Of a stretch of 64,000 nucleotides of DNA, positions 1 through 64,000 are shown in pieces; the stretch's first letter is position 1, and each line of letters starts with the position of its first letter. The notes beneath the pieces are model-generated. The model ran no database searches. It had not been told where the DNA came from and saw only the letters and a program-made list of their open reading frames with translations. The stretch lies in assembly GCA_030529855.1 (NCBI GenBank), contig JAUMWC010000005.1:30157-94156 (forward strand). Direction: 5' to 3'. Source of the DNA: Gemella sp. (GTDB lineage: Bacteria; Bacillota; Bacilli; Staphylococcales; Gemellaceae). Position numbers and translations under genes: made by a program.

Positions 1-56
1 ATATAGCTGGATTCTTAAAAGTAGCTGAAGCTATGTCAGCTCAAGGTTTAGTATAA
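1..56 (+). CDS. gdhA: C-terminal end of a probable glutamate dehydrogenase (partial)
   Basis: Only the last 17 codons are in the window, reading IAGFLKVAEAMSAQGLV and then TAA at 54-56. This tail closely resembles the C-terminus of NADP-dependent glutamate dehydrogenases (…ANIAGFxKVADAMxAQG…), which convert 2-oxoglutarate and ammonium to glutamate. A strong terminator follows directly, so it is the last gene of its transcript. The call rests on a short tail alone and could fail if the upstream sequence disagrees. Confidence 0.7.
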   Translation, partial: IAGFLKVAEAMSAQGLV

Positions 57-65
57 AATAAAAAA

Positions 66-99
66 AGGAGTTTGCGATAAAATAGCAAACTCTTTTTAT
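66..99 (+). terminator. Intrinsic terminator after gdhA
   Basis: GAGTTTGC (68-75) pairs with GCAAACTC (85-92) and is followed by a T-run. It separates the gdhA tail from the efflux operon promoter at 106. Confidence 0.9.
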
Positions 100-105
100 T
101 TTATC

Positions 106-134
106 TTGACAAGTGAGTAACCACTCACTATAAT
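106..134 (+). promoter_or_regulatory. Consensus promoter of the ABC efflux/TetR operon
   Basis: TTGACA (106-111), a 17-bp spacer and TATAAT (129-134) make a perfect sigma-A promoter. The whole spacer is occupied by a palindrome (112-129), so a bound repressor would block RNA polymerase. Confidence 0.93.
112..129. promoter_or_regulatory. Palindromic operator 1, probably for the TetR regulator at 2016
   Basis: AGTGAGT, 4-bp spacer AACC, ACTCACT: perfect 7-bp arms lying between the -35 and -10 boxes. TetR-family proteins usually bind such palindromes near their own operon promoter. The link to the TetR gene two cistrons downstream is inference. Confidence 0.8.
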
Positions 135-146
135 ATTAAATATAAG

Positions 147-162
147 GTGAGTGGAAACTCAC
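147..162. promoter_or_regulatory. Palindromic operator 2, same half-sites as operator 1
   Basis: GTGAGT, spacer GGAA, ACTCAC. It repeats the half-sites of 112-129, with a centre-to-centre distance of 34 bp (about three helical turns), and lies in the 5' leader just before the ribosome binding site. Confidence 0.8.
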
Positions 163-185
163 TTAAAATATTAAGGAGAAATAAA

Positions 186-905
186 ATGGAAAAATTAATT
201 GATTTACAAGATTTAAAAAAATCTTTTTCGAATCACCAAGTTTTAAAAGGTGTAACTTTTGAAGTCTTTTCTGGACAAATTGTAGGACTTATTGGTCCAT
301 CAGGTGCTGGGAAATCTACTTTAATAAAAACGTTGCTAGGTATGGAAAAAGCTGACGGAGGAAAGGCGCTTGTTCTATCTACGCAGATGCCGAATTTAAA
401 AATTTTATCAGAAATAGGATATATGGCTCAATCAGATGCCTTGTATGAATCTTTATCAGGAAGAGAAAATTTAGAATTTTTTGGTAAGATGAAAGGAATT
501 GGTAATGAACAGTTAAAAAATGAAATTGTTCACTTTGCTGAATTAGTAGAATTAACGAATTTTTTAGAAAAACCAGTGTCTAGTTATTCCGGTGGTATGA
601 AGAGAAGATTATCCTTAGCCATTGCTTTACTAGGGAAACCTAAATTATTAATTTTAGATGAACCAACAGTAGGGATAGATCCTTCGTTAAGAAGAAAAAT
701 TTGGGAAGAGTTAGATATTTTACGAAAAAATAATTGTGCTATTTTAGTAACAACTCACGTTATGGATGAGGCTGAATTAACAGATAAAGTTGCCTTTTTA
801 CTTAAAGGTAACATCATAGCTTTCAACACTCCAGAGGGATTAAAATCTGATTATGGTGTTGATACAATAGAAGATGCATTTTTAAAAGCAGAAGGAGTAT
901 TATAA
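186..905 (+). CDS. ABC-2 type efflux transporter, ATP-binding subunit
   Basis: A 239-residue ATPase that should power the permease encoded next. Visible motifs are Walker A GPSGAGKST (about 37-45), signature SSYSGGMKRR, Walker B LLILDEPTVGIDP and the H-loop VTTHVMDEAE. The start at 186 is chosen because AAGGAGAA lies at 173-180; the longer open frame from 147 begins inside operator 2 and has no Shine-Dalgarno. The order ATPase, ABC-2 permease, TetR is typical of drug or antimicrobial-peptide exporters. The substrate cannot be read from the sequence. Expression is probably repressed through the two palindromes upstream and released by a ligand of the TetR protein. Confidence 0.93.
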   Translation: MEKLIDLQDLKKSFSNHQVLKGVTFEVFSGQIVGLIGPSGAGKSTLIKTLLGMEKADGGKALVLSTQMPNLKILSEIGYMAQSDALYESLSGRENLEFFGKMKGIGNEQLKNEIVHFAELVELTNFLEKPVSSYSGGMKRRLSLAIALLGKPKLLILDEPTVGIDPSLRRKIWEELDILRKNNCAILVTTHVMDEAELTDKVAFLLKGNIIAFNTPEGLKSDYGVDTIEDAFLKAEGVL

Positions 906-906
906 T

Positions 907-2013
907 ATGAGAATTTTAGCAATTGCACAAAAAGTTTTTAGAGAATTAATACGCGATAAACGTACTATTGGATTGATGTTTGTTGCACCGATATTAATTA
1001 TGTGGTTAATGAATACAGCATTTTCAGCTAACACTAAAACAGAAGTTAATCTAGCAACAGTAGGTGTAGAGACTAAAATAGTTGAAACTATGAAGAATCT
1101 TGATAATGTTAGTGTAAATTCATATGAAGATAAAAGTAAGGCTGAATATGATTTATCTCAAGAAAAAGTAGATGCTATTATTGAAAGTAAAGGCGATAAT
1201 ATATATGATCTTGTATATTCTAACCGTGATGCTAGTAAAACAGCGATAAGTAAGCAAGTATTTTCTGGGTCTTTAACAAAGGCTGAAGTGGAGAAAGTTG
1301 TAGAGGGTGTAAAACAAGTAGCTAAAGCCAATCCATCTTTAGCAAAGAATTTATCACAGGATAAGCAAGAACCTACGATTAATGAAATTTATAATTATGG
1401 TGATGAAAATACAGGATTTATTACAAAAATGATTCCAGTATTAATGGGGTTCATAGTATTCTTCTTTGTATTTCTAGTATCGGGTATGGCTCTGTTAAAA
1501 GAAAGAACAACTGGAACACTAGATAGATTATTAGCAACACCTGTTAAACGTTCTGATATTATTTTTGGATATATGTTAAGTTATGGAGTGATTGCAGTAC
1601 TGCAGACTCTGGTAATTGTAACAGCAACAATATATCTATTGAATATTCAGGTTGTCGGAAGTGTTGCTAATGTAATTTTAGTAAACTTCATACTAGCAGT
1701 CGTTGCCTTATCATTTGGATTATTAATGTCTACATTAGCTAAATCTGAATTCCAAATGATGCAATTTTTACCAGTAATAGTAATGCCACAACTATTCTTT
1801 TCAGGACTTATTCCTTTAGAAAGTATGCCAGGCTGGGTTCAATCTTTAGCAAAAGTCTTGCCGTTATCATATTCAGGTAACGCCTTAAGTCAAGTAATTT
1901 TATGGGGAAGAGGATTGATAGATGTAAGTAATGATTTACTTATGTTAATTGCTTTTGTAGTTGTATTAACAGTGCTTAATATTATTTGCCTTAAACGTTA
2001 TCGTAAAGTATAA
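907..2013 (+). CDS. ABC-2 type efflux transporter, permease subunit
   Basis: A 368-residue membrane protein with the ABC-2 (YhgE/YbhR-like) layout: one N-terminal membrane segment (about 20-40), a long extracytoplasmic domain rich in charged residues (about 45-170), then five hydrophobic segments from about 175 to 360. The conserved LLKERTTGTLDRLLATPV stretch after the second membrane segment is the typical ABC-2 coupling region. It starts one base after the ATPase stop codon, indicating translational coupling. It is a probable exporter of a hydrophobic or cationic compound; the substrate is unknown. Confidence 0.92.
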   Translation: MRILAIAQKVFRELIRDKRTIGLMFVAPILIMWLMNTAFSANTKTEVNLATVGVETKIVETMKNLDNVSVNSYEDKSKAEYDLSQEKVDAIIESKGDNIYDLVYSNRDASKTAISKQVFSGSLTKAEVEKVVEGVKQVAKANPSLAKNLSQDKQEPTINEIYNYGDENTGFITKMIPVLMGFIVFFFVFLVSGMALLKERTTGTLDRLLATPVKRSDIIFGYMLSYGVIAVLQTLVIVTATIYLLNIQVVGSVANVILVNFILAVVALSFGLLMSTLAKSEFQMMQFLPVIVMPQLFFSGLIPLESMPGWVQSLAKVLPLSYSGNALSQVILWGRGLIDVSNDLLMLIAFVVVLTVLNIICLKRYRKV

Positions 2014-2015
2014 TA

Positions 2016-2648
2016 TTGGGTATGAATAAGTATAGTTATCCAAGTTACCAAGAATTATTAGAGAATATATCAATGCCACCAGGTAGGCGAAAAGTAATAC
2101 TTGCTTGTGTTAAATTATTTTCAAGTCAGGGTTATAATGCAACTACAACTGCACAAATATCTGAAGAAGCCGGAGTAAGTCAAGGAACAATTTTCAAATA
2201 TTTTAAAACCAAGGAAGATATTTTATTAGCTATTTGTGAGTCTATGGTTGAATTAGTAGGTATGCCTTTTGTGGAAAAAGTATCTAAATGTAATAATGTT
2301 GAAGAGCTGGTTTCTTTTATAGTTAATGACAGGATTGCTTTTGTAAAATCAAATCAAGAATTGATAAAAATATTTTTCCAAGAAACAATGATTTTACCTG
2401 TTTTAAGAAATAAAGTAGAAGATTTATTTAGACAACAAGCTCCGAAAATAATAGAGGCCTTGAACAAGATATTATTGAATGATGAGAGTCTTGATAATAC
2501 TTTGACACATGTAGAACAAATAAGAGCTATATTAGCACCATTATTCATTTATGGATTTCAAAGGTTTATCCTTGGTTTACCTACAATGGATGAAGAGGCT
2601 GATTTGAAGTCAATTGAAAAACAAATATTAAAAGTATTACGTTCATAA
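2016..2648 (+). CDS. TetR-family transcriptional regulator of the efflux operon
   Basis: A 208-210-residue protein with an N-terminal TetR helix-turn-helix: GRRKVILACVKLFSSQGY, then TTAQISEEAGVSQGTIFKYF (about 22-62). The C-terminal ligand domain is variable and uninformative. It follows the permease by two bases. The frame opens with TTG at 2016, but ATG at 2022 is equally possible; no strong Shine-Dalgarno is visible, suggesting coupling to permease translation. It is the probable repressor that binds the two GTGAGT/ACTCAC palindromes at 112-129 and 147-162, so the operon would be autoregulated. That pairing is inferred from synteny. Confidence 0.92.
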   Translation: MGMNKYSYPSYQELLENISMPPGRRKVILACVKLFSSQGYNATTTAQISEEAGVSQGTIFKYFKTKEDILLAICESMVELVGMPFVEKVSKCNNVEELVSFIVNDRIAFVKSNQELIKIFFQETMILPVLRNKVEDLFRQQAPKIIEALNKILLNDESLDNTLTHVEQIRAILAPLFIYGFQRFILGLPTMDEEADLKSIEKQILKVLRS

Positions 2649-2690
2649 AATAATACCCTAAAGAAATAAACTTTAGGGTATTATTTTATT
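2647..2690. terminator. Bidirectional terminator between convergent genes
   Basis: AATAATACCCTAAAG (2649-2663) pairs with CTTTAGGGTATTATT (2671-2685), with A and T runs on both sides. It serves the TetR gene (+) and the DJ-1 gene (-), and overlaps the end of the latter. Confidence 0.92.
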
Positions 2691-3243
2691 TTTTATGTAG
2701 CATTGCTTTAGCAATTGTGTCACTTGTTTCTTGATCAGTTAGTTGAGCAAGAAGTGTTAATGAGAAATCTAGTGCTAATCCAGGTCCAGAACCTGTAATC
2801 ATATTACCATCAACTACAACTGTTGATTCTGAATAAGATTTGAAGTCCATATCTTTTTCGAATCCAGGGTAGCAAGTTATATTTTTATCTTTTGTAAGTC
2901 CAGCTCTATTTAAGATGATAGGAGCTGCGCAAATTGCTGATACCAATTTACCTGATTCATTCATTTCTTGGTAGAAGTTTATAATTTTATCATTATTTTT
3001 TAGGTTTTCTGCTCCTGGCATACCACCTGGTACAAAGATTGCATCGTAGTCTAGTATAGATGTAATTTCGTTGATTTTCTTATCTACTAAAATTTTTACA
3101 TTACGTGAACTAGAAACGAAGTCTGCATTGTTTGCTGAAATTAAGTCAACTTCAAGCCCACCACGTCTTAATACATCGATAGGTGTAAGTAATTCTATTT
3201 CTTCAAATCCGTTATCTGCGAAAACTGCTATTTTTTTAGTCAT
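2686..3243 (-). CDS. DJ-1/PfpI family protein
   Basis: A 185-residue protein of the DJ-1/ThiJ/PfpI superfamily (YajL-like size). The N-terminus shows GFEEIE with the conserved Glu (14/15). The nucleophile elbow is SAICAAP with Cys105, and GSGPG lies near the end. Family members act as glyoxalase- or deglycase-like enzymes, chaperones or oxidative-stress sensors; which applies here cannot be told. It begins one base after the stop of the amidotransferase gene, so the two form an operon transcribed from about 4029. Confidence 0.9.
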   Translation of the reverse strand: MTKKIAVFADNGFEEIELLTPIDVLRRGGLEVDLISANNADFVSSSRNVKILVDKKINEITSILDYDAIFVPGGMPGAENLKNNDKIINFYQEMNESGKLVSAICAAPIILNRAGLTKDKNITCYPGFEKDMDFKSYSESTVVVDGNMITGSGPGLALDFSLTLLAQLTDQETSDTIAKAMLHKK

Positions 3244-3244
3244 A

Positions 3245-3976
3245 TTAAAGTCCTCTCTTACATTCCATTACAAAATCTTTAAATAATTTTTGAGATGCTT
3301 CGTGTTTGTCTTGAAGTAAGGCTTCTGGGTGCCATTGTACTGCAAGGATATATTGGCTAGGTATTTCTGATTCTATAGCTTCTATCAAGCCGTCAGAAGC
3401 AAATGCTGTTGCTTTAAGATTGATACCTAGAGTTTTAACTGCTTGGTGGTGAAGGCTGTTGATTGTTGAAGTATCACCAAGTATTTTATTTATTCTAGAA
3501 TCTTTTGTTGTTTTTACAGTGTGGCTAATATACTTAAGGTGAGTATCTTGCCAGTGTTTTATTGGATCAACGTTAACATATTTCATATCTTGGTAAAGAG
3601 TCCCACCTAGTGCAACGTTAATTATTTGGAGTCCTCTACAAATTCCAAAAATTGGTTTTTGTAATTTAAGCATTTCTTTTATAATTTCTATTTCAAAGGC
3701 ATCTCTTCTTGCTAAGGTTTGTCCTAGTTTAGGATTAGGTTCTTCTCCGTAAAATAAAGGAGAAACATCTTGTCCACCAGCTAGAAGAAGACCGTCTATT
3801 ATGTTGGCATATTTTCTTACAGATTCCATATTATTAATTGGTATGATAACAGGATCTCCACCAGCTTCGGAGATTGCGTTGATATTATCAGTAGCAGTGT
3901 AAGTGATTTGAAGTTTGTTTAACACTTCATATTCATCGTTAATTTGGTTACTTATTATTCCGATTATGGGTTTCAT
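3245..3976 (-). CDS. Class-I glutamine amidotransferase-like hydrolase (peptidase C26)
   Basis: A 243-residue protein resembling gamma-glutamyl-GABA hydrolase (PuuD) and related C26 hydrolases. The catalytic triad is visible: Cys113 in GICRGLQ, and His216 and Glu218 in VQWHPEA. It probably cleaves a gamma-glutamyl amide. The start at 3976 has a good GGGAG Shine-Dalgarno; the frame extends upstream to 4009, but that extension lies inside a palindrome. It is first in a two-gene operon with the DJ-1 gene. Confidence 0.88.
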   Translation of the reverse strand: MKPIIGIISNQINDEYEVLNKLQITYTATDNINAISEAGGDPVIIPINNMESVRKYANIIDGLLLAGGQDVSPLFYGEEPNPKLGQTLARRDAFEIEIIKEMLKLQKPIFGICRGLQIINVALGGTLYQDMKYVNVDPIKHWQDTHLKYISHTVKTTKDSRINKILGDTSTINSLHHQAVKTLGINLKATAFASDGLIEAIESEIPSQYILAVQWHPEALLQDKHEASQKLFKDFVMECKRGL

Positions 3977-3991
3977 AACATCTCCCTTTCT

Positions 3992-4009
3992 TTGAAAATA
4001 TATTTTCAA
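3992..4009. promoter_or_regulatory. Perfect 18-bp palindrome in the leader of the C26/DJ-1 operon
   Basis: TTGAAAATA joined directly to TATTTTCAA, between the minus-strand promoter and the Shine-Dalgarno. It is a possible operator; the binding protein is unknown and AT-richness lowers its significance. Confidence 0.5.
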
Positions 4010-4028
4010 TTATTAATATATTAGACTA

Positions 4029-4057
4029 ATTATAAAGAAAAAATCATATAAATTCAA
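4029..4057 (-). promoter_or_regulatory. Promoter of the C26/DJ-1 operon
   Basis: On the minus strand: TTGAAT (4052-4057), 17-bp spacer, TATAAT (4029-4034). Confidence 0.8.
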
Positions 4058-4172
4058 GCAACGGATTGTGAAACTAAACTATAATTTATTAAAGAAAAAA
4101 ATTTTTATATTTCCTAATGCTTGATATGAAAAGATTGTTAAGTATTTGTTAAAAAAATGGCTTATTTTCTTG

Positions 4173-4201
4173 TTGACTAAGGGGGAGGAAATATATATAA
4201 T
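4173..4201 (+). promoter_or_regulatory. Promoter of the deoxynucleoside kinase gene
   Basis: TTGACT (4173-4178), 17-bp spacer, TATAAT (4196-4201). The rest of 4058-4245 is AT-rich and holds nothing else I can support. Confidence 0.82.
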
Positions 4202-4245
4202 TATTAAAGTATTAACAGAAAAAATAATTTAGAAAAGAGAATCAA

Positions 4246-4872
4246 ATGATGCTAGTATTAGGTGGAACAGTTGGAAGTGGAAAGTCAACTGTAAGTAAGA
4301 GATTATCCGATGAACTGGGTACTAAATTAATGATAGAACCAGTAGAAGACAACCCGATTTTAGATAAATATTATGATGACCGTAAACGTTATGGTTTCTT
4401 ATTACAAATTTACTTCTTAAATAAAAGATTTAAGTTAATAAAAGAAGCTTTTGATAATGATAATAATGTACTGGATAGATCTATATATGAAGATGCATTA
4501 TTTGCTCTGATTAATCATGAAGATGGAAATATGAGTGAAGAAGAATACAATACTTATATTGAACTATTAGATAACATGATGGAAGAGATAGATGGACTTC
4601 CTAAAAAATCTCCAGATTTATTAATTTATCTTGATGTAACTTTTGATAAAATGATGGCTAATATCAAAAAGCGTGGTCGTCCATATGAGCAATGTGAGCC
4701 TGGAAGTGATTTATACGATTACTATCAAAGAATGCACAGTAAGTATGCAGGATGGTATGAAGCTTACGACAAAGGGCCGAAAATCAAAATTGATATGAAT
4801 AATTTAGATGTTAATAAAGAAGAAGATTGGCAAATTGTTTTTGATCAAATCAAAACTAAATTAAATATCTAG
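4246..4872 (+). CDS. Deoxynucleoside kinase (dAK/dGK family)
   Basis: A 208-residue salvage kinase phosphorylating deoxynucleosides to dNMPs with ATP. Walker A is GGTVGSGKSTVSK (about 6-18). The nucleoside-binding motif DRSIYEDALF, the LIYLDV strand and the lid-like IKKRGRPYEQ stretch all match the Drosophila-dNK/Bacillus dGK-dCK family. Substrate preference (dA, dG or dC) is not resolvable. Tandem ATG codons at 4246 and 4249 are both possible starts; the Shine-Dalgarno is weak (AAAGAGAA). It is a monocistronic unit with its own promoter and terminator. Confidence 0.92.
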   Translation: MMLVLGGTVGSGKSTVSKRLSDELGTKLMIEPVEDNPILDKYYDDRKRYGFLLQIYFLNKRFKLIKEAFDNDNNVLDRSIYEDALFALINHEDGNMSEEEYNTYIELLDNMMEEIDGLPKKSPDLLIYLDVTFDKMMANIKKRGRPYEQCEPGSDLYDYYQRMHSKYAGWYEAYDKGPKIKIDMNNLDVNKEEDWQIVFDQIKTKLNI

Positions 4873-4876
4873 TAAA

Positions 4877-4911
4877 AAAAAAAGATGTACTCACTTGAGT
4901 ACATCTTTTTA
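4877..4911 (+). terminator. Terminator of the deoxynucleoside kinase gene
   Basis: AAAGATGTACTC (4881-4892) pairs with GAGTACATCTTT (4897-4908), A-run before and T-run after. Confidence 0.93.
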
Positions 4912-5013
4912 TGATAATAAGCTAAAAATTACATAGATAGCCACGTTAAGTAGTATAATTCCACCACATGTCCATAGTAAAAGTCTTTTTAATTTTTCGT
5001 AATCTAAATTCAT
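4909..5013 (-). CDS. Possible small membrane protein, perhaps a decayed gene
   Basis: A 34-codon minus-strand frame starting MNLDYEKLKRLLLW and ending in a hydrophobic helix (IILLNVAIYVIFSLLS). The same frame stays open upstream to about 5136 and there encodes a second hydrophobic segment, but without a usable start codon and running into the ychF promoter. It may be a short single-helix protein, or the remains of a two-helix one. No Shine-Dalgarno is visible before the ATG at 5013. The remainder of 4912-5134 shows nothing else. Confidence 0.3.
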   Translation of the reverse strand: MNLDYEKLKRLLLWTCGGIILLNVAIYVIFSLLS

Positions 5014-5134
5014 TTTTGTATTATGCGAAACAAGAGTTTCACAAAACTCCTTTTTAAATAGTGTATAGTTAAATAATAGTATATTTATTGTAATAAGTAA
5101 AATAATAATATTAGATGCTAGAAAAGAAAAAGTA

Positions 5135-5143
5135 TGTTATAAT
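5135..5143 (+). promoter_or_regulatory. Extended -10 promoter of ychF
   Basis: TGTTATAAT (TGn plus TATAAT at 5138-5143). No good -35 box lies at the usual spacing. Confidence 0.7.
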
Positions 5144-5178
5144 ATTTTAGATTAATTTAAAATTTTAGGAGAAATAAA

Positions 5179-6279
5179 ATGGCATTAACAGCAGGAATAG
5201 TAGGATTACCAAACGTAGGTAAATCAACATTATTTAACGCAATTACAAAGGCAGGAGCTTTAGCAGCTAACTATCCTTTCGCGACAATCGATCCAAACGT
5301 AGGGAGTGTATTAGTTCCAGACGAAAGATTAAACAAATTAACAGAATTAGTAGAACCTAAAAAGACAGTTCCAACATCTTTTGAGTTTACTGATATCGCT
5401 GGTATCGTAAAAGGTGCATCTAAAGGTGAAGGTCTAGGAAACAAATTCCTTAGCCACATCCGTGAAGTAGATGCAATTTGCCAAGTAGTTAGATGTTTTG
5501 AAGATGAGAACATTACTCACGTAGCAGGTGGAGTAGACCCAATCTATGATATCGAAGTAATTAACTTAGAGTTAGTTCTAGCAGATCTTGAAAGTGTTGA
5601 AAAACGTATCGGTCGTGTAGAAAAAATGGCTAGACAAAAAGATAAAGATGCAGTAGCAGAGCTTGCTGTTTTAGAAAAAGTACGTGATGTATTAAAAGAA
5701 GATAAACCAGCACGTGTTTTAGAATTTGATAAAGAAGAAGCTAAAATCGCAAAAGGATTACACTTACTAACTTTAAAACCAATGCTTTATGTAGCTAACG
5801 TATCAGAAGATGAATTAGGAAACGAAGATTCTAATAAACACTTACAAGCAGTACGTGAATTTGCAGCTGCAGAAGGTTCAGAAGTAATTGTAGTATGTGC
5901 TAAGATTGAAGAAGAAATGGCTTCATTAGAAGATGAAGAAAAAGAAATGTTCCTAGAAGAATTAGGAATTAAAGAGTCGGGATTAGACCAATTAATTAAG
6001 GCATCTTACTCATTATTAGGATTAGCAACTTACTTCACAGCAGGGGTACAAGAAGTGCGTGCTTGGACATTCAGAAAAGGAATGCTTGCACCAGAATGTG
6101 CTGGTATCATTCACTCTGACTTTGAGCGTGGATTTATTCGTGCAGAAACAGTATCTTACGAAGATTTAGTAGAATACGGATCAATGCCTAAAGCAAAAGA
6201 AGCAGGTAAAGTAAGACTAGAAGGAAAAGAATACGAAGTTAAAGATGGAGACATCATGTTATTCAGATTTAACGTTTAG
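5179..6279 (+). CDS. ychF: Redox-regulated/ribosome-associated ATPase YchF (OLA1 family)
   Basis: A 366-residue TRAFAC P-loop protein of the Obg-like OLA1/YchF family, the usual length. Walker A GLPNVGKST is at 9-17, switch region FTDIAGIVKGASKGEGLGN at about 70-88, a helical domain in the middle, and a C-terminal TGS domain (about 280-364, ending KDGDIMLFRFNV). YchF binds the 70S ribosome and prefers ATP over GTP. Start has TAGGAG a few bases upstream. It stands alone between an extended -10 promoter and a strong terminator. Confidence 0.97.
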   Translation: MALTAGIVGLPNVGKSTLFNAITKAGALAANYPFATIDPNVGSVLVPDERLNKLTELVEPKKTVPTSFEFTDIAGIVKGASKGEGLGNKFLSHIREVDAICQVVRCFEDENITHVAGGVDPIYDIEVINLELVLADLESVEKRIGRVEKMARQKDKDAVAELAVLEKVRDVLKEDKPARVLEFDKEEAKIAKGLHLLTLKPMLYVANVSEDELGNEDSNKHLQAVREFAAAEGSEVIVVCAKIEEEMASLEDEEKEMFLEELGIKESGLDQLIKASYSLLGLATYFTAGVQEVRAWTFRKGMLAPECAGIIHSDFERGFIRAETVSYEDLVEYGSMPKAKEAGKVRLEGKEYEVKDGDIMLFRFNV

Positions 6280-6290
6280 AGTTAGTTGAA

Positions 6291-6321
6291 AAATCACAAA
6301 CATCAAGTTTGTGATTTTTTT
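6291..6321 (+). terminator. Terminator of ychF
   Basis: AAATCACAAAC (6291-6301) pairs with GTTTGTGATTT (6307-6317), then T-run. Flanking GTTAGT/ACTAAC extends the symmetry. Confidence 0.92.
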
Positions 6322-6334
6322 ACTAACTTTTGTG

Positions 6335-6415
6335 CAGAAAAAAATGTCCCGTGGACAATTTTTCTGTGAACCTTCGGTAGTTAGGAGAGCCACAAACGGA
6401 AGTTTGTGGTTTTTT
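6335..6415 (+). other. Second hairpin cluster ending in a terminator-like stem
   Basis: Two more stems follow the ychF terminator. The first is CAGAAAAA..TGTCC (6335-6349) with GGACA..TTTTTCTG (6353-6366). The second is CCACAAAC (6390-6397) with GTTTGTGG (6402-6409), a GGAA tetraloop and six T. The second stem nearly repeats the ychF terminator stem. It could be a backup terminator or the end of a small RNA. The rest of the gap to 6590 shows no gene I can support. Confidence 0.5.
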
Positions 6416-6590
6416 GTATACATGTTTGCAAGTTTTTTGGAGAAAATCGACAGGGAGATGATATAAAAAATATTGCAGATATAATATTTATACTTAAGGT
6501 TATAGGATTGGATATAGTATCTGTATTGTAGCACTCACCTTCTAAAACTATATTATAACAATAACTCATATATTTATAAGTGAAATAGTA

Positions 6591-6619
6591 TTGACAAGTC
6601 TGTACTGTATTGTTATAAT
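6591..6619 (+). promoter_or_regulatory. Promoter of the AEC carrier/2-hydroxyacid dehydrogenase pair
   Basis: TTGACA (6591-6596), 17-bp spacer, TATAAT (6614-6619), preceded by TGT. Related stretches CTGTATTGTA (about 6521), CTGTACTGTATTGTTA (about 6599) and CTGTAATACAACAATA (about 6625) surround it and could be regulator sites. Confidence 0.85.
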
Positions 6620-6668
6620 AATATCTGTAATACAACAATATCAAAAAAAAATAAAAGGAGGCTTTACC

Positions 6669-7700
6669 ATGGAAAACATGAGTAAAATAATTTTATCAGA
6701 TACCTTTTTAGGTGCTATCTTTTCAACTATATCAATTATTTTAATTGGGTACTATATTAGAAAGAAAAATATAGTTGGAGAAAATGCTGGAAAAGTATTA
6801 AGTAATATTATGCTATCTGTTACATTACCAGCTTTAGCTTTCCAAGCATTTATGACAAATATCACAAAAGAAACATTCACAACAGGATTAAACGTATTTA
6901 TTTTTGGATTTATTGCATATGTGATATTAATATTCTTAGGTGAATTGATTTTTGTTAAAATCAAAGGTGATAAAAAGACAACGATGTCAGTTTTAACTAC
7001 ATTTGGTTCTACAACATTCTTTGGGATACCAATTATTAACGGATTCTTAGGAGCTGCTGGAACACTTTATGCTAATATTTTTAATATTGCTTACCGTGTG
7101 TTCTTATATTCTTATGGGTTAATAAGAATGAGTGGTACAAAATTTGAGAAAAAAAATCTTAAATCAATTTTCGGGAATCCGATAATTATTGCTACATTTG
7201 TAGGTTTAATTATTTGGATGTTCCAAAAACAAATGCCTCAAGTATCATTTGTTGAAAATGGAAAAGAAGTGACATACGCATTTTTACGTATCGATAAAAC
7301 AGTACCTTGGTTATTTGCGGCTATTAAATATTTAAGTGGATTATCTTCGCCGATGGCTTGGCTTGCTATAGGTATTACTTTAGGAAATATTAAATTAGGA
7401 GCAGCTGTTAAGGATAAATTAGTATGGTTCTACAGCTTTGCAAAATTAATGTTAGTACCAGCAATTTTTGTAGCTATAATCTTAGTTATCAAACCAATCT
7501 TACCAATGAGCTATGAAGCAGTGATGGCTATAATTATTATGTTAGCAACACCACCAGCAACAGTAGCAGTAGCATATGCTATTAAATATGAAAAAGAACC
7601 ATTATTAGCAAGTAATGCTTCATTATTATCAACAGTATTAGCAGTAGCGGCTATCATATTCTGGATTATAGTTGGTACAGCACTAAAAGGATTCTTTTAA
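6669..7700 (+). CDS. AEC family membrane transporter (auxin efflux carrier/malate permease-like)
   Basis: A 343-residue protein with about ten membrane segments and the AEC-family layout: an N-terminal half (…LSNIMLSVTLPALAFQAF…) and a C-terminal half (…MAIIIMLATPPATVAVAYAIKYE…LLSTVLAV) with the broken helices typical of this fold. Bacterial members carry malate, lactate or other organic acids. The start at 6669 follows AAAAGGAGG (6653-6661); the open frame from 6591 begins inside the promoter and is not used. It lies just upstream of a D-2-hydroxyacid dehydrogenase, which suggests a 2-hydroxy- or 2-oxo-acid substrate (inference). Confidence 0.88.
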   Translation: MENMSKIILSDTFLGAIFSTISIILIGYYIRKKNIVGENAGKVLSNIMLSVTLPALAFQAFMTNITKETFTTGLNVFIFGFIAYVILIFLGELIFVKIKGDKKTTMSVLTTFGSTTFFGIPIINGFLGAAGTLYANIFNIAYRVFLYSYGLIRMSGTKFEKKNLKSIFGNPIIIATFVGLIIWMFQKQMPQVSFVENGKEVTYAFLRIDKTVPWLFAAIKYLSGLSSPMAWLAIGITLGNIKLGAAVKDKLVWFYSFAKLMLVPAIFVAIILVIKPILPMSYEAVMAIIIMLATPPATVAVAYAIKYEKEPLLASNASLLSTVLAVAAIIFWIIVGTALKGFF

Positions 7701-7737
7701 TTAAAATTTTATTTAGTTATTTTTAAGGAGAAGCATA

Positions 7738-8733
7738 ATGAGAGTTTTATGTTATGGAGTTAGAGATGTAGAGAAACCAATATTCGAAGAAGTTAATAAT
7801 AAATTTAATTTCGAAATGACATTGGTTCCAAATTATGTGAAAACAAAAGAAGATGTATTATTAGCAGAAGGATATGACTGTGTAATATTACGTGGTAACT
7901 GTTTAGCAAATAAAGAAAATTTAGATTTATATAAAGAACTAGGGGTTAAATATGTTCTAACGAGAACAGTAGGATTTGACCATATAGATGTAGCTTATGC
8001 TAATGAGATAGGAATCAAGACAGCCTATGTACCGGGTTATTCACCAAATGCTATTGCAGAATTAGCTTTAACTTTAGGTATGACATTATTAAGAAATGTA
8101 GCCTATACAGCTAATAAAACAAGTAGAAAAGATTTCACTGTAGATAGCCAAATGTTTGCGAAAGAAATTCGTAACTGTACAGTTGGGGTTGTAGGTATTG
8201 GTAGAATAGGTTTAACGTCTGCATCATTATTCAAAGGTTTAGGTGCTAATGTATTAGCGTATGATGCTTTTAAAAAAGATGGAGTAGATCACATTTGTAC
8301 TCAAGTAGAACTTGATGAGTTAATAGCTAAGAGTGATATTATAACTCTTCACTGTCCATACATTAAAGAAAACGGAAAAGTTGTTACTAAAGAATTCATT
8401 AGTAAAATGAAAGATGGAGCAATTTTAATAAATACTGCAAGAGGAGAATTACACGACCTTGATGCTGTAGTAGAAGCGTTAGAAAGCGGAAAACTTGCAG
8501 GAGCTGGATTGGACGTTCTAGAAGGTGAGTCAGCATTCTTCTTTAAAAATTTAGAAGGAGAAACTTTAGCTGACGAAAGAGTAGAGAAACTTGTTAATAT
8601 GTATCCAAAAGTGTTAATTACGCCACATATGGGATCATATACAGATGAAGCTGTATTAAACATGGTTGAGACAAGTTTTGAAAACTTAAAAGAATACATG
8701 GATACTGATTCATGTAAGAATGAAATTAAATAA
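7738..8733 (+). CDS. D-isomer-specific 2-hydroxyacid dehydrogenase (D-lactate dehydrogenase-like)
   Basis: A 331-residue NAD-dependent oxidoreductase. The Rossmann motif GVVGIGRIG is at 150-158; catalytic residues are Arg235 (INTARGEL), Glu264 region (DVLEGES) and His297 (ITPHMGS). The pattern is that of D-lactate/VanH/D-2-hydroxyisocaproate dehydrogenases, which reduce pyruvate or branched 2-oxoacids. It is 37 bases from the AEC carrier with its own AAGGAG, in the same transcript; reduction and export of the hydroxyacid is a reasonable joint role. The exact substrate is undetermined. Confidence 0.92.
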
Positions 8734-8747
8734 TAAATTAATATGAG

Positions 8748-8776
8748 CAAGGTTGCTATTAAGTGACCTTGTTTTT
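8748..8776 (+). terminator. Terminator of the carrier/dehydrogenase operon
   Basis: CAAGGT (8748-8753) pairs with ACCTTG (8766-8771), then five T. Confidence 0.75.
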
Positions 8777-8878
8777 ATGTTTTAAAATAAATAATATTTT
8801 GATTTACTTTTTGAAATCAAAGCAGTATACTAATATAAGGTTTGATAACCAAACGAATTTAATGATTAGGAGACTAGG

Positions 8879-9841
8879 ATGCAATTTATTAAGAAATTTA
8901 AGAAATGGATACTTTCATTTTTTGCGATAATCTTACTTGCGGGATCATGGTTTGTAGGAGATTATTTCTACAACTTTGCTTTGAATCCTGCTGTAAGTAA
9001 AGCGGGAGTAACAGGACAAGATTCTGATGGAGTAGAAGATACTAGAAAAATAGAAAATCAGAAATGGTTTGACGCTACTGCTAAAGAACAAGAAATGAAA
9101 TCTGTAACGGGAGCAAATTTAAAAGGTTATACTTTTACACACGAAGGACAAGATAAAAAATGGGTAGTTGTTACTCATGGTTTTACTAGTTCAGCCAAAG
9201 ATGCAGTTAACTTTATTAAAGGATTTTACGATAAAGGCTATAATGTATTTGCGCCAGATCTAATCGCTCATGGTAAGAGTGAAGGGGAAGCATATTCAAT
9301 GGGAGGATATGATTCGGATGATTTAGTAAACTGGGTAAAGAAAATATCTGCTGAAAATAATAATCCAGATATAGTTTTATTTGGAGTGTCTATGGGAGCT
9401 GCAACAACTATGAATTCTTTAAATAAAGGACTTCCTGAAAATGTTAAAGGATTTATAGAAGACTCTGGATACGTAAGCCTTAATGAAGAGTTTACTCATC
9501 AATTAGATAAATTATTTGGATTACCATCATTCCCAGTTATCCCATTAGCCAACTTTGTAACAGGAGTTAAAGCTGATTATAATTTTGGAGATGTAGATGC
9601 GACAGAAGCTTTGAAATCTAATAAGTTACCGGCATTAATTTTACACGGGGATCAAGATGGATTTGTTCCTTTATCACAAGGTCAAAAGGCACACGATTTA
9701 TTAACATCATACAAAGAAATTCATGTATTTAAAGATGCTAAACATGTTAAAGCAGAGAGAAAATACAATGAAGAATACTGGAGTAATGTAGAAAACTTTT
9801 TAAATAAAGTATTTTCTGGAGAAATAACAAAAACAAATTAA
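8879..9841 (+). CDS. Membrane-anchored alpha/beta hydrolase
   Basis: A 320-residue protein with an N-terminal membrane anchor (about 10-30), followed by an extracellular alpha/beta hydrolase domain. The oxyanion region is THGFTSS (about 99), nucleophile Ser171 in GVSMG, acid Asp260 in HGDQD and His289 in AKHVKAE. It resembles the BAAT/dienelactone-type hydrolases exported by many Bacilli; substrate unknown. ATG 8879 is preceded by AGGAG. An inverted repeat (TTTGATTT…AAATCAAA) lies around 8799-8822, within or next to the likely promoter. Confidence 0.87.
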   Translation: MQFIKKFKKWILSFFAIILLAGSWFVGDYFYNFALNPAVSKAGVTGQDSDGVEDTRKIENQKWFDATAKEQEMKSVTGANLKGYTFTHEGQDKKWVVVTHGFTSSAKDAVNFIKGFYDKGYNVFAPDLIAHGKSEGEAYSMGGYDSDDLVNWVKKISAENNNPDIVLFGVSMGAATTMNSLNKGLPENVKGFIEDSGYVSLNEEFTHQLDKLFGLPSFPVIPLANFVTGVKADYNFGDVDATEALKSNKLPALILHGDQDGFVPLSQGQKAHDLLTSYKEIHVFKDAKHVKAERKYNEEYWSNVENFLNKVFSGEITKTN

Positions 9842-9850
9842 TAGTAAAGT

Positions 9851-9886
9851 AAAGATTCCTAGAAAATTTTTCTAGGAATCTTTTAT
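9851..9886. terminator. Bidirectional terminator
   Basis: AAAGATTCCTAGAAAA is mirrored by TTTTTCTAGGAATCTTTT. It separates the hydrolase (+) from the DUF3021/LytTR pair (-). Confidence 0.9.
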
Positions 9887-10302
9887 AGTTTTGAATTTAT
9901 TTTTTTTATTTCGTATTTTCTATATAGATACATAAAGATATATACGATAATATATATGGAATTCACAGTAGTAAGAATTATGATTAGAGAAGATCCGCCT
10001 AAAATAAATAGATTTAGTAATATTAATGAAGTAAGTATTATTGAATAGTGGCTCAAAGTTTGTACTAAAAGATTTTTATCTGTTTTAAAAATATTAGATG
10101 AAAATCCTTGTATAATCCCAACAACAGCATATAGAATATTTTGTGCATTGATAGCTGCCAGTTCAGTAGAAAACATTTCTCTAAAAGGAGAAAAACTAGT
10201 TACATAATCAGTAGCGGATAAATTATGACTAAGTAGATGAAAGAAATTTCCAAGTCCAATACCTAGTAGTGAATAGATAATAAATTGTTTAATAAATTTC
10301 AT
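9883..10302 (-). CDS. DUF3021-family four-helix membrane protein, partner of the LytTR regulator
   Basis: A 139-residue protein with four hydrophobic segments (about 8-25, 52-70, 84-104, 106-128) and a short basic C-terminus. Its length and order next to a receiver-less LytTR protein match the LytTR regulatory systems described in streptococci (HdrRM, BrsRM), where the DUF3021-type membrane protein restrains the regulator. It starts 9 bases after the regulator's stop with its own AGGAGG. Role as membrane-bound antagonist is inferred from those systems. Confidence 0.8.
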   Translation of the reverse strand: MKFIKQFIIYSLLGIGLGNFFHLLSHNLSATDYVTSFSPFREMFSTELAAINAQNILYAVVGIIQGFSSNIFKTDKNLLVQTLSHYSIILTSLILLNLFILGGSSLIIILTTVNSIYIIVYIFMYLYRKYEIKKINSKL

Positions 10303-10311
10303 AATAACCTC

Positions 10312-10749
10312 CTATATATTTAGTTTTTCTTTGAAATTTTTTATAGCTCTTCTCGAAACGAAAGTAGTATCTCCGTTTTTAAAAATTAACTTGATATTAC
10401 CACTAAAAGAGAAGTCTAGTTTTTTGATAAAATTAATATTTACAATTTCACTTTGAGATATTTTTATAAAATCACTGCTTAAAATATTTTCAAATTCATA
10501 GAGCCTTTGCTTACTAGAATAAGTTTTATTATTAGTAGTAGTTATATAAATTTTTCTATTTTCTATAAAAATTCTCATAATATTTTCTTGTTTAAGGAAT
10601 TCGATCTCACTTTCTAAGTAGGCTGAGATAGTTGTTTCATTTTCTTCAACAATATCAATTATTTTTTGTATTTTACTATCAATTTCTTTTGTGAATATTT
10701 TTATAAGGCTTTCTTTAAAGTTAAAATCTTTAATTATTTCTAATTTCAT
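10312..10749 (-). CDS. LytTR-domain transcriptional regulator without receiver domain
   Basis: A 145-residue protein. The C-terminal LytTR DNA-binding domain (about 50-143) shows the typical run FIKISQSEIVNINFIKKL followed by FSGNIKLIFKNGD and VSRRAIKNFKEKL. The N-terminal 50 residues are helical and lack a phosphoacceptor domain, so control must come from elsewhere, most likely from the DUF3021 membrane protein encoded next. ATG 10749 has AAAGGAG upstream. I see no clear LytTR direct-repeat box in 10750-10960, so targets remain unknown. Confidence 0.87.
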   Translation of the reverse strand: MKLEIIKDFNFKESLIKIFTKEIDSKIQKIIDIVEENETTISAYLESEIEFLKQENIMRIFIENRKIYITTTNNKTYSSKQRLYEFENILSSDFIKISQSEIVNINFIKKLDFSFSGNIKLIFKNGDTTFVSRRAIKNFKEKLNI

Positions 10750-10774
10750 ATGAATTCTCCTTTCTTTTACTTAA

Positions 10775-10803
10775 ATTGTATATTATGTACTTATACATGT
10801 CTA
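10775..10803 (-). promoter_or_regulatory. Candidate promoter of the LytTR/DUF3021 operon
   Basis: Minus strand: TAGACA (10798-10803), 17-bp spacer, TACAAT (10775-10780). Confidence 0.6.
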
Positions 10804-10904
10804 TATTGATTGACTATCTGGTAGTTATTATCGTTTAAGTGTATATAAATAATATCGTCAAATATAAAATTCCAAAAAATAACTATTAAAGTCAGAAAAT
10901 TATA

Positions 10905-10933
10905 TTTACAAATCCTTCTCGTAGGAGTATAAT
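10905..10933 (+). promoter_or_regulatory. Promoter of the DUF4097-like gene
   Basis: TTTACA (10905-10910), 17-bp spacer, TATAAT (10928-10933). Confidence 0.82.
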
Positions 10934-10960
10934 TAAGAAAAGTAGATAAGGAGAATTATT

Positions 10961-11602
10961 ATGAAAGTATTTATTGATAAACTTAAAGAAAAATTGACTT
11001 TAGAAGATGATAATGCAGAGAAAACTGTTGTAGAGTTAGAGAATTTTTCAAAAATTAATTTGAAATCTAATACTTCAAATGTAGTAATAGAAAAAGATGA
11101 TGTTGAAAAGCCACGACTAGAGTATGTTGAAAGAGAAAAAGTTAGCCTTGATTTTAGTGTTAGTCATGGAGAATTGACTGTAGTTCAAAAAGTGAAATTC
11201 CATTTCTCTTTTGGTCCTAATAATTATAACTCTAAACTAAGGGTTGTAGTTCCAAGAAATTTTGACTTAGAAAGTGTTAAATTAGAAGTAGATGCTGGTA
11301 ATGTTAAGATAAGAGATTTAGATCTACAAGAAGTTTTTATGGATATAAACGCAGGGAACTTGAAGGTGGAAGATACCAAGGTTGAGAACTTTAAACTAGA
11401 ATCGAATGCAGGTAATGTTAAATTAGAAAATGTAAGTAGTTCTGATAATAAATTAGAACTAAATGCAGGGAATATAAAATTAAAAGATTCTAATCTAAAT
11501 AAAGGGAAAATTGAAGTCAATGCAGGAAATATAAAAATAGATAATTCTTTACTTGATAATGTTGAATTAGACGTAAATGCAGGTAAAGTAAAGTATATCT
11601 AG
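10961..11602 (+). CDS. DUF4097-like beta-solenoid protein with 19-residue repeats
   Basis: A 213-residue protein. After a charged N-terminal region (1-110) come five exact 19-residue repeats, each opening with (N/D)AGN(V/L/I)K (from residues 111, 130, 149, 168 and 187), and a partial sixth (NAGKVKYI). Such regular turns are typical of the DUF4097 toastrack/beta-helix family, often linked to envelope-stress or antimicrobial-peptide response genes. Unlike many relatives it has no membrane segment and no signal peptide, so it is probably cytoplasmic. Divergent from the LytTR gene; regulation by that system is possible but not shown. Confidence 0.8.
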   Translation: MKVFIDKLKEKLTLEDDNAEKTVVELENFSKINLKSNTSNVVIEKDDVEKPRLEYVEREKVSLDFSVSHGELTVVQKVKFHFSFGPNNYNSKLRVVVPRNFDLESVKLEVDAGNVKIRDLDLQEVFMDINAGNLKVEDTKVENFKLESNAGNVKLENVSSSDNKLELNAGNIKLKDSNLNKGKIEVNAGNIKIDNSLLDNVELDVNAGKVKYI

Positions 11603-11603
11603 T

Positions 11604-11637
11604 AAATTCTACCGATTAAGGTCGGTAGAATTATTTG
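11604..11637 (+). terminator. Terminator of the DUF4097-like gene
   Basis: AATTCTACCG pairs with CGGTAGAATT (to 11632), followed by a short T-rich run. Confidence 0.8.
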
Positions 11638-11678
11638 TTTATAATTAAATAGTTTTTTAATAAATTAATACTAGAATA

Positions 11679-11687
11679 TGGTACAAT
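11679..11687 (+). promoter_or_regulatory. Extended -10 promoter of pip-pepP
   Basis: TGGTACAAT: TGn directly before TACAAT (11682-11687). Confidence 0.6.
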
Positions 11688-11719
11688 ATGTATGAATAAA
11701 TTTTTAGGAGTAGAAGATT

Positions 11720-12685
11720 ATGTATTCTAGAAATCTTTATCCAGAATTAAAAGAAAATTTTAAAAAGTATATAAAAGTAGATGACACTCATGAGATTTAC
11801 TATGAAGAATCTGGTAATCCAAATGGTTATCCAGTAGTCTTTCTTCATGGTGGACCAGGTGGAGCATCATCGCCGACAAGTAGAAGATATTTTGATCCGA
11901 AATTTTATAGAATAATAGTTTTTGATCAAAGGGGTTCTGGTTATTCTAAACCACATGCATCCTTAGAAAATAATGATACTTGGCATATTATAGAAGATAT
12001 GGAAAAAATAAGGGAAGCTGAAGGGATAGACAAGTGGCTAGTCTTTGGAGGATCTTGGGGTTCTACCTTAGCCTTATGTTATGCAATTAAACACAGCGAT
12101 AGGGTTAGTGGTCTTGTCTTGAGAGGTATATTCTTAGGAAGGCAGGAAGATATTGACTGGATTTATGAAGTAGGTGGAGCGTCTAATATACAACCAGAGG
12201 CCTTTGAAAAATATATAGAATTAGTTGATGAAAAAGATAGACATGATGTAGTATCTGCCTACTATAAACTTTTAACAAGTGATGACAAAGAAATAAGGGA
12301 AGAAGCTGCTAGACGCTGGTCGGTTTGGGAAGGTTCTATAGTAACCTTATTACCGGATCCAGAAGTTACATCATCTTTTGCTAAGATAGATAAGGCCTTG
12401 TCTATGGCGAGAATTGAATGTCATTTTTGGATGAATAAAATGTTTTGGGAAGATGATAATTATATCTTAAATAATGCTCATAAGATAGCAGATATTCCTA
12501 CTTATATTGTACATGGTCGTTATGATATCGATTGTAGAGTAGTAGGAGCTTATGAATTAAGTAAGAAATTAAATAATTGTGATTTAAATATTGTTGCCGA
12601 TGCTGGTCATTCAGCTATAGAACCAGGAATTATTGATGGACTTGTTAGGGCAACAGATGAATTTAAAAATATTTTAGGAGATTAA
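11720..12685 (+). CDS. pip: Proline iminopeptidase
   Basis: A 321-residue S33-family alpha/beta hydrolase that releases N-terminal proline from peptides. The oxyanion motif is HGGPGG (43-48), the nucleophile Ser112 in GGSWGS, acid Asp269 in HGRYDID and His297 in AGHSA; the length matches the monomeric Pip family. AGGAG precedes the ATG. It is followed after 4 bases by an Xaa-Pro aminopeptidase, so both enzymes for proline-containing peptides sit in one operon. Confidence 0.95.
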   Translation: MYSRNLYPELKENFKKYIKVDDTHEIYYEESGNPNGYPVVFLHGGPGGASSPTSRRYFDPKFYRIIVFDQRGSGYSKPHASLENNDTWHIIEDMEKIREAEGIDKWLVFGGSWGSTLALCYAIKHSDRVSGLVLRGIFLGRQEDIDWIYEVGGASNIQPEAFEKYIELVDEKDRHDVVSAYYKLLTSDDKEIREEAARRWSVWEGSIVTLLPDPEVTSSFAKIDKALSMARIECHFWMNKMFWEDDNYILNNAHKIADIPTYIVHGRYDIDCRVVGAYELSKKLNNCDLNIVADAGHSAIEPGIIDGLVRATDEFKNILGD

Positions 12686-12689
12686 GTTT

Positions 12690-14489
12690 ATGTACGTAAA
12701 TGAAAGATTAGCTGCTTTAAGACAGCTTATGAAAGAAAGAGAAATTGATATATATTTAATTCCAACTGCAGATTTCCATAATAGTGAAAATGTTGGAGAC
12801 TACTTTAAAGCTCGTGAGTATATGAGTGGATTCACTGGTTCGGCAGGAACTGTAGTAGTAACTAAAGATTACGCTGGTCTATGGACGGATGGAAGATATT
12901 TCTTACAAGCAGACAAAGAATTAGCAGGAACAAGAATAGAGCTTCAAAAAATGGGAGAAGAAGGTACTCCAACGATAGCTGACTTCATAGTGGATACAAT
13001 GCCTAAAGGTGGTAAATTAGGTTTTGATGGAAGAGTAGTAATGTATGGAGAAGGTAAGAATTTAGCAGCTAGGTTGAAAAGAAAAGAAGCAAGTATTGTT
13101 TATGATTTAGACCTTGTTGGTGAAGTTTGGAAGGATAGACCATCATTGTCAAAAAACAAGGCATTTGCTTTATCTTTAGAACAAGCTGGGGAAAGTGTAG
13201 CAGATAAATTAAAACGTGTTAGAGAAGAGATGTTATCTTATGGAGCCAATGCCCACATTATTACAAGTCTTGATGATACAGGTTGGTTACTTAACATAAG
13301 GGGAACAGATGTAGAATTTTTCCCATTACTATTAAGTTATACAATTGTATATGAAAACAAAGTAGAATTATATGTAGACGAAAGTAAATTATCTGATGAA
13401 ATAAAGGTAGATCTGGCTAAAGATAAGATAATCTTAAAAGACTATAATGAAGTATATGATGCAGTAAAAGAATTCACTTATTCAGATGTTGTTTTAGTAG
13501 ACCCAGATTTATTAAACTATGCAATCTACAATAATATTCCTAAGGAAGTTATACTTGTAGAAAAGAGAAATCCTACTATTCTAATGAAAGCTATGAAAAA
13601 TGAAGTAGAAGTTTCTAACATAATCAAAGCTCACATCAAAGATGGAGTAGCTCATACTAAATTTATTTACTGGTTGAAAGAACTAGTTAAATCTGGAAAA
13701 CTTGAAGAAGAAACAGAAATGTCAGCATCAGATAAGTTAGTAGAATTTAGAAAATCCCAAGGTGACTATATCTTCCCATCGTTCTCTCCAATTTTTGGAC
13801 ATGGACCTAATGGGGCAATTATTCACTATTCATCATCACCAGAGACTAATAGAAAATTAACAGAAGGTACTTTCTTGTTAACAGATTCTGGATCGCACTT
13901 TATGCAAGGTTCAACAGATATAACAAGAACACACGCTTTAGGAGAAGTTCCAGCAGGATTAAAATCTGATTACACAAGAGTTTTAAAAGCAAATCTATCG
14001 CTATCAAAGATTAAATTTATTGAAGGTATTGCTGGACAAAATGTTGACATTTTAGCAAGACAACACCTGTGGGCGAATTACCAAGATTACAGACATGGAA
14101 CAGGACATGGTGTGGGATATATTGGAAACATTCATGAAGGTCCTGCTAATATTCGCTGGCAAGTTCCTGCAAGTGGACAGGTAGAACCACTTAGAGAAGG
14201 TATGATTCTAAGTAATGAACCAGGTTTATATATTGCAGGTTCTCATGGAATCAGGTTAGAAAATGAATTACTTGTAAGAAAAACTGTAAAAAATGACTTT
14301 GGTCAATTTATGGAATTCGAAGTTATTACTTATGTTCCATTTGATTTAGAAGCTATTGATTTATCTCTTATGACAGATGTAGATAGAGAAGAACTTAATA
14401 AATATCACGCAAGAGTATATGAGTTGGTTTCACCACATTTAACAGAAGAAGAAAAAGTTTGGCTAAGAGAAGCGACTAGAGAAATTTAA
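12690..14489 (+). CDS. Xaa-Pro aminopeptidase (M24B), three-domain form
   Basis: A 599-residue metallopeptidase that removes an N-terminal residue preceding proline. Two creatinase-like N-terminal domains (about 1-305) are followed by a pita-bread catalytic domain with the metal ligands visible: Asp in LLTDSGSHF and ITRTHALG, His in HGTGHGVGY, Glu in ILSNEPGLY and in GIRLENELLV. The length fits the long eukaryote-like XPNPEP1 type rather than the 350-residue PepQ/YqhT type. RBS TAGGAG lies in the end of pip; the genes are translationally close. Confidence 0.94.
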   Translation: MYVNERLAALRQLMKEREIDIYLIPTADFHNSENVGDYFKAREYMSGFTGSAGTVVVTKDYAGLWTDGRYFLQADKELAGTRIELQKMGEEGTPTIADFIVDTMPKGGKLGFDGRVVMYGEGKNLAARLKRKEASIVYDLDLVGEVWKDRPSLSKNKAFALSLEQAGESVADKLKRVREEMLSYGANAHIITSLDDTGWLLNIRGTDVEFFPLLLSYTIVYENKVELYVDESKLSDEIKVDLAKDKIILKDYNEVYDAVKEFTYSDVVLVDPDLLNYAIYNNIPKEVILVEKRNPTILMKAMKNEVEVSNIIKAHIKDGVAHTKFIYWLKELVKSGKLEEETEMSASDKLVEFRKSQGDYIFPSFSPIFGHGPNGAIIHYSSSPETNRKLTEGTFLLTDSGSHFMQGSTDITRTHALGEVPAGLKSDYTRVLKANLSLSKIKFIEGIAGQNVDILARQHLWANYQDYRHGTGHGVGYIGNIHEGPANIRWQVPASGQVEPLREGMILSNEPGLYIAGSHGIRLENELLVRKTVKNDFGQFMEFEVITYVPFDLEAIDLSLMTDVDREELNKYHARVYELVSPHLTEEEKVWLREATREI

Positions 14490-14493
14490 TATA

Positions 14494-14524
14494 AAAGGCA
14501 CGGAGTGGATCCGTGCCTTTATGT
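14494..14524 (+). terminator. Terminator of pip-pepP
   Basis: AAAGGCACGGA (14494-14504) pairs with TCCGTGCCTTT (14510-14520). Confidence 0.9.
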
Positions 14525-14552
14525 TTTACAAACACAAATTCTATGTTATAAT
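14525..14552 (+). promoter_or_regulatory. Promoter of coaX-hslO
   Basis: TTTACA (14525-14530), 16-bp spacer ending TGT, TATAAT (14547-14552). Confidence 0.75.
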
Positions 14553-14582
14553 AAATAGAATTTTTATTTAGGAGTAGACACG

Positions 14583-15350
14583 ATGATTTGTGCACTTGAT
14601 GTTGGAAATACTAATATTGTATTAGGAGTTTTCGATGATGATTATAAACAAATGTATTCTTGGAGAATTGCAACTGATTCAAGTAAAACAGAAGATGAAC
14701 TTTATGTTATTATAAAGAACTTTTTTGTAGATAAGGGAATAGGGTTTGATTCTTTTACAGGATTAGTTATATCTAGCGTTGTACCTGGAATGCTATTTGC
14801 CTTGAAATTACTTAGTAGAAAATATTTTGGATTAGAGCCAATTATAGTATCTAATGACATAAAAACCGGGTTGACAATACCAGAACCATATACTAAAAAG
14901 TTGGGATCGGATAGAATCGTTGACATAGTAGGAGCAAATGTATCTAATTATTTACCTGCAATAGTAGTTGATTTTGGTACTGCTACAACTTTTGATTATG
15001 TGGATGAGAATATGATATATAGAGGTGGGGTAATTTGCCCAGGGATAAATATTTCTGCTGATGCTTTATACCAAAGAGCAGCTCAACTTCCTAGAGTAGA
15101 AATAGGAAAAGTTGATACATCTTTAGGAATGGATACAATATCTCAAATGCAAGCAGGATTATTCTATGGATTTATAGGACAATTTGAGGCTATAATTAAG
15201 AGTATGAAAAAAGAAATAAACCAAGATGTTAAAGTTGTTTTAACAGGTGGTTTAGCGAAACTACTGGCTGAACATTCAGATCAAGTAGATATAATTGATG
15301 ATGAATTAACCTTAAAAGGAATTATTGAATTATATAAATTAAATAAATAG
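14583..15350 (+). CDS. coaX: Type III pantothenate kinase
   Basis: A 255-residue ASKHA-fold kinase catalysing the first step of coenzyme A synthesis (pantothenate to 4'-phosphopantothenate). The CoaX motifs are present: DVGNTN near residue 6, the KLGSDR(I)VD pantothenate-binding stretch near 104, VDFGTATTFD near 128 and the GGVICPG loop. The kinase is typically insensitive to CoA feedback. It is followed after 13 bases by hslO, the gene order seen in many Bacilli. Confidence 0.96.
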   Translation: MICALDVGNTNIVLGVFDDDYKQMYSWRIATDSSKTEDELYVIIKNFFVDKGIGFDSFTGLVISSVVPGMLFALKLLSRKYFGLEPIIVSNDIKTGLTIPEPYTKKLGSDRIVDIVGANVSNYLPAIVVDFGTATTFDYVDENMIYRGGVICPGINISADALYQRAAQLPRVEIGKVDTSLGMDTISQMQAGLFYGFIGQFEAIIKSMKKEINQDVKVVLTGGLAKLLAEHSDQVDIIDDELTLKGIIELYKLNK

Positions 15351-15363
15351 GAGTTATTATAGA

Positions 15364-16233
15364 ATGAAAGATTATTTAATTAGAGGGCTTGCCTTCAATG
15401 ATGAGATTAGATTTTTTGCTGTTAAATCAACTGAATTAGTAGAAGAAATAAGAAGAAGACACGATGCTTATCCAACAGCTATAGCAGCGGTAGGAAGAAC
15501 TGCAACTGCTGCAGCTATGCTTGGAGCTATGCAAAAATCTGGAGATATAGTAGATGTTAGGGTAGGAGGAAATGGACCATTAGGGAAAATTCTTGCAACT
15601 GCTGATGAAGATGGGAATGTTAGAGCTTATGCTTCAAATATGCAAGTACACTTACCAAGTAATGATAAAGGTAAACTTGATGTACGTGGAGTAGTTGGAA
15701 CGCAAGGAGAACTAGTTATTATTAAAGATTTAGGTCTTGCTGAAAAATACACTACAACATCTCCAATCGTATCAGGAGAAATTGCAGAAGACTTTACTTA
15801 CTACTTTGCAAAGAGTGAGCAAGTTCCATCAGCTGTGTCTTTAGGAGTTTTAGTAGAAACTGATAATTCAGTAATAGCAGCTGGAGGATTTATTGTTCAA
15901 GTACTACCATTTGCTTCAGATGAAACAATTACTAAATTAGAGAATGTATTATCAAATATTAAACCAGTATCAACATTGATTCATGAAGGGAATACTTTAG
16001 AAGATATCGCGAAAATGTTATTTGGTGAAGATTACAGAGTATTAAAATCTAATGATGTTAAGTTTTCTTGCTCTTGTAATAAGGAAAAATATGCAGACGC
16101 GATAATTACTTTAGGTAGAGAAGAATTAGAAGATATGGCCAAGGAAGAAAACATAGAAACTGTATGTTCTTTCTGTAATGAAAAATACGTATTTTCACAA
16201 TCAGAAATAAAAGAATTGATTGAAAAATTATAA
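15364..16233 (+). CDS. hslO: Redox-regulated chaperone Hsp33
   Basis: A 289-residue holdase, activated on oxidation. The C-terminal zinc switch has all four cysteines: the CxC pair in FSCSCNKEK and the CxxC pair in VCSFCNEKY (about 238-272). The N-terminal part carries the conserved RGGGN-equivalent VGGNGPLGKI and the VQVLPFA region. It protects unfolded proteins in the cytoplasm during oxidative or heat stress. Second gene of the coaX operon. Confidence 0.96.
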   Translation: MKDYLIRGLAFNDEIRFFAVKSTELVEEIRRRHDAYPTAIAAVGRTATAAAMLGAMQKSGDIVDVRVGGNGPLGKILATADEDGNVRAYASNMQVHLPSNDKGKLDVRGVVGTQGELVIIKDLGLAEKYTTTSPIVSGEIAEDFTYYFAKSEQVPSAVSLGVLVETDNSVIAAGGFIVQVLPFASDETITKLENVLSNIKPVSTLIHEGNTLEDIAKMLFGEDYRVLKSNDVKFSCSCNKEKYADAIITLGREELEDMAKEENIETVCSFCNEKYVFSQSEIKELIEKL

Positions 16234-16254
16234 GAATAAAAAGAATATTTACAA

Positions 16255-16291
16255 ATCCGGGAAAACTGTTGAGTTTTCCCGGATATTTTGT
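16255..16291 (+). terminator. Terminator of coaX-hslO
   Basis: ATCCGGGAAAACT (16255-16267) pairs with AGTTTTCCCGGAT (16272-16284), then ATTTTG. Confidence 0.9.
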
Positions 16292-16349
16292 TATTATATA
16301 TAGAAATAAATTTTTTAGGTTTTAATTTTATTGGGGAGGATGATTGTCA

Positions 16350-16940
16350 ATGAAACTATTAGAAAAAATGGTTGAGAATGATGGGAAAGTATACCCTAAT
16401 AATGTTTTGAAAGTTGATTCTTTTATCAACCATCAAATAGATCCTAATTTAATGCAAGAAATTGCAAAGTCTTTATCTACATATTTTAGTGGCAAAGAAA
16501 TCACTAAAATTATGACAATAGAATCTTCAGGGATAGCTCCGGCTTTGATGCTGTCTAGTATTTTAAAGGTACCTATGGTATTTGCTAAGAAAACTAAACC
16601 AGCAACATTAACTGCAGATTCTTTTTATAATACACAAATTCATAGTTATACAAAATCTATTACCAATACAGTAATAGTGTCTAAGGAATTTTTAAATTCT
16701 GATGACAAGATATTGCTTGTAGATGACTTTCTAGCGAATGGCCAGGCAATTTTAGGTCTAGCTGATTTAATAGAACAAGCGGATGCTGATTTAGTAGGTG
16801 TTGGTATTATAATAGAGAAATCTTTTCAAGATGGACGTAAGTTAATTGAAGAAAAGGGAATAGATATTTGTTCTTTATGTAGAATTTCATCTTTAGATGG
16901 TGGAAAAGTAGTTTTTATTAAAGCAGATGATGAAAAATAA
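16350..16940 (+). CDS. xpt: Xanthine phosphoribosyltransferase
   Basis: A 196-residue type I PRTase converting xanthine and PRPP to XMP. The PRPP loop is KILLVDDFLANGQA (about 123-136), and the N-terminal MKLLEKMVENDGKVYPNNVLKVD and SFINHQIDP are typical of Xpt. ATG 16350 is preferred, 10 bases after GGAGG (16335-16339); a TTG two codons upstream is too close. It precedes guaB by 18 bases: xanthine salvage and XMP synthesis together. The 66-bp leader is too short for the purine riboswitch that controls xpt in Bacillus. Confidence 0.93.
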   Translation: MKLLEKMVENDGKVYPNNVLKVDSFINHQIDPNLMQEIAKSLSTYFSGKEITKIMTIESSGIAPALMLSSILKVPMVFAKKTKPATLTADSFYNTQIHSYTKSITNTVIVSKEFLNSDDKILLVDDFLANGQAILGLADLIEQADADLVGVGIIIEKSFQDGRKLIEEKGIDICSLCRISSLDGGKVVFIKADDEK

Positions 16941-16946
16941 ATTTAA

Positions 16947-18422
<1,476 letters not shown>

Positions 18423-18436
18423 TATTAAGATTTAGA

Positions 18437-18465
18437 TTGAAAAAATAGTTATTATATAGTATAAT
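18437..18465 (+). promoter_or_regulatory. Promoter of the Wzz/BY-kinase pair
   Basis: TTGAAA (18437-18442), 17-bp spacer, TATAAT (18460-18465). Confidence 0.82.
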
Positions 18466-18509
18466 TACGAGTTGTAAAACTATAAAATAAATTAATATAA
18501 GAGGTTTTT

Positions 18510-19214
18510 ATGGAAAGTAAACAAAATGACATTCTTGATATTGATATTTTTTATCTATTAAGAAAATTGTGGTCAAAAAAATTGCTTATTGCAACAGTTT
18601 CTCTAGTATTCGCAGCATTAATGGGAGTTTATAGTATTTTTGTAGTAAAACCAACATATCAGGCTACTACTAAAATATATGCTGTAAATAAGGCTGAAGA
18701 AAATAAACAATTGACAGTTCAAGATGTTCAAATTGGTACATCTTTAGTTAAGGACTATCAAGAGATAATTTTATCTCCTGATGTGTTATCAGAAGTTATT
18801 CAGAAAGATAGTTTGGATGTAGATACTAAGGTATTGGCATCTAAAATAGCTATATCTTCACCAAAAGATACAAGGGTATTAAATATTACAGTTTCGGATT
18901 CAGATCCAGAAGCAGCTGCTAAAATTGCTAATACTTTGAGAGATGTATCTGCAGCGAAAATTAAAACTGTAACACAAATCGAAGATATTAATACAATAAC
19001 GGAAGCAACAGCACCATTAACACCATCATCTCCTAATATTCCTAGAAATATTTTACTAGGATTGCTAGGTGGAGCATTGTTATCAGTGGTAATAGTTGCT
19101 ATTAAAGAATTATTAGATGATCGAATTAAACGTCCGGAAGATGTAGAGGAAGTGTTAGGAGTAGTATTATTAGGGGTAATACCACATGTAGATCAGAAGA
19201 AAGGTAAGAAGTAG
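18510..19214 (+). CDS. Wzz-type membrane activator of a tyrosine kinase (CpsC/CapA-like)
   Basis: A 234-residue protein with two membrane segments (about 30-52 and 175-197) enclosing an extracellular Wzz domain, and a cytoplasmic C-terminal tail (…DDRIKRPEDVEEVLGVVLLGVIPHV). In Gram-positive bacteria this protein activates the separate BY-kinase encoded next, and both set polysaccharide chain length. GTT-rich leader with AAGAGG as RBS. No polymerase, flippase or glycosyltransferase gene follows, so the usual capsule context is missing here. Confidence 0.9.
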   Translation: MESKQNDILDIDIFYLLRKLWSKKLLIATVSLVFAALMGVYSIFVVKPTYQATTKIYAVNKAEENKQLTVQDVQIGTSLVKDYQEIILSPDVLSEVIQKDSLDVDTKVLASKIAISSPKDTRVLNITVSDSDPEAAAKIANTLRDVSAAKIKTVTQIEDINTITEATAPLTPSSPNIPRNILLGLLGGALLSVVIVAIKELLDDRIKRPEDVEEVLGVVLLGVIPHVDQKKGKK

Positions 19215-19216
19215 TA

Positions 19217-19927
19217 ATGAAAAAGATACATATTCAATATAACACAGATATTATAAGTAAAGATTTATCGGAACATTACAATGCCTTAGCAACTAATATT
19301 CAATTCTTAGGGAAAGATATTAAGACAATAGCATTTTCATCTGTACAACCAAACGAAGGTAAATCAACAGTAACAATGAATTTATCTAAAGCTTTAGCTG
19401 AGTTAGGATACAAAGTATTATTAATTGATGCTGACACGCGTAAATCTGTGCTAGCGGCTCGTTTTAGAGTAGAAGGTGGAAAAATAGAAGGACTTACTTC
19501 TTATCTATCAGGAAATACTGATATAGAAAATATCATTTATGCCACTGATATTCCAAACTTTACGATTATCCCAGCTGGAAAAGTACCACCTAGCCCACTT
19601 AGTTTAATTCAAAACCCTAATTTTGAATTAATGTTAGGTGCTTTTCGTAAGTACTATGACTATGTAATTGTTGATACACCACCAGTAGGTGCTGTAATTG
19701 ATGCAGCTATTATTGCTCAAAAGTGTGATGGATCAGTTCTTATTACAGAATCAGGAGCAATTAAGAGAAAATTTGTTAAAAAAGCAATTGAACAATTACA
19801 ATCTTCAGGAAGTAAATTCTTAGGAACTGTACTGAACAAAGTAGATATAGAGTCTAGCCACTATGGTGGGTACGGTGCTTATGGTGTTTACGGTAAGTAT
19901 GGGGAACGTGTAGAGAACGAAGATTAA
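19217..19927 (+). CDS. Bacterial tyrosine kinase (CpsD/CapB-like BY-kinase)
   Basis: A 236-residue cytoplasmic kinase. Walker A VQPNEGKST is at about 43-51, Walker A' VLLIDADTR at about 67-75 and Walker B YVIVDTPPVG near 150. The C-terminus carries the autophosphorylation cluster, five tyrosines spaced two or three residues apart (YGGYGAYGVYGKYG). It starts two bases after the Wzz gene. Without capsule genes next to it, the target may be a polymer locus elsewhere or other substrates (inference). Ends before a strong terminator. Confidence 0.93.
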   Translation: MKKIHIQYNTDIISKDLSEHYNALATNIQFLGKDIKTIAFSSVQPNEGKSTVTMNLSKALAELGYKVLLIDADTRKSVLAARFRVEGGKIEGLTSYLSGNTDIENIIYATDIPNFTIIPAGKVPPSPLSLIQNPNFELMLGAFRKYYDYVIVDTPPVGAVIDAAIIAQKCDGSVLITESGAIKRKFVKKAIEQLQSSGSKFLGTVLNKVDIESSHYGGYGAYGVYGKYGERVENED

Positions 19928-19931
19928 TAAG

Positions 19932-19970
19932 AAAAAGACTTAAAAGTTACAACTTTTAGGTCTTTTTTTA
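19932..19970 (+). terminator. Terminator of the BY-kinase operon
   Basis: AAAGACTTAAAAGT and ACTTTTAGGTCTTT form a stem with one mismatch, then a T-run. Confidence 0.88.
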
Positions 19971-20011
19971 TGTAATTGTAAAAAAACTGAAACAATTATG
20001 TAAGTCACACA

Positions 20012-20020
20012 TGTTATAAT
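20012..20020 (+). promoter_or_regulatory. Extended -10 promoter of the amidase gene
   Basis: TGTTATAAT, TATAAT at 20015-20020; no clear -35. Confidence 0.65.
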
Positions 20021-20061
20021 AGTATATAAGTAAAAATTAGGATAATAAAGGATTGAATAAA

Positions 20062-21681
20062 ATGAATAAAAAATTATTAATGTCATTAGCTATATTTTCT
20101 AGTACATTCGTAGCTAGTGAATTAGCAAATTTGAATGAAGCAGAAGCTAGTACAAAAAAAGTAACAACATATAAATTAAATAATTCAGCTAAAACATATG
20201 CAAATGCAGTAAATGCACAAACAGGAAAAAATGCTTCTAAAAAAATATATGCAGCAGGAAACTATTATGTATATAAAACAGCAACTAATGGAATGATTAA
20301 TATTTCAACTCAGCAAGGAAAGCCAGGAGCATGGATAAATCCTAATACAGGAGCAGTAGTATCAGCTACAAAAAATACAACAAGTGTAACTAAGAATACT
20401 GCAACGTCAACTCCTAAAACACCTGCAACTAAACCAGTTACACCAACAGAAAACCAAATAAAAGCAACAACTTACAAATTAAATGGTACGGTAGCAACTT
20501 ATGCAAATGCAGCAAATGCACAAACAGGAAAAAATGCTTCTAAAAAAACATATGCAGCAGGAAACTATTATGTATATAAAACAGCAAGTAATGGAATGAT
20601 TAATATTTCAACTCAGCAAGGAAAGCCAGGAGCATGGATAAATCCAAATTCTGCTAAGGCACCAGCATCTGTATCTAAAACTGCAACTCCAACAAAAACT
20701 ACGTCAACAGTAGTACAAAAACCGGCTGCAGCAACTACCAAAACAGAATCGACACCAGCTACATATAAATTAAGTAGTGCAGTACAAACATATGCGAACG
20801 CAGCAAATGCTAAAGCAGAAGTAAATTCTAAAAAAACATATGCAGCAGGAAACTATTATGTATATAAAACAGCAACTAATGGGATGATTAACATTTCAAA
20901 AACACCAGGTAAAGTTGGAGCATGGATTAACCCTAATGCAACTAACCCAAAAGCAGCTGCAACAGAACCTAAAAAAGAAACTACAAAACAAGCTACAACA
21001 GAAAAGCCAGCAACTAAGACCGTTGCTCAATCGATTGTAGCTCAAGACAAAGGTTCTAATTCTGGAGTTAGAAATAACTACGGAAAATACTCTAAAGTTA
21101 TCTACTTAGATGCAGGTCACGGGGCTGCAGATTCTGGAGCAGCATATTTTGGTCAAAAAGAAAAAGATTTAAACTTATCTATCTACAAGAAATTGACAAC
21201 TCAACTTCAAAAAGAAGGTTATACAATAAAAGGAACGAGAAATTCAGATACATTTACTAAATTACAAGATATTTCTGCAAAAGCGAACCAAACAGATGCA
21301 GATTTATTTGTAAGTATTCACTTTAATGCTTCGTCAAGTAGTGCAGCAAAAGGGATTGAAACATATTGGTACCAAGATTATAAAGAGTACCCAACAAAAA
21401 TTAATCAAGATAACCATTTAAACCCAGATAGATTAAGAAGAAGTGAAATTTTAGCTAACGGAATTCACTCTAACTTAATTAAGAATACAGGAGCTGTAGA
21501 CCGTGGAGTAAGACGTGATACATACTCAGTGTTAAGAGAAACAGCAATACCAGCAGTATTGTTAGAATTAGGATATATGTCAAATAGAGATGAAGCAACT
21601 AAGATTGGTCAATCATCTTACCAAGATAAACTAGTAGATGGAATTGTAAAAGGAATTAACAACTACTACCAAAAAGCATAG
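20062..21681 (+). CDS. Secreted N-acetylmuramoyl-L-alanine amidase with three wall-binding repeats
   Basis: A 539-residue autolysin-like protein. The signal peptide (…LAIFSSTFVASELANLNEAEA) is followed by three repeats of about 58 residues (TYKL…YAAGNYYVYKT…GMINIS…GAWINPN) separated by Thr/Pro/Lys linkers, then a zinc-dependent Amidase_3 domain (about 345-538). Catalytic residues visible are His in LDAGHGAADSGA, Glu in KEKDLNLS, His in VSIHFNAS and Glu in LLELGYMSNRDEA. The repeats resemble SH3-like wall-binding modules (inference from spacing). ATG 20062 has AAAGGA at the proper distance; the TTG at 20053 is too close to it. Confidence 0.92.
   Translation: MNKKLLMSLAIFSSTFVASELANLNEAEASTKKVTTYKLNNSAKTYANAVNAQTGKNASKKIYAAGNYYVYKTATNGMINISTQQGKPGAWINPNTGAVVSATKNTTSVTKNTATSTPKTPATKPVTPTENQIKATTYKLNGTVATYANAANAQTGKNASKKTYAAGNYYVYKTASNGMINISTQQGKPGAWINPNSAKAPASVSKTATPTKTTSTVVQKPAAATTKTESTPATYKLSSAVQTYANAANAKAEVNSKKTYAAGNYYVYKTATNGMINISKTPGKVGAWINPNATNPKAAATEPKKETTKQATTEKPATKTVAQSIVAQDKGSNSGVRNNYGKYSKVIYLDAGHGAADSGAAYFGQKEKDLNLSIYKKLTTQLQKEGYTIKGTRNSDTFTKLQDISAKANQTDADLFVSIHFNASSSSAAKGIETYWYQDYKEYPTKINQDNHLNPDRLRRSEILANGIHSNLIKNTGAVDRGVRRDTYSVLRETAIPAVLLELGYMSNRDEATKIGQSSYQDKLVDGIVKGINNYYQKA
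20167..20343 (+). repeat. Wall-binding repeat 1 of the amidase
   Basis: First of three tandem coding repeats. A 30-plus-bp core around TATGCAGCAGGAAACTATTA is identical in all three copies, so copy number could change by recombination. Confidence 0.9.
20470..20646 (+). repeat. Wall-binding repeat 2 of the amidase
   Basis: Nearly identical to repeat 1 at DNA level, including the NAQTGKNASKK and STQQGKPGAWINPN segments; offset 303 bp. Confidence 0.9.
20761..20937 (+). repeat. Wall-binding repeat 3 of the amidase
   Basis: More diverged than repeats 1 and 2 (NAKAEVNSKK, SKTPGKVGAWINPN) but with the same core; offset 291 bp from repeat 2. Confidence 0.88.
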
Positions 21682-21682
21682 T

Positions 21683-21709
21683 AAAAGACCCATTAGGGTC
21701 TTTTATTTT
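21683..21709 (+). terminator. Terminator of the amidase gene
   Basis: AAAAGACCC (21683-21691) pairs with GGGTCTTTT (21696-21704). The next gene starts 22 bases on, so some read-through into the SDR gene is likely. Confidence 0.85.
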
Positions 21710-21730
21710 ATATAAGGAGAAGAAAAATAT

Positions 21731-22504
21731 ATGAAAATAGTATTAATAACAGGAGCTAGTTCAGGTATTGGAAAAGAATTAGCTTATAAATATGCCAATG
21801 ATAAAAATAATTTGTTCTTAGTCGCAAGAAATGAACAAGCATTGTCAGAATTAAAAATAGATTTAGAGAACAAGTATGGTATTACTGTAAATATTTTATC
21901 AAAAGATTTGGGGAAGGAAGAGTCTGCAAGAGAAGTGTATGAATACGCTATAGAGAATAACTTACAAATCACAACTTTAGTAAATAATGCAGGATTTGGT
22001 GACTACGGAGAGTTTGTTAATAGTGATTTAGAAAAGCAAGTAAATATGATTAATCTTAATGTTACAACTTTGACAAAATTAACTCATTACTTTCTAAAAG
22101 ATATGAAAAATGTTAATTATGGTAATATTATCAATCTTGCATCGGTAGCAGCTTTTATGCCTGGTCCACAGATGTCAGTATATTATGCAACTAAGGCTTA
22201 TGTATTATCATTAACAGAAGCTTTGTCAGAAGAATTAAAGGGATCGGATATTTATGTAACTGCCTTATGTCCTGGGCCAACTAAGACAGAATTTGAGTCA
22301 AATGCCAGTGTTTCATTCTCAAGTGTTAAAATGCAGTCAGTTAAAGAAATGGTAGATTATGCATATAAGGAATTTGTAAAAAGAAAAAAAGTAATTATTA
22401 TACCAGGAGCAACTAATAGAGCTTATATTACAGCTTTAAAATTTTTACCAAGATTTATGGTAAGAAATATAATTAATCAAGTACAAAGCAAATTTAGGAG
22501 ATAA
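21731..22504 (+). CDS. Short-chain dehydrogenase/reductase (DltE-like)
   Basis: A 257-residue NAD(P)-dependent SDR. The cofactor motif TGASSGIG is at 7-14, NNAG near 85, and the catalytic Ser-Tyr-Lys is present (LASVAAF, YYATKAY). A hydrophobic basic C-terminus (KFLPRFMVRNIINQV) is usual for this DltE/YqjQ-like subgroup, which may touch the membrane. Substrate unknown. AAGGAG sits 9 bases before the ATG. It is followed after 3 bases by an M20 peptidase gene. Confidence 0.88.
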   Translation: MKIVLITGASSGIGKELAYKYANDKNNLFLVARNEQALSELKIDLENKYGITVNILSKDLGKEESAREVYEYAIENNLQITTLVNNAGFGDYGEFVNSDLEKQVNMINLNVTTLTKLTHYFLKDMKNVNYGNIINLASVAAFMPGPQMSVYYATKAYVLSLTEALSEELKGSDIYVTALCPGPTKTEFESNASVSFSSVKMQSVKEMVDYAYKEFVKRKKVIIIPGATNRAYITALKFLPRFMVRNIINQVQSKFRR

Positions 22505-22507
22505 GAA

Positions 22508-23683
22508 ATGAACTATAAAGATCAGGTGTTAACTTATATTGATGAAGTGAAAGAAAAATATATAAATATTTCCAAGGAAATACACGCTAAACCTGAGATA
22601 GGAAATCAAGAATTTTTTGCTTCCAAATTACTTAAAGAAGTCTTACAGAAAAGTGATTTCGAAATAGAATCTAATATAGCAGGACATGAAACTGGATTTA
22701 TAGCTTTGTATAAGAGTGGGAAAAGGGGGCCAAATGTAGCTTTTCTTGCAGAATATGATGCTTTACCAGGATTAGGACATGCTTGTGGTCACAATATAAT
22801 AGGAACATCCAGCGTTTTGGCAGCTATTTCTCTAAGACAAGTTATTGATGAAATTGGTGGAAATATATATGTTTATGGTTGTCCAGCAGAAGAAGGTGGA
22901 GCTAATGGTAGTGCTAAAGCTTCTTACGTAAAAGCAGGATTATTTAAAAATATAGATGCAGCGATGATGGTGCATCCAGCTTGGGATTCATATACATCAT
23001 TAAATTCTCTAGCAGTTGATGTCTTTGAAGTAGAATTTTTTGGTAAATCAGCTCATGCAGCAGCAAATCCTGAAGAAGGTATAAATGCCTTAGATGCCAT
23101 GATTCAATTTTACAATGGTGTAAATGCACTAAGGCAACAAAATAAAGTGGGAGATATGATTCATGGAATAATATTAGATGGAGGTCAAGCACCTAATATA
23201 ATACCTGATTATACAAAAGCAAGATTTTTCACAAGATCTAAAAGAAGAAAAGATTTAGATATTCTTACAAGTAGAGTAGAAAAAATTGCTAATGGTTCTG
23301 CTTTACAGACTGGCTGCGAATATAAATTTACATTTATTCAAAATGGAGTAGATGATTTTAATATTAACGAAGTATTTGATGATCTGTATAAGGAAGTAGC
23401 TCTAGAGTTAGGTGATAACATAGTAAGAGATTTATCAGCTAATTTTGGATCTACTGATGCTGGAAATGTTTCACAAGTAGTACCGACAATTCACCCATTT
23501 ATAAAAATAGGGTCGTCTGATTTAGTTCCTCATACTAATGAATTTAGGGAAGCAGCGAACTCAAGTAAAGGATATGAAGCTTTAATTTTATCTGCAAAAA
23601 TAATGACACTAACAGCCTTAAGATTATATAGTGATGAGGAAAAGCTATTAGAGATAAAAAATTGTTTTAGTAATAGTAAATAA
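22508..23683 (+). CDS. M20-family amidohydrolase/peptidase (AbgB-like)
   Basis: A 391-residue zinc hydrolase. Metal ligands are seen in GHACGHN (about 92-98), CPAEEGG (about 124-130) and the late His in LVPHTNEF; the dimerisation domain begins FEVEFFGKSAHAAANPEEG (about 175). It is closest in style to aminobenzoyl-glutamate or N-acyl-amino-acid amidohydrolases. It probably releases an acyl or amide group from a small peptide-like substrate. Co-transcribed with the SDR gene (RBS AGGAG within that gene's end). Confidence 0.88.
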   Translation: MNYKDQVLTYIDEVKEKYINISKEIHAKPEIGNQEFFASKLLKEVLQKSDFEIESNIAGHETGFIALYKSGKRGPNVAFLAEYDALPGLGHACGHNIIGTSSVLAAISLRQVIDEIGGNIYVYGCPAEEGGANGSAKASYVKAGLFKNIDAAMMVHPAWDSYTSLNSLAVDVFEVEFFGKSAHAAANPEEGINALDAMIQFYNGVNALRQQNKVGDMIHGIILDGGQAPNIIPDYTKARFFTRSKRRKDLDILTSRVEKIANGSALQTGCEYKFTFIQNGVDDFNINEVFDDLYKEVALELGDNIVRDLSANFGSTDAGNVSQVVPTIHPFIKIGSSDLVPHTNEFREAANSSKGYEALILSAKIMTLTALRLYSDEEKLLEIKNCFSNSK

Positions 23684-23686
23684 GAT

Positions 23687-23711
23687 AGAGTAGCAGTGCT
23701 ACTCTTTTTTT
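23687..23711 (+). terminator. Terminator of the SDR/M20 operon
   Basis: AGAGTAGC (23687-23694), loop AGT, GCTACTCT (23698-23705), T-run. Confidence 0.9.
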
Positions 23712-23725
23712 GCAGTATCTTTCAA

Positions 23726-23754
23726 TTGACTTTATTTGACTATAGGTATATTAT
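23726..23754 (+). promoter_or_regulatory. Promoter of the luciferase-like monooxygenase gene
   Basis: TTGACT (23726-23731), 17-bp spacer, TATTAT (23749-23754). A second TTGACT lies at 23736. The -10 overlaps the palindrome at 23752. Confidence 0.65.
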
Positions 23755-23776
23755 TGTTAATAATATATTAACAATA
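23752..23776. promoter_or_regulatory. Perfect 25-bp palindromic operator candidate
   Basis: TATTGTTAAT, spacer AATAT, ATTAACAATA: perfect 10-bp arms. They cover the -10 and the transcription start and end at the Shine-Dalgarno (AGAGG), so a bound repressor would block transcription. The regulator is not encoded nearby. Confidence 0.75.
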
Positions 23777-23786
23777 GAGGTATAAT

Positions 23787-24827
23787 ATGAAAATTTCAGT
23801 ATTGAATTTAGCTCCTGTACGAGAAGGAGAAACTTTTAAAATAGCAATTGATGAAATGATAGAGCTATCACAAAAAGTAGAAGAATGGGGATACGAAAGA
23901 TATTGGATTGCAGAACATCATAATAGTCACTCAATTGCATCGAGTGCAACTCAACTATTAATTCAAAAGACTTTAGACAATACAAAAAAAATAAGAGTAG
24001 GTTCGGGTGGAGTAATGTTACCTAACCATAGTCCTTACTTAATCGCAGAACAGTATGGAACACTAGACGTACTTCATCCAGGTCGTGTTGACTTAGGATT
24101 AGGTAGAGCTCCAGGTACAGACTTAAAAACAGCTAAGGCTATTAGAAAAAAAGAAATTACTTATCCAAATTTTGAAGAAGATATTGCAGAACTAAGATCC
24201 TACTTCGAAGGAACAGCTGAAGTTCACGCCTACCCTGGAGAAGGAGCTGATATTCCTTTCTATATCCTAGGTTCGAGTACTGATAGTGCATTCTTAGCTT
24301 CCGAAATGGGACTACCGTATGCCTTTGCAGCGCATTTTTCACCTAAAGAAATGCTACAGGCATCATACATTTATAGAAATAACTTTAAGCCATCAAAATA
24401 TCTAGATAAACCTTACTTTATCTTATGTTATAACATTATTTTAGCTGATACTGTAAAAGAAGCTAAACGCTTAGCAACAACACAGTTACAATCATTCTTA
24501 AATCTAGTAACTTCGCAGAGAAAAGGATTATTACCACCTATGAATTCTGAAGAAGAAGTATGGAAAAATTATATAGCAGCAGAAAAAGTACCACACTTTG
24601 GTCCAATAGCATTTACAAACGAAAACTTTATTTACAGAGAAAAAGAAATAGTTACAGGTATGCTAGCGGGATCTGTAATAGGAACTAAAGAGTCGGCTTT
24701 AGTTAAATTAAAAGAATTACAAGAAGATTTACAATTTGATGAATTAATGGCAAATTCTATGATTTATGACAAAGAAGCGCAACAATATTCATATAAATTA
24801 CTATCAGAAATAGCAGATCAAATATAA
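23787..24827 (+). CDS. Luciferase-like flavin-dependent monooxygenase
   Basis: A 346-residue LLM-class enzyme (bacterial luciferase fold, YhbW-like group). Typical features are NLAPVREGE at the N-terminus, WGYERYWIAEHHN (about 36-48), SGGVMLPNHSP (about 74), and DLGLGRAPGTD (about 104-114). It uses reduced FMN and oxygen on an unknown substrate. It is monocistronic, under a promoter with a strong palindrome, so it is probably induced by a specific signal. Confidence 0.9.
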   Translation: MKISVLNLAPVREGETFKIAIDEMIELSQKVEEWGYERYWIAEHHNSHSIASSATQLLIQKTLDNTKKIRVGSGGVMLPNHSPYLIAEQYGTLDVLHPGRVDLGLGRAPGTDLKTAKAIRKKEITYPNFEEDIAELRSYFEGTAEVHAYPGEGADIPFYILGSSTDSAFLASEMGLPYAFAAHFSPKEMLQASYIYRNNFKPSKYLDKPYFILCYNIILADTVKEAKRLATTQLQSFLNLVTSQRKGLLPPMNSEEEVWKNYIAAEKVPHFGPIAFTNENFIYREKEIVTGMLAGSVIGTKESALVKLKELQEDLQFDELMANSMIYDKEAQQYSYKLLSEIADQI

Positions 24828-24831
24828 ACTT

Positions 24832-24868
24832 AAAGATGATACAAGGAATAACTTGTATCATCTTTATT
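24832..24868 (+). terminator. Terminator of the monooxygenase gene
   Basis: AAAGATGATACAAG (24832-24845) pairs perfectly with CTTGTATCATCTTT (24852-24865). The next regulatory site begins at 24866. Confidence 0.9.
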
Positions 24869-24898
24869 CATTTAATATTCATACTTCTGTGTTATAAT
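24866..24898 (+). promoter_or_regulatory. Regulon promoter 1: ATTCAT direct repeat, drives the two-component system
   Basis: ATTCAT (24866-24871), N5, ATTCAT (24877-24882), N10, TATAAT (24893-24898). Half-site spacing of 11 bp fits tandem binding of an OmpR-family regulator. No -35 box is visible, so activation probably needs the regulator. The same layout recurs at 26968, 27069 and 27959, implying autoregulation. Confidence 0.88.
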
Positions 24899-24927
24899 TT
24901 ATTTAATAAATAATAAGGAGAATTCTT

Positions 24928-25599
24928 ATGAAAATTTTATTAGTAGAAGATGAATTAGATTTAAATAATATAATAGTGAGATATCTAAAGAAGAATAATT
25001 TTTCTGTGGATTCTGCCTTCAATGGAGAAGAAGCACTAGACTTCATAGCATTATCAGATTATGACTTAATAATAACAGATATAATGATGCCAGTAATGGA
25101 TGGTATAACATTCTTGAAAAAATTAAGAGAAGAAAAAAATTCAACGCCAGTAATAATGTTAACAGCTAAAGATAGTTTAGATGATAAAATAAGTGGACTT
25201 GATTATGGTGCTGACGATTATGTGGTAAAACCTTTTGAATTTGAAGAGTTAGTTGCTAGGATAAGAGCATTGATAAGAAGATCATACGGTTCATCATCTA
25301 GTGAATTAAAATTAGGTGATTTGGTATTAGACACAGCAAAAAAATCAGTAACAAGATCAGGAAAGAACATAGATCTTACAGGAAAAGAATATGAACTATT
25401 AGAATATTTACTTCATAATCAAGGTAAAGTATTGAGCAGGGATCAAATACTTAGTGGAGTTTGGGATTATGAATACGATGGAGCTTCTAATATAATAGAT
25501 GTACTTATTAAAAATATTAGAAAAAAAATAGATGTTGGAGAATCTAAGCCATTAATTCATACGAAGAGGGGGCTTGGATATGTTGCTAAAGAAGAGTAA
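24928..25599 (+). CDS. OmpR-family response regulator
   Basis: A 223-residue two-component regulator. The receiver domain (1-115) has the acidic pair in VEDE, phospho-acceptor Asp51 (IITDIMMP), Thr79 and Lys101 (VVKPFEF). The winged-helix DNA-binding domain (about 127-222) ends IHTKRGLGYVAKEE. It overlaps the kinase gene by 20 bases. It is the best candidate for binding the four ATTCAT-N5-ATTCAT sites around it, including the one before its own gene. Confidence 0.96.
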   Translation: MKILLVEDELDLNNIIVRYLKKNNFSVDSAFNGEEALDFIALSDYDLIITDIMMPVMDGITFLKKLREEKNSTPVIMLTAKDSLDDKISGLDYGADDYVVKPFEFEELVARIRALIRRSYGSSSSELKLGDLVLDTAKKSVTRSGKNIDLTGKEYELLEYLLHNQGKVLSRDQILSGVWDYEYDGASNIIDVLIKNIRKKIDVGESKPLIHTKRGLGYVAKEE

Positions 25600-26926
25600 G
25601 TTTTCTATAAATATTCCCTTAAGTTTGAAGGTGTCTGTATGGTATGGTACTTTTATAGCCCTTCTTTTGGCTTTTATAGTAGGGGGATCATTTTTCGCTA
25701 TAGATGAATTTTCTGACAGCGTTAGTAAAAAATCTCTAGTAGAAAATGTAAATAGTAGAGTTTACTATGACATAGAGGATTCAAGGGATGCATTTGAAGA
25801 AGGAGTTCATTATGCTGAATATGATTTGGAAACTGGGCAAATAAAAGGAATGTTACCAAGAGGGTTTCCAAATAATATCCAAAATTCTAACAATCAAGTA
25901 TCAGAAATAGAAGTAGGAGAAAGAGTATTTTACTACTATGATGTTCAAATACCTGGAGAAGATGATAAATTCTTACGTGGAGTTACAGAAGTATCGAAAA
26001 TAAAAGAAGTGCTTTATTATTTCCCTATTTTACTAATGATAATAAGCCCCTTTGTTCTATTTCTAGTAATTTATGTCGGTTATTTGATTTTAAAAAAATC
26101 CTTATCTCCGATAAGAAGTATGACTGATACAGCAGATGAAATTTCTAGATCGTCTGATTTATCTAAAAGAATAGCTATTCCAAATACAAAAGATGAAGTA
26201 GAAGTACTAGCAAAAACTTTTAACAATATGCTTATAAGTTTGGAAACTTCATCAGAAAGAGAAAAGAGATTTTCATCAGATGTTTCTCATGAACTTAGAA
26301 CACCTGTTTCAGTGATTAGAGCAGAAGCGGAGTATGCAAGTAAATATGCAGATAGTTTAGAAGAATCGAAACAATCACTAGAAGTAATCGATCGTCAGTC
26401 TAAGAGAATGACAGATATGATAAATCAAATTTTGGAAATTTCAAGATTAGATACCAAGTCTAGTGTAGAAAAAGAAGAAGTCAACTTATCAGAGATGTTA
26501 ACAAACATAGCTAAAGATTATACAAGTTTAATAGAGAAAAATAACTTGAAGTTAAATACTGACTTAGGACAAGATATAAAACTAAATGCAAATCACGATC
26601 TAATGCATAGATTAATAGATAATATATTATTGAATGCAATAAAATTTGCTGATGAAAACATTAAGATAAACTTATCTAAAGAAAATTCAAATATTAGAAT
26701 ATCTGTAATTGACGATGGACCTGGAATTCCAGATGAATATAAAGAAAAAGTATGGGAAAGATTCTACAAGGTTGACCAATCTAGAACTAGAACTGAAAAC
26801 CAATCATCAGGATTAGGTTTATCGATCTCTAAAAAAATTGCAGAATTACATAATGGAAGTATTACAATAAAAGATAATAATCCAAAAGGAACTATAATGG
26901 ATATAGTTTTCAAGGTACAAGAGTAG
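25580..26926 (+). CDS. Sensor histidine kinase
   Basis: A 448-residue membrane kinase: membrane helix 1 (about 15-40), an extracellular sensor loop of about 105 residues, helix 2 (about 146-171), HAMP (about 174-226), HisKA with phospho-acceptor His237 in SSDVSHELRTP, then a catalytic domain with N-box NHDLMHRLIDNILLNAIKF, DDGPGIP and SGLGLSIS. The ATG at 25580 has a GGGGG element 8 bases upstream inside the regulator gene; the frame extends to a TTG at 25574. Overlap shows translational coupling. The ligand is unknown; acidic PepSY proteins encoded downstream hint at an envelope or cationic-agent signal (inference). Confidence 0.95.
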   Translation: MLLKKSKFSINIPLSLKVSVWYGTFIALLLAFIVGGSFFAIDEFSDSVSKKSLVENVNSRVYYDIEDSRDAFEEGVHYAEYDLETGQIKGMLPRGFPNNIQNSNNQVSEIEVGERVFYYYDVQIPGEDDKFLRGVTEVSKIKEVLYYFPILLMIISPFVLFLVIYVGYLILKKSLSPIRSMTDTADEISRSSDLSKRIAIPNTKDEVEVLAKTFNNMLISLETSSEREKRFSSDVSHELRTPVSVIRAEAEYASKYADSLEESKQSLEVIDRQSKRMTDMINQILEISRLDTKSSVEKEEVNLSEMLTNIAKDYTSLIEKNNLKLNTDLGQDIKLNANHDLMHRLIDNILLNAIKFADENIKINLSKENSNIRISVIDDGPGIPDEYKEKVWERFYKVDQSRTRTENQSSGLGLSISKKIAELHNGSITIKDNNPKGTIMDIVFKVQE

Positions 26927-26929
26927 TAT

Positions 26930-26957
26930 AAAAGCTACTCTTTTTTATTTTTAAAAT
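26930..26957 (+). terminator. Terminator of the two-component operon
   Basis: AGAGTAG (26930-26936) pairs with CTACTCT (26945-26951), then TTTTT. Separates the kinase gene from the PepSY genes, which have their own promoters. Confidence 0.82.
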
Positions 26958-26967
26958 TAATAAGATT

Positions 26968-27000
26968 ATTCATTTTCTATTCATTTAACTTACATATAAT
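26968..27000 (+). promoter_or_regulatory. Regulon promoter 2: ATTCAT direct repeat
   Basis: ATTCAT (26968-26973), N5, ATTCAT (26979-26984), N10, TATAAT (26995-27000). It fires into a short leader that has no gene before promoter 3. Confidence 0.87.
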
Positions 27001-27006
27001 ATAAGT

Positions 27007-27022
27007 ATCTCAGGTGAGAGAT
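27007..27022 (+). other. 5'-terminal leader hairpin A
   Basis: ATCTC (27007-27011), loop AGGTGA, GAGAT (27018-27022), starting 7 bases after the -10, so it would be the very 5' end of the transcript. It matches hairpin B at 27998. Downstream sits a 10-codon frame (MKNSIQKTKK from 27021) of doubtful meaning. Confidence 0.6.
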
Positions 27023-27068
27023 GAAAAATTCAATCCAAAAAACAAAAAAATAAAAAACAAATAATAAT

Positions 27069-27101
27069 ATTCATTTTAAATTCATTTAGACAAAATATAA
27101 T
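27069..27101 (+). promoter_or_regulatory. Regulon promoter 3: ATTCAT direct repeat, drives the first PepSY gene
   Basis: ATTCAT (27069-27074), N5, ATTCAT (27080-27085), N10, TATAAT (27096-27101). Tandem with promoter 2, 101 bp apart. Confidence 0.87.
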
Positions 27102-27133
27102 AATAGTAAGATAAGAACAAGGAGATAAAATAA

Positions 27134-27703
27134 ATGAAAGACACATTAAAAGAAGTAGTAAGCTTAGGAAAACAAGCTGGGGAGCATACACTAGTATGGG
27201 CAAAAGGAAATATAAAAAAAATTACTAAGTGGTCAATAGTAGGTTTAGTAACAGTATCTTTAGTAGGTGGTGGAGTAGCAGCTGCTTACACTTATGTAGA
27301 TTATAGATTAGACAGACAAACAGCAGAAGCACAAACTAATTTAATACTTAAACAAGCACAAGGAGAAAATATTACTCTAAAAACTCCAGATGAAATCAAA
27401 AATATTGTTGCTCAAACAATTGGAAAAGACCAAGGTTCGATTTGGTTCCAAGAAGTAGAATTATACAATGGACAAGTAGCCGGTGGATATGGAGATAGAT
27501 ATGAGCGTGATTTAGATGATAGATTCGATTTTGATGAAGATGACAGATTCGAAAGAAACTATAATTTTAATAACCAAGTTATAACTACTGGCACGCAAGA
27601 CTATGTTTACCAAGTAGAAGCAAGAGAAAAATTTATGAAATATGATTTAACAATTGATGCAAAAACAGGAAAAGTTTTATCATCAAGAGTAGATAACTTT
27701 TAA
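27134..27703 (+). CDS. Exported PepSY-domain protein 1
   Basis: A 189-residue protein. A basic N-terminus of about 35 residues precedes one membrane or signal segment (WSIVGLVTVSLVGGGVAAAY, about 36-55). The exported part begins with a PepSY-like first half (KTPDEIKNIVAQTIGKD), has an acidic insert rich in Asp/Arg (about 118-138) and ends in the PepSY signature YDLTIDAKTGKVLSSRV. PepSY domains are thought to bind or inhibit extracellular ligands or proteases; here the function is unknown. Paralogous to the genes at 28071 and 28643. ATG follows AAGGAG. Two tandem ATTCAT promoters lie upstream. Confidence 0.88.
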   Translation: MKDTLKEVVSLGKQAGEHTLVWAKGNIKKITKWSIVGLVTVSLVGGGVAAAYTYVDYRLDRQTAEAQTNLILKQAQGENITLKTPDEIKNIVAQTIGKDQGSIWFQEVELYNGQVAGGYGDRYERDLDDRFDFDEDDRFERNYNFNNQVITTGTQDYVYQVEAREKFMKYDLTIDAKTGKVLSSRVDNF

Positions 27704-27708
27704 TACTA

Positions 27709-27727
27709 CATTTTAAATTTTAAAATG
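27709..27727. repeat. Perfect 19-bp palindrome between PepSY gene 1 and the small gene
   Basis: CATTTTAAA, T, TTTAAAATG. No T-run follows; it could be a weak terminator, a processing site or an operator. A TATACT box follows at about 27731. Confidence 0.5.
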
Positions 27728-27766
27728 CTACTATACTATAAGAAATTAGAAATATAGGAGAAAACA

Positions 27767-27952
27767 ATGGAGAATTTAAAAAATATAGATAAGAAAAAAA
27801 TAACCAGGTTAACAACAAATAGTATCTTATCATTGATACTATTGAGCGGTGGTTCAGCTCTCGCTAACAAAATGTATGACGATGTAAAGGTTATACAAGA
27901 GGGACAAACTCAAATAGTAGAAATAAAAGAAAAGAAAAAAATTAAAAATTAA
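27767..27952 (+). CDS. Small exported protein, probably a truncated PepSY paralogue
   Basis: 61 residues: basic start, one hydrophobic segment (ILSLILLSGGSALA, about 21-34) with a plausible signal-peptidase site, then a short charged tail ending KEKKKIKN. The N-terminus resembles those of the neighbouring PepSY proteins, but the PepSY domain is missing. A good RBS (TAGGAG) and correct spacing suggest it is still translated. It is either a degenerate copy or a small peptide acting with its neighbours. Confidence 0.6.
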   Translation: MENLKNIDKKKITRLTTNSILSLILLSGGSALANKMYDDVKVIQEGQTQIVEIKEKKKIKN

Positions 27953-27958
27953 TAAAAC

Positions 27959-27991
27959 ATTCATCTTAGATTCATAAAAGAATCATATAAT
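27959..27991 (+). promoter_or_regulatory. Regulon promoter 4: ATTCAT direct repeat, drives PepSY genes 2 and 3
   Basis: ATTCAT (27959-27964), N5, ATTCAT (27970-27975), N10, TATAAT (27986-27991). Identical spacing to the other three sites. Confidence 0.87.
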
Positions 27992-27997
27992 ATAAAT

Positions 27998-28012
27998 ATC
28001 TCAGGAAGAGAT
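27998..28012 (+). other. 5'-terminal leader hairpin B
   Basis: ATCTC (27998-28002), loop AGGAA, GAGAT (28008-28012), 7 bases after the -10, as in hairpin A. The shared stretch from TATAAT through GAGATG shows the two leaders are copies or under common constraint. Confidence 0.6.
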
Positions 28013-28070
28013 GCTAAAAATAATATATAAAACAAACAAAAAAGAACATAAAATAAAAGAGGAATAAACA

Positions 28071-28598
28071 ATGAATAAATCAGTAAAAATTTTAATGAGA
28101 AAATTAGAAGAAATTAACTTAAAGAGATTAGCAAAAGTATCAGCTGTAACTTTAGTATCACTAAGCTTAGTAGGTGGAAGTTCGGCGTATGCAGATGACA
28201 TATTTGAAGATAAAGCAAGAGCAGAACAAGTAAACTTATTAATAAACCAAGCTAAAAGTGAAAATATAACGTTAAAAAACCAAGATGAAATTAAAAAGAT
28301 TGTAGCTGAATCAATAGGAAAAGATTTAAATTCTATCAGATTTGAAAAAATAGAATTATTTGATACTTATGCAACAGATCAAGCCGGTGTAAGATATTAC
28401 AATGAAGATAGATATGATGATGACAATGATGGAGATGACAGAGATTACATAACACTTCCATCTGATAGTTCAAATAATGGTAATAACCAATCTAAAGAAT
28501 ACATCTATAAAGTAGATGCAGATGTAAACTTTATTGAATATAAATTAACGATTGATGCAAAAACAGGAAAAGTACTAACATCAAGAGTAGACAACTAA
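28071..28598 (+). CDS. Exported PepSY-domain protein 2
   Basis: 175 residues with a signal peptide (VSAVTLVSLSLVGGSSAYA, about 22-40, cleavage likely after AYA). A first PepSY half follows (KNQDEIKKIVAESIGKDLNSIRFEKIEL), then a very acidic insert of Asp/Asn residues (about 110-130) and the PepSY end YKLTIDAKTGKVLTSRV. Paralogue of the 27134 product. Start ATG has AGAGGA upstream. Behind promoter 4 and hairpin B; the next PepSY gene starts about 45 bases after its stop. Confidence 0.88.
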   Translation: MNKSVKILMRKLEEINLKRLAKVSAVTLVSLSLVGGSSAYADDIFEDKARAEQVNLLINQAKSENITLKNQDEIKKIVAESIGKDLNSIRFEKIELFDTYATDQAGVRYYNEDRYDDDNDGDDRDYITLPSDSSNNGNNQSKEYIYKVDADVNFIEYKLTIDAKTGKVLTSRVDN

Positions 28599-28642
28599 TC
28601 TTAAAATAATAAATATATATGTGTGTGAAGAAGAGAATAAAA

Positions 28643-29014
28643 ATGAAAAAGGCAATTAAAAATAATATTAAAAAAGTAGTAGCATTATCAACAGTCGGTT
28701 TAGTAACGTTATCTTTAGTAGGTGGCGGAGTAGCGTCAGCTTATGACGATGATGCAGAAGACAGATATGAAGAACAAGTTAAGTATACTTATGCTCAAAA
28801 AACAACACAAGAAAAATTAAAAACAAGAGCAGAAGTTAAAGAGATTGTTATAAAAAAATTAGGAAACTCAGCGTGGGTAGAGAGTATTGAACTATCTGAT
28901 GATTATGTAGGTCAATATATTTACGAAGTAGAAGCTCAAGTAGGTTATACTGATTACAAATTAAAAGTAGATGCAAAAACAGGAAAAGTTTTATCATCAA
29001 GAATTGATTATTAA
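28643..29014 (+). CDS. Exported PepSY-domain protein 3 (short form)
   Basis: 123 residues from ATG 28643 (frame open from ATG 28619). A signal segment (VALSTVGLVTLSLVGGGVASAY) is followed by a short acidic stretch (YDDDAEDRYEEQ) and a single compact PepSY domain ending YKLKVDAKTGKVLSSRID. It lacks the long acidic insert of its two paralogues. The start is uncertain: neither candidate has a strong Shine-Dalgarno. Probably co-transcribed with PepSY gene 2. Confidence 0.83.
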   Translation: MKKAIKNNIKKVVALSTVGLVTLSLVGGGVASAYDDDAEDRYEEQVKYTYAQKTTQEKLKTRAEVKEIVIKKLGNSAWVESIELSDDYVGQYIYEVEAQVGYTDYKLKVDAKTGKVLSSRIDY

Positions 29015-29067
29015 AATATAAAAAATCCCCAGAAAAAATAAGAAAATATAAATGTGTATATGTAAAG

Positions 29068-29099
29068 AACATCGCAGTAATATTCTGCGATGTTTTTTG
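29068..29099 (+). terminator. Terminator of the PepSY cluster
   Basis: AACATCGCAG (29068-29077) pairs with CTGCGATGTT (29085-29094), then T-run. Confidence 0.92.
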
Positions 29100-29214
29100 T
29101 GAATACAATTAAATTTTAATAAACGGTTTTATTAAAAGGTGTAAAAGCCAACATAACAAGGTTTATAGGTATTATAAACTAACTTATAATTTTAAAAGAA
29201 AATTAGTATTTTGC

Positions 29215-29243
29215 TTACATGAAAAAATAATATGTGCTATACT
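29215..29243 (+). promoter_or_regulatory. Promoter of the Bcr/CflA exporter gene
   Basis: TTACAT (29215-29220), 17-bp spacer ending TGC, TATACT (29238-29243). A perfect inverted repeat (GTTTATA, 5 bp, TATAAAC; 29161-29179) lies upstream. Confidence 0.65.
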
Positions 29244-29275
29244 AATTGTTATTAAAAATTTTTAGGAGGTAATTA

Positions 29276-30442
29276 ATGACAAAAACAAACAATAGTAAAT
29301 TATTTTTAGTCTTGTTTTTAGGAACTCTGTCTGCATTTGGACCATTCGTTACGGATTTATACTTACCAGCATTACCATATATGACAGAATATTTTGGAAC
29401 AAGTGCATCAGTAGTGCAATTAACATTAACAACATCAATGATGGGACTAGCATTAGGACAACTAGTGGTAGGACCTATAAGTGACAAGTATGGTAGAAAA
29501 AAACCATTATTAGTTTCTTTGATAATATATTTAATTAGTACGGTACTTATGATTATTGTACCTAATATCTATGCAATGATTTTCTTAAGACTTATTCAAG
29601 GTTTATCATCAGCAGGAGCAGTGGTAATCTCAAGAGCGGTTGCTACTGATAGTTATGAAGGTAATGAGTTGCGTTCATTCTTTGGATTACTTATGGCAGT
29701 TAATGGACTAGCTCCAATTATCTCGCCAGTATTCGGAGCCCTTTTATTACAATTTGTAAGTTGGAAGGGAGTATTCGTAACTTTAGCAATAATAGGAATT
29801 ATCTTATTAATCGTACTTCAAAAATTTAATGAAAGTTTAGTCGAAGAAAAACGAGTTAAAGGATCATTACTAGAAGCATATTCAAATATATTTTTAATTT
29901 TTAAAAATAAATTATTTATGGCATTAGTATTTATTCAATCATTTGCTTTTGGAACTATGTTTGGATATATTTCTTCATCGCCATTTATTCTACAAACAGG
30001 ATATGGTGTATCAAGTTTTGTATATTCTTTAATCTTTGCAGCAAACGGTTTTGGTATTATGATAGGGGCAAAAATATCATCATACTTATCTAATAAGAAA
30101 GCTATACTTACAGCTTTATCAGGATTATTATTATCAAGCTTATTTATAGCTATCACTTTGTATATTAAAGCCAATGTATTAGTAGTAGAAATTTTCTACT
30201 TTACATTAATGATTTCTATGGGAATAATGTTCCCGGCCATATCGGCAGCAGCAATGGCAGTAGAGAGAAGATACTCAGGTACAGCATCAGCAATCTTAGG
30301 ATTTTTCCCATTCTTATTTGCAGGTATTGTATCACCATTAGTGGGAATGGGTGATGTATTTATATCTACAGGTCTTACTTTAGTTGGAGCATCAGCAATA
30401 GCAATAATAATCTTCCAAATAATAAAGAAAAAAATTAATTAA
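29276..30442 (+). CDS. Bcr/CflA-family MFS multidrug exporter
   Basis: A 388-residue, twelve-helix MFS transporter. The N-terminus GTLSAFGPFVTDLYLPALP is diagnostic of the Bcr/CflA drug-resistance group, with motif A as GPISDKYGRKKPLL between helices 2 and 3, and the helix-5 motif QGLSSAGAVVISRAVATD. It is likely a proton-driven exporter of drugs or metabolites; substrate unknown. TAGGAGG lies 7 bases before the ATG. Single-gene transcript. Confidence 0.93.
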   Translation: MTKTNNSKLFLVLFLGTLSAFGPFVTDLYLPALPYMTEYFGTSASVVQLTLTTSMMGLALGQLVVGPISDKYGRKKPLLVSLIIYLISTVLMIIVPNIYAMIFLRLIQGLSSAGAVVISRAVATDSYEGNELRSFFGLLMAVNGLAPIISPVFGALLLQFVSWKGVFVTLAIIGIILLIVLQKFNESLVEEKRVKGSLLEAYSNIFLIFKNKLFMALVFIQSFAFGTMFGYISSSPFILQTGYGVSSFVYSLIFAANGFGIMIGAKISSYLSNKKAILTALSGLLLSSLFIAITLYIKANVLVVEIFYFTLMISMGIMFPAISAAAMAVERRYSGTASAILGFFPFLFAGIVSPLVGMGDVFISTGLTLVGASAIAIIIFQIIKKKIN

Positions 30443-30453
30443 CTTGAATAATA

Positions 30454-30495
30454 AAAAGGACAATATTCTATGTTACTAGAATACTGTCCTTTTAA
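30454..30495. terminator. Bidirectional terminator
   Basis: AAAAGGACA..TATTCTA (30454-30470) pairs with TAGAATA..TGTCCTTTT (30477-30493). Between the exporter (+) and the LemA-like gene (-). Confidence 0.9.
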
Positions 30496-30500
30496 ATTTA

Positions 30501-31160
30501 TTATAAAACTTTTTCTTCTTTCAAACCTAGAGCATTTCTTAATAATCCTAAAGGCATTTTATAAATAGTCATATTATAAGCAGAAACATATTCATTATGA
30601 GAAATTTTAAAATTGGCAACATCGGCGGTACATTTTCTAATTTCATCAAGAAGTTTTGCTTGTTCTTCTGTACTTGGTTTCCAATTTGAATACTCGATTT
30701 CCTTAAGAGTATCATTAACAGAAGATTTTTTAGTGTGTTCAAGAATACTTGAATCTTTATCTAGAAATTTGTTACCCAACTGTTCTTCTGAAATTTTAGT
30801 GTCAGCTGAATCTGAAGAATTTGATTTTGTTTTTACAGATTTAGTATGCATTTTTAATTCGTGTTCTCTAGCTTCTCTAATTGCTCTGTCAAATTTTTCA
30901 AGTAAGGTAGCAGAACGTTCTTCCACTGTTTTGATATCAGATAATTTTGCAGCGATACTATGTTTCATAGACATTGCATAATTATATTGTGAGAAGAAAG
31001 TTGTTACAAAAGGTGTTAAAATTGCTAAAATAAGAGCCACAAAAAGTGAAACATCAGTTGCTTCTTCATATCCTTGTAGATCAGAAATTCCACCAGCTAT
31101 AAAGGCATAAATCCAAAATGCAATAAAACCAATAAATAAATTTTTAAATAACTGTTTCAT
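30501..31160 (-). CDS. Two-helix membrane protein with a LemA-like C-terminal motif
   Basis: 219 residues: two membrane segments (about 7-27 and 38-60), a long helical cytoplasmic region with Ser/Lys-rich linker (about 105-150), and a C-terminal helix HNEYVSAYNMTIYKMPLGLL. The last part recalls the YNxxIxxFPxxLxA motif that ends LemA proteins, but the N-terminus differs, so the relation is tentative. No assigned function. ATG 31160 has AGGAG upstream. Transcribed alone. Confidence 0.72.
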   Translation of the reverse strand: MKQLFKNLFIGFIAFWIYAFIAGGISDLQGYEEATDVSLFVALILAILTPFVTTFFSQYNYAMSMKHSIAAKLSDIKTVEERSATLLEKFDRAIREAREHELKMHTKSVKTKSNSSDSADTKISEEQLGNKFLDKDSSILEHTKKSSVNDTLKEIEYSNWKPSTEEQAKLLDEIRKCTADVANFKISHNEYVSAYNMTIYKMPLGLLRNALGLKEEKVL

Positions 31161-31313
31161 AAGATTATTTCTCCTTTATTTTCCTACCTTTATTGTAAAT
31201 TATGAATTAGATTAAAGTCAAGATTTTATCAGCTTTAGTTTTATTTTTATAAAAAAATATGGTAAAATAATATGATTGTAAAGTTTATAAATTTTTAATT
31301 GGTAAGGAGTATT

Positions 31314-31961
31314 ATGGTTGCGATAGAATCTAAAGATAGTCTGTATGTAGAAAATTTATTACCGGATAGTGAAGAGTTTTTTAAAGAATTAGAAGCTTAT
31401 GCAGTAGAAAATAAAGTTCCTATTATAGATAAAATAGGAATATCTTATCTTATACAATTATTTAAAATAAAGAAAGCTAAGAATATTTTAGAAATAGGAA
31501 CAGCAATTGCTTATTCATCAATTAGACTTTGCGAAGAAGTAGGGGCAAATGTAACTACTATCGAGCGTAGTGAAGTAATGCAAGAACAAGCAGAAAAAAA
31601 TATAAAATTAAGAGGACTTGAAGATAAAATAACTATGGTTAAGGGTGATGCCTTAGTACTTCACGATGAAGTAGTAAAAAATGCTCCTTATGATGTAGTA
31701 TTTATAGATGGAGCTAAGAGTCAAAGTAGGAAGTTTTTTGAACTTTATGAACCGTACTTTGCAGATGATGTACTTGTCATAACGGACAATGTTCTTTTCA
31801 AAGGAATGGTTGCAGATCCGAGCATAATAGAAAAGAGTAAAGATTTAAGACAACTTGCTAGAAAAATTGATGAGTACAACCAGTGGCTTATGGCTCACCC
31901 TAAGTACTCAACAAGTATCTTACCATTTGGTGATGGGGTAGCAGTTACTATAAGGAAATAG
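31314..31961 (+). CDS. trmR: SAM-dependent O-methyltransferase (TrmR/YrrM-like)
   Basis: A 215-residue class I methyltransferase of the COMT-like family. SAM motif LEIGTAIAYSSIRL (about 57-70), acidic end of strand 2 in TTIERSE, and the metal-site Asp in VFIDGAKSQ and ITDNVLFKG. In Bacillus the orthologue methylates 5-hydroxyuridine in tRNA wobble positions. Context (udk and greA downstream) is the same as for yrrM. Start 31314 has AAGGAG; the longer frame from 31299 lacks one. Confidence 0.87.
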   Translation: MVAIESKDSLYVENLLPDSEEFFKELEAYAVENKVPIIDKIGISYLIQLFKIKKAKNILEIGTAIAYSSIRLCEEVGANVTTIERSEVMQEQAEKNIKLRGLEDKITMVKGDALVLHDEVVKNAPYDVVFIDGAKSQSRKFFELYEPYFADDVLVITDNVLFKGMVADPSIIEKSKDLRQLARKIDEYNQWLMAHPKYSTSILPFGDGVAVTIRK

Positions 31962-31964
31962 ATT

Positions 31965-32474
31965 ATGGTAGAGAAAATTTTAGATAAAGTTTATAAAATA
32001 ACTAAAATAATATTTTTCTTTGCTTTTACGACAAGATTACTAATAGCTTTGTACTGTTTGTTTTTTACACCAAGTATAGTAATAAGACCTGAATATACAG
32101 ATACTTTGAACGTAATATTTTTAGTAGCTTTATATTTATTACCACTTATACATCTATCAAAAAAAGTGGAGAGAAATTGGATAGGCTATCTTTCCTATGG
32201 TTTGTTTTTACTTATATATTGGGTCATAGGAGTTGGCTATTATGCTTTTTGTATGCTCTTCTTCCAACCCTTTTCTATCGATTATAAAGAAAGAGCCGGA
32301 GAATTATTTTTAGTAGAAACAACATGGGGGCTGCATGATAGACATAGTGATTATTATAGAATGAAAAATATTTTATTAATGGAAAGTAACCCTGTTTATG
32401 TAGAGGGAAATTATTTTCTGGACTCATATGCAGACCCAGGAAAGTCACATTACGATAAAAAATTAAGAGATTAG
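31965..32474 (+). CDS. Uncharacterised membrane protein
   Basis: 169 residues with about four hydrophobic segments in the first 105 residues, then a charged tail of about 65 residues (…[18 protein letters not shown]…[13 protein letters not shown]). I do not recognise a family. It starts three bases after trmR and ends 20 bases before udk, in the place where peptidase U32 genes occur in Bacillus. A membrane location is clear; the function is not. Confidence 0.75.
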
Positions 32475-32494
32475 AATTTCAAGAGGAGTTTAAA

Positions 32495-33115
32495 ATGAAA
32501 AAACCTTTAGTTATTGGAATAGTTGGTGGAAGTGGAAGTGGAAAAACAACTGTTACAAAGAAGATTATTGAGGAACTAAATGAAGATAAGGTAGTCTTAA
32601 TTGAGCAAGATTACTACTACAAAAATCAAGATCATTTAACGATGGAAGAGAGAGTAAGAACTAACTATGATCATCCAGATGCATTTGATAATGATTTATT
32701 AGCTCACCATCTACAAGAACTTATTGAAGGAAAGTCAGTAGATATGCCTATTTATGATTATGTAAATCACACTAGATCTAGCGAAACTAAGCATCAAGAA
32801 GCTAAGGGGATAATAATTTTAGAAGGATTATTTGGGCTTTACTCTAAGACATTAAGAGATCAACTAGATATTAAAATTTTTGTTGATACACCAAGTGATA
32901 TTAGAATCCTTAGAAGACTATTACGTGATATGAAAGAACGTGGTCGTAGCGTTGAGTCGGTAATTAGTCAATACTTAACATCAGTTAGACCAATGCACGA
33001 GCAATACATTCAACCAACACGTCAATATGCAGACATAGTAATTCCAGATGGTGGATACAATGATATTGCAGTAGATATATTACTTACAAAAATCAAATCA
33101 ATACTAGAAAAATAA
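32495..33115 (+). CDS. udk: Uridine/cytidine kinase
   Basis: A 206-residue pyrimidine salvage kinase producing UMP or CMP. Walker [10 protein letters not shown] (about 10-18), the EQDYYYKNQ nucleoside-binding stretch, DHPDAFD and YDYVNHTRS, and the lid arginines in [14 protein letters not shown] are all in place. RBS AAGAGGAG. Middle of the trmR-udk-greA-mtnN cluster. Confidence 0.96.
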
Positions 33116-33163
33116 TAGAAAAAAGTTTATAATTATAATACTAAAAAGAAAGAGGATAAAACA

Positions 33164-33649
33164 ATGGCAGAAGAAAAATTAGAATTTCAAATGACCCAAG
33201 AAGGTTATGATAAGTTAGTAGCAGAATTAGATTATTTAAAAACAGTAAGACGTCCAGAAATCGTAGAAGAGATTAAAGTTGCTCGTTCATTCGGGGATTT
33301 ATCTGAGAATGCTGAGTACCACGCTGCAAAAGATGCTCAAGGAGAGATTGAACAAAAAATTCTTGAATTAGAGCAACAAATTCGTTTTGCAAAAATTATT
33401 ACAATCGAAGCAGGATCTAACACAATCCGTTTAGGACACACTGTAACATTTGTAGAATTACCAAAAGGTGCAGAAGAAAGTTATAAAATTGTAGGGGTTG
33501 CAGAAGCAAACCCACTAGAAGCAATGATTTCTAACGAATCACCAATCGGACAAGCTTTATTAGGAAGAAAAGTAGGGGATACAGTAAAAATTTCTTTACC
33601 TACTGGACCAGAAGCTTCAATGGACATCAAAATAGTTAAGGTTCAATAA
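33164..33649 (+). CDS. greA: Transcript cleavage factor GreA
   Basis: A 161-residue factor that rescues backtracked RNA polymerase. The N-terminal coiled coil carries the acidic tip FGDLSENAEYHAAK (about 45-58, with the catalytic Asp/Glu pair), and the C-terminal FKBP-like domain ends MDIKIVKV. AGAGG before the ATG. Between udk and mtnN, all in one direction and tightly spaced. Confidence 0.97.
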   Translation: MAEEKLEFQMTQEGYDKLVAELDYLKTVRRPEIVEEIKVARSFGDLSENAEYHAAKDAQGEIEQKILELEQQIRFAKIITIEAGSNTIRLGHTVTFVELPKGAEESYKIVGVAEANPLEAMISNESPIGQALLGRKVGDTVKISLPTGPEASMDIKIVKVQ

Positions 33650-33651
33650 TT

Positions 33652-34347
33652 ATGATAGCACTTATAGGAGCAATGCCTGAAGAGGTAGCCATCATAAAAT
33701 CTCAAATAAAAGACTTGAGAGTAGAAAAAAAAGCTCACGTTGATTTTTATGTAGGAACTTACTTAGATAAGGATATAGTTCTTATGCTATGTAAACCTGG
33801 TAAAGTAAATGCAGCAATAGCTACATCTTTATTATTAGATAACTACTCTGTGGATTATGTAATTAATATTGGTTCTTGTGGAGCTCTAGATAAAGACCTA
33901 GAAATAGGAGATTTAATCGTAGGTACACAAGTTACTCATTTTGATGTAGATGCAACTTACTTTGGTTACGAACTAGGTCAAGTCCCACAAATGCCTGCTA
34001 AATATGAAAGTGATAAAGATTTAATCCAAACAATTTTAGATAATTCATCTGATTTTGATTTAGGTGAATATAAGATTCACTTTGGATTATTAGGAACGTC
34101 AGATTCATTTATTTCTAATAAAGAACTTAAAAAAGGAATTTTAGAAAAGTTCCCAACATTATTAGCAGTAGATATGGAAGCAGCAGCAATAGCGCAAACA
34201 TGCCATAACTTCGGTGTCAAGTTTATCATTTGCCGTTCAGTAAGTGATAAAGCTGAAGAAGGTTCTAGAATTACTTTCGACGAATTCTTAGGAATAGCTG
34301 CTAAAAATTCATCAATTTTAACAAGTGAATTAGTTAAGAGAATATAG
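33652..34347 (+). CDS. mtnN: 5'-methylthioadenosine/S-adenosylhomocysteine nucleosidase
   Basis: A 231-residue nucleosidase that recycles MTA and SAH and supplies the precursor of AI-2. Typical features: IGAMPEEVAI start with the catalytic Glu near residue 11, NIGSCGALD, VDMEAAAIAQ (about 172-181) and CRSVSDKA with the catalytic Asp near 199. Starts two bases after greA, so it is translationally linked. Removes SAH generated by methyltransferases such as TrmR in the same cluster (inference). Confidence 0.95.
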   Translation: MIALIGAMPEEVAIIKSQIKDLRVEKKAHVDFYVGTYLDKDIVLMLCKPGKVNAAIATSLLLDNYSVDYVINIGSCGALDKDLEIGDLIVGTQVTHFDVDATYFGYELGQVPQMPAKYESDKDLIQTILDNSSDFDLGEYKIHFGLLGTSDSFISNKELKKGILEKFPTLLAVDMEAAAIAQTCHNFGVKFIICRSVSDKAEEGSRITFDEFLGIAAKNSSILTSELVKRI

Positions 34348-34349
34348 AA

Positions 34350-34380
34350 AAAAGCACCGTAATATTACGGTGCTTTTATT
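34350..34380 (+). terminator. Terminator of the trmR-mtnN cluster
   Basis: AAAAGCACCGTAAT directly joined to ATTACGGTGCTTTT, a near-perfect hairpin palindrome. Confidence 0.92.
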
Positions 34381-34385
34381 ATAAG

Positions 34386-34421
34386 AAAAAGATTAGGAAT
34401 TTTAATCCTAATCTTTTTTTG
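34386..34421. terminator. Second terminator, probably serving hpf
   Basis: AAAAAGATTAGGA and TCCTAATCTTTTT. It can act on both strands between mtnN (+) and hpf (-). Confidence 0.82.
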
Positions 34422-34461
34422 CGTATATTTATGTATTCAAAAGGATTTGCGAATTTTTAAA

Positions 34462-35007
34462 TTATTTTTCTAATTCAAGGGCTCCGTATTGCCCATCTTT
34501 ACGTTTGTAAATTACAGAAAATTCATTTGTCGCTTCATCTAGGAATGCGAAGAAATCGTGTCCTAGTAATTCCATTTGTAAAATAGCTTCATCTTTAGAC
34601 ATTAAGTTTGCTGGAATTTTTTTAACTTTTACAAACTCATGTGTTTCTTCTTCAAATGCTTCAACTTCACTAGTTAGTAGGTCGTTAGCAACAATTCCTT
34701 TTTCACGCCCACGTCTATTGATGCGTGTTTTGTGTTTTCTTAATTGTCTTTCTAGTTTATCAACTGTTAGGTCAACAGCTGCATATAAATCAGTATTAAC
34801 TTCTTCAGCACGAAGAGTTACACCTTTTAATGGGACAGTAATTTCAATTTTTTGTTCCCCATTTCTACGTACCTTAGCATTAGCATAAACATTAGCCTCT
34901 AACTCATTAGAGAAGTATCTTTCTAACTTAGCAACCTTGTTTTCGATGTATTCTCTGATTGCTGGAGTAATCTCGATGTTTTCTCCTCTTACGTGGTATT
35001 TTAGCAT
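34462..35007 (-). CDS. hpf: Ribosome hibernation promoting factor, long form
   Basis: A 181-residue protein that dimerises 70S ribosomes into 100S particles. The N-terminal domain (about 1-100) binds the 30S subunit (YHVRGENIEITPAIREYIENK…RAEEVNTDLYAAVDLTVDKLERQL). The C-terminal dimerisation domain (about 125-181) carries SKDEAILQMELLGHDFFAF and VIYKRKDGQYGALE. ATG 35007 follows GGGGAG; the open frame six codons longer lacks an RBS. It is preceded by a hairpin-rich leader and a consensus promoter. Confidence 0.95.
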   Translation of the reverse strand: MLKYHVRGENIEITPAIREYIENKVAKLERYFSNELEANVYANAKVRRNGEQKIEITVPLKGVTLRAEEVNTDLYAAVDLTVDKLERQLRKHKTRINRRGREKGIVANDLLTSEVEAFEEETHEFVKVKKIPANLMSKDEAILQMELLGHDFFAFLDEATNEFSVIYKRKDGQYGALELEK

Positions 35008-35023
35008 GTTAAGCTCCCCTTTC

Positions 35024-35061
35024 ATGAGTATAATTTAATACTCATCGGATTTATGAATCCG
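35024..35061 (-). other. Two tandem hairpins in the hpf 5' leader
   Basis: CGGATT/AATCCG with a 4-base loop (35046-35061) and ATGAGTAT/ATACTCAT with a 6-base loop (35024-35045), both perfect, between promoter and Shine-Dalgarno. They may protect or regulate the mRNA; neither is followed by a T-run. Confidence 0.65.
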
Positions 35062-35080
35062 TTTTATTTTTGTTACTTAT

Positions 35081-35109
35081 ATTGTACTCCTGTTAGTTTC
35101 ATTTGTCAA
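35081..35109 (-). promoter_or_regulatory. Promoter of hpf
   Basis: Minus strand: TTGACA (35104-35109), 17-bp spacer, TACAAT (35081-35086). Confidence 0.85.
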
Positions 35110-35133
35110 TAACTTTTGAAAAGGTTTTACATT

Positions 35134-35727
35134 TTATGTTTTTGCTAGGCATAAAAAGGTAATTTTTAGATTATTATTTATTGATAATAGTGCTTGTGCT
35201 AAGGCTTCCATTGTTTTACCTGATGTAAAAATATCATCTATTATAAGAACTGAACGAGCAGAATTAAGTGAATGTTCAAATTCTGCTTTTATCGAAAAGT
35301 TATGCAACTTTCTTTGATTATTTAATTTTGATTGTTTTAGTCTATAGGGTTCTATAAATATATCTTTATAATTTATTTTGCATAAATCAGCAATAACTTT
35401 AATATGATTAAATCCGCGGATAACTTCTCTAGTTTTGTTTGTTGGAGCAATCAATACTAGGTCAAACTTATTTTCTTTAAAGAAATCATTAAAAGCAGGT
35501 AGAAATTTTTCTGCTTCTTTTACATGGCCAAAATATTTAATAGAATAGATGGTATCTCTTAGAAAAGGATAGTCTGCAAAATATAATAGGTCAAAGTCCC
35601 TATGTTTAGAAAATTTTAAAGATAGTTCTTCTTTACAATTTTTGCAGTATTCTTCACTTTTTGATGAAAAAAGATTACGAAAACTTAGTGTAGAGTTTAT
35701 TTCCTTATTACAAAATGAACATTTCAC
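35134..35727 (-). CDS. comFC: Competence protein ComFC (phosphoribosyltransferase-fold)
   Basis: A 197-residue protein. Four N-terminal cysteines (C3, C6, C28, C31) form a zinc finger; the C-terminal PRTase-like domain has the PRPP loop SVLIIDDIFTSGKTMEAL (about 160-177). It is needed for DNA uptake and single-strand handling during transformation in Bacilli, working with ComFA. It begins with GTG at 35727, right after the comFA stop (TAAGTG), and the nearby ATG is out of frame, so GTG is the true start. Confidence 0.92.
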   Translation of the reverse strand: MKCSFCNKEINSTLSFRNLFSSKSEEYCKNCKEELSLKFSKHRDFDLLYFADYPFLRDTIYSIKYFGHVKEAEKFLPAFNDFFKENKFDLVLIAPTNKTREVIRGFNHIKVIADLCKINYKDIFIEPYRLKQSKLNNQRKLHNFSIKAEFEHSLNSARSVLIIDDIFTSGKTMEALAQALLSINNNLKITFLCLAKT

Positions 35728-37215
35728 TTATTTCACCAACTTTCTATAAATTGCTAATTCATTCATATAGTCTATTTCTCTTATGGCAGATTTCATATTT
35801 TTATTCTTCTCGCCACCAAAGAAAATAATTGAGCCACTAGGATCATAGTCTTTCCTACCAACACGACCAGCTATTTGTATCAAGGCTTCTTTTGAAAATG
35901 TTTGATGTTCTGCATGGAATACAATAATATCTAGGTAGTCAAATGTAACGCCACGTTCTAGTATTGTTGTAGTTATTAGTACATCAAAATCTCTGTTTCT
36001 AAAATTTTCAACTAGGTCATTTCTATCAAGAGTTTTGCTGGATACAAATTTATAAGAAGTGGACTTTGCTAATTTTTCTCCTATTTCGATAGTAGGTACA
36101 AATATAAGTAATCTTCTATTTTTATCAAGAGATTCTTTTATAAGTAAATCTAATTCTTTCAAGATATTAGTAGAGAAAATATTTTTAGAAAAATTTTTAT
36201 TAATACTTATTCTAGGCAAAGGAAGTAAGTTTCTATGATAACGGATAGGTAGTTTATATATATCATCAACTGATTTTTTAATTTTATCTGATGGTGTTGC
36301 TGATAAAAAGACTAGGGGAGATGAATCTTTAAGTGCCTTTTTCATACCATATTCCAGAACATCATTTCCATTGTAGGGAAAGGCATCTACTTCATCAACA
36401 ATAATAAGGTCAAAAAATTTATAATAATGAAATAACTGGTGGCAGGTCATGATATATAAATTGTTGCCTAGTAGTGTCTTCTCATCTCCGTGCAAGATAT
36501 TCATTTCCATAGAAAAATCTTTTTTTATTCTAATCGCAAGTTCTTTTACAACATCTTTTCTAGGAATAGCTAGACAGATATTTTTATTTTCTTTTAGATA
36601 AGTAGCTATCAAATCATAGATTATCTCTGTTTTTCCAGCACCGCAGACAGCCCAAACAAGAGAAGATTTATTCTCTTTAGAATTATTTAATAGAAAATCA
36701 GATGCAAGTTTTTGCTGGTCAGACAAAATAACACTTGGTTTTGTGAATGAACAAGGCACTGTTTGTTTAGGTATGATTAAGAATTTTGGTTGTGTTGATT
36801 TACAAATACCAAATTCTATACAATCCTCACAGTAAGTAACCTTATCAAATGAAGCAGAGTAGGTATAGAGATTATCAGAAGAACACATTAGGCACTTATT
36901 ATTTTGTATAGGATTTATTTTTTCTAGTTGATTAGATTTTTCCAAGTGATGAATCTTAATTTTTTTGTTTAGCAATTCTTGAATAGAAAAGACACCCCCC
37001 TTGTATAAATTACAAAAATCATAGTCTACTTCATAATTAAATTTATTAGATTTTAATTCATAGAAAATTTGGTCAACTTCTATATCAGTAAAATCAGAAT
37101 TCATATATTCTTGATAAATTTCATCAAGTAGTTTATTTTTTATTTCTTCATTATAAGTAGAATAATAAGCATGATAGAATGCGGGTATAAATTCTAGGTC
37201 GCTAGAAAAATACAT
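35728..37215 (-). CDS. comFA: Competence DNA-translocation ATPase ComFA
   Basis: A 495-residue DEAD-like helicase. A four-cysteine zinc element (C108, C111, C129, C132) precedes Walker A AVCGAGKT (189-196), the DEVD box (274-277), VFLSATPS (motif III) and QIAGRVGRKDY (motif VI). ComFA helps pull transforming DNA through ComEC. It is first of the comFA-comFC operon. A possible promoter on the minus strand (TTTTCA, 17 bp, TAAAAT) lies about 37240-37270; I saw no clear competence sigma box. Confidence 0.94.
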   Translation of the reverse strand: MYFSSDLEFIPAFYHAYYSTYNEEIKNKLLDEIYQEYMNSDFTDIEVDQIFYELKSNKFNYEVDYDFCNLYKGGVFSIQELLNKKIKIHHLEKSNQLEKINPIQNNKCLMCSSDNLYTYSASFDKVTYCEDCIEFGICKSTQPKFLIIPKQTVPCSFTKPSVILSDQQKLASDFLLNNSKENKSSLVWAVCGAGKTEIIYDLIATYLKENKNICLAIPRKDVVKELAIRIKKDFSMEMNILHGDEKTLLGNNLYIMTCHQLFHYYKFFDLIIVDEVDAFPYNGNDVLEYGMKKALKDSSPLVFLSATPSDKIKKSVDDIYKLPIRYHRNLLPLPRISINKNFSKNIFSTNILKELDLLIKESLDKNRRLLIFVPTIEIGEKLAKSTSYKFVSSKTLDRNDLVENFRNRDFDVLITTTILERGVTFDYLDIIVFHAEHQTFSKEALIQIAGRVGRKDYDPSGSIIFFGGEKNKNMKSAIREIDYMNELAIYRKLVK

Positions 37216-37285
37216 AAAATCATCTCCTAATAATAAATTTCACTTATATTTTATCAAAATCTTTTAAAAATGAAAACCTTATCTT

Positions 37286-37315
37286 TTGTATCGGTAAACT
37301 TGAAAGTGATATAAT
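37286..37315 (+). promoter_or_regulatory. Promoter of the membrane protein/pcp pair
   Basis: TTGTAT (37286-37291), 18-bp spacer ending TGA, TATAAT (37310-37315). Confidence 0.65.
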
Positions 37316-37339
37316 AAAAAGAAAATGGGAGAAGGAACT

Positions 37340-37687
37340 ATGGGGATAGTATTACTTATATTAACGTCATTACCGAAGTTTATTTTTAATATTTTAGTAG
37401 TATATTTTATTGATAAATTAGAGATTAAAGACATTATTATTTTCTTACTTGTAGCTGGAGTGATAAATCATCTTCTAGAGAGAAGTCTAGAGCTGATCAT
37501 ATATAGGAAAAAATTAGACCAAACAAACTTATATATTTACGCAGTAAGTTTAGTATCAGCATATTTAATTGCTAAAGCTTTATTTTTAGAAAATATATCA
37601 TTTGTAGCACTAGGTGTGTTAGTCCTAGTGAATCTTATTTTCTACAAATTAATTAATATGTTTACAGACAAGTATAAGGTGGAATAA
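37340..37687 (+). CDS. Uncharacterised small membrane protein
   Basis: 115 residues from ATG 37340 (preceded by GAAGGA; the frame opens at 37325). Four hydrophobic segments fill most of the chain (about 2-22, 30-45, 60-80, 83-103), with a short basic end. No known family recognised. It starts an operon with pcp, two bases apart, so it may help take up or process peptides (guess from context). Confidence 0.72.
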
Positions 37688-37689
37688 TT

Positions 37690-38334
37690 ATGAAAATATT
37701 AGTAACAGGATTTGACCCTTTTGGTGGTGAAAAAATTAATCCTTCTTGGGAAGTAGTAAAATCATTGCCAGAAAAAGTAAAGGGAGTAAGTATAAAAGGG
37801 ATACAACTGCCAACTGTTTTTGGAAAGTCGGCAGAAGTATTATTTAAAGAAATAGATAAATTTAAACCTGATGTTGTAGTATGTATTGGTCAAGCTGGTG
37901 GTAGAGCAGGGATAACACCAGAACGTATAGCTATAAATATAGACGACGCAAGAATAGCTGATAATGGAGGAAATAAGCCATTAGATGATGTAATAAGAGA
38001 AGATGGGAAGTCAGCATATTTTTCTACTTTACCAATCAAAGCCATGGTAGAAAATATGAAGGAGTTAGGTATAAGGGCAGAAGTATCGAATACAGCAGGA
38101 ACTTTTGTCTGTAATCACATAATGTATCAAGTCTTGTATTATGTAGATAAAAATTATCCTTACACAAAAGCAGGATTTATTCATATACCATTCTTACCAG
38201 AACAGGTTCAAGATAAAGATCTACCCTCAATGAAATTTGATGATATGAAAAAAGGTATAATATCCTGCTTGGAAACAATTATAGAATATTATGAAAAAGA
38301 TGATATAAAAGTGACAGGTGGTAAGGAATTTTAA
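37690..38334 (+). CDS. pcp: Pyroglutamyl-peptidase I
   Basis: A 214-residue C15 cysteine peptidase removing N-terminal pyroglutamate. The catalytic triad is Glu78 (ITPERIA), Cys141 ([12 protein letters not shown]) and His165 ([12 protein letters not shown]); GFDPFGG near the start is also diagnostic. Usual length. Second gene after a small membrane protein; the transcript ends at a strong hairpin that overlaps the XRE gene's end. Confidence 0.97.
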
Positions 38335-38371
38335 AAAAAACTAGTAGACAAATTTGTCTACTAGTTTTTTT
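38334..38371. terminator. Bidirectional terminator whose stem contains an operator-like palindrome
   Basis: AAAACTAGTAGACAAA/TTTGTCTACTAGTTTT, perfect. Its core TAGACAAATTTGTCTA (38345-38360) reappears almost unchanged at 38769-38784. It overlaps the stop codon of the XRE gene. Confidence 0.93.
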
Positions 38372-38681
38372 GTTTCCAGTCTAATATATCTTCAAAAATT
38401 TTAAATACAGGGTCATTTTTTTCTAATAAAGAAAGTTTTGCTATGATACGCTCCATAGGAACCTCAGAATCAGAGAATGTGAAGAAGTCAGGATATGATA
38501 CATCTAATGCTTTAATTATTCTATCAAGTGTTTCTAATCGGATATTGGTGTTAGCACCACGCTCAATTCTAGAATATGAAGTTGTTTCCATATCTGCTTT
38601 AGCTGCAAGTTTCTCTTGAGAAAGACCTTGTTTACTTCTTAATTCATATAATTTTCTAGAAATATTTTCTCCTAAAGTCAT
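38361..38681 (-). CDS. XRE-family transcriptional regulator
   Basis: A 106-residue protein with an N-terminal Cro/CI helix-turn-helix (about 8-62: LYELRSKQGLSQEKLAAKA, TSYSRIERGANTNIRLETL) and a short C-terminal helical tail (ERIIAKLSLLEKNDPVFKI) probably for dimerisation. ATG 38681 has AAGGAG. Divergent from the lipoprotein gene across a 189-bp region with a large palindrome, the likely operator; autoregulation and control of the lipoprotein are inferred. Confidence 0.9.
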   Translation of the reverse strand: MTLGENISRKLYELRSKQGLSQEKLAAKADMETTSYSRIERGANTNIRLETLDRIIKALDVSYPDFFTFSDSEVPMERIIAKLSLLEKNDPVFKIFEDILDWKQKN

Positions 38682-38761
38682 AAAATTCTCCTTAAGTTAG
38701 TATATCTATAGAATAAGTTTATTTATAAAAAAGAAATAGTGTTATTTTGTTTTATTTACAA

Positions 38762-38789
38762 ATAAAATAGACAAATTTGCCTATTTTAT
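38762..38789. promoter_or_regulatory. Palindromic operator candidate between XRE and lipoprotein genes
   Basis: ATAAAATAG, A, CAAATTTG, C, CTATTTTAT: 28 bp with a single mismatched pair. It lies directly before an extended -10 (TGTTATAAT, 38789-38797) reading toward the lipoprotein gene. Confidence 0.78.
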
Positions 38790-38797
38790 GTTATAAT
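38789..38797 (+). promoter_or_regulatory. Extended -10 promoter of the lipoprotein gene
   Basis: TGTTATAAT; a TAGACA 18 bp upstream (38768-38773) could be the -35 and is inside the palindrome. Confidence 0.7.
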
Positions 38798-38870
38798 TTT
38801 AGGCGAATGATACAATTTTAGTTCGAATAAAGAACAGATTTGTATATAACATATTCAAAAGGAGAAAATA

Positions 38871-39956
38871 ATGAAAAATATAAATAAAAAATTATTAACA
38901 GTTTTAATGTCAACATCGATAGTATTAACGGCATGTAGTGTAGAGGAAGAAGTACCTAAAAGTAAGTCTATCGCTGATGTGAAAAAAAATACGGAGACAA
39001 GTATACAGAGTAGTGGTGGTTCCGACTATGATAAGAATACTGAAAAAGACTTTTTTAATAAACTAGAATATTATTCTAATATAGATAATTTAAAAAAATT
39101 TACTGAACAGTATCAAGGGACTGCAGTAGTATACACTGAAATTTCAAAAGGTGATGGATCGCCATCCTCTGAAAAGATATTTAGTAATTATGAATCACAT
39201 AAGTTTGTATATAATAAAGATGGAAAGTTCTTTGGTGGTAATGCTTCAGTAAATTATTTGGGAGATAAAGAACCACAAATATCATTACAGTGGTATGGAG
39301 ATAAAAATGGAAATAAATTTGACAATATAAATATATCTAAAAATTCATCTGGGGAAAAAACAGAAGAAGGTAAGGATATTATGTTTACGAAAATTCATAA
39401 AGATTTTACAAAAGGAAAAGAAATAATTTTGAAAAAATATGATGTATACAAGGAAAGTTTCAAAGGGTTTGGAAGTGAAGAAGATAGTAAATTTTATCTA
39501 TATTGGGATAGACCTAAAGATGATAATGGGATATTTGGGGCATCTTTTAATCCTATTTATACCAATGATAAAGAGTTAGTTGAAATATGGAATCAAGAAG
39601 AAAACAAAGATATTCTATTAGATGAATTGAAAAAAGAAGAGAGAGATTCTGTGGAAATTACTTCAATTACTGTTGGATTATATGATTCATTATATAGAGA
39701 AAAGGAAGATGAAAAAAAAGCATTCACAAATGCTGAAATTAAAGTTTTTTATAAAGCTAAAAATGATACTAACCAAAAAGTTGTAACAAATTTTATAGAA
39801 TTTAATACTGGTGAAAAGACAGGACCAGATTTAGATGGTGAAGGAAAAACAGATGATTTAAATAACAGGTATTTCTTTAAATTTGGAAAACCTTCAACAG
39901 AATATTTTCCATATCATCAAATACTAATATCAGGCGGAGGATATCACATAGGATAA
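38871..39956 (+). CDS. Lipoprotein of unknown function
   Basis: 361 residues with a type II signal peptide; lipobox IVLTAC makes Cys22 the lipidated residue. The mature part starts with a polar linker, then a region of mixed beta character rich in Lys/Asp/Asn/Tyr. No known domain recognised. AAGGAG upstream. It is the only gene on its transcript and probably controlled by the divergent XRE regulator. Its AT-rich codons and lack of recognisable homology suggest a lineage-specific surface protein. Confidence 0.8.
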   Translation: MKNINKKLLTVLMSTSIVLTACSVEEEVPKSKSIADVKKNTETSIQSSGGSDYDKNTEKDFFNKLEYYSNIDNLKKFTEQYQGTAVVYTEISKGDGSPSSEKIFSNYESHKFVYNKDGKFFGGNASVNYLGDKEPQISLQWYGDKNGNKFDNINISKNSSGEKTEEGKDIMFTKIHKDFTKGKEIILKKYDVYKESFKGFGSEEDSKFYLYWDRPKDDNGIFGASFNPIYTNDKELVEIWNQEENKDILLDELKKEERDSVEITSITVGLYDSLYREKEDEKKAFTNAEIKVFYKAKNDTNQKVVTNFIEFNTGEKTGPDLDGEGKTDDLNNRYFFKFGKPSTEYFPYHQILISGGGYHIG

Positions 39957-39989
39957 TAAATAAATTTAACAATTAGGATATGTTACTTA

Positions 39990-40018
39990 TTGACATTACC
40001 CTAAAAATAATATAAAAT
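39990..40018 (+). promoter_or_regulatory. Promoter of rpsU
   Basis: TTGACA (39990-39995), 17-bp spacer, TAAAAT (40013-40018). Confidence 0.87.
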
Positions 40019-40089
40019 AGATTAGTAACTGTTCAATAGACAGTTTAACTTAAATTTAGACTTTTTTAAATCGGAGGGAGGGAAATCCA

Positions 40090-40263
40090 ATGTCAAAAAC
40101 TGTAGTTCGTAAAAACGAAACTCTAGAGGACGCGTTACGTCGTTTCAAACGTGCTGTTTCTAAAAACGGTACTATCCAAGAAGTACGTAAACGTGAATTC
40201 TACGAAAAACCAAGTGTTCGCCGTAAGAAAAAATCTGAAGCGGCTAGAAAACGTAAATTCTAA
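40090..40263 (+). CDS. rpsU: 30S ribosomal protein S21
   Basis: 57 residues, the usual size: [18 protein letters not shown], then [22 protein letters not shown] and a basic tail [13 protein letters not shown]21 is a late-assembly small-subunit protein that helps start translation. A strong purine-rich RBS (GGAGGGAGG) precedes ATG 40090. It is monocistronic here, unlike the rpsU-yqeY or rpsU-dnaG arrangement of many bacteria. Codon choice (CGT, AAC, TTC) is that of a highly expressed gene. Confidence 0.98.
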
Positions 40264-40329
40264 TTTTTTAATAAATTAATTTATATTTTCAAGTTATAAA
40301 ATCTAAAGAATTCCCTCTTTTAGATTAAT

Positions 40330-40362
40330 GCCTCATCACTGTAAAGTGGTGGGGCTTTTTTG
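40330..40362 (+). terminator. Terminator of rpsU
   Basis: GCCTCATCACT (40330-40340) pairs, with G-T wobbles, with AGTGGTGGGGC (40345-40355), then T-run. Confidence 0.88.
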
Positions 40363-40446
40363 TTTTTGATTACTGTTAATATAAGTCATTTTTTGATATA
40401 ATTTATAATGTTTGTTATTGAAAATAAAATAATGAAAGGAGTAGTT

Positions 40447-42366
40447 ATGTTACTTCAATTAAATAATATAAGTAAATATTTTGTCGTTACAGAAGTATTC
40501 TCTAATGTTAAACTAGAAGTTAATGAAAAAGACAAGATTGCTATTGTTGGGCGTAATGGTGCTGGTAAATCTACCTTGCTTAAAGTTATAGCTGGAATGA
40601 CTTCATACGACTCAGGAGAGAGAATAGTATCGAAAAATGCGACAATAGGTTACTTATCTCAGGAATTTATTATAAAAGAAGATAAAACTGTATATGAAGA
40701 GATGCTTTCTTGCTTTACAGAAATTATAAAATTAGAAAAAGATTTAGAAGAATTAGCAGGTCAGTTAACTACAGAAAATTTAGAAGCAGACTCTGGTCTT
40801 TTAAATAGATATGATGCACTTCAAAATAGGGTATTAACTCACAAGGACTACCACTACAAATCAAAGATTAAATCAGTATTATTTGGTTTAGATTTTACAG
40901 AAGAAGATTTAAGTAAATCAATTTCTAACTTTTCTGGTGGACAGAAGACACGTATTTCTATGGCTAAGTTATTACTTAGTGAACCAGATATTCTAATCCT
41001 TGATGAGCCGACCAACCACCTTGATATGGAAAATGTAGCTTGGCTTGAGAATTATCTAAATGCCTATTCAGGAGCTGTTGTAATAGTCAGTCACGACCGT
41101 TACTTCTTAGATAAGATTGTAAATGTTGTTTATAATGTGGAATTTGGTCGCTGTAAGAAGTATGTAGGGAATTATTCTAAGTTTCTTACTCAGTACGAAG
41201 AAGACTATGAAAAACATCTTAAAGAATACATTAGTCAGCAAAAAGATATTAAAAAATTAGAAGAGTTTGTTCAAAAAAATATTGCTAGGGCATCTACATC
41301 AGGAATGGCCAAGTCTAGACAAAAAATTCTTGATAAAATTGAAAGAATAGATAATCCACGTAAGGATGACAAGACTGCTAATATAGAATTTACTATTAAT
41401 GAACAATCAGGAAGAGATGTTTTAAGAATTTCTGATTTCAAAGTAGGGTACGATAAAAATCAAATAGGGCCTACTTATAACTTTGATGTCTACAAAGGAG
41501 ATAGAATTGCCATTGTTGGAAGAAACGGTATTGGTAAATCTACTCTTATAAAAGCAGTAGCCAAAAGAGCAGAAGCTATCTCTGGTGATGTAGCCTATGG
41601 ATCTAAAGTTTCACTAGGTTACTATGACCAAAAACAAGCTGAATTTGAATCAGTAAAAACGGTTCTACAAGAATTGTGGGATGAATATCCAAATATGAAG
41701 GAAGCTGATGTACGTAGCGTCTTAGGTCGATTCTTATTCCCAGGAGAAGATGTGCTTAAAATTGTTAGGGACTTATCTGGGGGAGAGAAAGCAAGGTTGC
41801 AACTAGCAAAATTAATGCTAGAAAAGAATAATTTATTAATTCTTGATGAGCCTACCAACCACCTTGATATAGCTAGTAAACAAGTCTTAGAAGCAGCTTT
41901 AGAAAACTACGAAGGAACTCTTGTCTTTGTCAGCCACGATAGATACTTTATCAATAAGATTGCTAATAAAGTAATCTTTATAGACGAAGATAAGTTTAGT
42001 CTATACTTAGGTAACTTTGATTACTATGTTGAAAAGAAAGAGCAGGAGAGAATTGCTCAGGAAATAGCAGAAAAAGAAACTAAGGTAGAAATTGTAAAAG
42101 AAAAGAATAACTATGCTTTAGGAAAAGAAGAAAAGAAACTTGTAAGAAAATTAGAGCGTGAGAGAGATGCTCTAGTAGAAGAAATAGAGCAAGTTGAAGC
42201 TCATATTGCGTCAATAAATGACGAACTTGTAAAAGAAGAAGTTTATACTGATGCAGTTAAGAGTCAAGAATATAACCAAGAACTTCAAGAAAATAATGAC
42301 AAGTTAGAAGAGTTGAATATGAAGTGGTTAGAACTTGAGGAAGAGTTAGAAAAATATATTCAGTAG
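40447..42366 (+). CDS. ABC-F family ribosome-associated ATPase
   Basis: 639 residues with two ABC domains and no membrane segment. First Walker A VGRNGAGKST (about 34-43), signature FSGGQKTR; second Walker A VGRNGIGKST, signature LSGGEKARLQLAKLML; both followed by LILDEPTNHLD. A linker (about 240-300) and a C-terminal coiled coil (about 545-639) are as in YdiF-type ABC-F proteins, which act on stalled ribosomes. Not clearly of the antibiotic-resistance type. ATG 40447 has AAAGGAG; the frame open from 40408 is not used. Confidence 0.93.
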   Translation: MLLQLNNISKYFVVTEVFSNVKLEVNEKDKIAIVGRNGAGKSTLLKVIAGMTSYDSGERIVSKNATIGYLSQEFIIKEDKTVYEEMLSCFTEIIKLEKDLEELAGQLTTENLEADSGLLNRYDALQNRVLTHKDYHYKSKIKSVLFGLDFTEEDLSKSISNFSGGQKTRISMAKLLLSEPDILILDEPTNHLDMENVAWLENYLNAYSGAVVIVSHDRYFLDKIVNVVYNVEFGRCKKYVGNYSKFLTQYEEDYEKHLKEYISQQKDIKKLEEFVQKNIARASTSGMAKSRQKILDKIERIDNPRKDDKTANIEFTINEQSGRDVLRISDFKVGYDKNQIGPTYNFDVYKGDRIAIVGRNGIGKSTLIKAVAKRAEAISGDVAYGSKVSLGYYDQKQAEFESVKTVLQELWDEYPNMKEADVRSVLGRFLFPGEDVLKIVRDLSGGEKARLQLAKLMLEKNNLLILDEPTNHLDIASKQVLEAALENYEGTLVFVSHDRYFINKIANKVIFIDEDKFSLYLGNFDYYVEKKEQERIAQEIAEKETKVEIVKEKNNYALGKEEKKLVRKLERERDALVEEIEQVEAHIASINDELVKEEVYTDAVKSQEYNQELQENNDKLEELNMKWLELEEELEKYIQ

Positions 42367-42383
42367 ATTAATAAGGAGTTAGT

Positions 42384-42758
42384 ATGAATATTCAAGTAAC
42401 AACTTATGTTGATAATAAGAAATTATTATTTGAAAAAAATGAAGGTAATTTTTTAGAAGAAGAAAATTATTACCAAATTACTTATAAAGATAAAAATTCA
42501 GAGGCTTGTGATATAAGACTTGAGAAAAACGGGGAAAAGGTAGTAATCAATAGAGCTAGCTCTCCTTTAAATATTGGAAAAGAAGTAACAGTCAGCCAAT
42601 ATAAAACACCTTATGGTCTTATGGATTTACACACTAAATTAATAGGTGTAGATGTAAAAGAAAAGAGCAAATTTATACAATTTGAAATAGAATATAGAAT
42701 TATCTTTTCTAAAATAGATAGTCAGTTAACTAAGTTAAAAATCTTAGTAACTAGATAA
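42384..42758 (+). CDS. DUF1934 (YwiB-like) beta-barrel protein
   Basis: 124 residues, lipocalin-like small protein of the DUF1934 family (YwiB of Bacillus). All-beta pattern with QITYKDKNSEACDIRLEK, then TPYGLMDLHTKL and FEIEYRIIF. Function not established; in Bacilli often near argS or transport genes. Starts 17 bases after the ABC-F gene with AAGGAG, same transcript. Confidence 0.82.
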   Translation: MNIQVTTYVDNKKLLFEKNEGNFLEEENYYQITYKDKNSEACDIRLEKNGEKVVINRASSPLNIGKEVTVSQYKTPYGLMDLHTKLIGVDVKEKSKFIQFEIEYRIIFSKIDSQLTKLKILVTR

Positions 42759-42797
42759 AAAAAGAACTTGCTAATTAAAGCAAGTTCTTTTTTTATT
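42759..42797. terminator. Bidirectional terminator
   Basis: AAAGAACTTGC (42761-42771) pairs with GCAAGTTCTTT (42780-42790). Between DUF1934 (+) and the PTS gene (-). Confidence 0.92.
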
Positions 42798-44427
42798 AGT
42801 GGTTGTTGTGCCAGTATTCTTCTAATTTAGACTTAACGATTGAAACTCGTGGTCCGTAGATAACTTGAACACCTTTACCAGCTTTAACTAATCCTAAAGA
42901 TCCTGATTGTTTTAGGACTGCTTCATCAACTAGTGATGGGTCTTTAACTGTTGTACGTAATCTTGTTGCACAAGCGTCAACGTCAACGATGTTTTCTAAT
43001 CCACCTAAACCTTGAGCTACTAGTAAAGTTTGCTCGTCAACTCCTGCATCTTTAGCAGCAGCTGCAGTAGCACCTTTTTTCTCTAGGTAGTCAGCTTTAG
43101 AGTGTAATTTAACGTCTTCTCCAGCGTCTTCACGACCAGGAGTTTTTAAGTTTAATTTTGTAATTAATGTTCTAAATACGAAGTAGTAAACTACTGAGTA
43201 AGTTAATCCTAAAGGAATCATTGTTAACCAGTTAGTTTTTGCATTTCCTTGAAGAATTCCGAATAGAGTAAAGTCGATTAATCCTCCAGAGAATGTTTGT
43301 CCGATAGGAATGTTTAAGATGTGCATCATCATGAATGAGATACCAGCGAATGCAGCGTGAACGATGTATAATACTGGAGCTACGAATAAGAATGAGAACT
43401 CGATTGGCTCAGTAATACCAGTTAACATAGCTGTTAATCCAGCAGAAACTAATAATCCACCAACAACTTTTTTATTTTCTGGTTTAGCTACGTGGTACAT
43501 TGCTAAAGCAGCTGCAGGTAAACCGAAGATCATGAATGGGAATTTACCAGCCATGAATCTAGCGTGGTCAATTGTGAACATTCCGTTCCAGTTTGGATCT
43601 CCTAATTGAGCGAAGAAGATGTTTTGAGCACCTTGTACTAATTCTCCACCAACTTGTAGAGTTCCACCAACTCCTGTTTGCCAGAATGGTAAGTAGAATA
43701 CGTGGTGCAGACCGAATGGAATTAATGATCTTTCGATTAATCCGTAGATTAATGTTCCTGCATATCCAGATCCAGTAACTAATCCACCTAATGCGTAGAT
43801 TCCGTTTTGTACTGGTGGCCATACGTAGTACATTGCAATACCAACAAATACGTAAACGATTGTTGAAATGATTGGAATGAATTTAGATCCACCGAAGAAT
43901 GAAAGAACTGTTGGAAGTTCGATTTGGTAGTATTTATTGTGTAGGTAAGAAACTCCTAATCCAACTACGATACCACCGAACACTCCCATTTGAAGTGATT
44001 GGATACCAACGATAGAACCAATAGTTCCACCTAATACGTGATCAGCTACTTTTCCATCAGCTAAAATCATACCGTGTGTTTTTAACATGGCATTTGTTGC
44101 TGTGTGCATTACGAAGAATGCGATCATAGCTGATAGGGCAGCAACTTCTTTTTCTCTCTTAGCCATACCAATAGCTACCCCAACTGCAAAAATCAGTGGT
44201 AGAGTTCCGAAGATTGCATCTCCAGCGTTAGACATAACTGTTAGGATCATGTTTAGGATAGTACCTTCACCAAAAATCCCTTCAAGTCCATAAGACTTAA
44301 TAGTAGTAGGGTTAGTGAATGAAGCACCTATCCCAAGTAGAAGACCTGCAACTGGGAGTACTGCTACTGGTAACATGAATGATCTACCGATACGTTGCAG
44401 AATAGAAAATAATTTATTTTCTTTCAT
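42796..44427 (-). CDS. PTS sugar transporter, EIICB (glucose/maltose type)
   Basis: 543 residues: an EIIC domain of about ten membrane segments (1-420; includes GITEPIEFSFLF and LIPFGLHHVFYLPFWQT, the sugar-binding motifs of the glucose superfamily), then a linker and a EIIB domain with phospho-Cys486 in VDACATRLRTTV. EIIA is not fused, so another protein must supply it. The sugar may be glucose, maltose or an amino sugar; it cannot be decided here. ATG 44427 has AAGGAGG. Under a consensus promoter with an upstream cre-like site, pointing to CcpA control. Confidence 0.92.
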   Translation of the reverse strand: MKENKLFSILQRIGRSFMLPVAVLPVAGLLLGIGASFTNPTTIKSYGLEGIFGEGTILNMILTVMSNAGDAIFGTLPLIFAVGVAIGMAKREKEVAALSAMIAFFVMHTATNAMLKTHGMILADGKVADHVLGGTIGSIVGIQSLQMGVFGGIVVGLGVSYLHNKYYQIELPTVLSFFGGSKFIPIISTIVYVFVGIAMYYVWPPVQNGIYALGGLVTGSGYAGTLIYGLIERSLIPFGLHHVFYLPFWQTGVGGTLQVGGELVQGAQNIFFAQLGDPNWNGMFTIDHARFMAGKFPFMIFGLPAAALAMYHVAKPENKKVVGGLLVSAGLTAMLTGITEPIEFSFLFVAPVLYIVHAAFAGISFMMMHILNIPIGQTFSGGLIDFTLFGILQGNAKTNWLTMIPLGLTYSVVYYFVFRTLITKLNLKTPGREDAGEDVKLHSKADYLEKKGATAAAAKDAGVDEQTLLVAQGLGGLENIVDVDACATRLRTTVKDPSLVDEAVLKQSGSLGLVKAGKGVQVIYGPRVSIVKSKLEEYWHNNH

Positions 44428-44478
44428 TGTCTTTTCCTCCTTATTAAATTGTATATTGTACTAATAAAAGACAAACTT

Positions 44479-44507
44479 ATTATAGTACTAATGAAAGGGT
44501 TTGTCAA
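44479..44507 (-). promoter_or_regulatory. Promoter of the PTS EIICB gene
   Basis: Minus strand: TTGACA (44502-44507), 17-bp spacer, TATAAT (44479-44484). A 15-bp direct repeat (TATTGTACTAATAAA at 44454 and TATAGTACTAATGAA at 44481) overlaps the -10 and leader and may bind a specific regulator. Confidence 0.87.
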
Positions 44508-44513
44508 TATAAA

Positions 44514-44527
44514 AAATAACGTTTTCA
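44514..44527. promoter_or_regulatory. cre-like catabolite control site
   Basis: Minus strand TGAAAACGTTATTT fits the cre consensus TGWNANCGNTNWCA except the last two bases. It lies just upstream of the -35, a position often linked to CcpA activation. Confidence 0.6.
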
Positions 44528-44611
44528 GACACTATTTACAGAAATGTAAAGGTTACCAAAAAAGAGAGGGACAAAGTTTTTTAAAATATAAAAAAAATAT
44601 ATTTTCACGTT

Positions 44612-44682
44612 TACATTCTAAGTTTCTCTATAAAAATGGGTGTTTTTTATAGAAAAACTAGTGTATTTAGAATTAGAATGTA
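44612..44682. repeat. Nested inverted repeats in a gene-free region
   Basis: TACATTCTAA (44612-44621) pairs perfectly with TTAGAATGTA (44673-44682). Inside it, GTTTcTCTATAAAAA (44622-44636) pairs with TTTTTATAGAaAAAC (44644-44658). No gene lies in 44528-45007; besides this and the next repeat the region is plain AT-rich sequence. Confidence 0.65.
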
Positions 44683-44719
44683 TATTTTAATAGTATAAAA
44701 TAAATTTTCTTTATAGATG

Positions 44720-44766
44720 ATAGGTAATAAATTAATTTTAAAGTATACTATTAATTTATTATCTAT
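44720..44766. repeat. Long inverted repeat upstream of the pyr promoter
   Basis: 17-bp arms ATAGGTAATAAATTAAT (44720-44736) and ATTAATTTATTATCTAT (44750-44766) with one G-T wobble, 13-base loop. 63 bp before the pyr -35. Confidence 0.65.
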
Positions 44767-44828
44767 AACAGTTATTTTTTACAGAATATTTAGTAAAAAA
44801 AATATTAATTATTTTAGTAGGAATTTGT

Positions 44829-44857
44829 TTGACATTTAGCAATAAATACTTTATACT
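44829..44857 (+). promoter_or_regulatory. Promoter of the pyrimidine operon
   Basis: TTGACA (44829-44834), 17-bp spacer, TATACT (44852-44857). Confidence 0.88.
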
Positions 44858-44886
44858 TTAGATAATTTAATATAAAAATTCTTTTA

Positions 44887-44997
44887 AACAGTCCAGAGAG
44901 GCTAGTAAGGAAATTATTTTTATTTTTGCATAGGATAACTATGTTTATTTATTGATATGGAATTTGCTGCTCTGACTTTGTCAGAGCATTTTTTTAT
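44887..44997 (+). promoter_or_regulatory. PyrR-binding attenuator 1 (before pyrR)
   Basis: The PyrR-binding loop AGTCCAGAGAGGCT (from 44890) matches the known ARUCCNGNGAGGYU consensus. It is followed by a terminator hairpin GCTCTGAC (44969-44976)/GTCAGAGC (44980-44987) and seven T. When UMP or UTP is high, PyrR should stabilise the anti-antiterminator and stop transcription. Confidence 0.92.
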
Positions 44998-45007
44998 AGG
45001 AGTATAT

Positions 45008-45538
45008 ATGACTGAAAAAATTTTGTTTGATCACGAACAAATATCTAGAATGATTAACCGTATTTCTTATGAAATAATCGAAAAAGGTGATGATTTATCT
45101 AGTGTAGTTCTAGTTGGTATTAAAACTAGAGGAGAATACATAGCTAATAGATTACAGAAGAAGATTCAATCTATTACTGGTAAGGATATTTCTATAGAAA
45201 GTTTGGACATAACATTTTATAGAGATGACCTAGAAAAATCTTCTGTAGATCCACTTGTAAGAAATGTATCTTTTGGAATAGACCTTACTAATAAAATAGT
45301 AGTCATTGTCGATGATGTTTTATATACAGGGAGAACTGTGAGAGCAGCCATAGATGCAATAATGGACGCGGCGAGACCAAAGGCTATTAGACTTGCAATA
45401 TTAGTTGATAGAGGACACAGAGAACTTCCTATAAGAGCTGATTTTGTAGGGAAGAATATTCCAACATCAAGCAAAGAAAATGTTAAAGTACATTTAAGTG
45501 AAGTAGATAACCAAGATCAAATTTTATTAATAACTTAA
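45008..45538 (+). CDS. pyrR: Pyrimidine operon attenuation protein/uracil phosphoribosyltransferase PyrR
   Basis: A 176-residue PRTase-fold RNA-binding regulator. The PRPP loop IVVIVDDVLYTGRTVRAA (about 98-115), GIKTRGEYIANRL and the C-terminal LVDRGHRELPIRADFVGKN are typical. It binds the two AGAGAG-type loops at 44890 and 45558 in a UMP-dependent way. ATG 45008 follows TAGGAG; the longer frame from 44957 runs through the attenuator terminator and is excluded. Confidence 0.96.
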   Translation: MTEKILFDHEQISRMINRISYEIIEKGDDLSSVVLVGIKTRGEYIANRLQKKIQSITGKDISIESLDITFYRDDLEKSSVDPLVRNVSFGIDLTNKIVVIVDDVLYTGRTVRAAIDAIMDAARPKAIRLAILVDRGHRELPIRADFVGKNIPTSSKENVKVHLSEVDNQDQILLIT

Positions 45539-45555
45539 TATGAAATCTTTTTAAG

Positions 45556-45657
45556 TTAGTACAGAGAGACTAGCAAGGGATTATTTTAGAACATGGGATA
45601 AGTATGTTCTGATTTGTTACGCCTTGTTAGGATTTCTAACGAGGCGTATTTTTTATA
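45556..45657 (+). promoter_or_regulatory. PyrR-binding attenuator 2 (pyrR-pyrB gap)
   Basis: AGTACAGAGAGACTAGCAAG (from 45558) resembles the PyrR loop with changes at two consensus positions. The terminator is ACGCCTTGTTAG (45619-45630)/CTAACGAGGCGT (45636-45647) followed by T-run. It gives a second UMP-sensitive stop between pyrR and pyrB. Confidence 0.9.
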
Positions 45658-45669
45658 AGGAGAAAAGAA

Positions 45670-46554
45670 ATGGTAAAAAATTTAGTAGCAATGTCGGACT
45701 TAAGTAATGAAGAAGTTTACGAGCTAATTGAAAGAGCTTTAGAACTTAAGAATGGAGCAAATCCAATAGAAAGAAGAGATTTATTCGTATCCAATTTATT
45801 CTTTGAAAATTCAACAAGGACTAAGCACTCATTCGAAGTAGCTCAGCATAAGTTAGGATTGAATGTAATAAACTTTGAAGCAGCAACGTCTTCTGTTAAT
45901 AAGGGAGAAACGCTTTATGATACGTGTAAAACTTTAGAGATGTTAGATTGCAAAATTTTAGTAATAAGACACCCAGAGAGAGAATACTATAAACAACTAG
46001 AGAATCTAAAGGTTCCTGTAGTATCAGGTGGAGATGGATCTGGAGAACATCCAAGCCAGTGTCTACTAGACCTTATGACAATCTATGAAAAGTTTGGAAA
46101 AATTGAAGGTTTAGACATAGTAATAGTCGGAGATATAAAAAATTCTCGTGTAGCTAGAAGTAATTACAACATTCTAACAAGACTAGGTGCCAAGGTAAAC
46201 TTTGTATGTCCAGAAATTTTCGCAGATGAAACTTTAGGACAAGTAGTGAATTTCGATGAAGTAGTGGCTGACCTAGATGTATGTATGTTATTAAGGGTTC
46301 AACACGAAAGACACGATGGAACGGCAGTATTTAATAAGGAAGAATTCCATAGAGATTATGGATTAAGCCAAGAAAGATATGAAAAACTTAAAGAGAGTGC
46401 AATAGTAATGCACCCAGCTCCAGTAAATAGGGGAGTTGAGATTGCTGATGAACTTGTCGAAGCTGACAAGTCAGTAATCTTTGAACAAATGAGAAACGGT
46501 ATGTTTATGAGACAGGCTATCTTAGAAAAAATAATTAGAGACAATAACCTATAA
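45670..46554 (+). CDS. pyrB: Aspartate carbamoyltransferase catalytic subunit
   Basis: A 294-residue enzyme joining carbamoyl phosphate and aspartate. The carbamoyl-phosphate motif is [13 protein letters not shown] (about 44-56), with [14 protein letters not shown] (about 120-133), [12 protein letters not shown] and [12 protein letters not shown] later. Length fits the unregulated Bacillus-type trimer; no pyrI follows. AAGGAG precedes ATG. Confidence 0.97.
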
Positions 46555-46565
46555 GGAGAAGAAAT

Positions 46566-47843
46566 ATGCTACTTTTAAAAAATGGAAGAATCTTAGAAAA
46601 TGGAAAATTAGTGAAGAAAGATATCTTAGTAGATGGAAAAAATATCAAGGATATCCAAGATGAGATAAATGTAAGTGATGCAGAAGTTTTAGAACTTAAT
46701 GGTAAGTTTGTATCACCTGGATTTATAGATGTGCATGTTCACTGGAGAGAGCCTGGATTCGAGTACAAGGAATCAATCTACACAGCATCAAGAGCAGCTG
46801 CAAGAGGTGGGTTCACAACAGCTATGCCAATGCCTAACCTAGATCCTGTACCAGATACATATGAAAATCTAAAAAAACAATTAGATATTATTGAAAGAGA
46901 TTCTGTAATTAGAGCAATTCCTTATGGAGCAATAACTAAGGGAGAACTTGGTGAAGAGTATGCAGAGTTTGAAGAATTAAATGACCACGTATTTGCCTTT
47001 TCTGATGATGGGCGCGGAGTACAAGATGCAAATATGATGTACCAATCAATGAAGATTGCTGCTAAATTAAACAAGGCTATCGTAGCCCACTGTGAAGATA
47101 ACTCACTAATTCTGGGTGGATGTATGCACTGTGGTAAGAGAAGTCGTGAGTTAGGACAAAAAGGAATTCCTTCAGTTTGTGAATCTGTACAAATTGCAAG
47201 AGATGTCTTACTAGCAGAAGATGCAGGGTGTCACTACCACGTTTGTCACGTATCAACTAAAGAGTCTGTACGAGTAATTAGAGATGCTAAAAAAGCAGGA
47301 ATCAAGGTTACTTGTGAAGTGTGTCCTCACCACTTAATTAGTGATGAAAATGATATTCCAGAAGCAAGTGGAATGTGGAAAATGAACCCTCCTCTAAGAG
47401 CAAATGAAGATAGACAAGCACTTATTGCAGGAGTTCTAGACGGTACGATTGATATCATAGCGACAGATCACGCACCACACGCACCACACGAAAAAGAAAT
47501 AGCAATGGCTGATTCAGCCTTCGGTATTGTTGGATGTGAAACAGCCTTCGGACAACTATATACAAACTTTGTAAAAACGAAAATCTTCACACTTGAGCAA
47601 GTGGTAGATATGATGTCTACAAGAGTAGCTAAGATATTTGACTTACCTTACGGAAAATTAGAAAAAGGAGAACTTGCTGATCTAACTGTAATTGACTTAG
47701 AACGATCAGAAGTAATCGATCCAGAGAAATTCTTATCAAAAGGAAGAAATACTCCTTACATTGGAGAAAAGATCTACGGAATCACTGAACTTACTTTAGT
47801 AGAAGGTAAAGTAGCATACAAAGACGAGAAAATATTTAAATAA
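46566..47843 (+). CDS. pyrC: Dihydroorotase
   Basis: A 425-residue zinc amidohydrolase (type I dihydroorotase) closing carbamoyl aspartate to dihydroorotate. Zinc ligands: HVHWREPG (about 57-64), Asp/His in the middle (AHCEDN, HYHVCHVST) and ATDHAPHAPHEK (about 300-311). It has more cysteines than usual around LGGCMHCGKRSRE, an insertion region otherwise often serine-rich. Begins 11 bases after pyrB. Confidence 0.95.
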   Translation: MLLLKNGRILENGKLVKKDILVDGKNIKDIQDEINVSDAEVLELNGKFVSPGFIDVHVHWREPGFEYKESIYTASRAAARGGFTTAMPMPNLDPVPDTYENLKKQLDIIERDSVIRAIPYGAITKGELGEEYAEFEELNDHVFAFSDDGRGVQDANMMYQSMKIAAKLNKAIVAHCEDNSLILGGCMHCGKRSRELGQKGIPSVCESVQIARDVLLAEDAGCHYHVCHVSTKESVRVIRDAKKAGIKVTCEVCPHHLISDENDIPEASGMWKMNPPLRANEDRQALIAGVLDGTIDIIATDHAPHAPHEKEIAMADSAFGIVGCETAFGQLYTNFVKTKIFTLEQVVDMMSTRVAKIFDLPYGKLEKGELADLTVIDLERSEVIDPEKFLSKGRNTPYIGEKIYGITELTLVEGKVAYKDEKIFK

Positions 47844-47860
47844 TATTAAAGGAGAATAAG

Positions 47861-48949
47861 ATGTATAAATTAGATAGAAAATTAGTATTAGAAGACGGAA
47901 CTGTATACAAGGGATACTCATTTGGTTCTGACAATGAAATGGCTGGAGAAGTAGTATTTAATACAGCGATGACTGGTTACCAAGAAACTTTATCAGACCC
48001 TTCTTATAACGGACAAATCGTTACATTTACATATCCTTTAATAGGAAACTATGGAATTAACAGAGATGACTATGAGACAATAACACCGACAATCAAGGGA
48101 ATGATTGTTAGAGAAATTTGTCACAAACCTTCTAACTTTAGATGGGAATTCACTCTTGATGAAGTATTAAAAGACTTAGATATCCCAGGGATTGCAGGGA
48201 TTGATACAAGAGCCTTAACTAGAAAAATAAGAGAGTACGGAACAATTAAAGGTGTAATAGTATCAGCTGATAGAGATACTGAAGAAGTACTGGCTGAATT
48301 GAAAAATAACACTCTGCCAACTGATCAGATTGATCAAGTTTCAACTAAGAGATCATTTGTATCATCAGGAAGAGGGCACAGAGTTGTCTTACTAGACTGC
48401 GGTGCTAAGTCGGGGATCCTTAGAGAGCTTAATGCAAGGGATTGTGACATTATTGTAATGCCACACGACTCGACAGCTAAAGAAATTTTAAGACAAAAAC
48501 CGGATGGAATTATGTTATCTAATGGACCTGGAGATCCAGAAGATGTACCAGAAACAATTGAAGCAATTAGAGAATTAATACCACAAGTTCCAATTTTTGG
48601 GATTTGTATGGGGCACCAACTTATAGCTTTAGCAGCAGGAGCTAAGACTTATAAACTTAAGTTTGGTCACAGAGGGGCGAACCAACCAGTTAAGAACCTA
48701 TTAACAGGAAGAGTTGATATTACTTCTCAAAACCACGGATATGCAGTAGATATCGAATCATTAAAAGACACAGATTTAGAATTAACTCACGTTGCAGTTA
48801 ACGATGGAACGTGTGAGGGAGTTAGACACAAGAAGTACCCAGTATTCTCTGTTCAATACCACCCAGAAGCGGCACCAGGACCACACGATCCTAACTATTT
48901 ATTCGATCAATTTATCGAAAACATGGAAAAATTCAAGAACAATAAATAA
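47861..48949 (+). CDS. carA: Carbamoyl-phosphate synthase small subunit
   Basis: A 362-residue glutaminase subunit. The CPSase N-terminal domain (1-150, with [17 protein letters not shown]) is followed by a class I amidotransferase domain: Cys in GICMGHQ (about 247-253), His/Glu in [13 protein letters not shown]. Supplies ammonia to CarB. In this operon it serves pyrimidine synthesis, under PyrR control. Confidence 0.97.
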
Positions 48950-48960
48950 GGAGAAATCAT

Positions 48961-51900
48961 ATGCCAAAACGTACAGATATTAAGAAAATTCTAGTAATAG
49001 GTTCTGGACCTATTATTATCGGACAAGCTGCAGAGTTTGACTATGCAGGAACTCAAGCTTGCTTATCTTTAAAGGAAGAGGGATATGAAGTAGTTTTAGT
49101 AAACTCTAACCCAGCAACAATTATGACTGATAAAGAGATTGCTGATAAGGTTTATATCGAACCACTGACTCCTGAGTTTATTGCTAAGATAATTCGTAAG
49201 GAAAGACCAGATGCTTTACTACCTACACTAGGAGGACAAGTTGGTCTAAATATGGCAGTAGAATTACACAAGAGAGGGGTTCTAGATGCTTATAATGTAG
49301 AGCTTTTAGGGACAAAGTTATCTTCTATCGAACAAGCTGAAGATAGAGAATTATTCCGTGATCTTATGTTTGAATTAGGAGAACCAGTTCCTGAATCAGA
49401 AATTATTAATAACTTAGATGAAGCAAGAGCATTTGTTGAAAAAATCGGATATCCAGTAATTGTAAGACCAGCCTTTACAATGGGTGGTACTGGAGGAGGT
49501 ATCTGTAACAACGATAAGGAATTAGAAGAGATAGTTTCTAATGGATTACATTACTCACCAGTTACGCAATGTCTTTTAGAAAAATCAATCGCAGGATTTA
49601 AGGAGATTGAGTACGAGGTAATGCGTGACTCTAACGATACAGCGATTGTTGTATGTAACATGGAGAACATTGACCCAGTTGGAATCCACACTGGTGACTC
49701 AATCGTAGTAGCTCCATCACAAACTCTAACAGATAGAGAATACCACATGTTAAGAGATGTATCTCTGAAAATAATTAGAGCCTTAAAAATTGAAGGTGGA
49801 TGTAATGTTCAGTTAGCTCTAGACCCACACTCATTCAAGTACTATATTATAGAAGTAAATCCACGTGTGTCGCGTTCATCAGCCCTAGCATCTAAAGCAA
49901 CAGGTTATCCAATCGCCAAGATTGCAGCGAAAATTGCCGTAGGACTAACTCTTGATGAAATTATAAACCCAGTAACTAAGTCTTCTTACGCTTGTTTCGA
50001 ACCAGCTTTAGACTATGTAGTTTCTAAAATACCAAGATTCCCATTTGATAAATTCGAACACGCTGATAGAAAATTAGGAACTCAAATGAAAGCTACTGGG
50101 GAAGTAATGGCTATGGGACGTACTTATGAAGAGTCATTACTTAAAGCTATTCGTTCGCTAGAGTATGGTGTACACCATTTAGGATTACCTAATGGAGAAG
50201 AGTTTGAGCTTGACTATATCATGAAACGTATTAGACAAGCTGGAGACGAGAGATTATTCTTCATTGGAGAAGCATTAAGACGTGGTGTAACACCTGAAGA
50301 AATTCACGAAATAACTAAGATTGATATGTTCTTCTTAGATAAGATGCAACACATCATTGATCTTGAACATGAATTAAAAGAAAATGTTGGAGATTTAGAC
50401 TTATTATTCTACGCTAAGCGCTATGGATTCTCCGATAAAGTAATTGCCCACAGATGGAATATGAAGGAAGAAGAAATTTACGACTTAAGACAAGAAAAGT
50501 CTATCAAGCCAGTTTACAAAATGGTAGATACTTGTGCGGCAGAGTTCACGTCTTCAACACCATACTTCTACTCAACTTATGAGTTTGAACAAGAGTCAAT
50601 TGTAAGTGATAAAGAAAAAGTTATCGTACTGGGTTCTGGACCAATTCGTATCGGTCAAGGGGTAGAGTTCGACTACGCAACAGTTCACACAGTATTAGCT
50701 ATTAAAGAAGCAGGATATGAAGCGATTATCATTAACAATAACCCTGAAACAGTATCAACAGATTTTTCTATTTCAGATAAGTTATACTTTGAACCATTAA
50801 CAACAGAAGATGTTATGGCAATCATTGATCACGAAAAACCACTTGGAGTTGTTGTGCAATTCGGTGGGCAAACAGCTATTAACCTAGCAGATTCTCTTGC
50901 TAAAAAAGGAGTTAAGATACTAGGAACTGCCTTAGAAGAAATTGATAATGCAGAAAACAGAGATAAATTTGAAAGTTTATTAAGAAGATTAGATATTCCT
51001 CAACCATTAGGAAAAACAGCCTTTACAACAGAAGAAGCTGTTAAACACGGAGAAGAAATTGGTTACCCAGTATTAGTAAGACCATCTTATGTATTAGGTG
51101 GACGTGCTATGGAGATAGTTTATAAAGAAGAAGAATTACGCCACTATATGCAAAATGCTGTTAAGGTATCACCAGAACACCCAGTATTAGTAGACAGATA
51201 CCTAGTTGGTAAAGAAATTGAAGTGGATGCAATCTGTGACGGTGAAACGGTAGTAATCCCTGGAATAATGGAACACATTGAAAGAGCAGGGGTTCACTCT
51301 GGTGACTCTATCGCAGTCTACCCACCACAAAGTTTAACTCAAGCTGAAAAAGATGTACTGATTGACTATACTATTAGATTAGCTAAAGGATTAAATATTG
51401 TAGGATTATTAAATATTCAATATGTAATTTCTAAAGGGGAAGTGTTTGTACTAGAAGTAAACCCACGTTCTTCAAGAACAGTTCCATTCCTAAGTAAGAT
51501 AACTAATGTTCCGATGGCTAAACTTGCAATGCAAGCAGTACTAGGAGAGAAATTAAAAGATAAGGGATATGAAACAGGATTAGTAGAAGAAGCTAAGAAA
51601 GTTTACACTAAAGTTCCAGTATTCTCATTCCAAAAATTAAAAGATGTAGATACAACTTTAGGGCCAGAGATGAAATCTACTGGGGAAGTAATGGGAGTAG
51701 ACTTAACTTTAGAAAAATCATTATACAAAGGTTTAGTAGCAGCAGGATTCAAGGTAGAAGATTCAGGGAATGTATTATTCACAGTAGCTGATGATGCAAA
51801 AGAAGAAGCCTTAGAACTTGCTAAGAGATTTGCAGATATAGGATACAACCTAGTTGCAACAGAAGGAACTGCAAAATTCTTAGCTGACAATAATCTAAGA

Positions 51901-52137
51901 GTAGATAAAGTAGGAAAGATAAGTGATGAAGAAAACACAGTATTAGATGCAATCTACGGTGGAAAGATTAATATTATCGTTAACACAACATCAAAAGAGA
52001 AAGTATCTACAAGTGATGGATTCAAGATTCGTCGTGCAGCGAGTGAGCAAGATATTGTATGTTTAACATCACTAGACACAGCAGATGCACTATTAAAAGT
52101 ATTAGAATCTATTAGTTTCAATATTGCAGAAGTTTAA
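48961..52137 (+). CDS. carB: Carbamoyl-phosphate synthase large subunit
   Basis: A 1058-residue protein of two homologous ATP-grasp halves (about 1-400 and 545-930) around an oligomerisation domain, with a C-terminal MGS-like allosteric domain (about 935-1058) that usually binds UMP or [25 protein letters not shown] at the start and [20 protein letters not shown] at the second half are characteristic; EVNPR occurs in both halves. Starts 11 bases after carA. Confidence 0.98.
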
Positions 52138-52143
52138 AAATAA

Positions 52144-53076
<933 letters not shown>

Positions 53077-53124
53077 GAAGAATATAATTTAGTAGTGAGT
53101 AGATTTGATATGGAGATAGAGATT

Positions 53125-53823
53125 ATGAAAAAAGATGTAATAGTAGCCTTAGACTTTCCTACTTTGGAAGAAACTTTAGAATTTTTAGATAAGTTTCAAG
53201 AAGAAAAACCGTTTGTAAAAGTAGGTATGGAATTATATTTACAAAATGGACCTAAAGTGATAGAAGAAATCAAAAAAAGAGGACATAAGATTTTCTTAGA
53301 TTTAAAGTTACACGATATACCTAATACAGTTTACGGTGCTTGTAAAGGACTTGCTAAATTTTCTATTGATATCTTAACGATTCATGCAGCAGGTGGATTA
53401 GAAATGATGAAAGCTGCTAAAAAAGGAATGGTTGAAGGTGGTTCTAAAGACACGGCTGTTATTGCTGTAACTCAGTTGACGTCAACATCTGAAGAAGTAA
53501 TGAAGGCTGAACAATTAGTATGCTCTAGCTTAGAAGAATCTGTATTAAATTATGCTAAATTAGCAGAAGAAGCGGGGATTGATGGAGTAGTTTCATCTGT
53601 TCACGAAGTAGAAAAAATAGGAAATATAAGTAGAAGCGACTTTTTAAAAGTTACACCTGGGATAAGATTAGCAACAGATGAAGTAGGGGACCAAAAACGT
53701 GTTGCAACACCTAGTGACGCAAAAAGATTAGGTTCTAGTCACATAGTAGTAGGAAGACCTATTACCAAGTCTAACGCCCCAGTAGCAAGTTACAAAAAAT
53801 TCTTGCAAGATTTTTTAAACTAA
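53125..53823 (+). CDS. pyrF: Orotidine-5'-phosphate decarboxylase
   Basis: A 232-residue TIM-barrel enzyme producing UMP. DLKLHDIPNT (the catalytic Asp-x-Lys-x-x-Asp) is at about 60-69; the phosphate-binding end has VTPGIR and HIVVGRPITKSNAP. ATG 53125 with GGAG nine bases upstream is preferred over the GTG at 53095, which would add ten residues not typical for the family. Confidence 0.96.
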   Translation: MKKDVIVALDFPTLEETLEFLDKFQEEKPFVKVGMELYLQNGPKVIEEIKKRGHKIFLDLKLHDIPNTVYGACKGLAKFSIDILTIHAAGGLEMMKAAKKGMVEGGSKDTAVIAVTQLTSTSEEVMKAEQLVCSSLEESVLNYAKLAEEAGIDGVVSSVHEVEKIGNISRSDFLKVTPGIRLATDEVGDQKRVATPSDAKRLGSSHIVVGRPITKSNAPVASYKKFLQDFLN

Positions 53824-53841
53824 GATTTTAAGGAGAAACAA

Positions 53842-54462
53842 ATGTCAGAAAACATCGGAAAAAAAGTAGCACAAGATTTATTAGAGATTAAGGCAGTAGA
53901 ATTAAGACCAAATGATTACTTTACATGGACATCAGGTTTAAAATCACCAATTTACTGTGATAACAGAATCACAATGTCTTATCCAAAAGTAAGAAGAAAT
54001 ATTGCCCAAGGACTTTCTGATTTAATCAAAGAAAAATTCTCAAATGTAACAGTAGTAGCTGGAACTGCAACTGCAGGAATCCCACACGCTGCTTGGGTAA
54101 GTGAAGTTTTAGACATACCAATGGTTTATGTAAGAGATTCAGCCAAAAAACACGGGAAAACAAATCAAATAGAAGGAAGATTGCAAGAAGGAGACAAGGT
54201 AGTAGTAGTAGAAGACCTTATCTCAACTGGAATTTCATCTATAAAAGTAGTGAAGGCACTAAAAGAAGCTGGTGTAGAAGTATTAGGTGTAGTGGCGATT
54301 TATTCTTACAATTTAGCTAAGGCGGTAGATGCATTCAAGGAAGAAGGAATTGAGTACTATACATTAACAAACTATGACTTGTTAATCGAAGAAGCTAGTA
54401 AACAAGGTTATATAAAAGAAGAAGATACAGCAGAACTAATTGAGTGGAGAAATAACTTATAA
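53842..54462 (+). CDS. pyrE: Orotate phosphoribosyltransferase
   Basis: A 206-residue PRTase transferring ribose-phosphate from PRPP to orotate. The PRPP loop [16 protein letters not shown] is at about 113-128, the flexible loop [15 protein letters not shown] at about 93-107; [14 protein letters not shown] near the start is typical. It is the last pyr gene. AAGGAG precedes ATG. No clear terminator separates it from the next gene, which has its own weak promoter. Confidence 0.96.
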
Positions 54463-54481
54463 TAACATTAAAATAAGTATA

Positions 54482-54510
54482 TTGTAAAAATTATTCATAT
54501 GTGGTAATAT
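54482..54510 (+). promoter_or_regulatory. Promoter of the 54545 gene
   Basis: TTGTAA (54482-54487), 17-bp spacer ending TGG, TAATAT (54505-54510). Confidence 0.55.
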
Positions 54511-54544
54511 AGATAAGAATTTATTTAAGTAGGAGGGTATTACT

Positions 54545-55192
54545 TTGAAATTTAAATACCATGGTGCCTATAAAGGTTTTTATCTTTTTGATGGGGAAAA
54601 ATTTGTTAAACCATTTCGAAGATTAGATATTGAAGAAACAGAATCTTTAGCATCACAATCAGGTGAAAAGATAGAGCTACTTGTTAATAAAATAGTAGAT
54701 ATTAAAGATGAATACGTAGTATTCAGAAAACCACAAGACAAAAAGAAAACAGCGACAAAAGTAAAGAAAGCAACAAGAGTTGCTAAGAAAACTGGTGAGA
54801 ATACATTAGAGTCTATTGTAAGTGAAACAGAATTATCTAGACTAGTACCTAAATTTTTATTAGAAAAATTAGCTGAGCTAGTAGAATCTCAAGAAAAATC
54901 ATTAGATAGATTACCGTCTGTACTAGAAATACTAGATAATATTTTATACTCAGATGGATTATTTAGAGCTAAATCTAAAAAATTGTTCTACTATAGTGAA
55001 ACTGAATTGAAAGATTACATGGCTAGATTTATGCCTTTTGATAAACTGGACTCTAAATTAGAACAAGATGTATTAGAAAATTACCCTAACCAGTATGTAT
55101 ATGAACACTTACCTTTAGATTATAAAGAAAAAGAAATGATGTATGTATTTTACTTTATAATTCTAGTTGAGCTGTTATCTATTTTAAAATAA
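54545..55192 (+). CDS. Uncharacterised protein
   Basis: 215 residues starting at a TTG codon with a strong AGGAGGG seven bases upstream. The first 60 residues (KFKYHGAYKGFYLFDGEKF) look like a small beta domain, then a Lys/Thr-rich linker (about 65-88), then a mostly helical domain with a hydrophobic end (MMYVFYFIILVELLSIL) that may contact the membrane or pack as a helix. I recognise no family. It lies between the pyr operon and an ATP-grasp gene, with a terminator after it. Confidence 0.78.
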   Translation: MKFKYHGAYKGFYLFDGEKFVKPFRRLDIEETESLASQSGEKIELLVNKIVDIKDEYVVFRKPQDKKKTATKVKKATRVAKKTGENTLESIVSETELSRLVPKFLLEKLAELVESQEKSLDRLPSVLEILDNILYSDGLFRAKSKKLFYYSETELKDYMARFMPFDKLDSKLEQDVLENYPNQYVYEHLPLDYKEKEMMYVFYFIILVELLSILK

Positions 55193-55228
55193 AAACATAT
55201 TCTCTATAATAGAGATTATGTTTTTTTA
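55193..55228 (+). terminator. Terminator of the 54545 gene
   Basis: AAAACATATTCTCTAT and ATAGAGATTATGTTTT form a long stem, then T-run. Confidence 0.85.
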
Positions 55229-55237
55229 TTTTAATTA

Positions 55238-55266
55238 TTGCAAATTTAAGGAATCATGATTACAAT
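55238..55266 (+). promoter_or_regulatory. Promoter of the ATP-grasp gene
   Basis: TTGCAA (55238-55243), 17-bp spacer, TACAAT (55261-55266). Confidence 0.68.
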
Positions 55267-55320
55267 ATAGATATACTATGAAAATATGTTTCATAAAAAT
55301 TATAGTGAAGGATGAAAGAA

Positions 55321-56481
55321 ATGATGAATTACATAATGATATCTCCATATTTCCCGAAAAACTTACAAAATTTTGCTATTAAATTAAAAGAAAATGGTGT
55401 AAATGTTTTAGGGATAGGTTCTGAACCATATGAAAATTTAACTAGTGAATTAAGAGAATCTTTGACTGAGTATTATAGAGTAGAAGATATGGAAAGTTTT
55501 GAACAAATGACTAGAGCAGTTGCATTTCTATTCTTCAAACATGGAAAAATAGATCGTCTAGAGTCTAATAATGAGCACTGGTTAGAGATGGATGCTAAAT
55601 TGAGAGAACAGTTTAATATTGATGGTTTAAAACCTAAAGATTTAGAAAAAACTAAATATAAATCAGAAATGAAAAAGTTATTCCAAAAAGCAGGTATTCC
55701 TGTAGTTAAAGGTGCTGTTATTAAGTCAGAAAAAGATTTAGAAAAAGCTTTAAAAGATTTAAGACTTCCTTTAGTTGCTAAACCTGATAAAGGAGTAGGT
55801 GCAGCGAAAACATTCAAATTATACAGTTTAGGAGATGTTGCACGTTTTAAATCAGAATGGGATAAAGAAGTACCATATTTTGTAGAACCTTATGTTGAAG
55901 ATGCAATTCTTTGTACTTATGATGGTTTATTAGACCAAGAAGGAAACATTATTTTTTCTTCAAGTTTAGCCCACACGATACCAACTTTAGAACTAGTATT
56001 AAATAAAGAAGACTTAGTATATATTATTGAACCTAAAGTAGATTCGAAGCTAGAGAAATATGGTAAGAAAATTGTAAAAGCATTTGATATGAAAGAAAGA
56101 TTCTTCCATATAGAATTCTTTAGATTAAAAGATGGATCATACTATGCGATTGAATATAACAATAGAATAGCGGGTGGTTATGCTACAGACTTATACAATT
56201 ATTCAGCATCTTGTGATTTATACGAAATGTATGCTAAGGTAGTAGCTGGAAACTTACCAGAAAAAGTAAAAACGGATAAGAAATTTGCAGTAGGTATTGC
56301 TAGACGTGATACTAATACTTACAAAAATTCTCCAGCTGAAATTCAAGCTAACTTTGACGTGAAAATGTATGATAGAGTCCCTGAAATATTATCTAGTATA
56401 ATGGGGGATGAAATATTTGCAGTTGTCGCAGATAGTGAAAAAGAAATACAAAGAATAATAGATTTTGTACAAGAAAAATAA
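55321..56481 (+). CDS. ATP-grasp enzyme, carbamoyl-phosphate synthase-like ligase
   Basis: 386 residues. An N-terminal pre-ATP-grasp domain (NYIMISPYFPKNLQNFAIKL…GIGSEPYENL) is followed by an ATP-grasp fold (about 110-315) with LPLVAKPDKGVGAAKTFK as the phosphate loop and FHIEFFRLKDGSYYAIEYNNRIAGG as the metal-binding strand. Such stand-alone enzymes ligate a carboxylate to an amine; the substrate is not evident. Tandem ATGs at 55321 and 55324, with GAAGGA upstream, are more likely starts than 55312. Own promoter and terminator, so location after pyr genes may be coincidental. Confidence 0.85.
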   Translation: MMNYIMISPYFPKNLQNFAIKLKENGVNVLGIGSEPYENLTSELRESLTEYYRVEDMESFEQMTRAVAFLFFKHGKIDRLESNNEHWLEMDAKLREQFNIDGLKPKDLEKTKYKSEMKKLFQKAGIPVVKGAVIKSEKDLEKALKDLRLPLVAKPDKGVGAAKTFKLYSLGDVARFKSEWDKEVPYFVEPYVEDAILCTYDGLLDQEGNIIFSSSLAHTIPTLELVLNKEDLVYIIEPKVDSKLEKYGKKIVKAFDMKERFFHIEFFRLKDGSYYAIEYNNRIAGGYATDLYNYSASCDLYEMYAKVVAGNLPEKVKTDKKFAVGIARRDTNTYKNSPAEIQANFDVKMYDRVPEILSSIMGDEIFAVVADSEKEIQRIIDFVQEK

Positions 56482-56485
56482 AAGA

Positions 56486-56520
56486 AAAAGTATCTTTGGA
56501 AATTCAAAGATACTTTTTTC
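56486..56520 (+). terminator. Terminator of the ATP-grasp gene
   Basis: AAAAGTATCTTTG (56486-56498) pairs with CAAAGATACTTTT (56505-56517), T-run. Confidence 0.92.
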
Positions 56521-56530
56521 TGTTATACCC

Positions 56531-56560
56531 TTGACAGAGAAAAGATAAAGGTGTTATAAT
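56531..56560 (+). promoter_or_regulatory. Promoter of the cggR-glycolysis operon
   Basis: TTGACA (56531-56536), 18-bp spacer ending TGT, TATAAT (56555-56560). Confidence 0.88.
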
Positions 56561-56598
56561 ATAGACAGAAAAAAGGATTGTTATTTTTTTAGAGTGAG

Positions 56599-56635
56599 TT
56601 GGACGTGGTTCGACCTACTCGGTCGAAAGGTGACC
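56599..56635. promoter_or_regulatory. CggR operator-like element in the leader
   Basis: Two half-site pairs, TGGAC-N6-CGACC and CGGTC-N6-TGACC, are separated by TACT; the centre also forms TTCGACC/GGTCGAA. It lies about 30 bp after the transcription start, as the CggR operator does in Bacillus (tandem CGGGAC-N6-TGTC). The match to that consensus is partial. Confidence 0.75.
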
Positions 56636-56665
56636 ATCTGATTTTTCAAAAGTAAGGAGCTTAAC

Positions 56666-57709
56666 ATGGATATTGTACAATTACTTCAATTACAAAGTAA
56701 ACTTATTCCTGATATGTTCGAAAAATTTAATAAAAGATACGAGTTGTTAGTATCAATAAAAATGAATCAACCGATAGGTAGAAAAAATTTGATTGATATA
56801 GTAGGTTTAACCGAAAGACAACTTAGAACTGAGTGTGAAACTTTAAGTAAGCTTGGTTTAATCTTAAAAAGTACCACTGGAATGACAGTAAGTCGAGAAG
56901 GTGAAGCTTTTCTGTTAGAAATAAGAGAATTTTTAAAAGAGGATTCTTTTGTAGCTGAAAAGAAAATTATTAAAGAACATTTTGGTGTAAGAGACGTCTA
57001 TGTAATAGCTGGTGATTTTTCAAAGAGTCAGGAAACTAGAAAAGATATGGTTAACTTGCTTTTTGAAAAGGTAAACATTATAATAGAAAGAGAATGTGTT
57101 CTTGGTGTCTCTGGTGGTTCTACTATGGGATGTGTTGCAGATATGGCTGATAAAACCTTTGCCTATGGTAAAGATATTATGATAACACCTATTAGGGGTG
57201 CTCTTACAATATCTAATACTGGTTTTCAGTCAAATGATATAGCAACCAAACTAGCAGTAAATACAAATCATAGATATCAATTGTTACACGCTCCTGATAA
57301 TATAGGAAAAGCAACACTAGAAGAACTTGTAAAAGAACCAATAGTGAAAAATGCTTTGGATATTATCAAAAATACATCAATCATAATTCATAGTATAGGT
57401 GATGCTTTCGAAATGGCAAGGAGACGAAAGCTTTCTAAAGAAGTTCTTAGACTATTAAAAGATAAGAGTGCTTACAGTGAGTCTTTTGGATCTTACTTTG
57501 ATTATCAAGGTAATGTTATTTATGAAACTGAAACTATAGGAATGAAGGGTGAAGATGTAGAAAAAGTTTCAAATATATTCACAATAGTGGGTGGTGGAGA
57601 TAAAGTTGATGCTGTATTTTCATATTTGAATTCTAAACCAAAGAATACAACGCTAATTATTGATGAAGCTATTTGTAAACAAATATTAACTAAGGTCATA
57701 ACACAATAA
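56666..57709 (+). CDS. cggR: Central glycolytic genes regulator CggR
   Basis: A 347-residue SorC-family repressor. The N-terminal helix-turn-helix (about 32-55: IGRKNLIDIVGLTERQLRTE) precedes a sugar-phosphate-binding domain (GVSGGSTMGCVADM about 150-163, IHSIGDA, IGMKGEDV). It should bind the element at 56599-56635 and be released by fructose-1,6-bisphosphate. First gene of the lower glycolysis operon. AAGGAG precedes ATG. Confidence 0.96.
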   Translation: MDIVQLLQLQSKLIPDMFEKFNKRYELLVSIKMNQPIGRKNLIDIVGLTERQLRTECETLSKLGLILKSTTGMTVSREGEAFLLEIREFLKEDSFVAEKKIIKEHFGVRDVYVIAGDFSKSQETRKDMVNLLFEKVNIIIERECVLGVSGGSTMGCVADMADKTFAYGKDIMITPIRGALTISNTGFQSNDIATKLAVNTNHRYQLLHAPDNIGKATLEELVKEPIVKNALDIIKNTSIIIHSIGDAFEMARRRKLSKEVLRLLKDKSAYSESFGSYFDYQGNVIYETETIGMKGEDVEKVSNIFTIVGGGDKVDAVFSYLNSKPKNTTLIIDEAICKQILTKVITQ

Positions 57710-57737
57710 ATAATTAATTTTAGGGGGACTAAAAACT

Positions 57738-58745
57738 ATGACAGTAAAAGTTGCGATTAACGGATTTGGACGTATTGGAAGATTAGCTTTCAGAAAAATT
57801 CAAGAAGTGGAAGGAATTGAAGTAGTTGCGATCAACGACTTAACTCCAGTAAAACAATTAGTACACTTATTAAAATATGATACAACTCAAGGACGTTTCA
57901 ACGGAACAGCTGAAGAAGGTGAAGGAGTTATCGTAGTAAACGGTAAAGAAGTTAAAGCTTTCGCTAACGCTAACCCAACTGAATTACCATGGGGAGAATT
58001 AGGAGTAGACGTAGTATTAGAATGTACTGGATTCTTCACTTCTAAAGAAAAAGCAGAAGCTCACATTACAGCTGGTGCTAAAAAAGTTGTTATCTCTGCT
58101 CCAGGTGGAAATGACATCAAAACAATCGTTTACAACGTAAACCACGATACATTAGATGGAACTGAAACAGTTATCTCTGGTGCTTCTTGTACAACTAACT
58201 GTTTAGCTCCAATGGCTAAAGCTTTACACGATAACTTTGGAGTAGTTCAAGGATTAATGACTACAATCCACGGATACACTGGAGACCAAAACACACTTGA
58301 CGCTCCTCACCGTGGTGGAGACTTACGTCGTGCTCGTGCAGCAGCAGAAAACATTATTCCAAACACAACTGGAGCTGCTAAAGCAATTGGATTAGTAATC
58401 CCAGAATTAAACGGAAAATTAGATGGAGCTGCTCAACGTGTTCCTGTAGCAACTGGATCAATCACTGAGTTAGTAGCTACTTTAGAAAAAACAGTTACAG
58501 CTGAAGAAGTTAACGCTGCTATGAAAGCTGCTGCAACTGAATCATTTGGTTACAACGTAGATGAAATCGTATCTTCTGACATTATCGGAAGCAGCTTCGG
58601 ATCAATCTTCGATGCAACTCAAACAAAAGTATTAACAGTTGGAGACAAACAATTAGTTAAAGTTGTATCTTGGTACGACAACGAAATGTCTTACACTTCT
58701 CAATTAGTAAGAACATTAAAACACTTCGCTGGATTAATTAAATAA
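57738..58745 (+). CDS. gap: Glyceraldehyde-3-phosphate dehydrogenase
   Basis: A 335-residue NAD-dependent glycolytic enzyme. [13 protein letters not shown] at 8-20, active Cys151 in SGASCTTNC, His in [11 protein letters not shown], and [12 protein letters not shown] near the end. Codons are strongly biased to AAC, TTC, GAC and CAC, fitting very high expression. Follows cggR after 28 bases with AGGGGG RBS; a large hairpin separates it from pgk. Confidence 0.98.
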
Positions 58746-58772
58746 TTAATTATTTATTTATAGAAAACTAGT

Positions 58773-58807
58773 AGCCAAGATATGAGTGGAATCACTCTAT
58801 CTTGGCT
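58773..58807 (+). other. Strong intercistronic hairpin between gap and pgk
   Basis: AGCCAAGATA (58773-58782) pairs with TATCTTGGCT (58798-58807) and, after a single bulged T, GAGTG with CACTC, around a GAAT loop: 15 pairs. No T-run follows, so it should not terminate; it probably protects the gap mRNA 3' end or reduces read-through. Confidence 0.85.
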
Positions 58808-58844
58808 TATATATTAAATTTTAAAGAAAAAGGAGCCTTTTTTG

Positions 58845-60813
<1,969 letters not shown>

Positions 60814-60814
<1 letters not shown>

Positions 60815-62343
60815 TGACTAAAGCACCAGTAGCATTAATTATTTTAGATGGTTTTGCCGATCGTGAAGAAGCGTTCGGTAATGCCGTTAAAGCAGCGAAA
60901 AAGCCAAACTTTGATCGCTATTTCGCAAAATATCCACACAACCAATTAGCAGCGAGTGGTGAAGACGTAGGTCTACCTGATGGACAAATGGGTAACTCAG
61001 AAGTTGGTCACTTAAACATCGGAGCTGGGCGTATTGTTTATCAATCACTAACACGTATCAACATTTCAATTCGTGAAAAAGACTTTTATGCAATTCCAGA
61101 ATTAGTTGATGCAGTGGAAGCAGCTAAAGCAAACAACAAAGCATTACACTTAATGGGATTAATCTCTGACGGTGGGGTTCACTCTCACTACGAGCACTTA
61201 TTTGCTTTATTACGTTTAGCGAAAGAGCGCGGATTAGAAAAAGTATACGTACACGGATTCCTAGATGGACGTGACGTTGCTCCAAGTTCAGCTTTAGGAT
61301 TTGTAAAAGAAACTCAAGCTAAATTTGAAGAAATTGGTGTTGGTAAATTCGCAACAATTTCTGGACGTTACTATGCAATGGACCGTGACAAACGTTGGGA
61401 ACGTGTTCAATTAGCATATGACGCTATGGTTCACGGAAAAGGTGAAACATTTGCTGATGCAGCAGCTGGAATCGAAGCATCTTATGCTAACGAAGTATAT
61501 GATGAATTCGTATTACCGTTTGTAGTAACAGAAGGTGACAAACCAGTAGCTACAATTGAATCAGGAGATTCAGCTGTATTCTTCAACTTCCGTCCAGATA
61601 GAGCTATCCAATTAGGAACAGCTTTATCAAACCCATCATTTGATGGATTTGACCGTGGTGAAGGAGCTAAAGATTTACACTTTGTTACATTCACTGCTTA
61701 CAGTGATGATGTAATTTCTAAGATTGCATTCAAAAAAGAAGATCTTAAAAACACAATCGGTGAAGTTATTGCTGATGCAGGTAAAACACAATTACGTATT
61801 GCCGAAACAGAAAAATACCCACACGTTACATTCTTTATGAGTGGTGGACGTCATGAAGAGTTTTCTGGAGAAGAGCGTATTTTAATACCATCTCCAAAAG
61901 TTGCAACTTATGACTTAAAACCTGAAATGAGTGCTTACGAAGTTAAAGATGCTTTATTAGAAGCTATCAACAAAGATACTCTAGATGCAATTATCTTAAA
62001 CTTCGCTAACCCAGACATGGTTGGACACTCAGGAATGTTAGAACCTACTGTAAAAGCAATTGAAGCAGTAGATGAGTGTTTAGGAAAAGTAGTTGACTTA
62101 ATCCTATCAAAAGGTGGCCACGCAATTATTACAGCTGACCACGGAAACTCTGATGAAGTAGTAACACTTGAAGGTGAACCAATGACTGCCCACACAACAA
62201 ACCCTGTGCCAGTTATCGTTACAAAAGAAGGTGTAACTCTACGTTCAGGTGGACGTTTAGCTGACTTAGCACCAACAATGTTAGACTTATTAAACATTGA
62301 AAAACCTGCAGAAATGACAGGAGAATCTTTAATTGTAAAGTAA
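60814..62343 (+). CDS. gpmI: 2,3-bisphosphoglycerate-independent phosphoglycerate mutase
   Basis: A 509-residue manganese-dependent mutase converting 3- to 2-phosphoglycerate. [12 protein letters not shown] (metal-binding Asp near residue 11), [14 protein letters not shown] (catalytic Ser near 61), [19 protein letters not shown] and the metal site [11 protein letters not shown]. Overlaps tpiA by one base. TTGGAGG within tpiA serves as RBS. Confidence 0.98.
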
Positions 62344-62382
62344 ATTAATACTAGCAATTTAAAGCGATTTATTATAAAATAA

Positions 62383-63732
<1,350 letters not shown>

Positions 63733-63746
63733 TAATTGATTATTTA

Positions 63747-63778
63747 AAAGAGAAGCAAATTTTGCTTCTCTTTTTTTA
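63747..63778 (+). terminator. Terminator of the glycolytic operon
   Basis: AAAAGAGAAGC pairs with GCTTCTCTTTT across an AAATTTT loop, followed by T-run. Confidence 0.92.
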
Positions 63779-63859
63779 TTTTCATTTTTTCATTCTTGTT
63801 ACATTGTAATGTTAAATATTACAGGAGTATTAAATATTGCAGAACTAAAGCACTAATTA

Positions 63860-63888
63860 TTGATATTTTGATATGTATGTAGTATCAT
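63860..63888 (+). promoter_or_regulatory. Promoter of the last, partial gene
   Basis: TTGATA (63860-63865), 17-bp spacer, TATCAT (63883-63888). Upstream, TTAAATATT(A/G)CAG occurs twice in tandem (63812 and 63830). Confidence 0.6.
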
Positions 63889-63907
63889 AGACAAATATTT
63901 ACTTAAT

Positions 63908-63922
63908 TTAGACTTGGTCTAA
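63908..63922. promoter_or_regulatory. Palindromic operator candidate in the leader
   Basis: TTAGAC, TTG, GTCTAA: perfect 6-bp arms, about 14 bp after the likely start of transcription. The size resembles metal-regulator boxes, but no regulator can be assigned. Confidence 0.6.
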
Positions 63923-63952
63923 GTTTGAATGTAAATTTACAAAGGAGTTAAA

Positions 63953-64000
63953 ATGAAAAAAGATAATGTAATAAAAGTTTTATTAGCAGGAACTGCATTT
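63953..64000 (+). CDS. Start of a probable exported or membrane protein (partial)
   Basis: 16 codons reach the window edge: MKKDNVIKVLLAGTAF. The basic start followed by a hydrophobic run looks like a signal peptide or membrane anchor. AAAGGAG lies eight bases upstream. Nothing more can be said about its function. Confidence 0.65.
   Translation, partial: MKKDNVIKVLLAGTAF

Follow-up and report, generated by a model that had tools for sequence, protein, structure and literature searches.

The window, a 64,000-nt stretch of DNA from Gemella sp. (Gemellaceae; GCA_030529855.1, contig JAUMWC010000005.1, positions 30,157-94,156, forward strand), contains a cassette in which a two-component system is followed by PepSY-type genes. 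The features are as follows, with positions counted from the start of the window.

24831..24866, + strand: terminator-like hairpin 3' of a luciferase-like monooxygenase gene, touching the first repeat of P1
24866..24898, + strand: promoter P1 of the regulator-kinase operon (ATTCAT at 24866-24871 and 24877-24882, -10 TATAAT at 24893-24898)
24928..25599, + strand: OmpR/PhoB-family response regulator, 223 aa (Response_reg 1e-32, Trans_reg_C 1e-26)
25574..26926, + strand: sensor histidine kinase, 450 aa (HAMP, HisKA, HATPase_c)
26919..26942, + strand: terminator-like hairpin where the kinase gene ends (terminator scan)
26968..27000, + strand: promoter P2a, upstream member of the tandem pair before PepSY gene 1, with a predicted leader hairpin at about 27006-27023
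27069..27101, + strand: promoter P2b, downstream member of the pair, an exact pattern match
27134..27703, + strand: PepSY gene 1, 189 aa (PepSY E 2.8e-4, 21.6 bits, under the Pfam cut-off of 24)
27767..27952, + strand: 61-aa frame between PepSY genes 1 and 2, resembling a PepSY N-terminus (E 4.8e-4 to PepSY2)
27959..27991, + strand: promoter P3 of PepSY genes 2 and 3, with a predicted leader hairpin at about 27997-28013
28071..28598, + strand: PepSY gene 2, 175 aa (modeled with a PepSY fold; Pfam 13.7 bits, under cut-off)
28619..29014, + strand: PepSY gene 3, 131 aa (PepSY 35.3 bits, cut-off 24), starting 20 nt past gene 2

The regulator belongs to the OmpR/PhoB family, with a receiver and a winged-helix Trans_reg_C domain that both score far above cut-off. 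The kinase, which probably starts at the ATG at 25580, is modeled with a PAS-like outer domain between two long helices, followed by HAMP, HisKA and HATPase_c. Both proteins score best against heavy-metal subfamily models, yet below the cut-offs of those models. The hairpin at 26919..26942 would part the regulator-kinase operon from the PepSY unit.

All four promoters read exactly ATTCAT-N5-ATTCAT-N10-TATAAT, as the original prediction had described them, with one site before the regulator, two before PepSY gene 1 and one before PepSY genes 2 and 3. It had also described them as lacking a -35 box, which agrees with our inspection by eye, where every hexamer 16-18 nt upstream of the four -10 boxes matched TTGACA in at most three of six letters. 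None of these -10 boxes was among the matches of a sigma-70 scan, which gave a weak match at 27075-27104 that overlaps P2b with the -10 displaced by three bases. When up to three mismatches were allowed, the window held six matches against 0.74 expected in shuffled sequence, and the two beyond the exact sites carry three mismatches each. Small-RNA genes of the CiaR type between P2a and P2b were considered and rejected, as no terminator was found in that stretch.

Three PepSY genes had been predicted. Gene 3, which probably starts at the ATG at 28643, is confirmed by sequence, whereas genes 1 and 2 stay below the Pfam cut-off and gene 2 is a PepSY gene by its predicted fold. In the structure model of gene 2, the best structural matches are PepSY structures, and an acidic insertion is placed at residues 103-139 at low confidence. 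With Foldseek by itself, neither of two structure models had a match at E 0.001, and UipA is not among the structural matches listed, which carries no weight either way. Gene 1 has an N-terminal hydrophobic export or anchor segment (by eye) and an acidic outer part, and a net negative charge was computed for the outer parts of 12 of 13 PepSY proteins. The acidic insertion is missing from the g2 proteins, which have N/Q-rich linkers. Each protein within the window has one PepSY stretch at most. The 61-aa frame at 27767-27952, absent from the original prediction, is possibly a remnant or a small membrane peptide.

Distribution of the repeat

In the 1.61-Mb assembly (40 contigs, 96.74% complete), the full pattern at up to two mismatches gave four matches, the four cassette sites (reversed-pattern control, 5), and the double ATTCAT is confined to the cassette sites even when no -10 is required. 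TTCAT-N6-TTCAT pairs number 17 in this genome versus 25 in the control. Thirteen of them lie beyond the cassette, 12 within open frames of at least 253 codons, and the sole non-coding one precedes an AddA-like frame. The AddA-like gene was traced in 13 of 15 family genomes. The pair beside it is exact in the Gemella genome alone; it recurs at the same place with a single mismatch in the cassette-free G002 and, farther upstream, likewise with a single mismatch in G006, and none was found in the remaining 10 genomes having the gene. The AddA-like gene is an unlikely added target, its upstream pair not being conserved across the family.

An orthologous regulator-kinase-PepSY cassette is present in 10 of the 15 family genomes, where it occupies four different neighborhoods. 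All 24 exact matches to the core TTCAT-N6-TTCAT-N10-TATAAT in the 15 genomes fall inside the cassette, and core sites with one mismatch outside it number 20 versus 32 in the control. When the word was not preset, TTCAT came out on top among repeats with an 11-bp period and was found ahead of the regulator or PepSY gene in 22 of 23 cases, as against a maximum of five in shuffles; the one upstream region without a site is that of PepSY gene 3. TTCAT-N6-TTCAT stands upstream of the regulator in all 10 carriers, and the TTCAT repeat is the one word common to the regulator and PepSY upstream regions in all of them, with a -10-like box ten bases on. Before the first PepSY gene, the promoters occur in one to four tandem copies across the carriers, as 66-bp units.

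Thus, the many random hits that would have spoken against the original prediction did not appear in its own genome or in the 15 genomes, and from these site counts the regulon looks confined to the locus, as predicted. A wider hidden regulon was sought by scanning for the core with no more than one mismatch and for the pair by itself, and nothing rose above control, although weak sites may escape such patterns. That the repeats arose by chance or serve an unrelated factor is hardly credible: the window is AT-rich (GC 0.32) and six-base words are common, but the window shuffles, the assembly-wide scans, the strict confinement to the cassette and the unpreset search all speak against it, and for chance they contradict it outright.

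Related two-component systems

The earlier statement that no system of this composition had been described was wrong, as PepSY proteins beside two-component systems are already known from DbfQRS (PMC12714742) and, in the available parts of two further sources, from UipRS-UipA (PMC8963506) and from BqsP/BqsQ and YycI (PMC4282423). The Gemella cassette is a distinct variant by its apparently closed regulon, the separate regulator-type promoters of its PepSY genes and its tandem 66-bp promoter units. No paper on this cassette in the host family was found in the open-access literature.

In DbfQRS of Vibrio cholerae the mechanism has been measured: the PepSY protein DbfQ binds the sensor domain of DbfS and biases it toward phosphatase activity (PMC12714742). 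Similar neighborhoods, by definition those that encode a small PepSY protein no more than four genes away from a kinase or regulator, occur in several phyla, more than 60-fold above chance (PMC12714742). The window cassette falls within this definition and resembles DbfQRS in that a small PepSY gene adjoins the kinase/regulator pair. Positive autoregulation is reported for DbfQRS, and a similar loop may be suggested here by the repeat upstream of the regulator in every carrier. In contrast, dbfQ lies upstream and is predicted to be co-transcribed, whereas the PepSY genes here are downstream and have regulator-type promoters of their own; DbfQRS has a broad transcriptional effect, whereas no target is seen here outside the cassette; and unlike DbfQRS, the cassette has one to three PepSY genes, served by one to four promoters in tandem.

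UipRS-UipA of Microbacterium, as far as the available part of a review describes it, resembles the cassette in that the two-component system precedes a PepSY protein that sits in the membrane and has an acidic face. According to the same text, UipA has two tandem PepSY domains and binds uranyl, in contrast to the one PepSY stretch per protein here, and a sensing role of UipRS is not shown (PMC8963506). In BqsRS/CarRS of Pseudomonas aeruginosa, two PepSY genes (PA2658 and PA2659) adjoin the two-component system, upstream of it rather than downstream as here. The BqsR site TTAAG-N6-TTAAG shares its 5-6-5 geometry with TTCAT-N6-TTCAT but uses another word, and in the accessible portion of the paper 432 candidate sites are given for that genome at up to two mutations (PMC4682146).

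The promoter frame itself (repeat, N5, repeat, N10, -10) is that of streptococcal CiaR, as given in the available text of PMC3091779. The CiaR word NTTAAG-N5-TTTAAG in that text differs from the ATTCAT of all four window sites and from the TTCAT found unpreset (PMC3091779). In S. pneumoniae, 15 promoters are under CiaR control, and the available part of the paper makes no mention of PepSY genes (PMC3091779). The recognition helices also differ, CiaR having VVEVYVSKVRKKL and the cassette regulators NI(I/V)DV(L/I/V)(I/V)KNIRKK(I/L).

Bacillus ykoGH was considered as the closest relative and set aside; no paper on ykoGH with PepSY was among those listed from the open-access literature. YycFG (WalRK) is an essential cell-wall system with an accessory gene within its operon, unlike the apparently closed cassette. 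It resembles the cassette in that a PepSY-type protein, YycI, regulates the two-component system in Bacillus, according to the available part of PMC4282423.

Seventeen stretches from other genomes were also examined; 14 contained a regulator and kinase, 12 of those with a PepSY match, and L117, L118 and L119, which lacked such genes, were left out. Like the cassette, the PepSY-RR-HK operons of a sister family (L103-L115) have PepSY adjoining the two-component system and 11-bp repeats before the PepSY gene; they differ in that PepSY comes first and that triple TTTAAT-like repeats lie farther from the -10. Their repeat pattern with a -10, written after the sequences had been viewed, matched 10 of 12 promoters before PepSY genes and 2 of 14 before regulators, and 0 of 300 shuffles in each case. 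Further 11-bp repeats in the sister family were seen by eye only. Five distant kinases came from a scan of genome contigs, and protein searches added one kinase and four PepSY2 relatives, every one on a short contig. Orthology with the sister-family system was rejected, since its kinases form a separate clade in a tree of 44 sequences and the PepSY pairing is therefore not orthologous.

Proposed circuit and alternative readings

The presence of the sites across the family gives good support to the original prediction that the regulator would switch on its own operon and the PepSY genes through an OmpR-type repeat in place of the -35. Likely, it binds TTCAT-N6-TTCAT, and from the layout the activator would cover -39 to -23 as in CiaR. 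As the double ATTCAT is found nowhere else in the assembly, the regulator likely activates only itself and the PepSY proteins. The latter are predicted exported proteins that would act extracellularly, a role suggested by their relatives. Since no other target is visible, PepSY would itself have to be the useful product; at the cell surface it might bind, for instance, cations, cationic peptides or a protease. By analogy with DbfQ and DbfS, the PepSY domain may also dock on the kinase at its PAS-like outer domain and bias the enzyme toward phosphatase activity, so that the loop would close both by clearance of the stress and by docking. This closed circuit, with positive autoregulation and the PepSY proteins as sole output and feedback brake, stands in our judgement an even chance of being right.

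More tentatively, and with something less than an even chance, the cassette may be a portable device with a truly closed regulon, in which surface PepSY is output, sensor ligand and off-switch, gain evolves by copying of 66-bp units or PepSY genes, and the whole has moved among at least four neighborhoods.

The PepSY proteins could instead be pure effectors, exported acidic proteins whose ligand at the surface is a metal or a cationic peptide and which make no contact with a kinase sensing the agent directly. UipRS lies upstream of the single-pass membrane protein UipA in the same gene order as here, and the negative face of UipA binds uranyl in the part of the review available (PMC8963506); the predominantly negative outer parts, the best scores against heavy-metal models and the high expression suggested by tandem promoters point the same way. 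We nevertheless consider this unlikely, as the g2 proteins have N/Q-rich linkers in place of the acidic insertion, and the cassette has no transporter, efflux or metal gene, nor was a site found upstream of one.

Quite unlikely, too, is a reading in which the PepSY proteins are accessory kinase regulators only, like DbfQ, with the real outputs under weaker or differently spaced sites and the regulon open. Many genes are under DbfRS in the available text of PMC12714742, hundreds of candidate sites are given for BqsR in that of PMC4682146, and degenerate sites, of which the one before the AddA-like frame is a weak candidate, escape pattern searches. However, neither the one-mismatch sites nor the own-genome pairs exceeded their controls, the outside pairs lie almost entirely in long frames, and the AddA-side pair is not conserved. 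Very improbable is that the PepSY proteins are propeptide-like inhibitors of an extracellular protease and that secretion or envelope stress is what the two-component system detects, as no protease was found among nine flanking proteins scanned with Pfam (five by the cassette of G009, two by that of the window and two by that of G003).

PepSY genes next to two-component systems are common, and their role has been worked out in few cases. For the closed circuit, whether PepSY is effector or brake is directly testable here because the visible regulon leaves PepSY almost nothing else to do, and the DNA side is testable with one reporter set, given a short, exact site held in a fixed promoter frame. 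The tandem promoter copies and additional PepSY genes point to a high demand for PepSY protein while the system is switched on, and the tandem promoters, in their series of copy numbers, represent a natural gain experiment.

Layout and promoters of the cassette

The gene order of the cassette is regulator, kinase, PepSY gene 1, a 61-aa frame, PepSY gene 2 and PepSY gene 3.

Features of the cassette (window coordinates)
24831-24866: terminator-like hairpin behind the upstream gene
24928-25599: response regulator
25574-26926: sensor kinase
26919-26942: terminator-like hairpin at the kinase gene end
27134-27703: PepSY gene 1
27767-27952: 61-aa frame between PepSY genes 1 and 2
28071-28598: PepSY gene 2
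28619-29014: PepSY gene 3

Given the two hairpins, the regulator-kinase operon is likely transcribed separately from the PepSY genes, with a repeat predicted to open each unit. The 61-aa frame resembles PepSY N-termini and may be a remnant or a small membrane peptide. About 3 kb upstream, a 542-aa protein (20053-21681) contains, by eye, three repeats similar to one another and an amidase-like part at its C-terminus.

The four exact ATTCAT-N5-ATTCAT-N10-TATAAT sites of the original prediction were confirmed in the window at the same places relative to the genes: one before the regulator gene (P1), two in tandem, 101 bp apart, before PepSY gene 1 (P2a and P2b) and one before PepSY genes 2 and 3 (P3). 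The lack of a -35 box was borne out as well, the best agreement with TTGACA 16-18 nt before the -10 boxes being at most three of six letters. Taking the -10 as -12 to -7, the sequence places the repeats at -39 to -34 and -28 to -23, positions from which an activator would stand in for the -35. This promoter frame is the same as that of the CiaR site, in which NTTAAG-N5-TTTAAG stands ten bases from the -10, but the word is different (PMC3091779); the BqsR target is TTAAG-N6-TTAAG (PMC4682146). The predicted P2a and P3 transcripts each have a short hairpin at the 5' end (27006-27023 and 27997-28013, respectively), possibly a transcript stabiliser. Longer hairpins of different sequence were seen by eye directly past the -10 in two further genomic stretches (L062, L063).

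Distribution of the repeat in the genome and the family

Scans of the assembly and of related genomes, both proposed in the original prediction, placed the exact sites in the cassette. When up to two mismatches to the full pattern were allowed in the assembly (1.61 Mb, 96.74% complete), no multitude of random matches emerged, only the four cassette sites, each with zero mismatches; the reversed pattern gave five. The bare ATTCAT-N5-ATTCAT is likewise confined to these four sites. The looser TTCAT-N6-TTCAT occurs 17 times versus 25 for its control, and 12 of the 13 pairs outside the cassette fall inside open frames of at least 253 codons.

The remaining pair (L135, oriented position 1501) is non-coding, 66 nt before an AddA-like frame, with TATGCT ten bases past it and TATAAT sixteen bases past it. 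Of the 15 family genomes, 13 yielded the AddA-like gene. Only in this genome is the pair exact; G002, which lacks the cassette, has it in the same position with a single mismatch, and in G006 a pair with a single mismatch lies further upstream. Since it is not conserved in the family, the pair looks unlinked to the cassette regulator; at most it may mark a weak fifth target.

Ten of the 15 family genomes, two of them only 66 and 72% complete, carry a kinase orthologue (E below 1e-100), in every case preceded by an orthologous regulator and followed by one (eight genomes), two (G013) or three (G000) PepSY genes. The 15 genomes contain 24 exact copies of the core with its -10, TTCAT-N6-TTCAT-N10-TATAAT, all of them in the cassette, against one match to the control. 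Allowing one mismatch gave 51 matches, of which the cassette accounts for 31, other parts of carrier genomes for 17 and non-carriers for three (control 32). The -10 of the G006 regulator site is TACAGT.

Five-letter words were scored for repetition at gaps of 0 to 29 within 250-bp regions upstream of ten regulator and 13 PepSY genes, the word being left unspecified to avoid circularity. TTCAT at gap 6 was found in 22 of the 23 regions, which are not independent because the genomes are related, seven of them (group g2) especially closely. The only region lacking it precedes PepSY gene 3, which starts 20 nt past gene 2. The runner-up words at gap 6 (ATTCA 9, CATTT 7, TCATT 7) overlap the TTCAT repeats, and away from gap 6 the highest-scoring word reached seven regions. 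Among 200 shuffled sets, the gap 6 maximum was five for all regions, three for the regulator set and six for the PepSY set. Across 27 distinct sites, in which the repeat letters are invariant by construction, the -10 (not a selection criterion) is nearly invariant and TANAAT-like, with four letters identical in all 27, and most spacer positions vary. Chance repeats or sites of another factor are very improbable.

Genomic neighbourhoods and promoter arrays

Stretches of 9-14 kb per locus were compared (flanking ORFs of at least 120 aa, E 1e-15). The cassette occupies four neighbourhoods, as no flanking ORF within these stretches was shared between G000, G001, G003 and the g2 genomes; the latter have most flanks in common with one another. 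The G003 cassette has a transposase-like HTH gene on its upstream side (L062:1985-2446). The non-carrier G007 has the g2 flanking genes with five other ORFs in between, and in G010 a contig ends at this position.

Before the first PepSY gene of the g2 genomes, the promoter is present as one to four units depending on species, spaced 66 bp where there are several, each with its own repeat and -10 (L064:7726-7967; also L065, L066, L068 and L070). A tandem finder gave 3.7 copies with 93% matches on L064.

Proposed roles of the PepSY proteins and known systems

On comparative evidence, the best-supported steps of the mechanism are positive autoregulation and PepSY activation, in which the regulator would activate its own operon and the PepSY genes. 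PepSY proteins (E 0.01) were found in none of the five non-carriers, and all eight matches in the g2 carriers lie within the cassette. The g1 carriers have additional PepSY genes away from it; one such protein in G000 (L102:2716-3204) has an N-terminal hydrophobic segment and no repeat. Two carriers, G001 and G003, also have open frames of roughly 590 aa outside the cassette, containing several PepSY domains (L099, L100).

The original prediction knew of no system of this composition, a claim that does not hold, as PepSY proteins beside two-component systems are already described: DbfQRS, UipRS with UipA downstream (PMC8963506), and BqsP/BqsQ and YycI, named as PepSY regulators of such systems (PMC4282423). 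These neighbourhoods exceed their expected frequency more than 60-fold (PMC12714742). According to the same source, V. cholerae DbfQ binds the DbfS sensor domain with a Kd of 30 nM, an interaction inferred to shift DbfS towards phosphatase, and the dbf operon appears autoregulated.

A regulon of regulator, kinase and PepSY alone would otherwise have no output, so PepSY would be the output; because PepSY proteins of relatives can dock on the kinase, we propose that they would act at the cell surface and also brake the kinase. We hold this dual role at about even confidence, the role outside the cell being inferred. Effectors only, which would supply the output without docking, seem unlikely. 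A brake only, as DbfQ would suggest, calls for hidden targets elsewhere and is slightly less plausible still. Protease inhibition is decidedly improbable.

In a sister family (L103-L115), the PepSY gene of PepSY-RR-HK operons is preceded by triple 11-bp TTTAAT-like repeats, which lie some 21-23 bp upstream of the -10. The recognition helix in these operons is mostly NTVDVYVRYIRKK, versus NI(I/V)DV(L/I/V)(I/V)KNIRKK in cassette regulators. These operons represent the same idea with another regulator: their kinases form a separate clade, and the PepSY circuit is non-orthologous.
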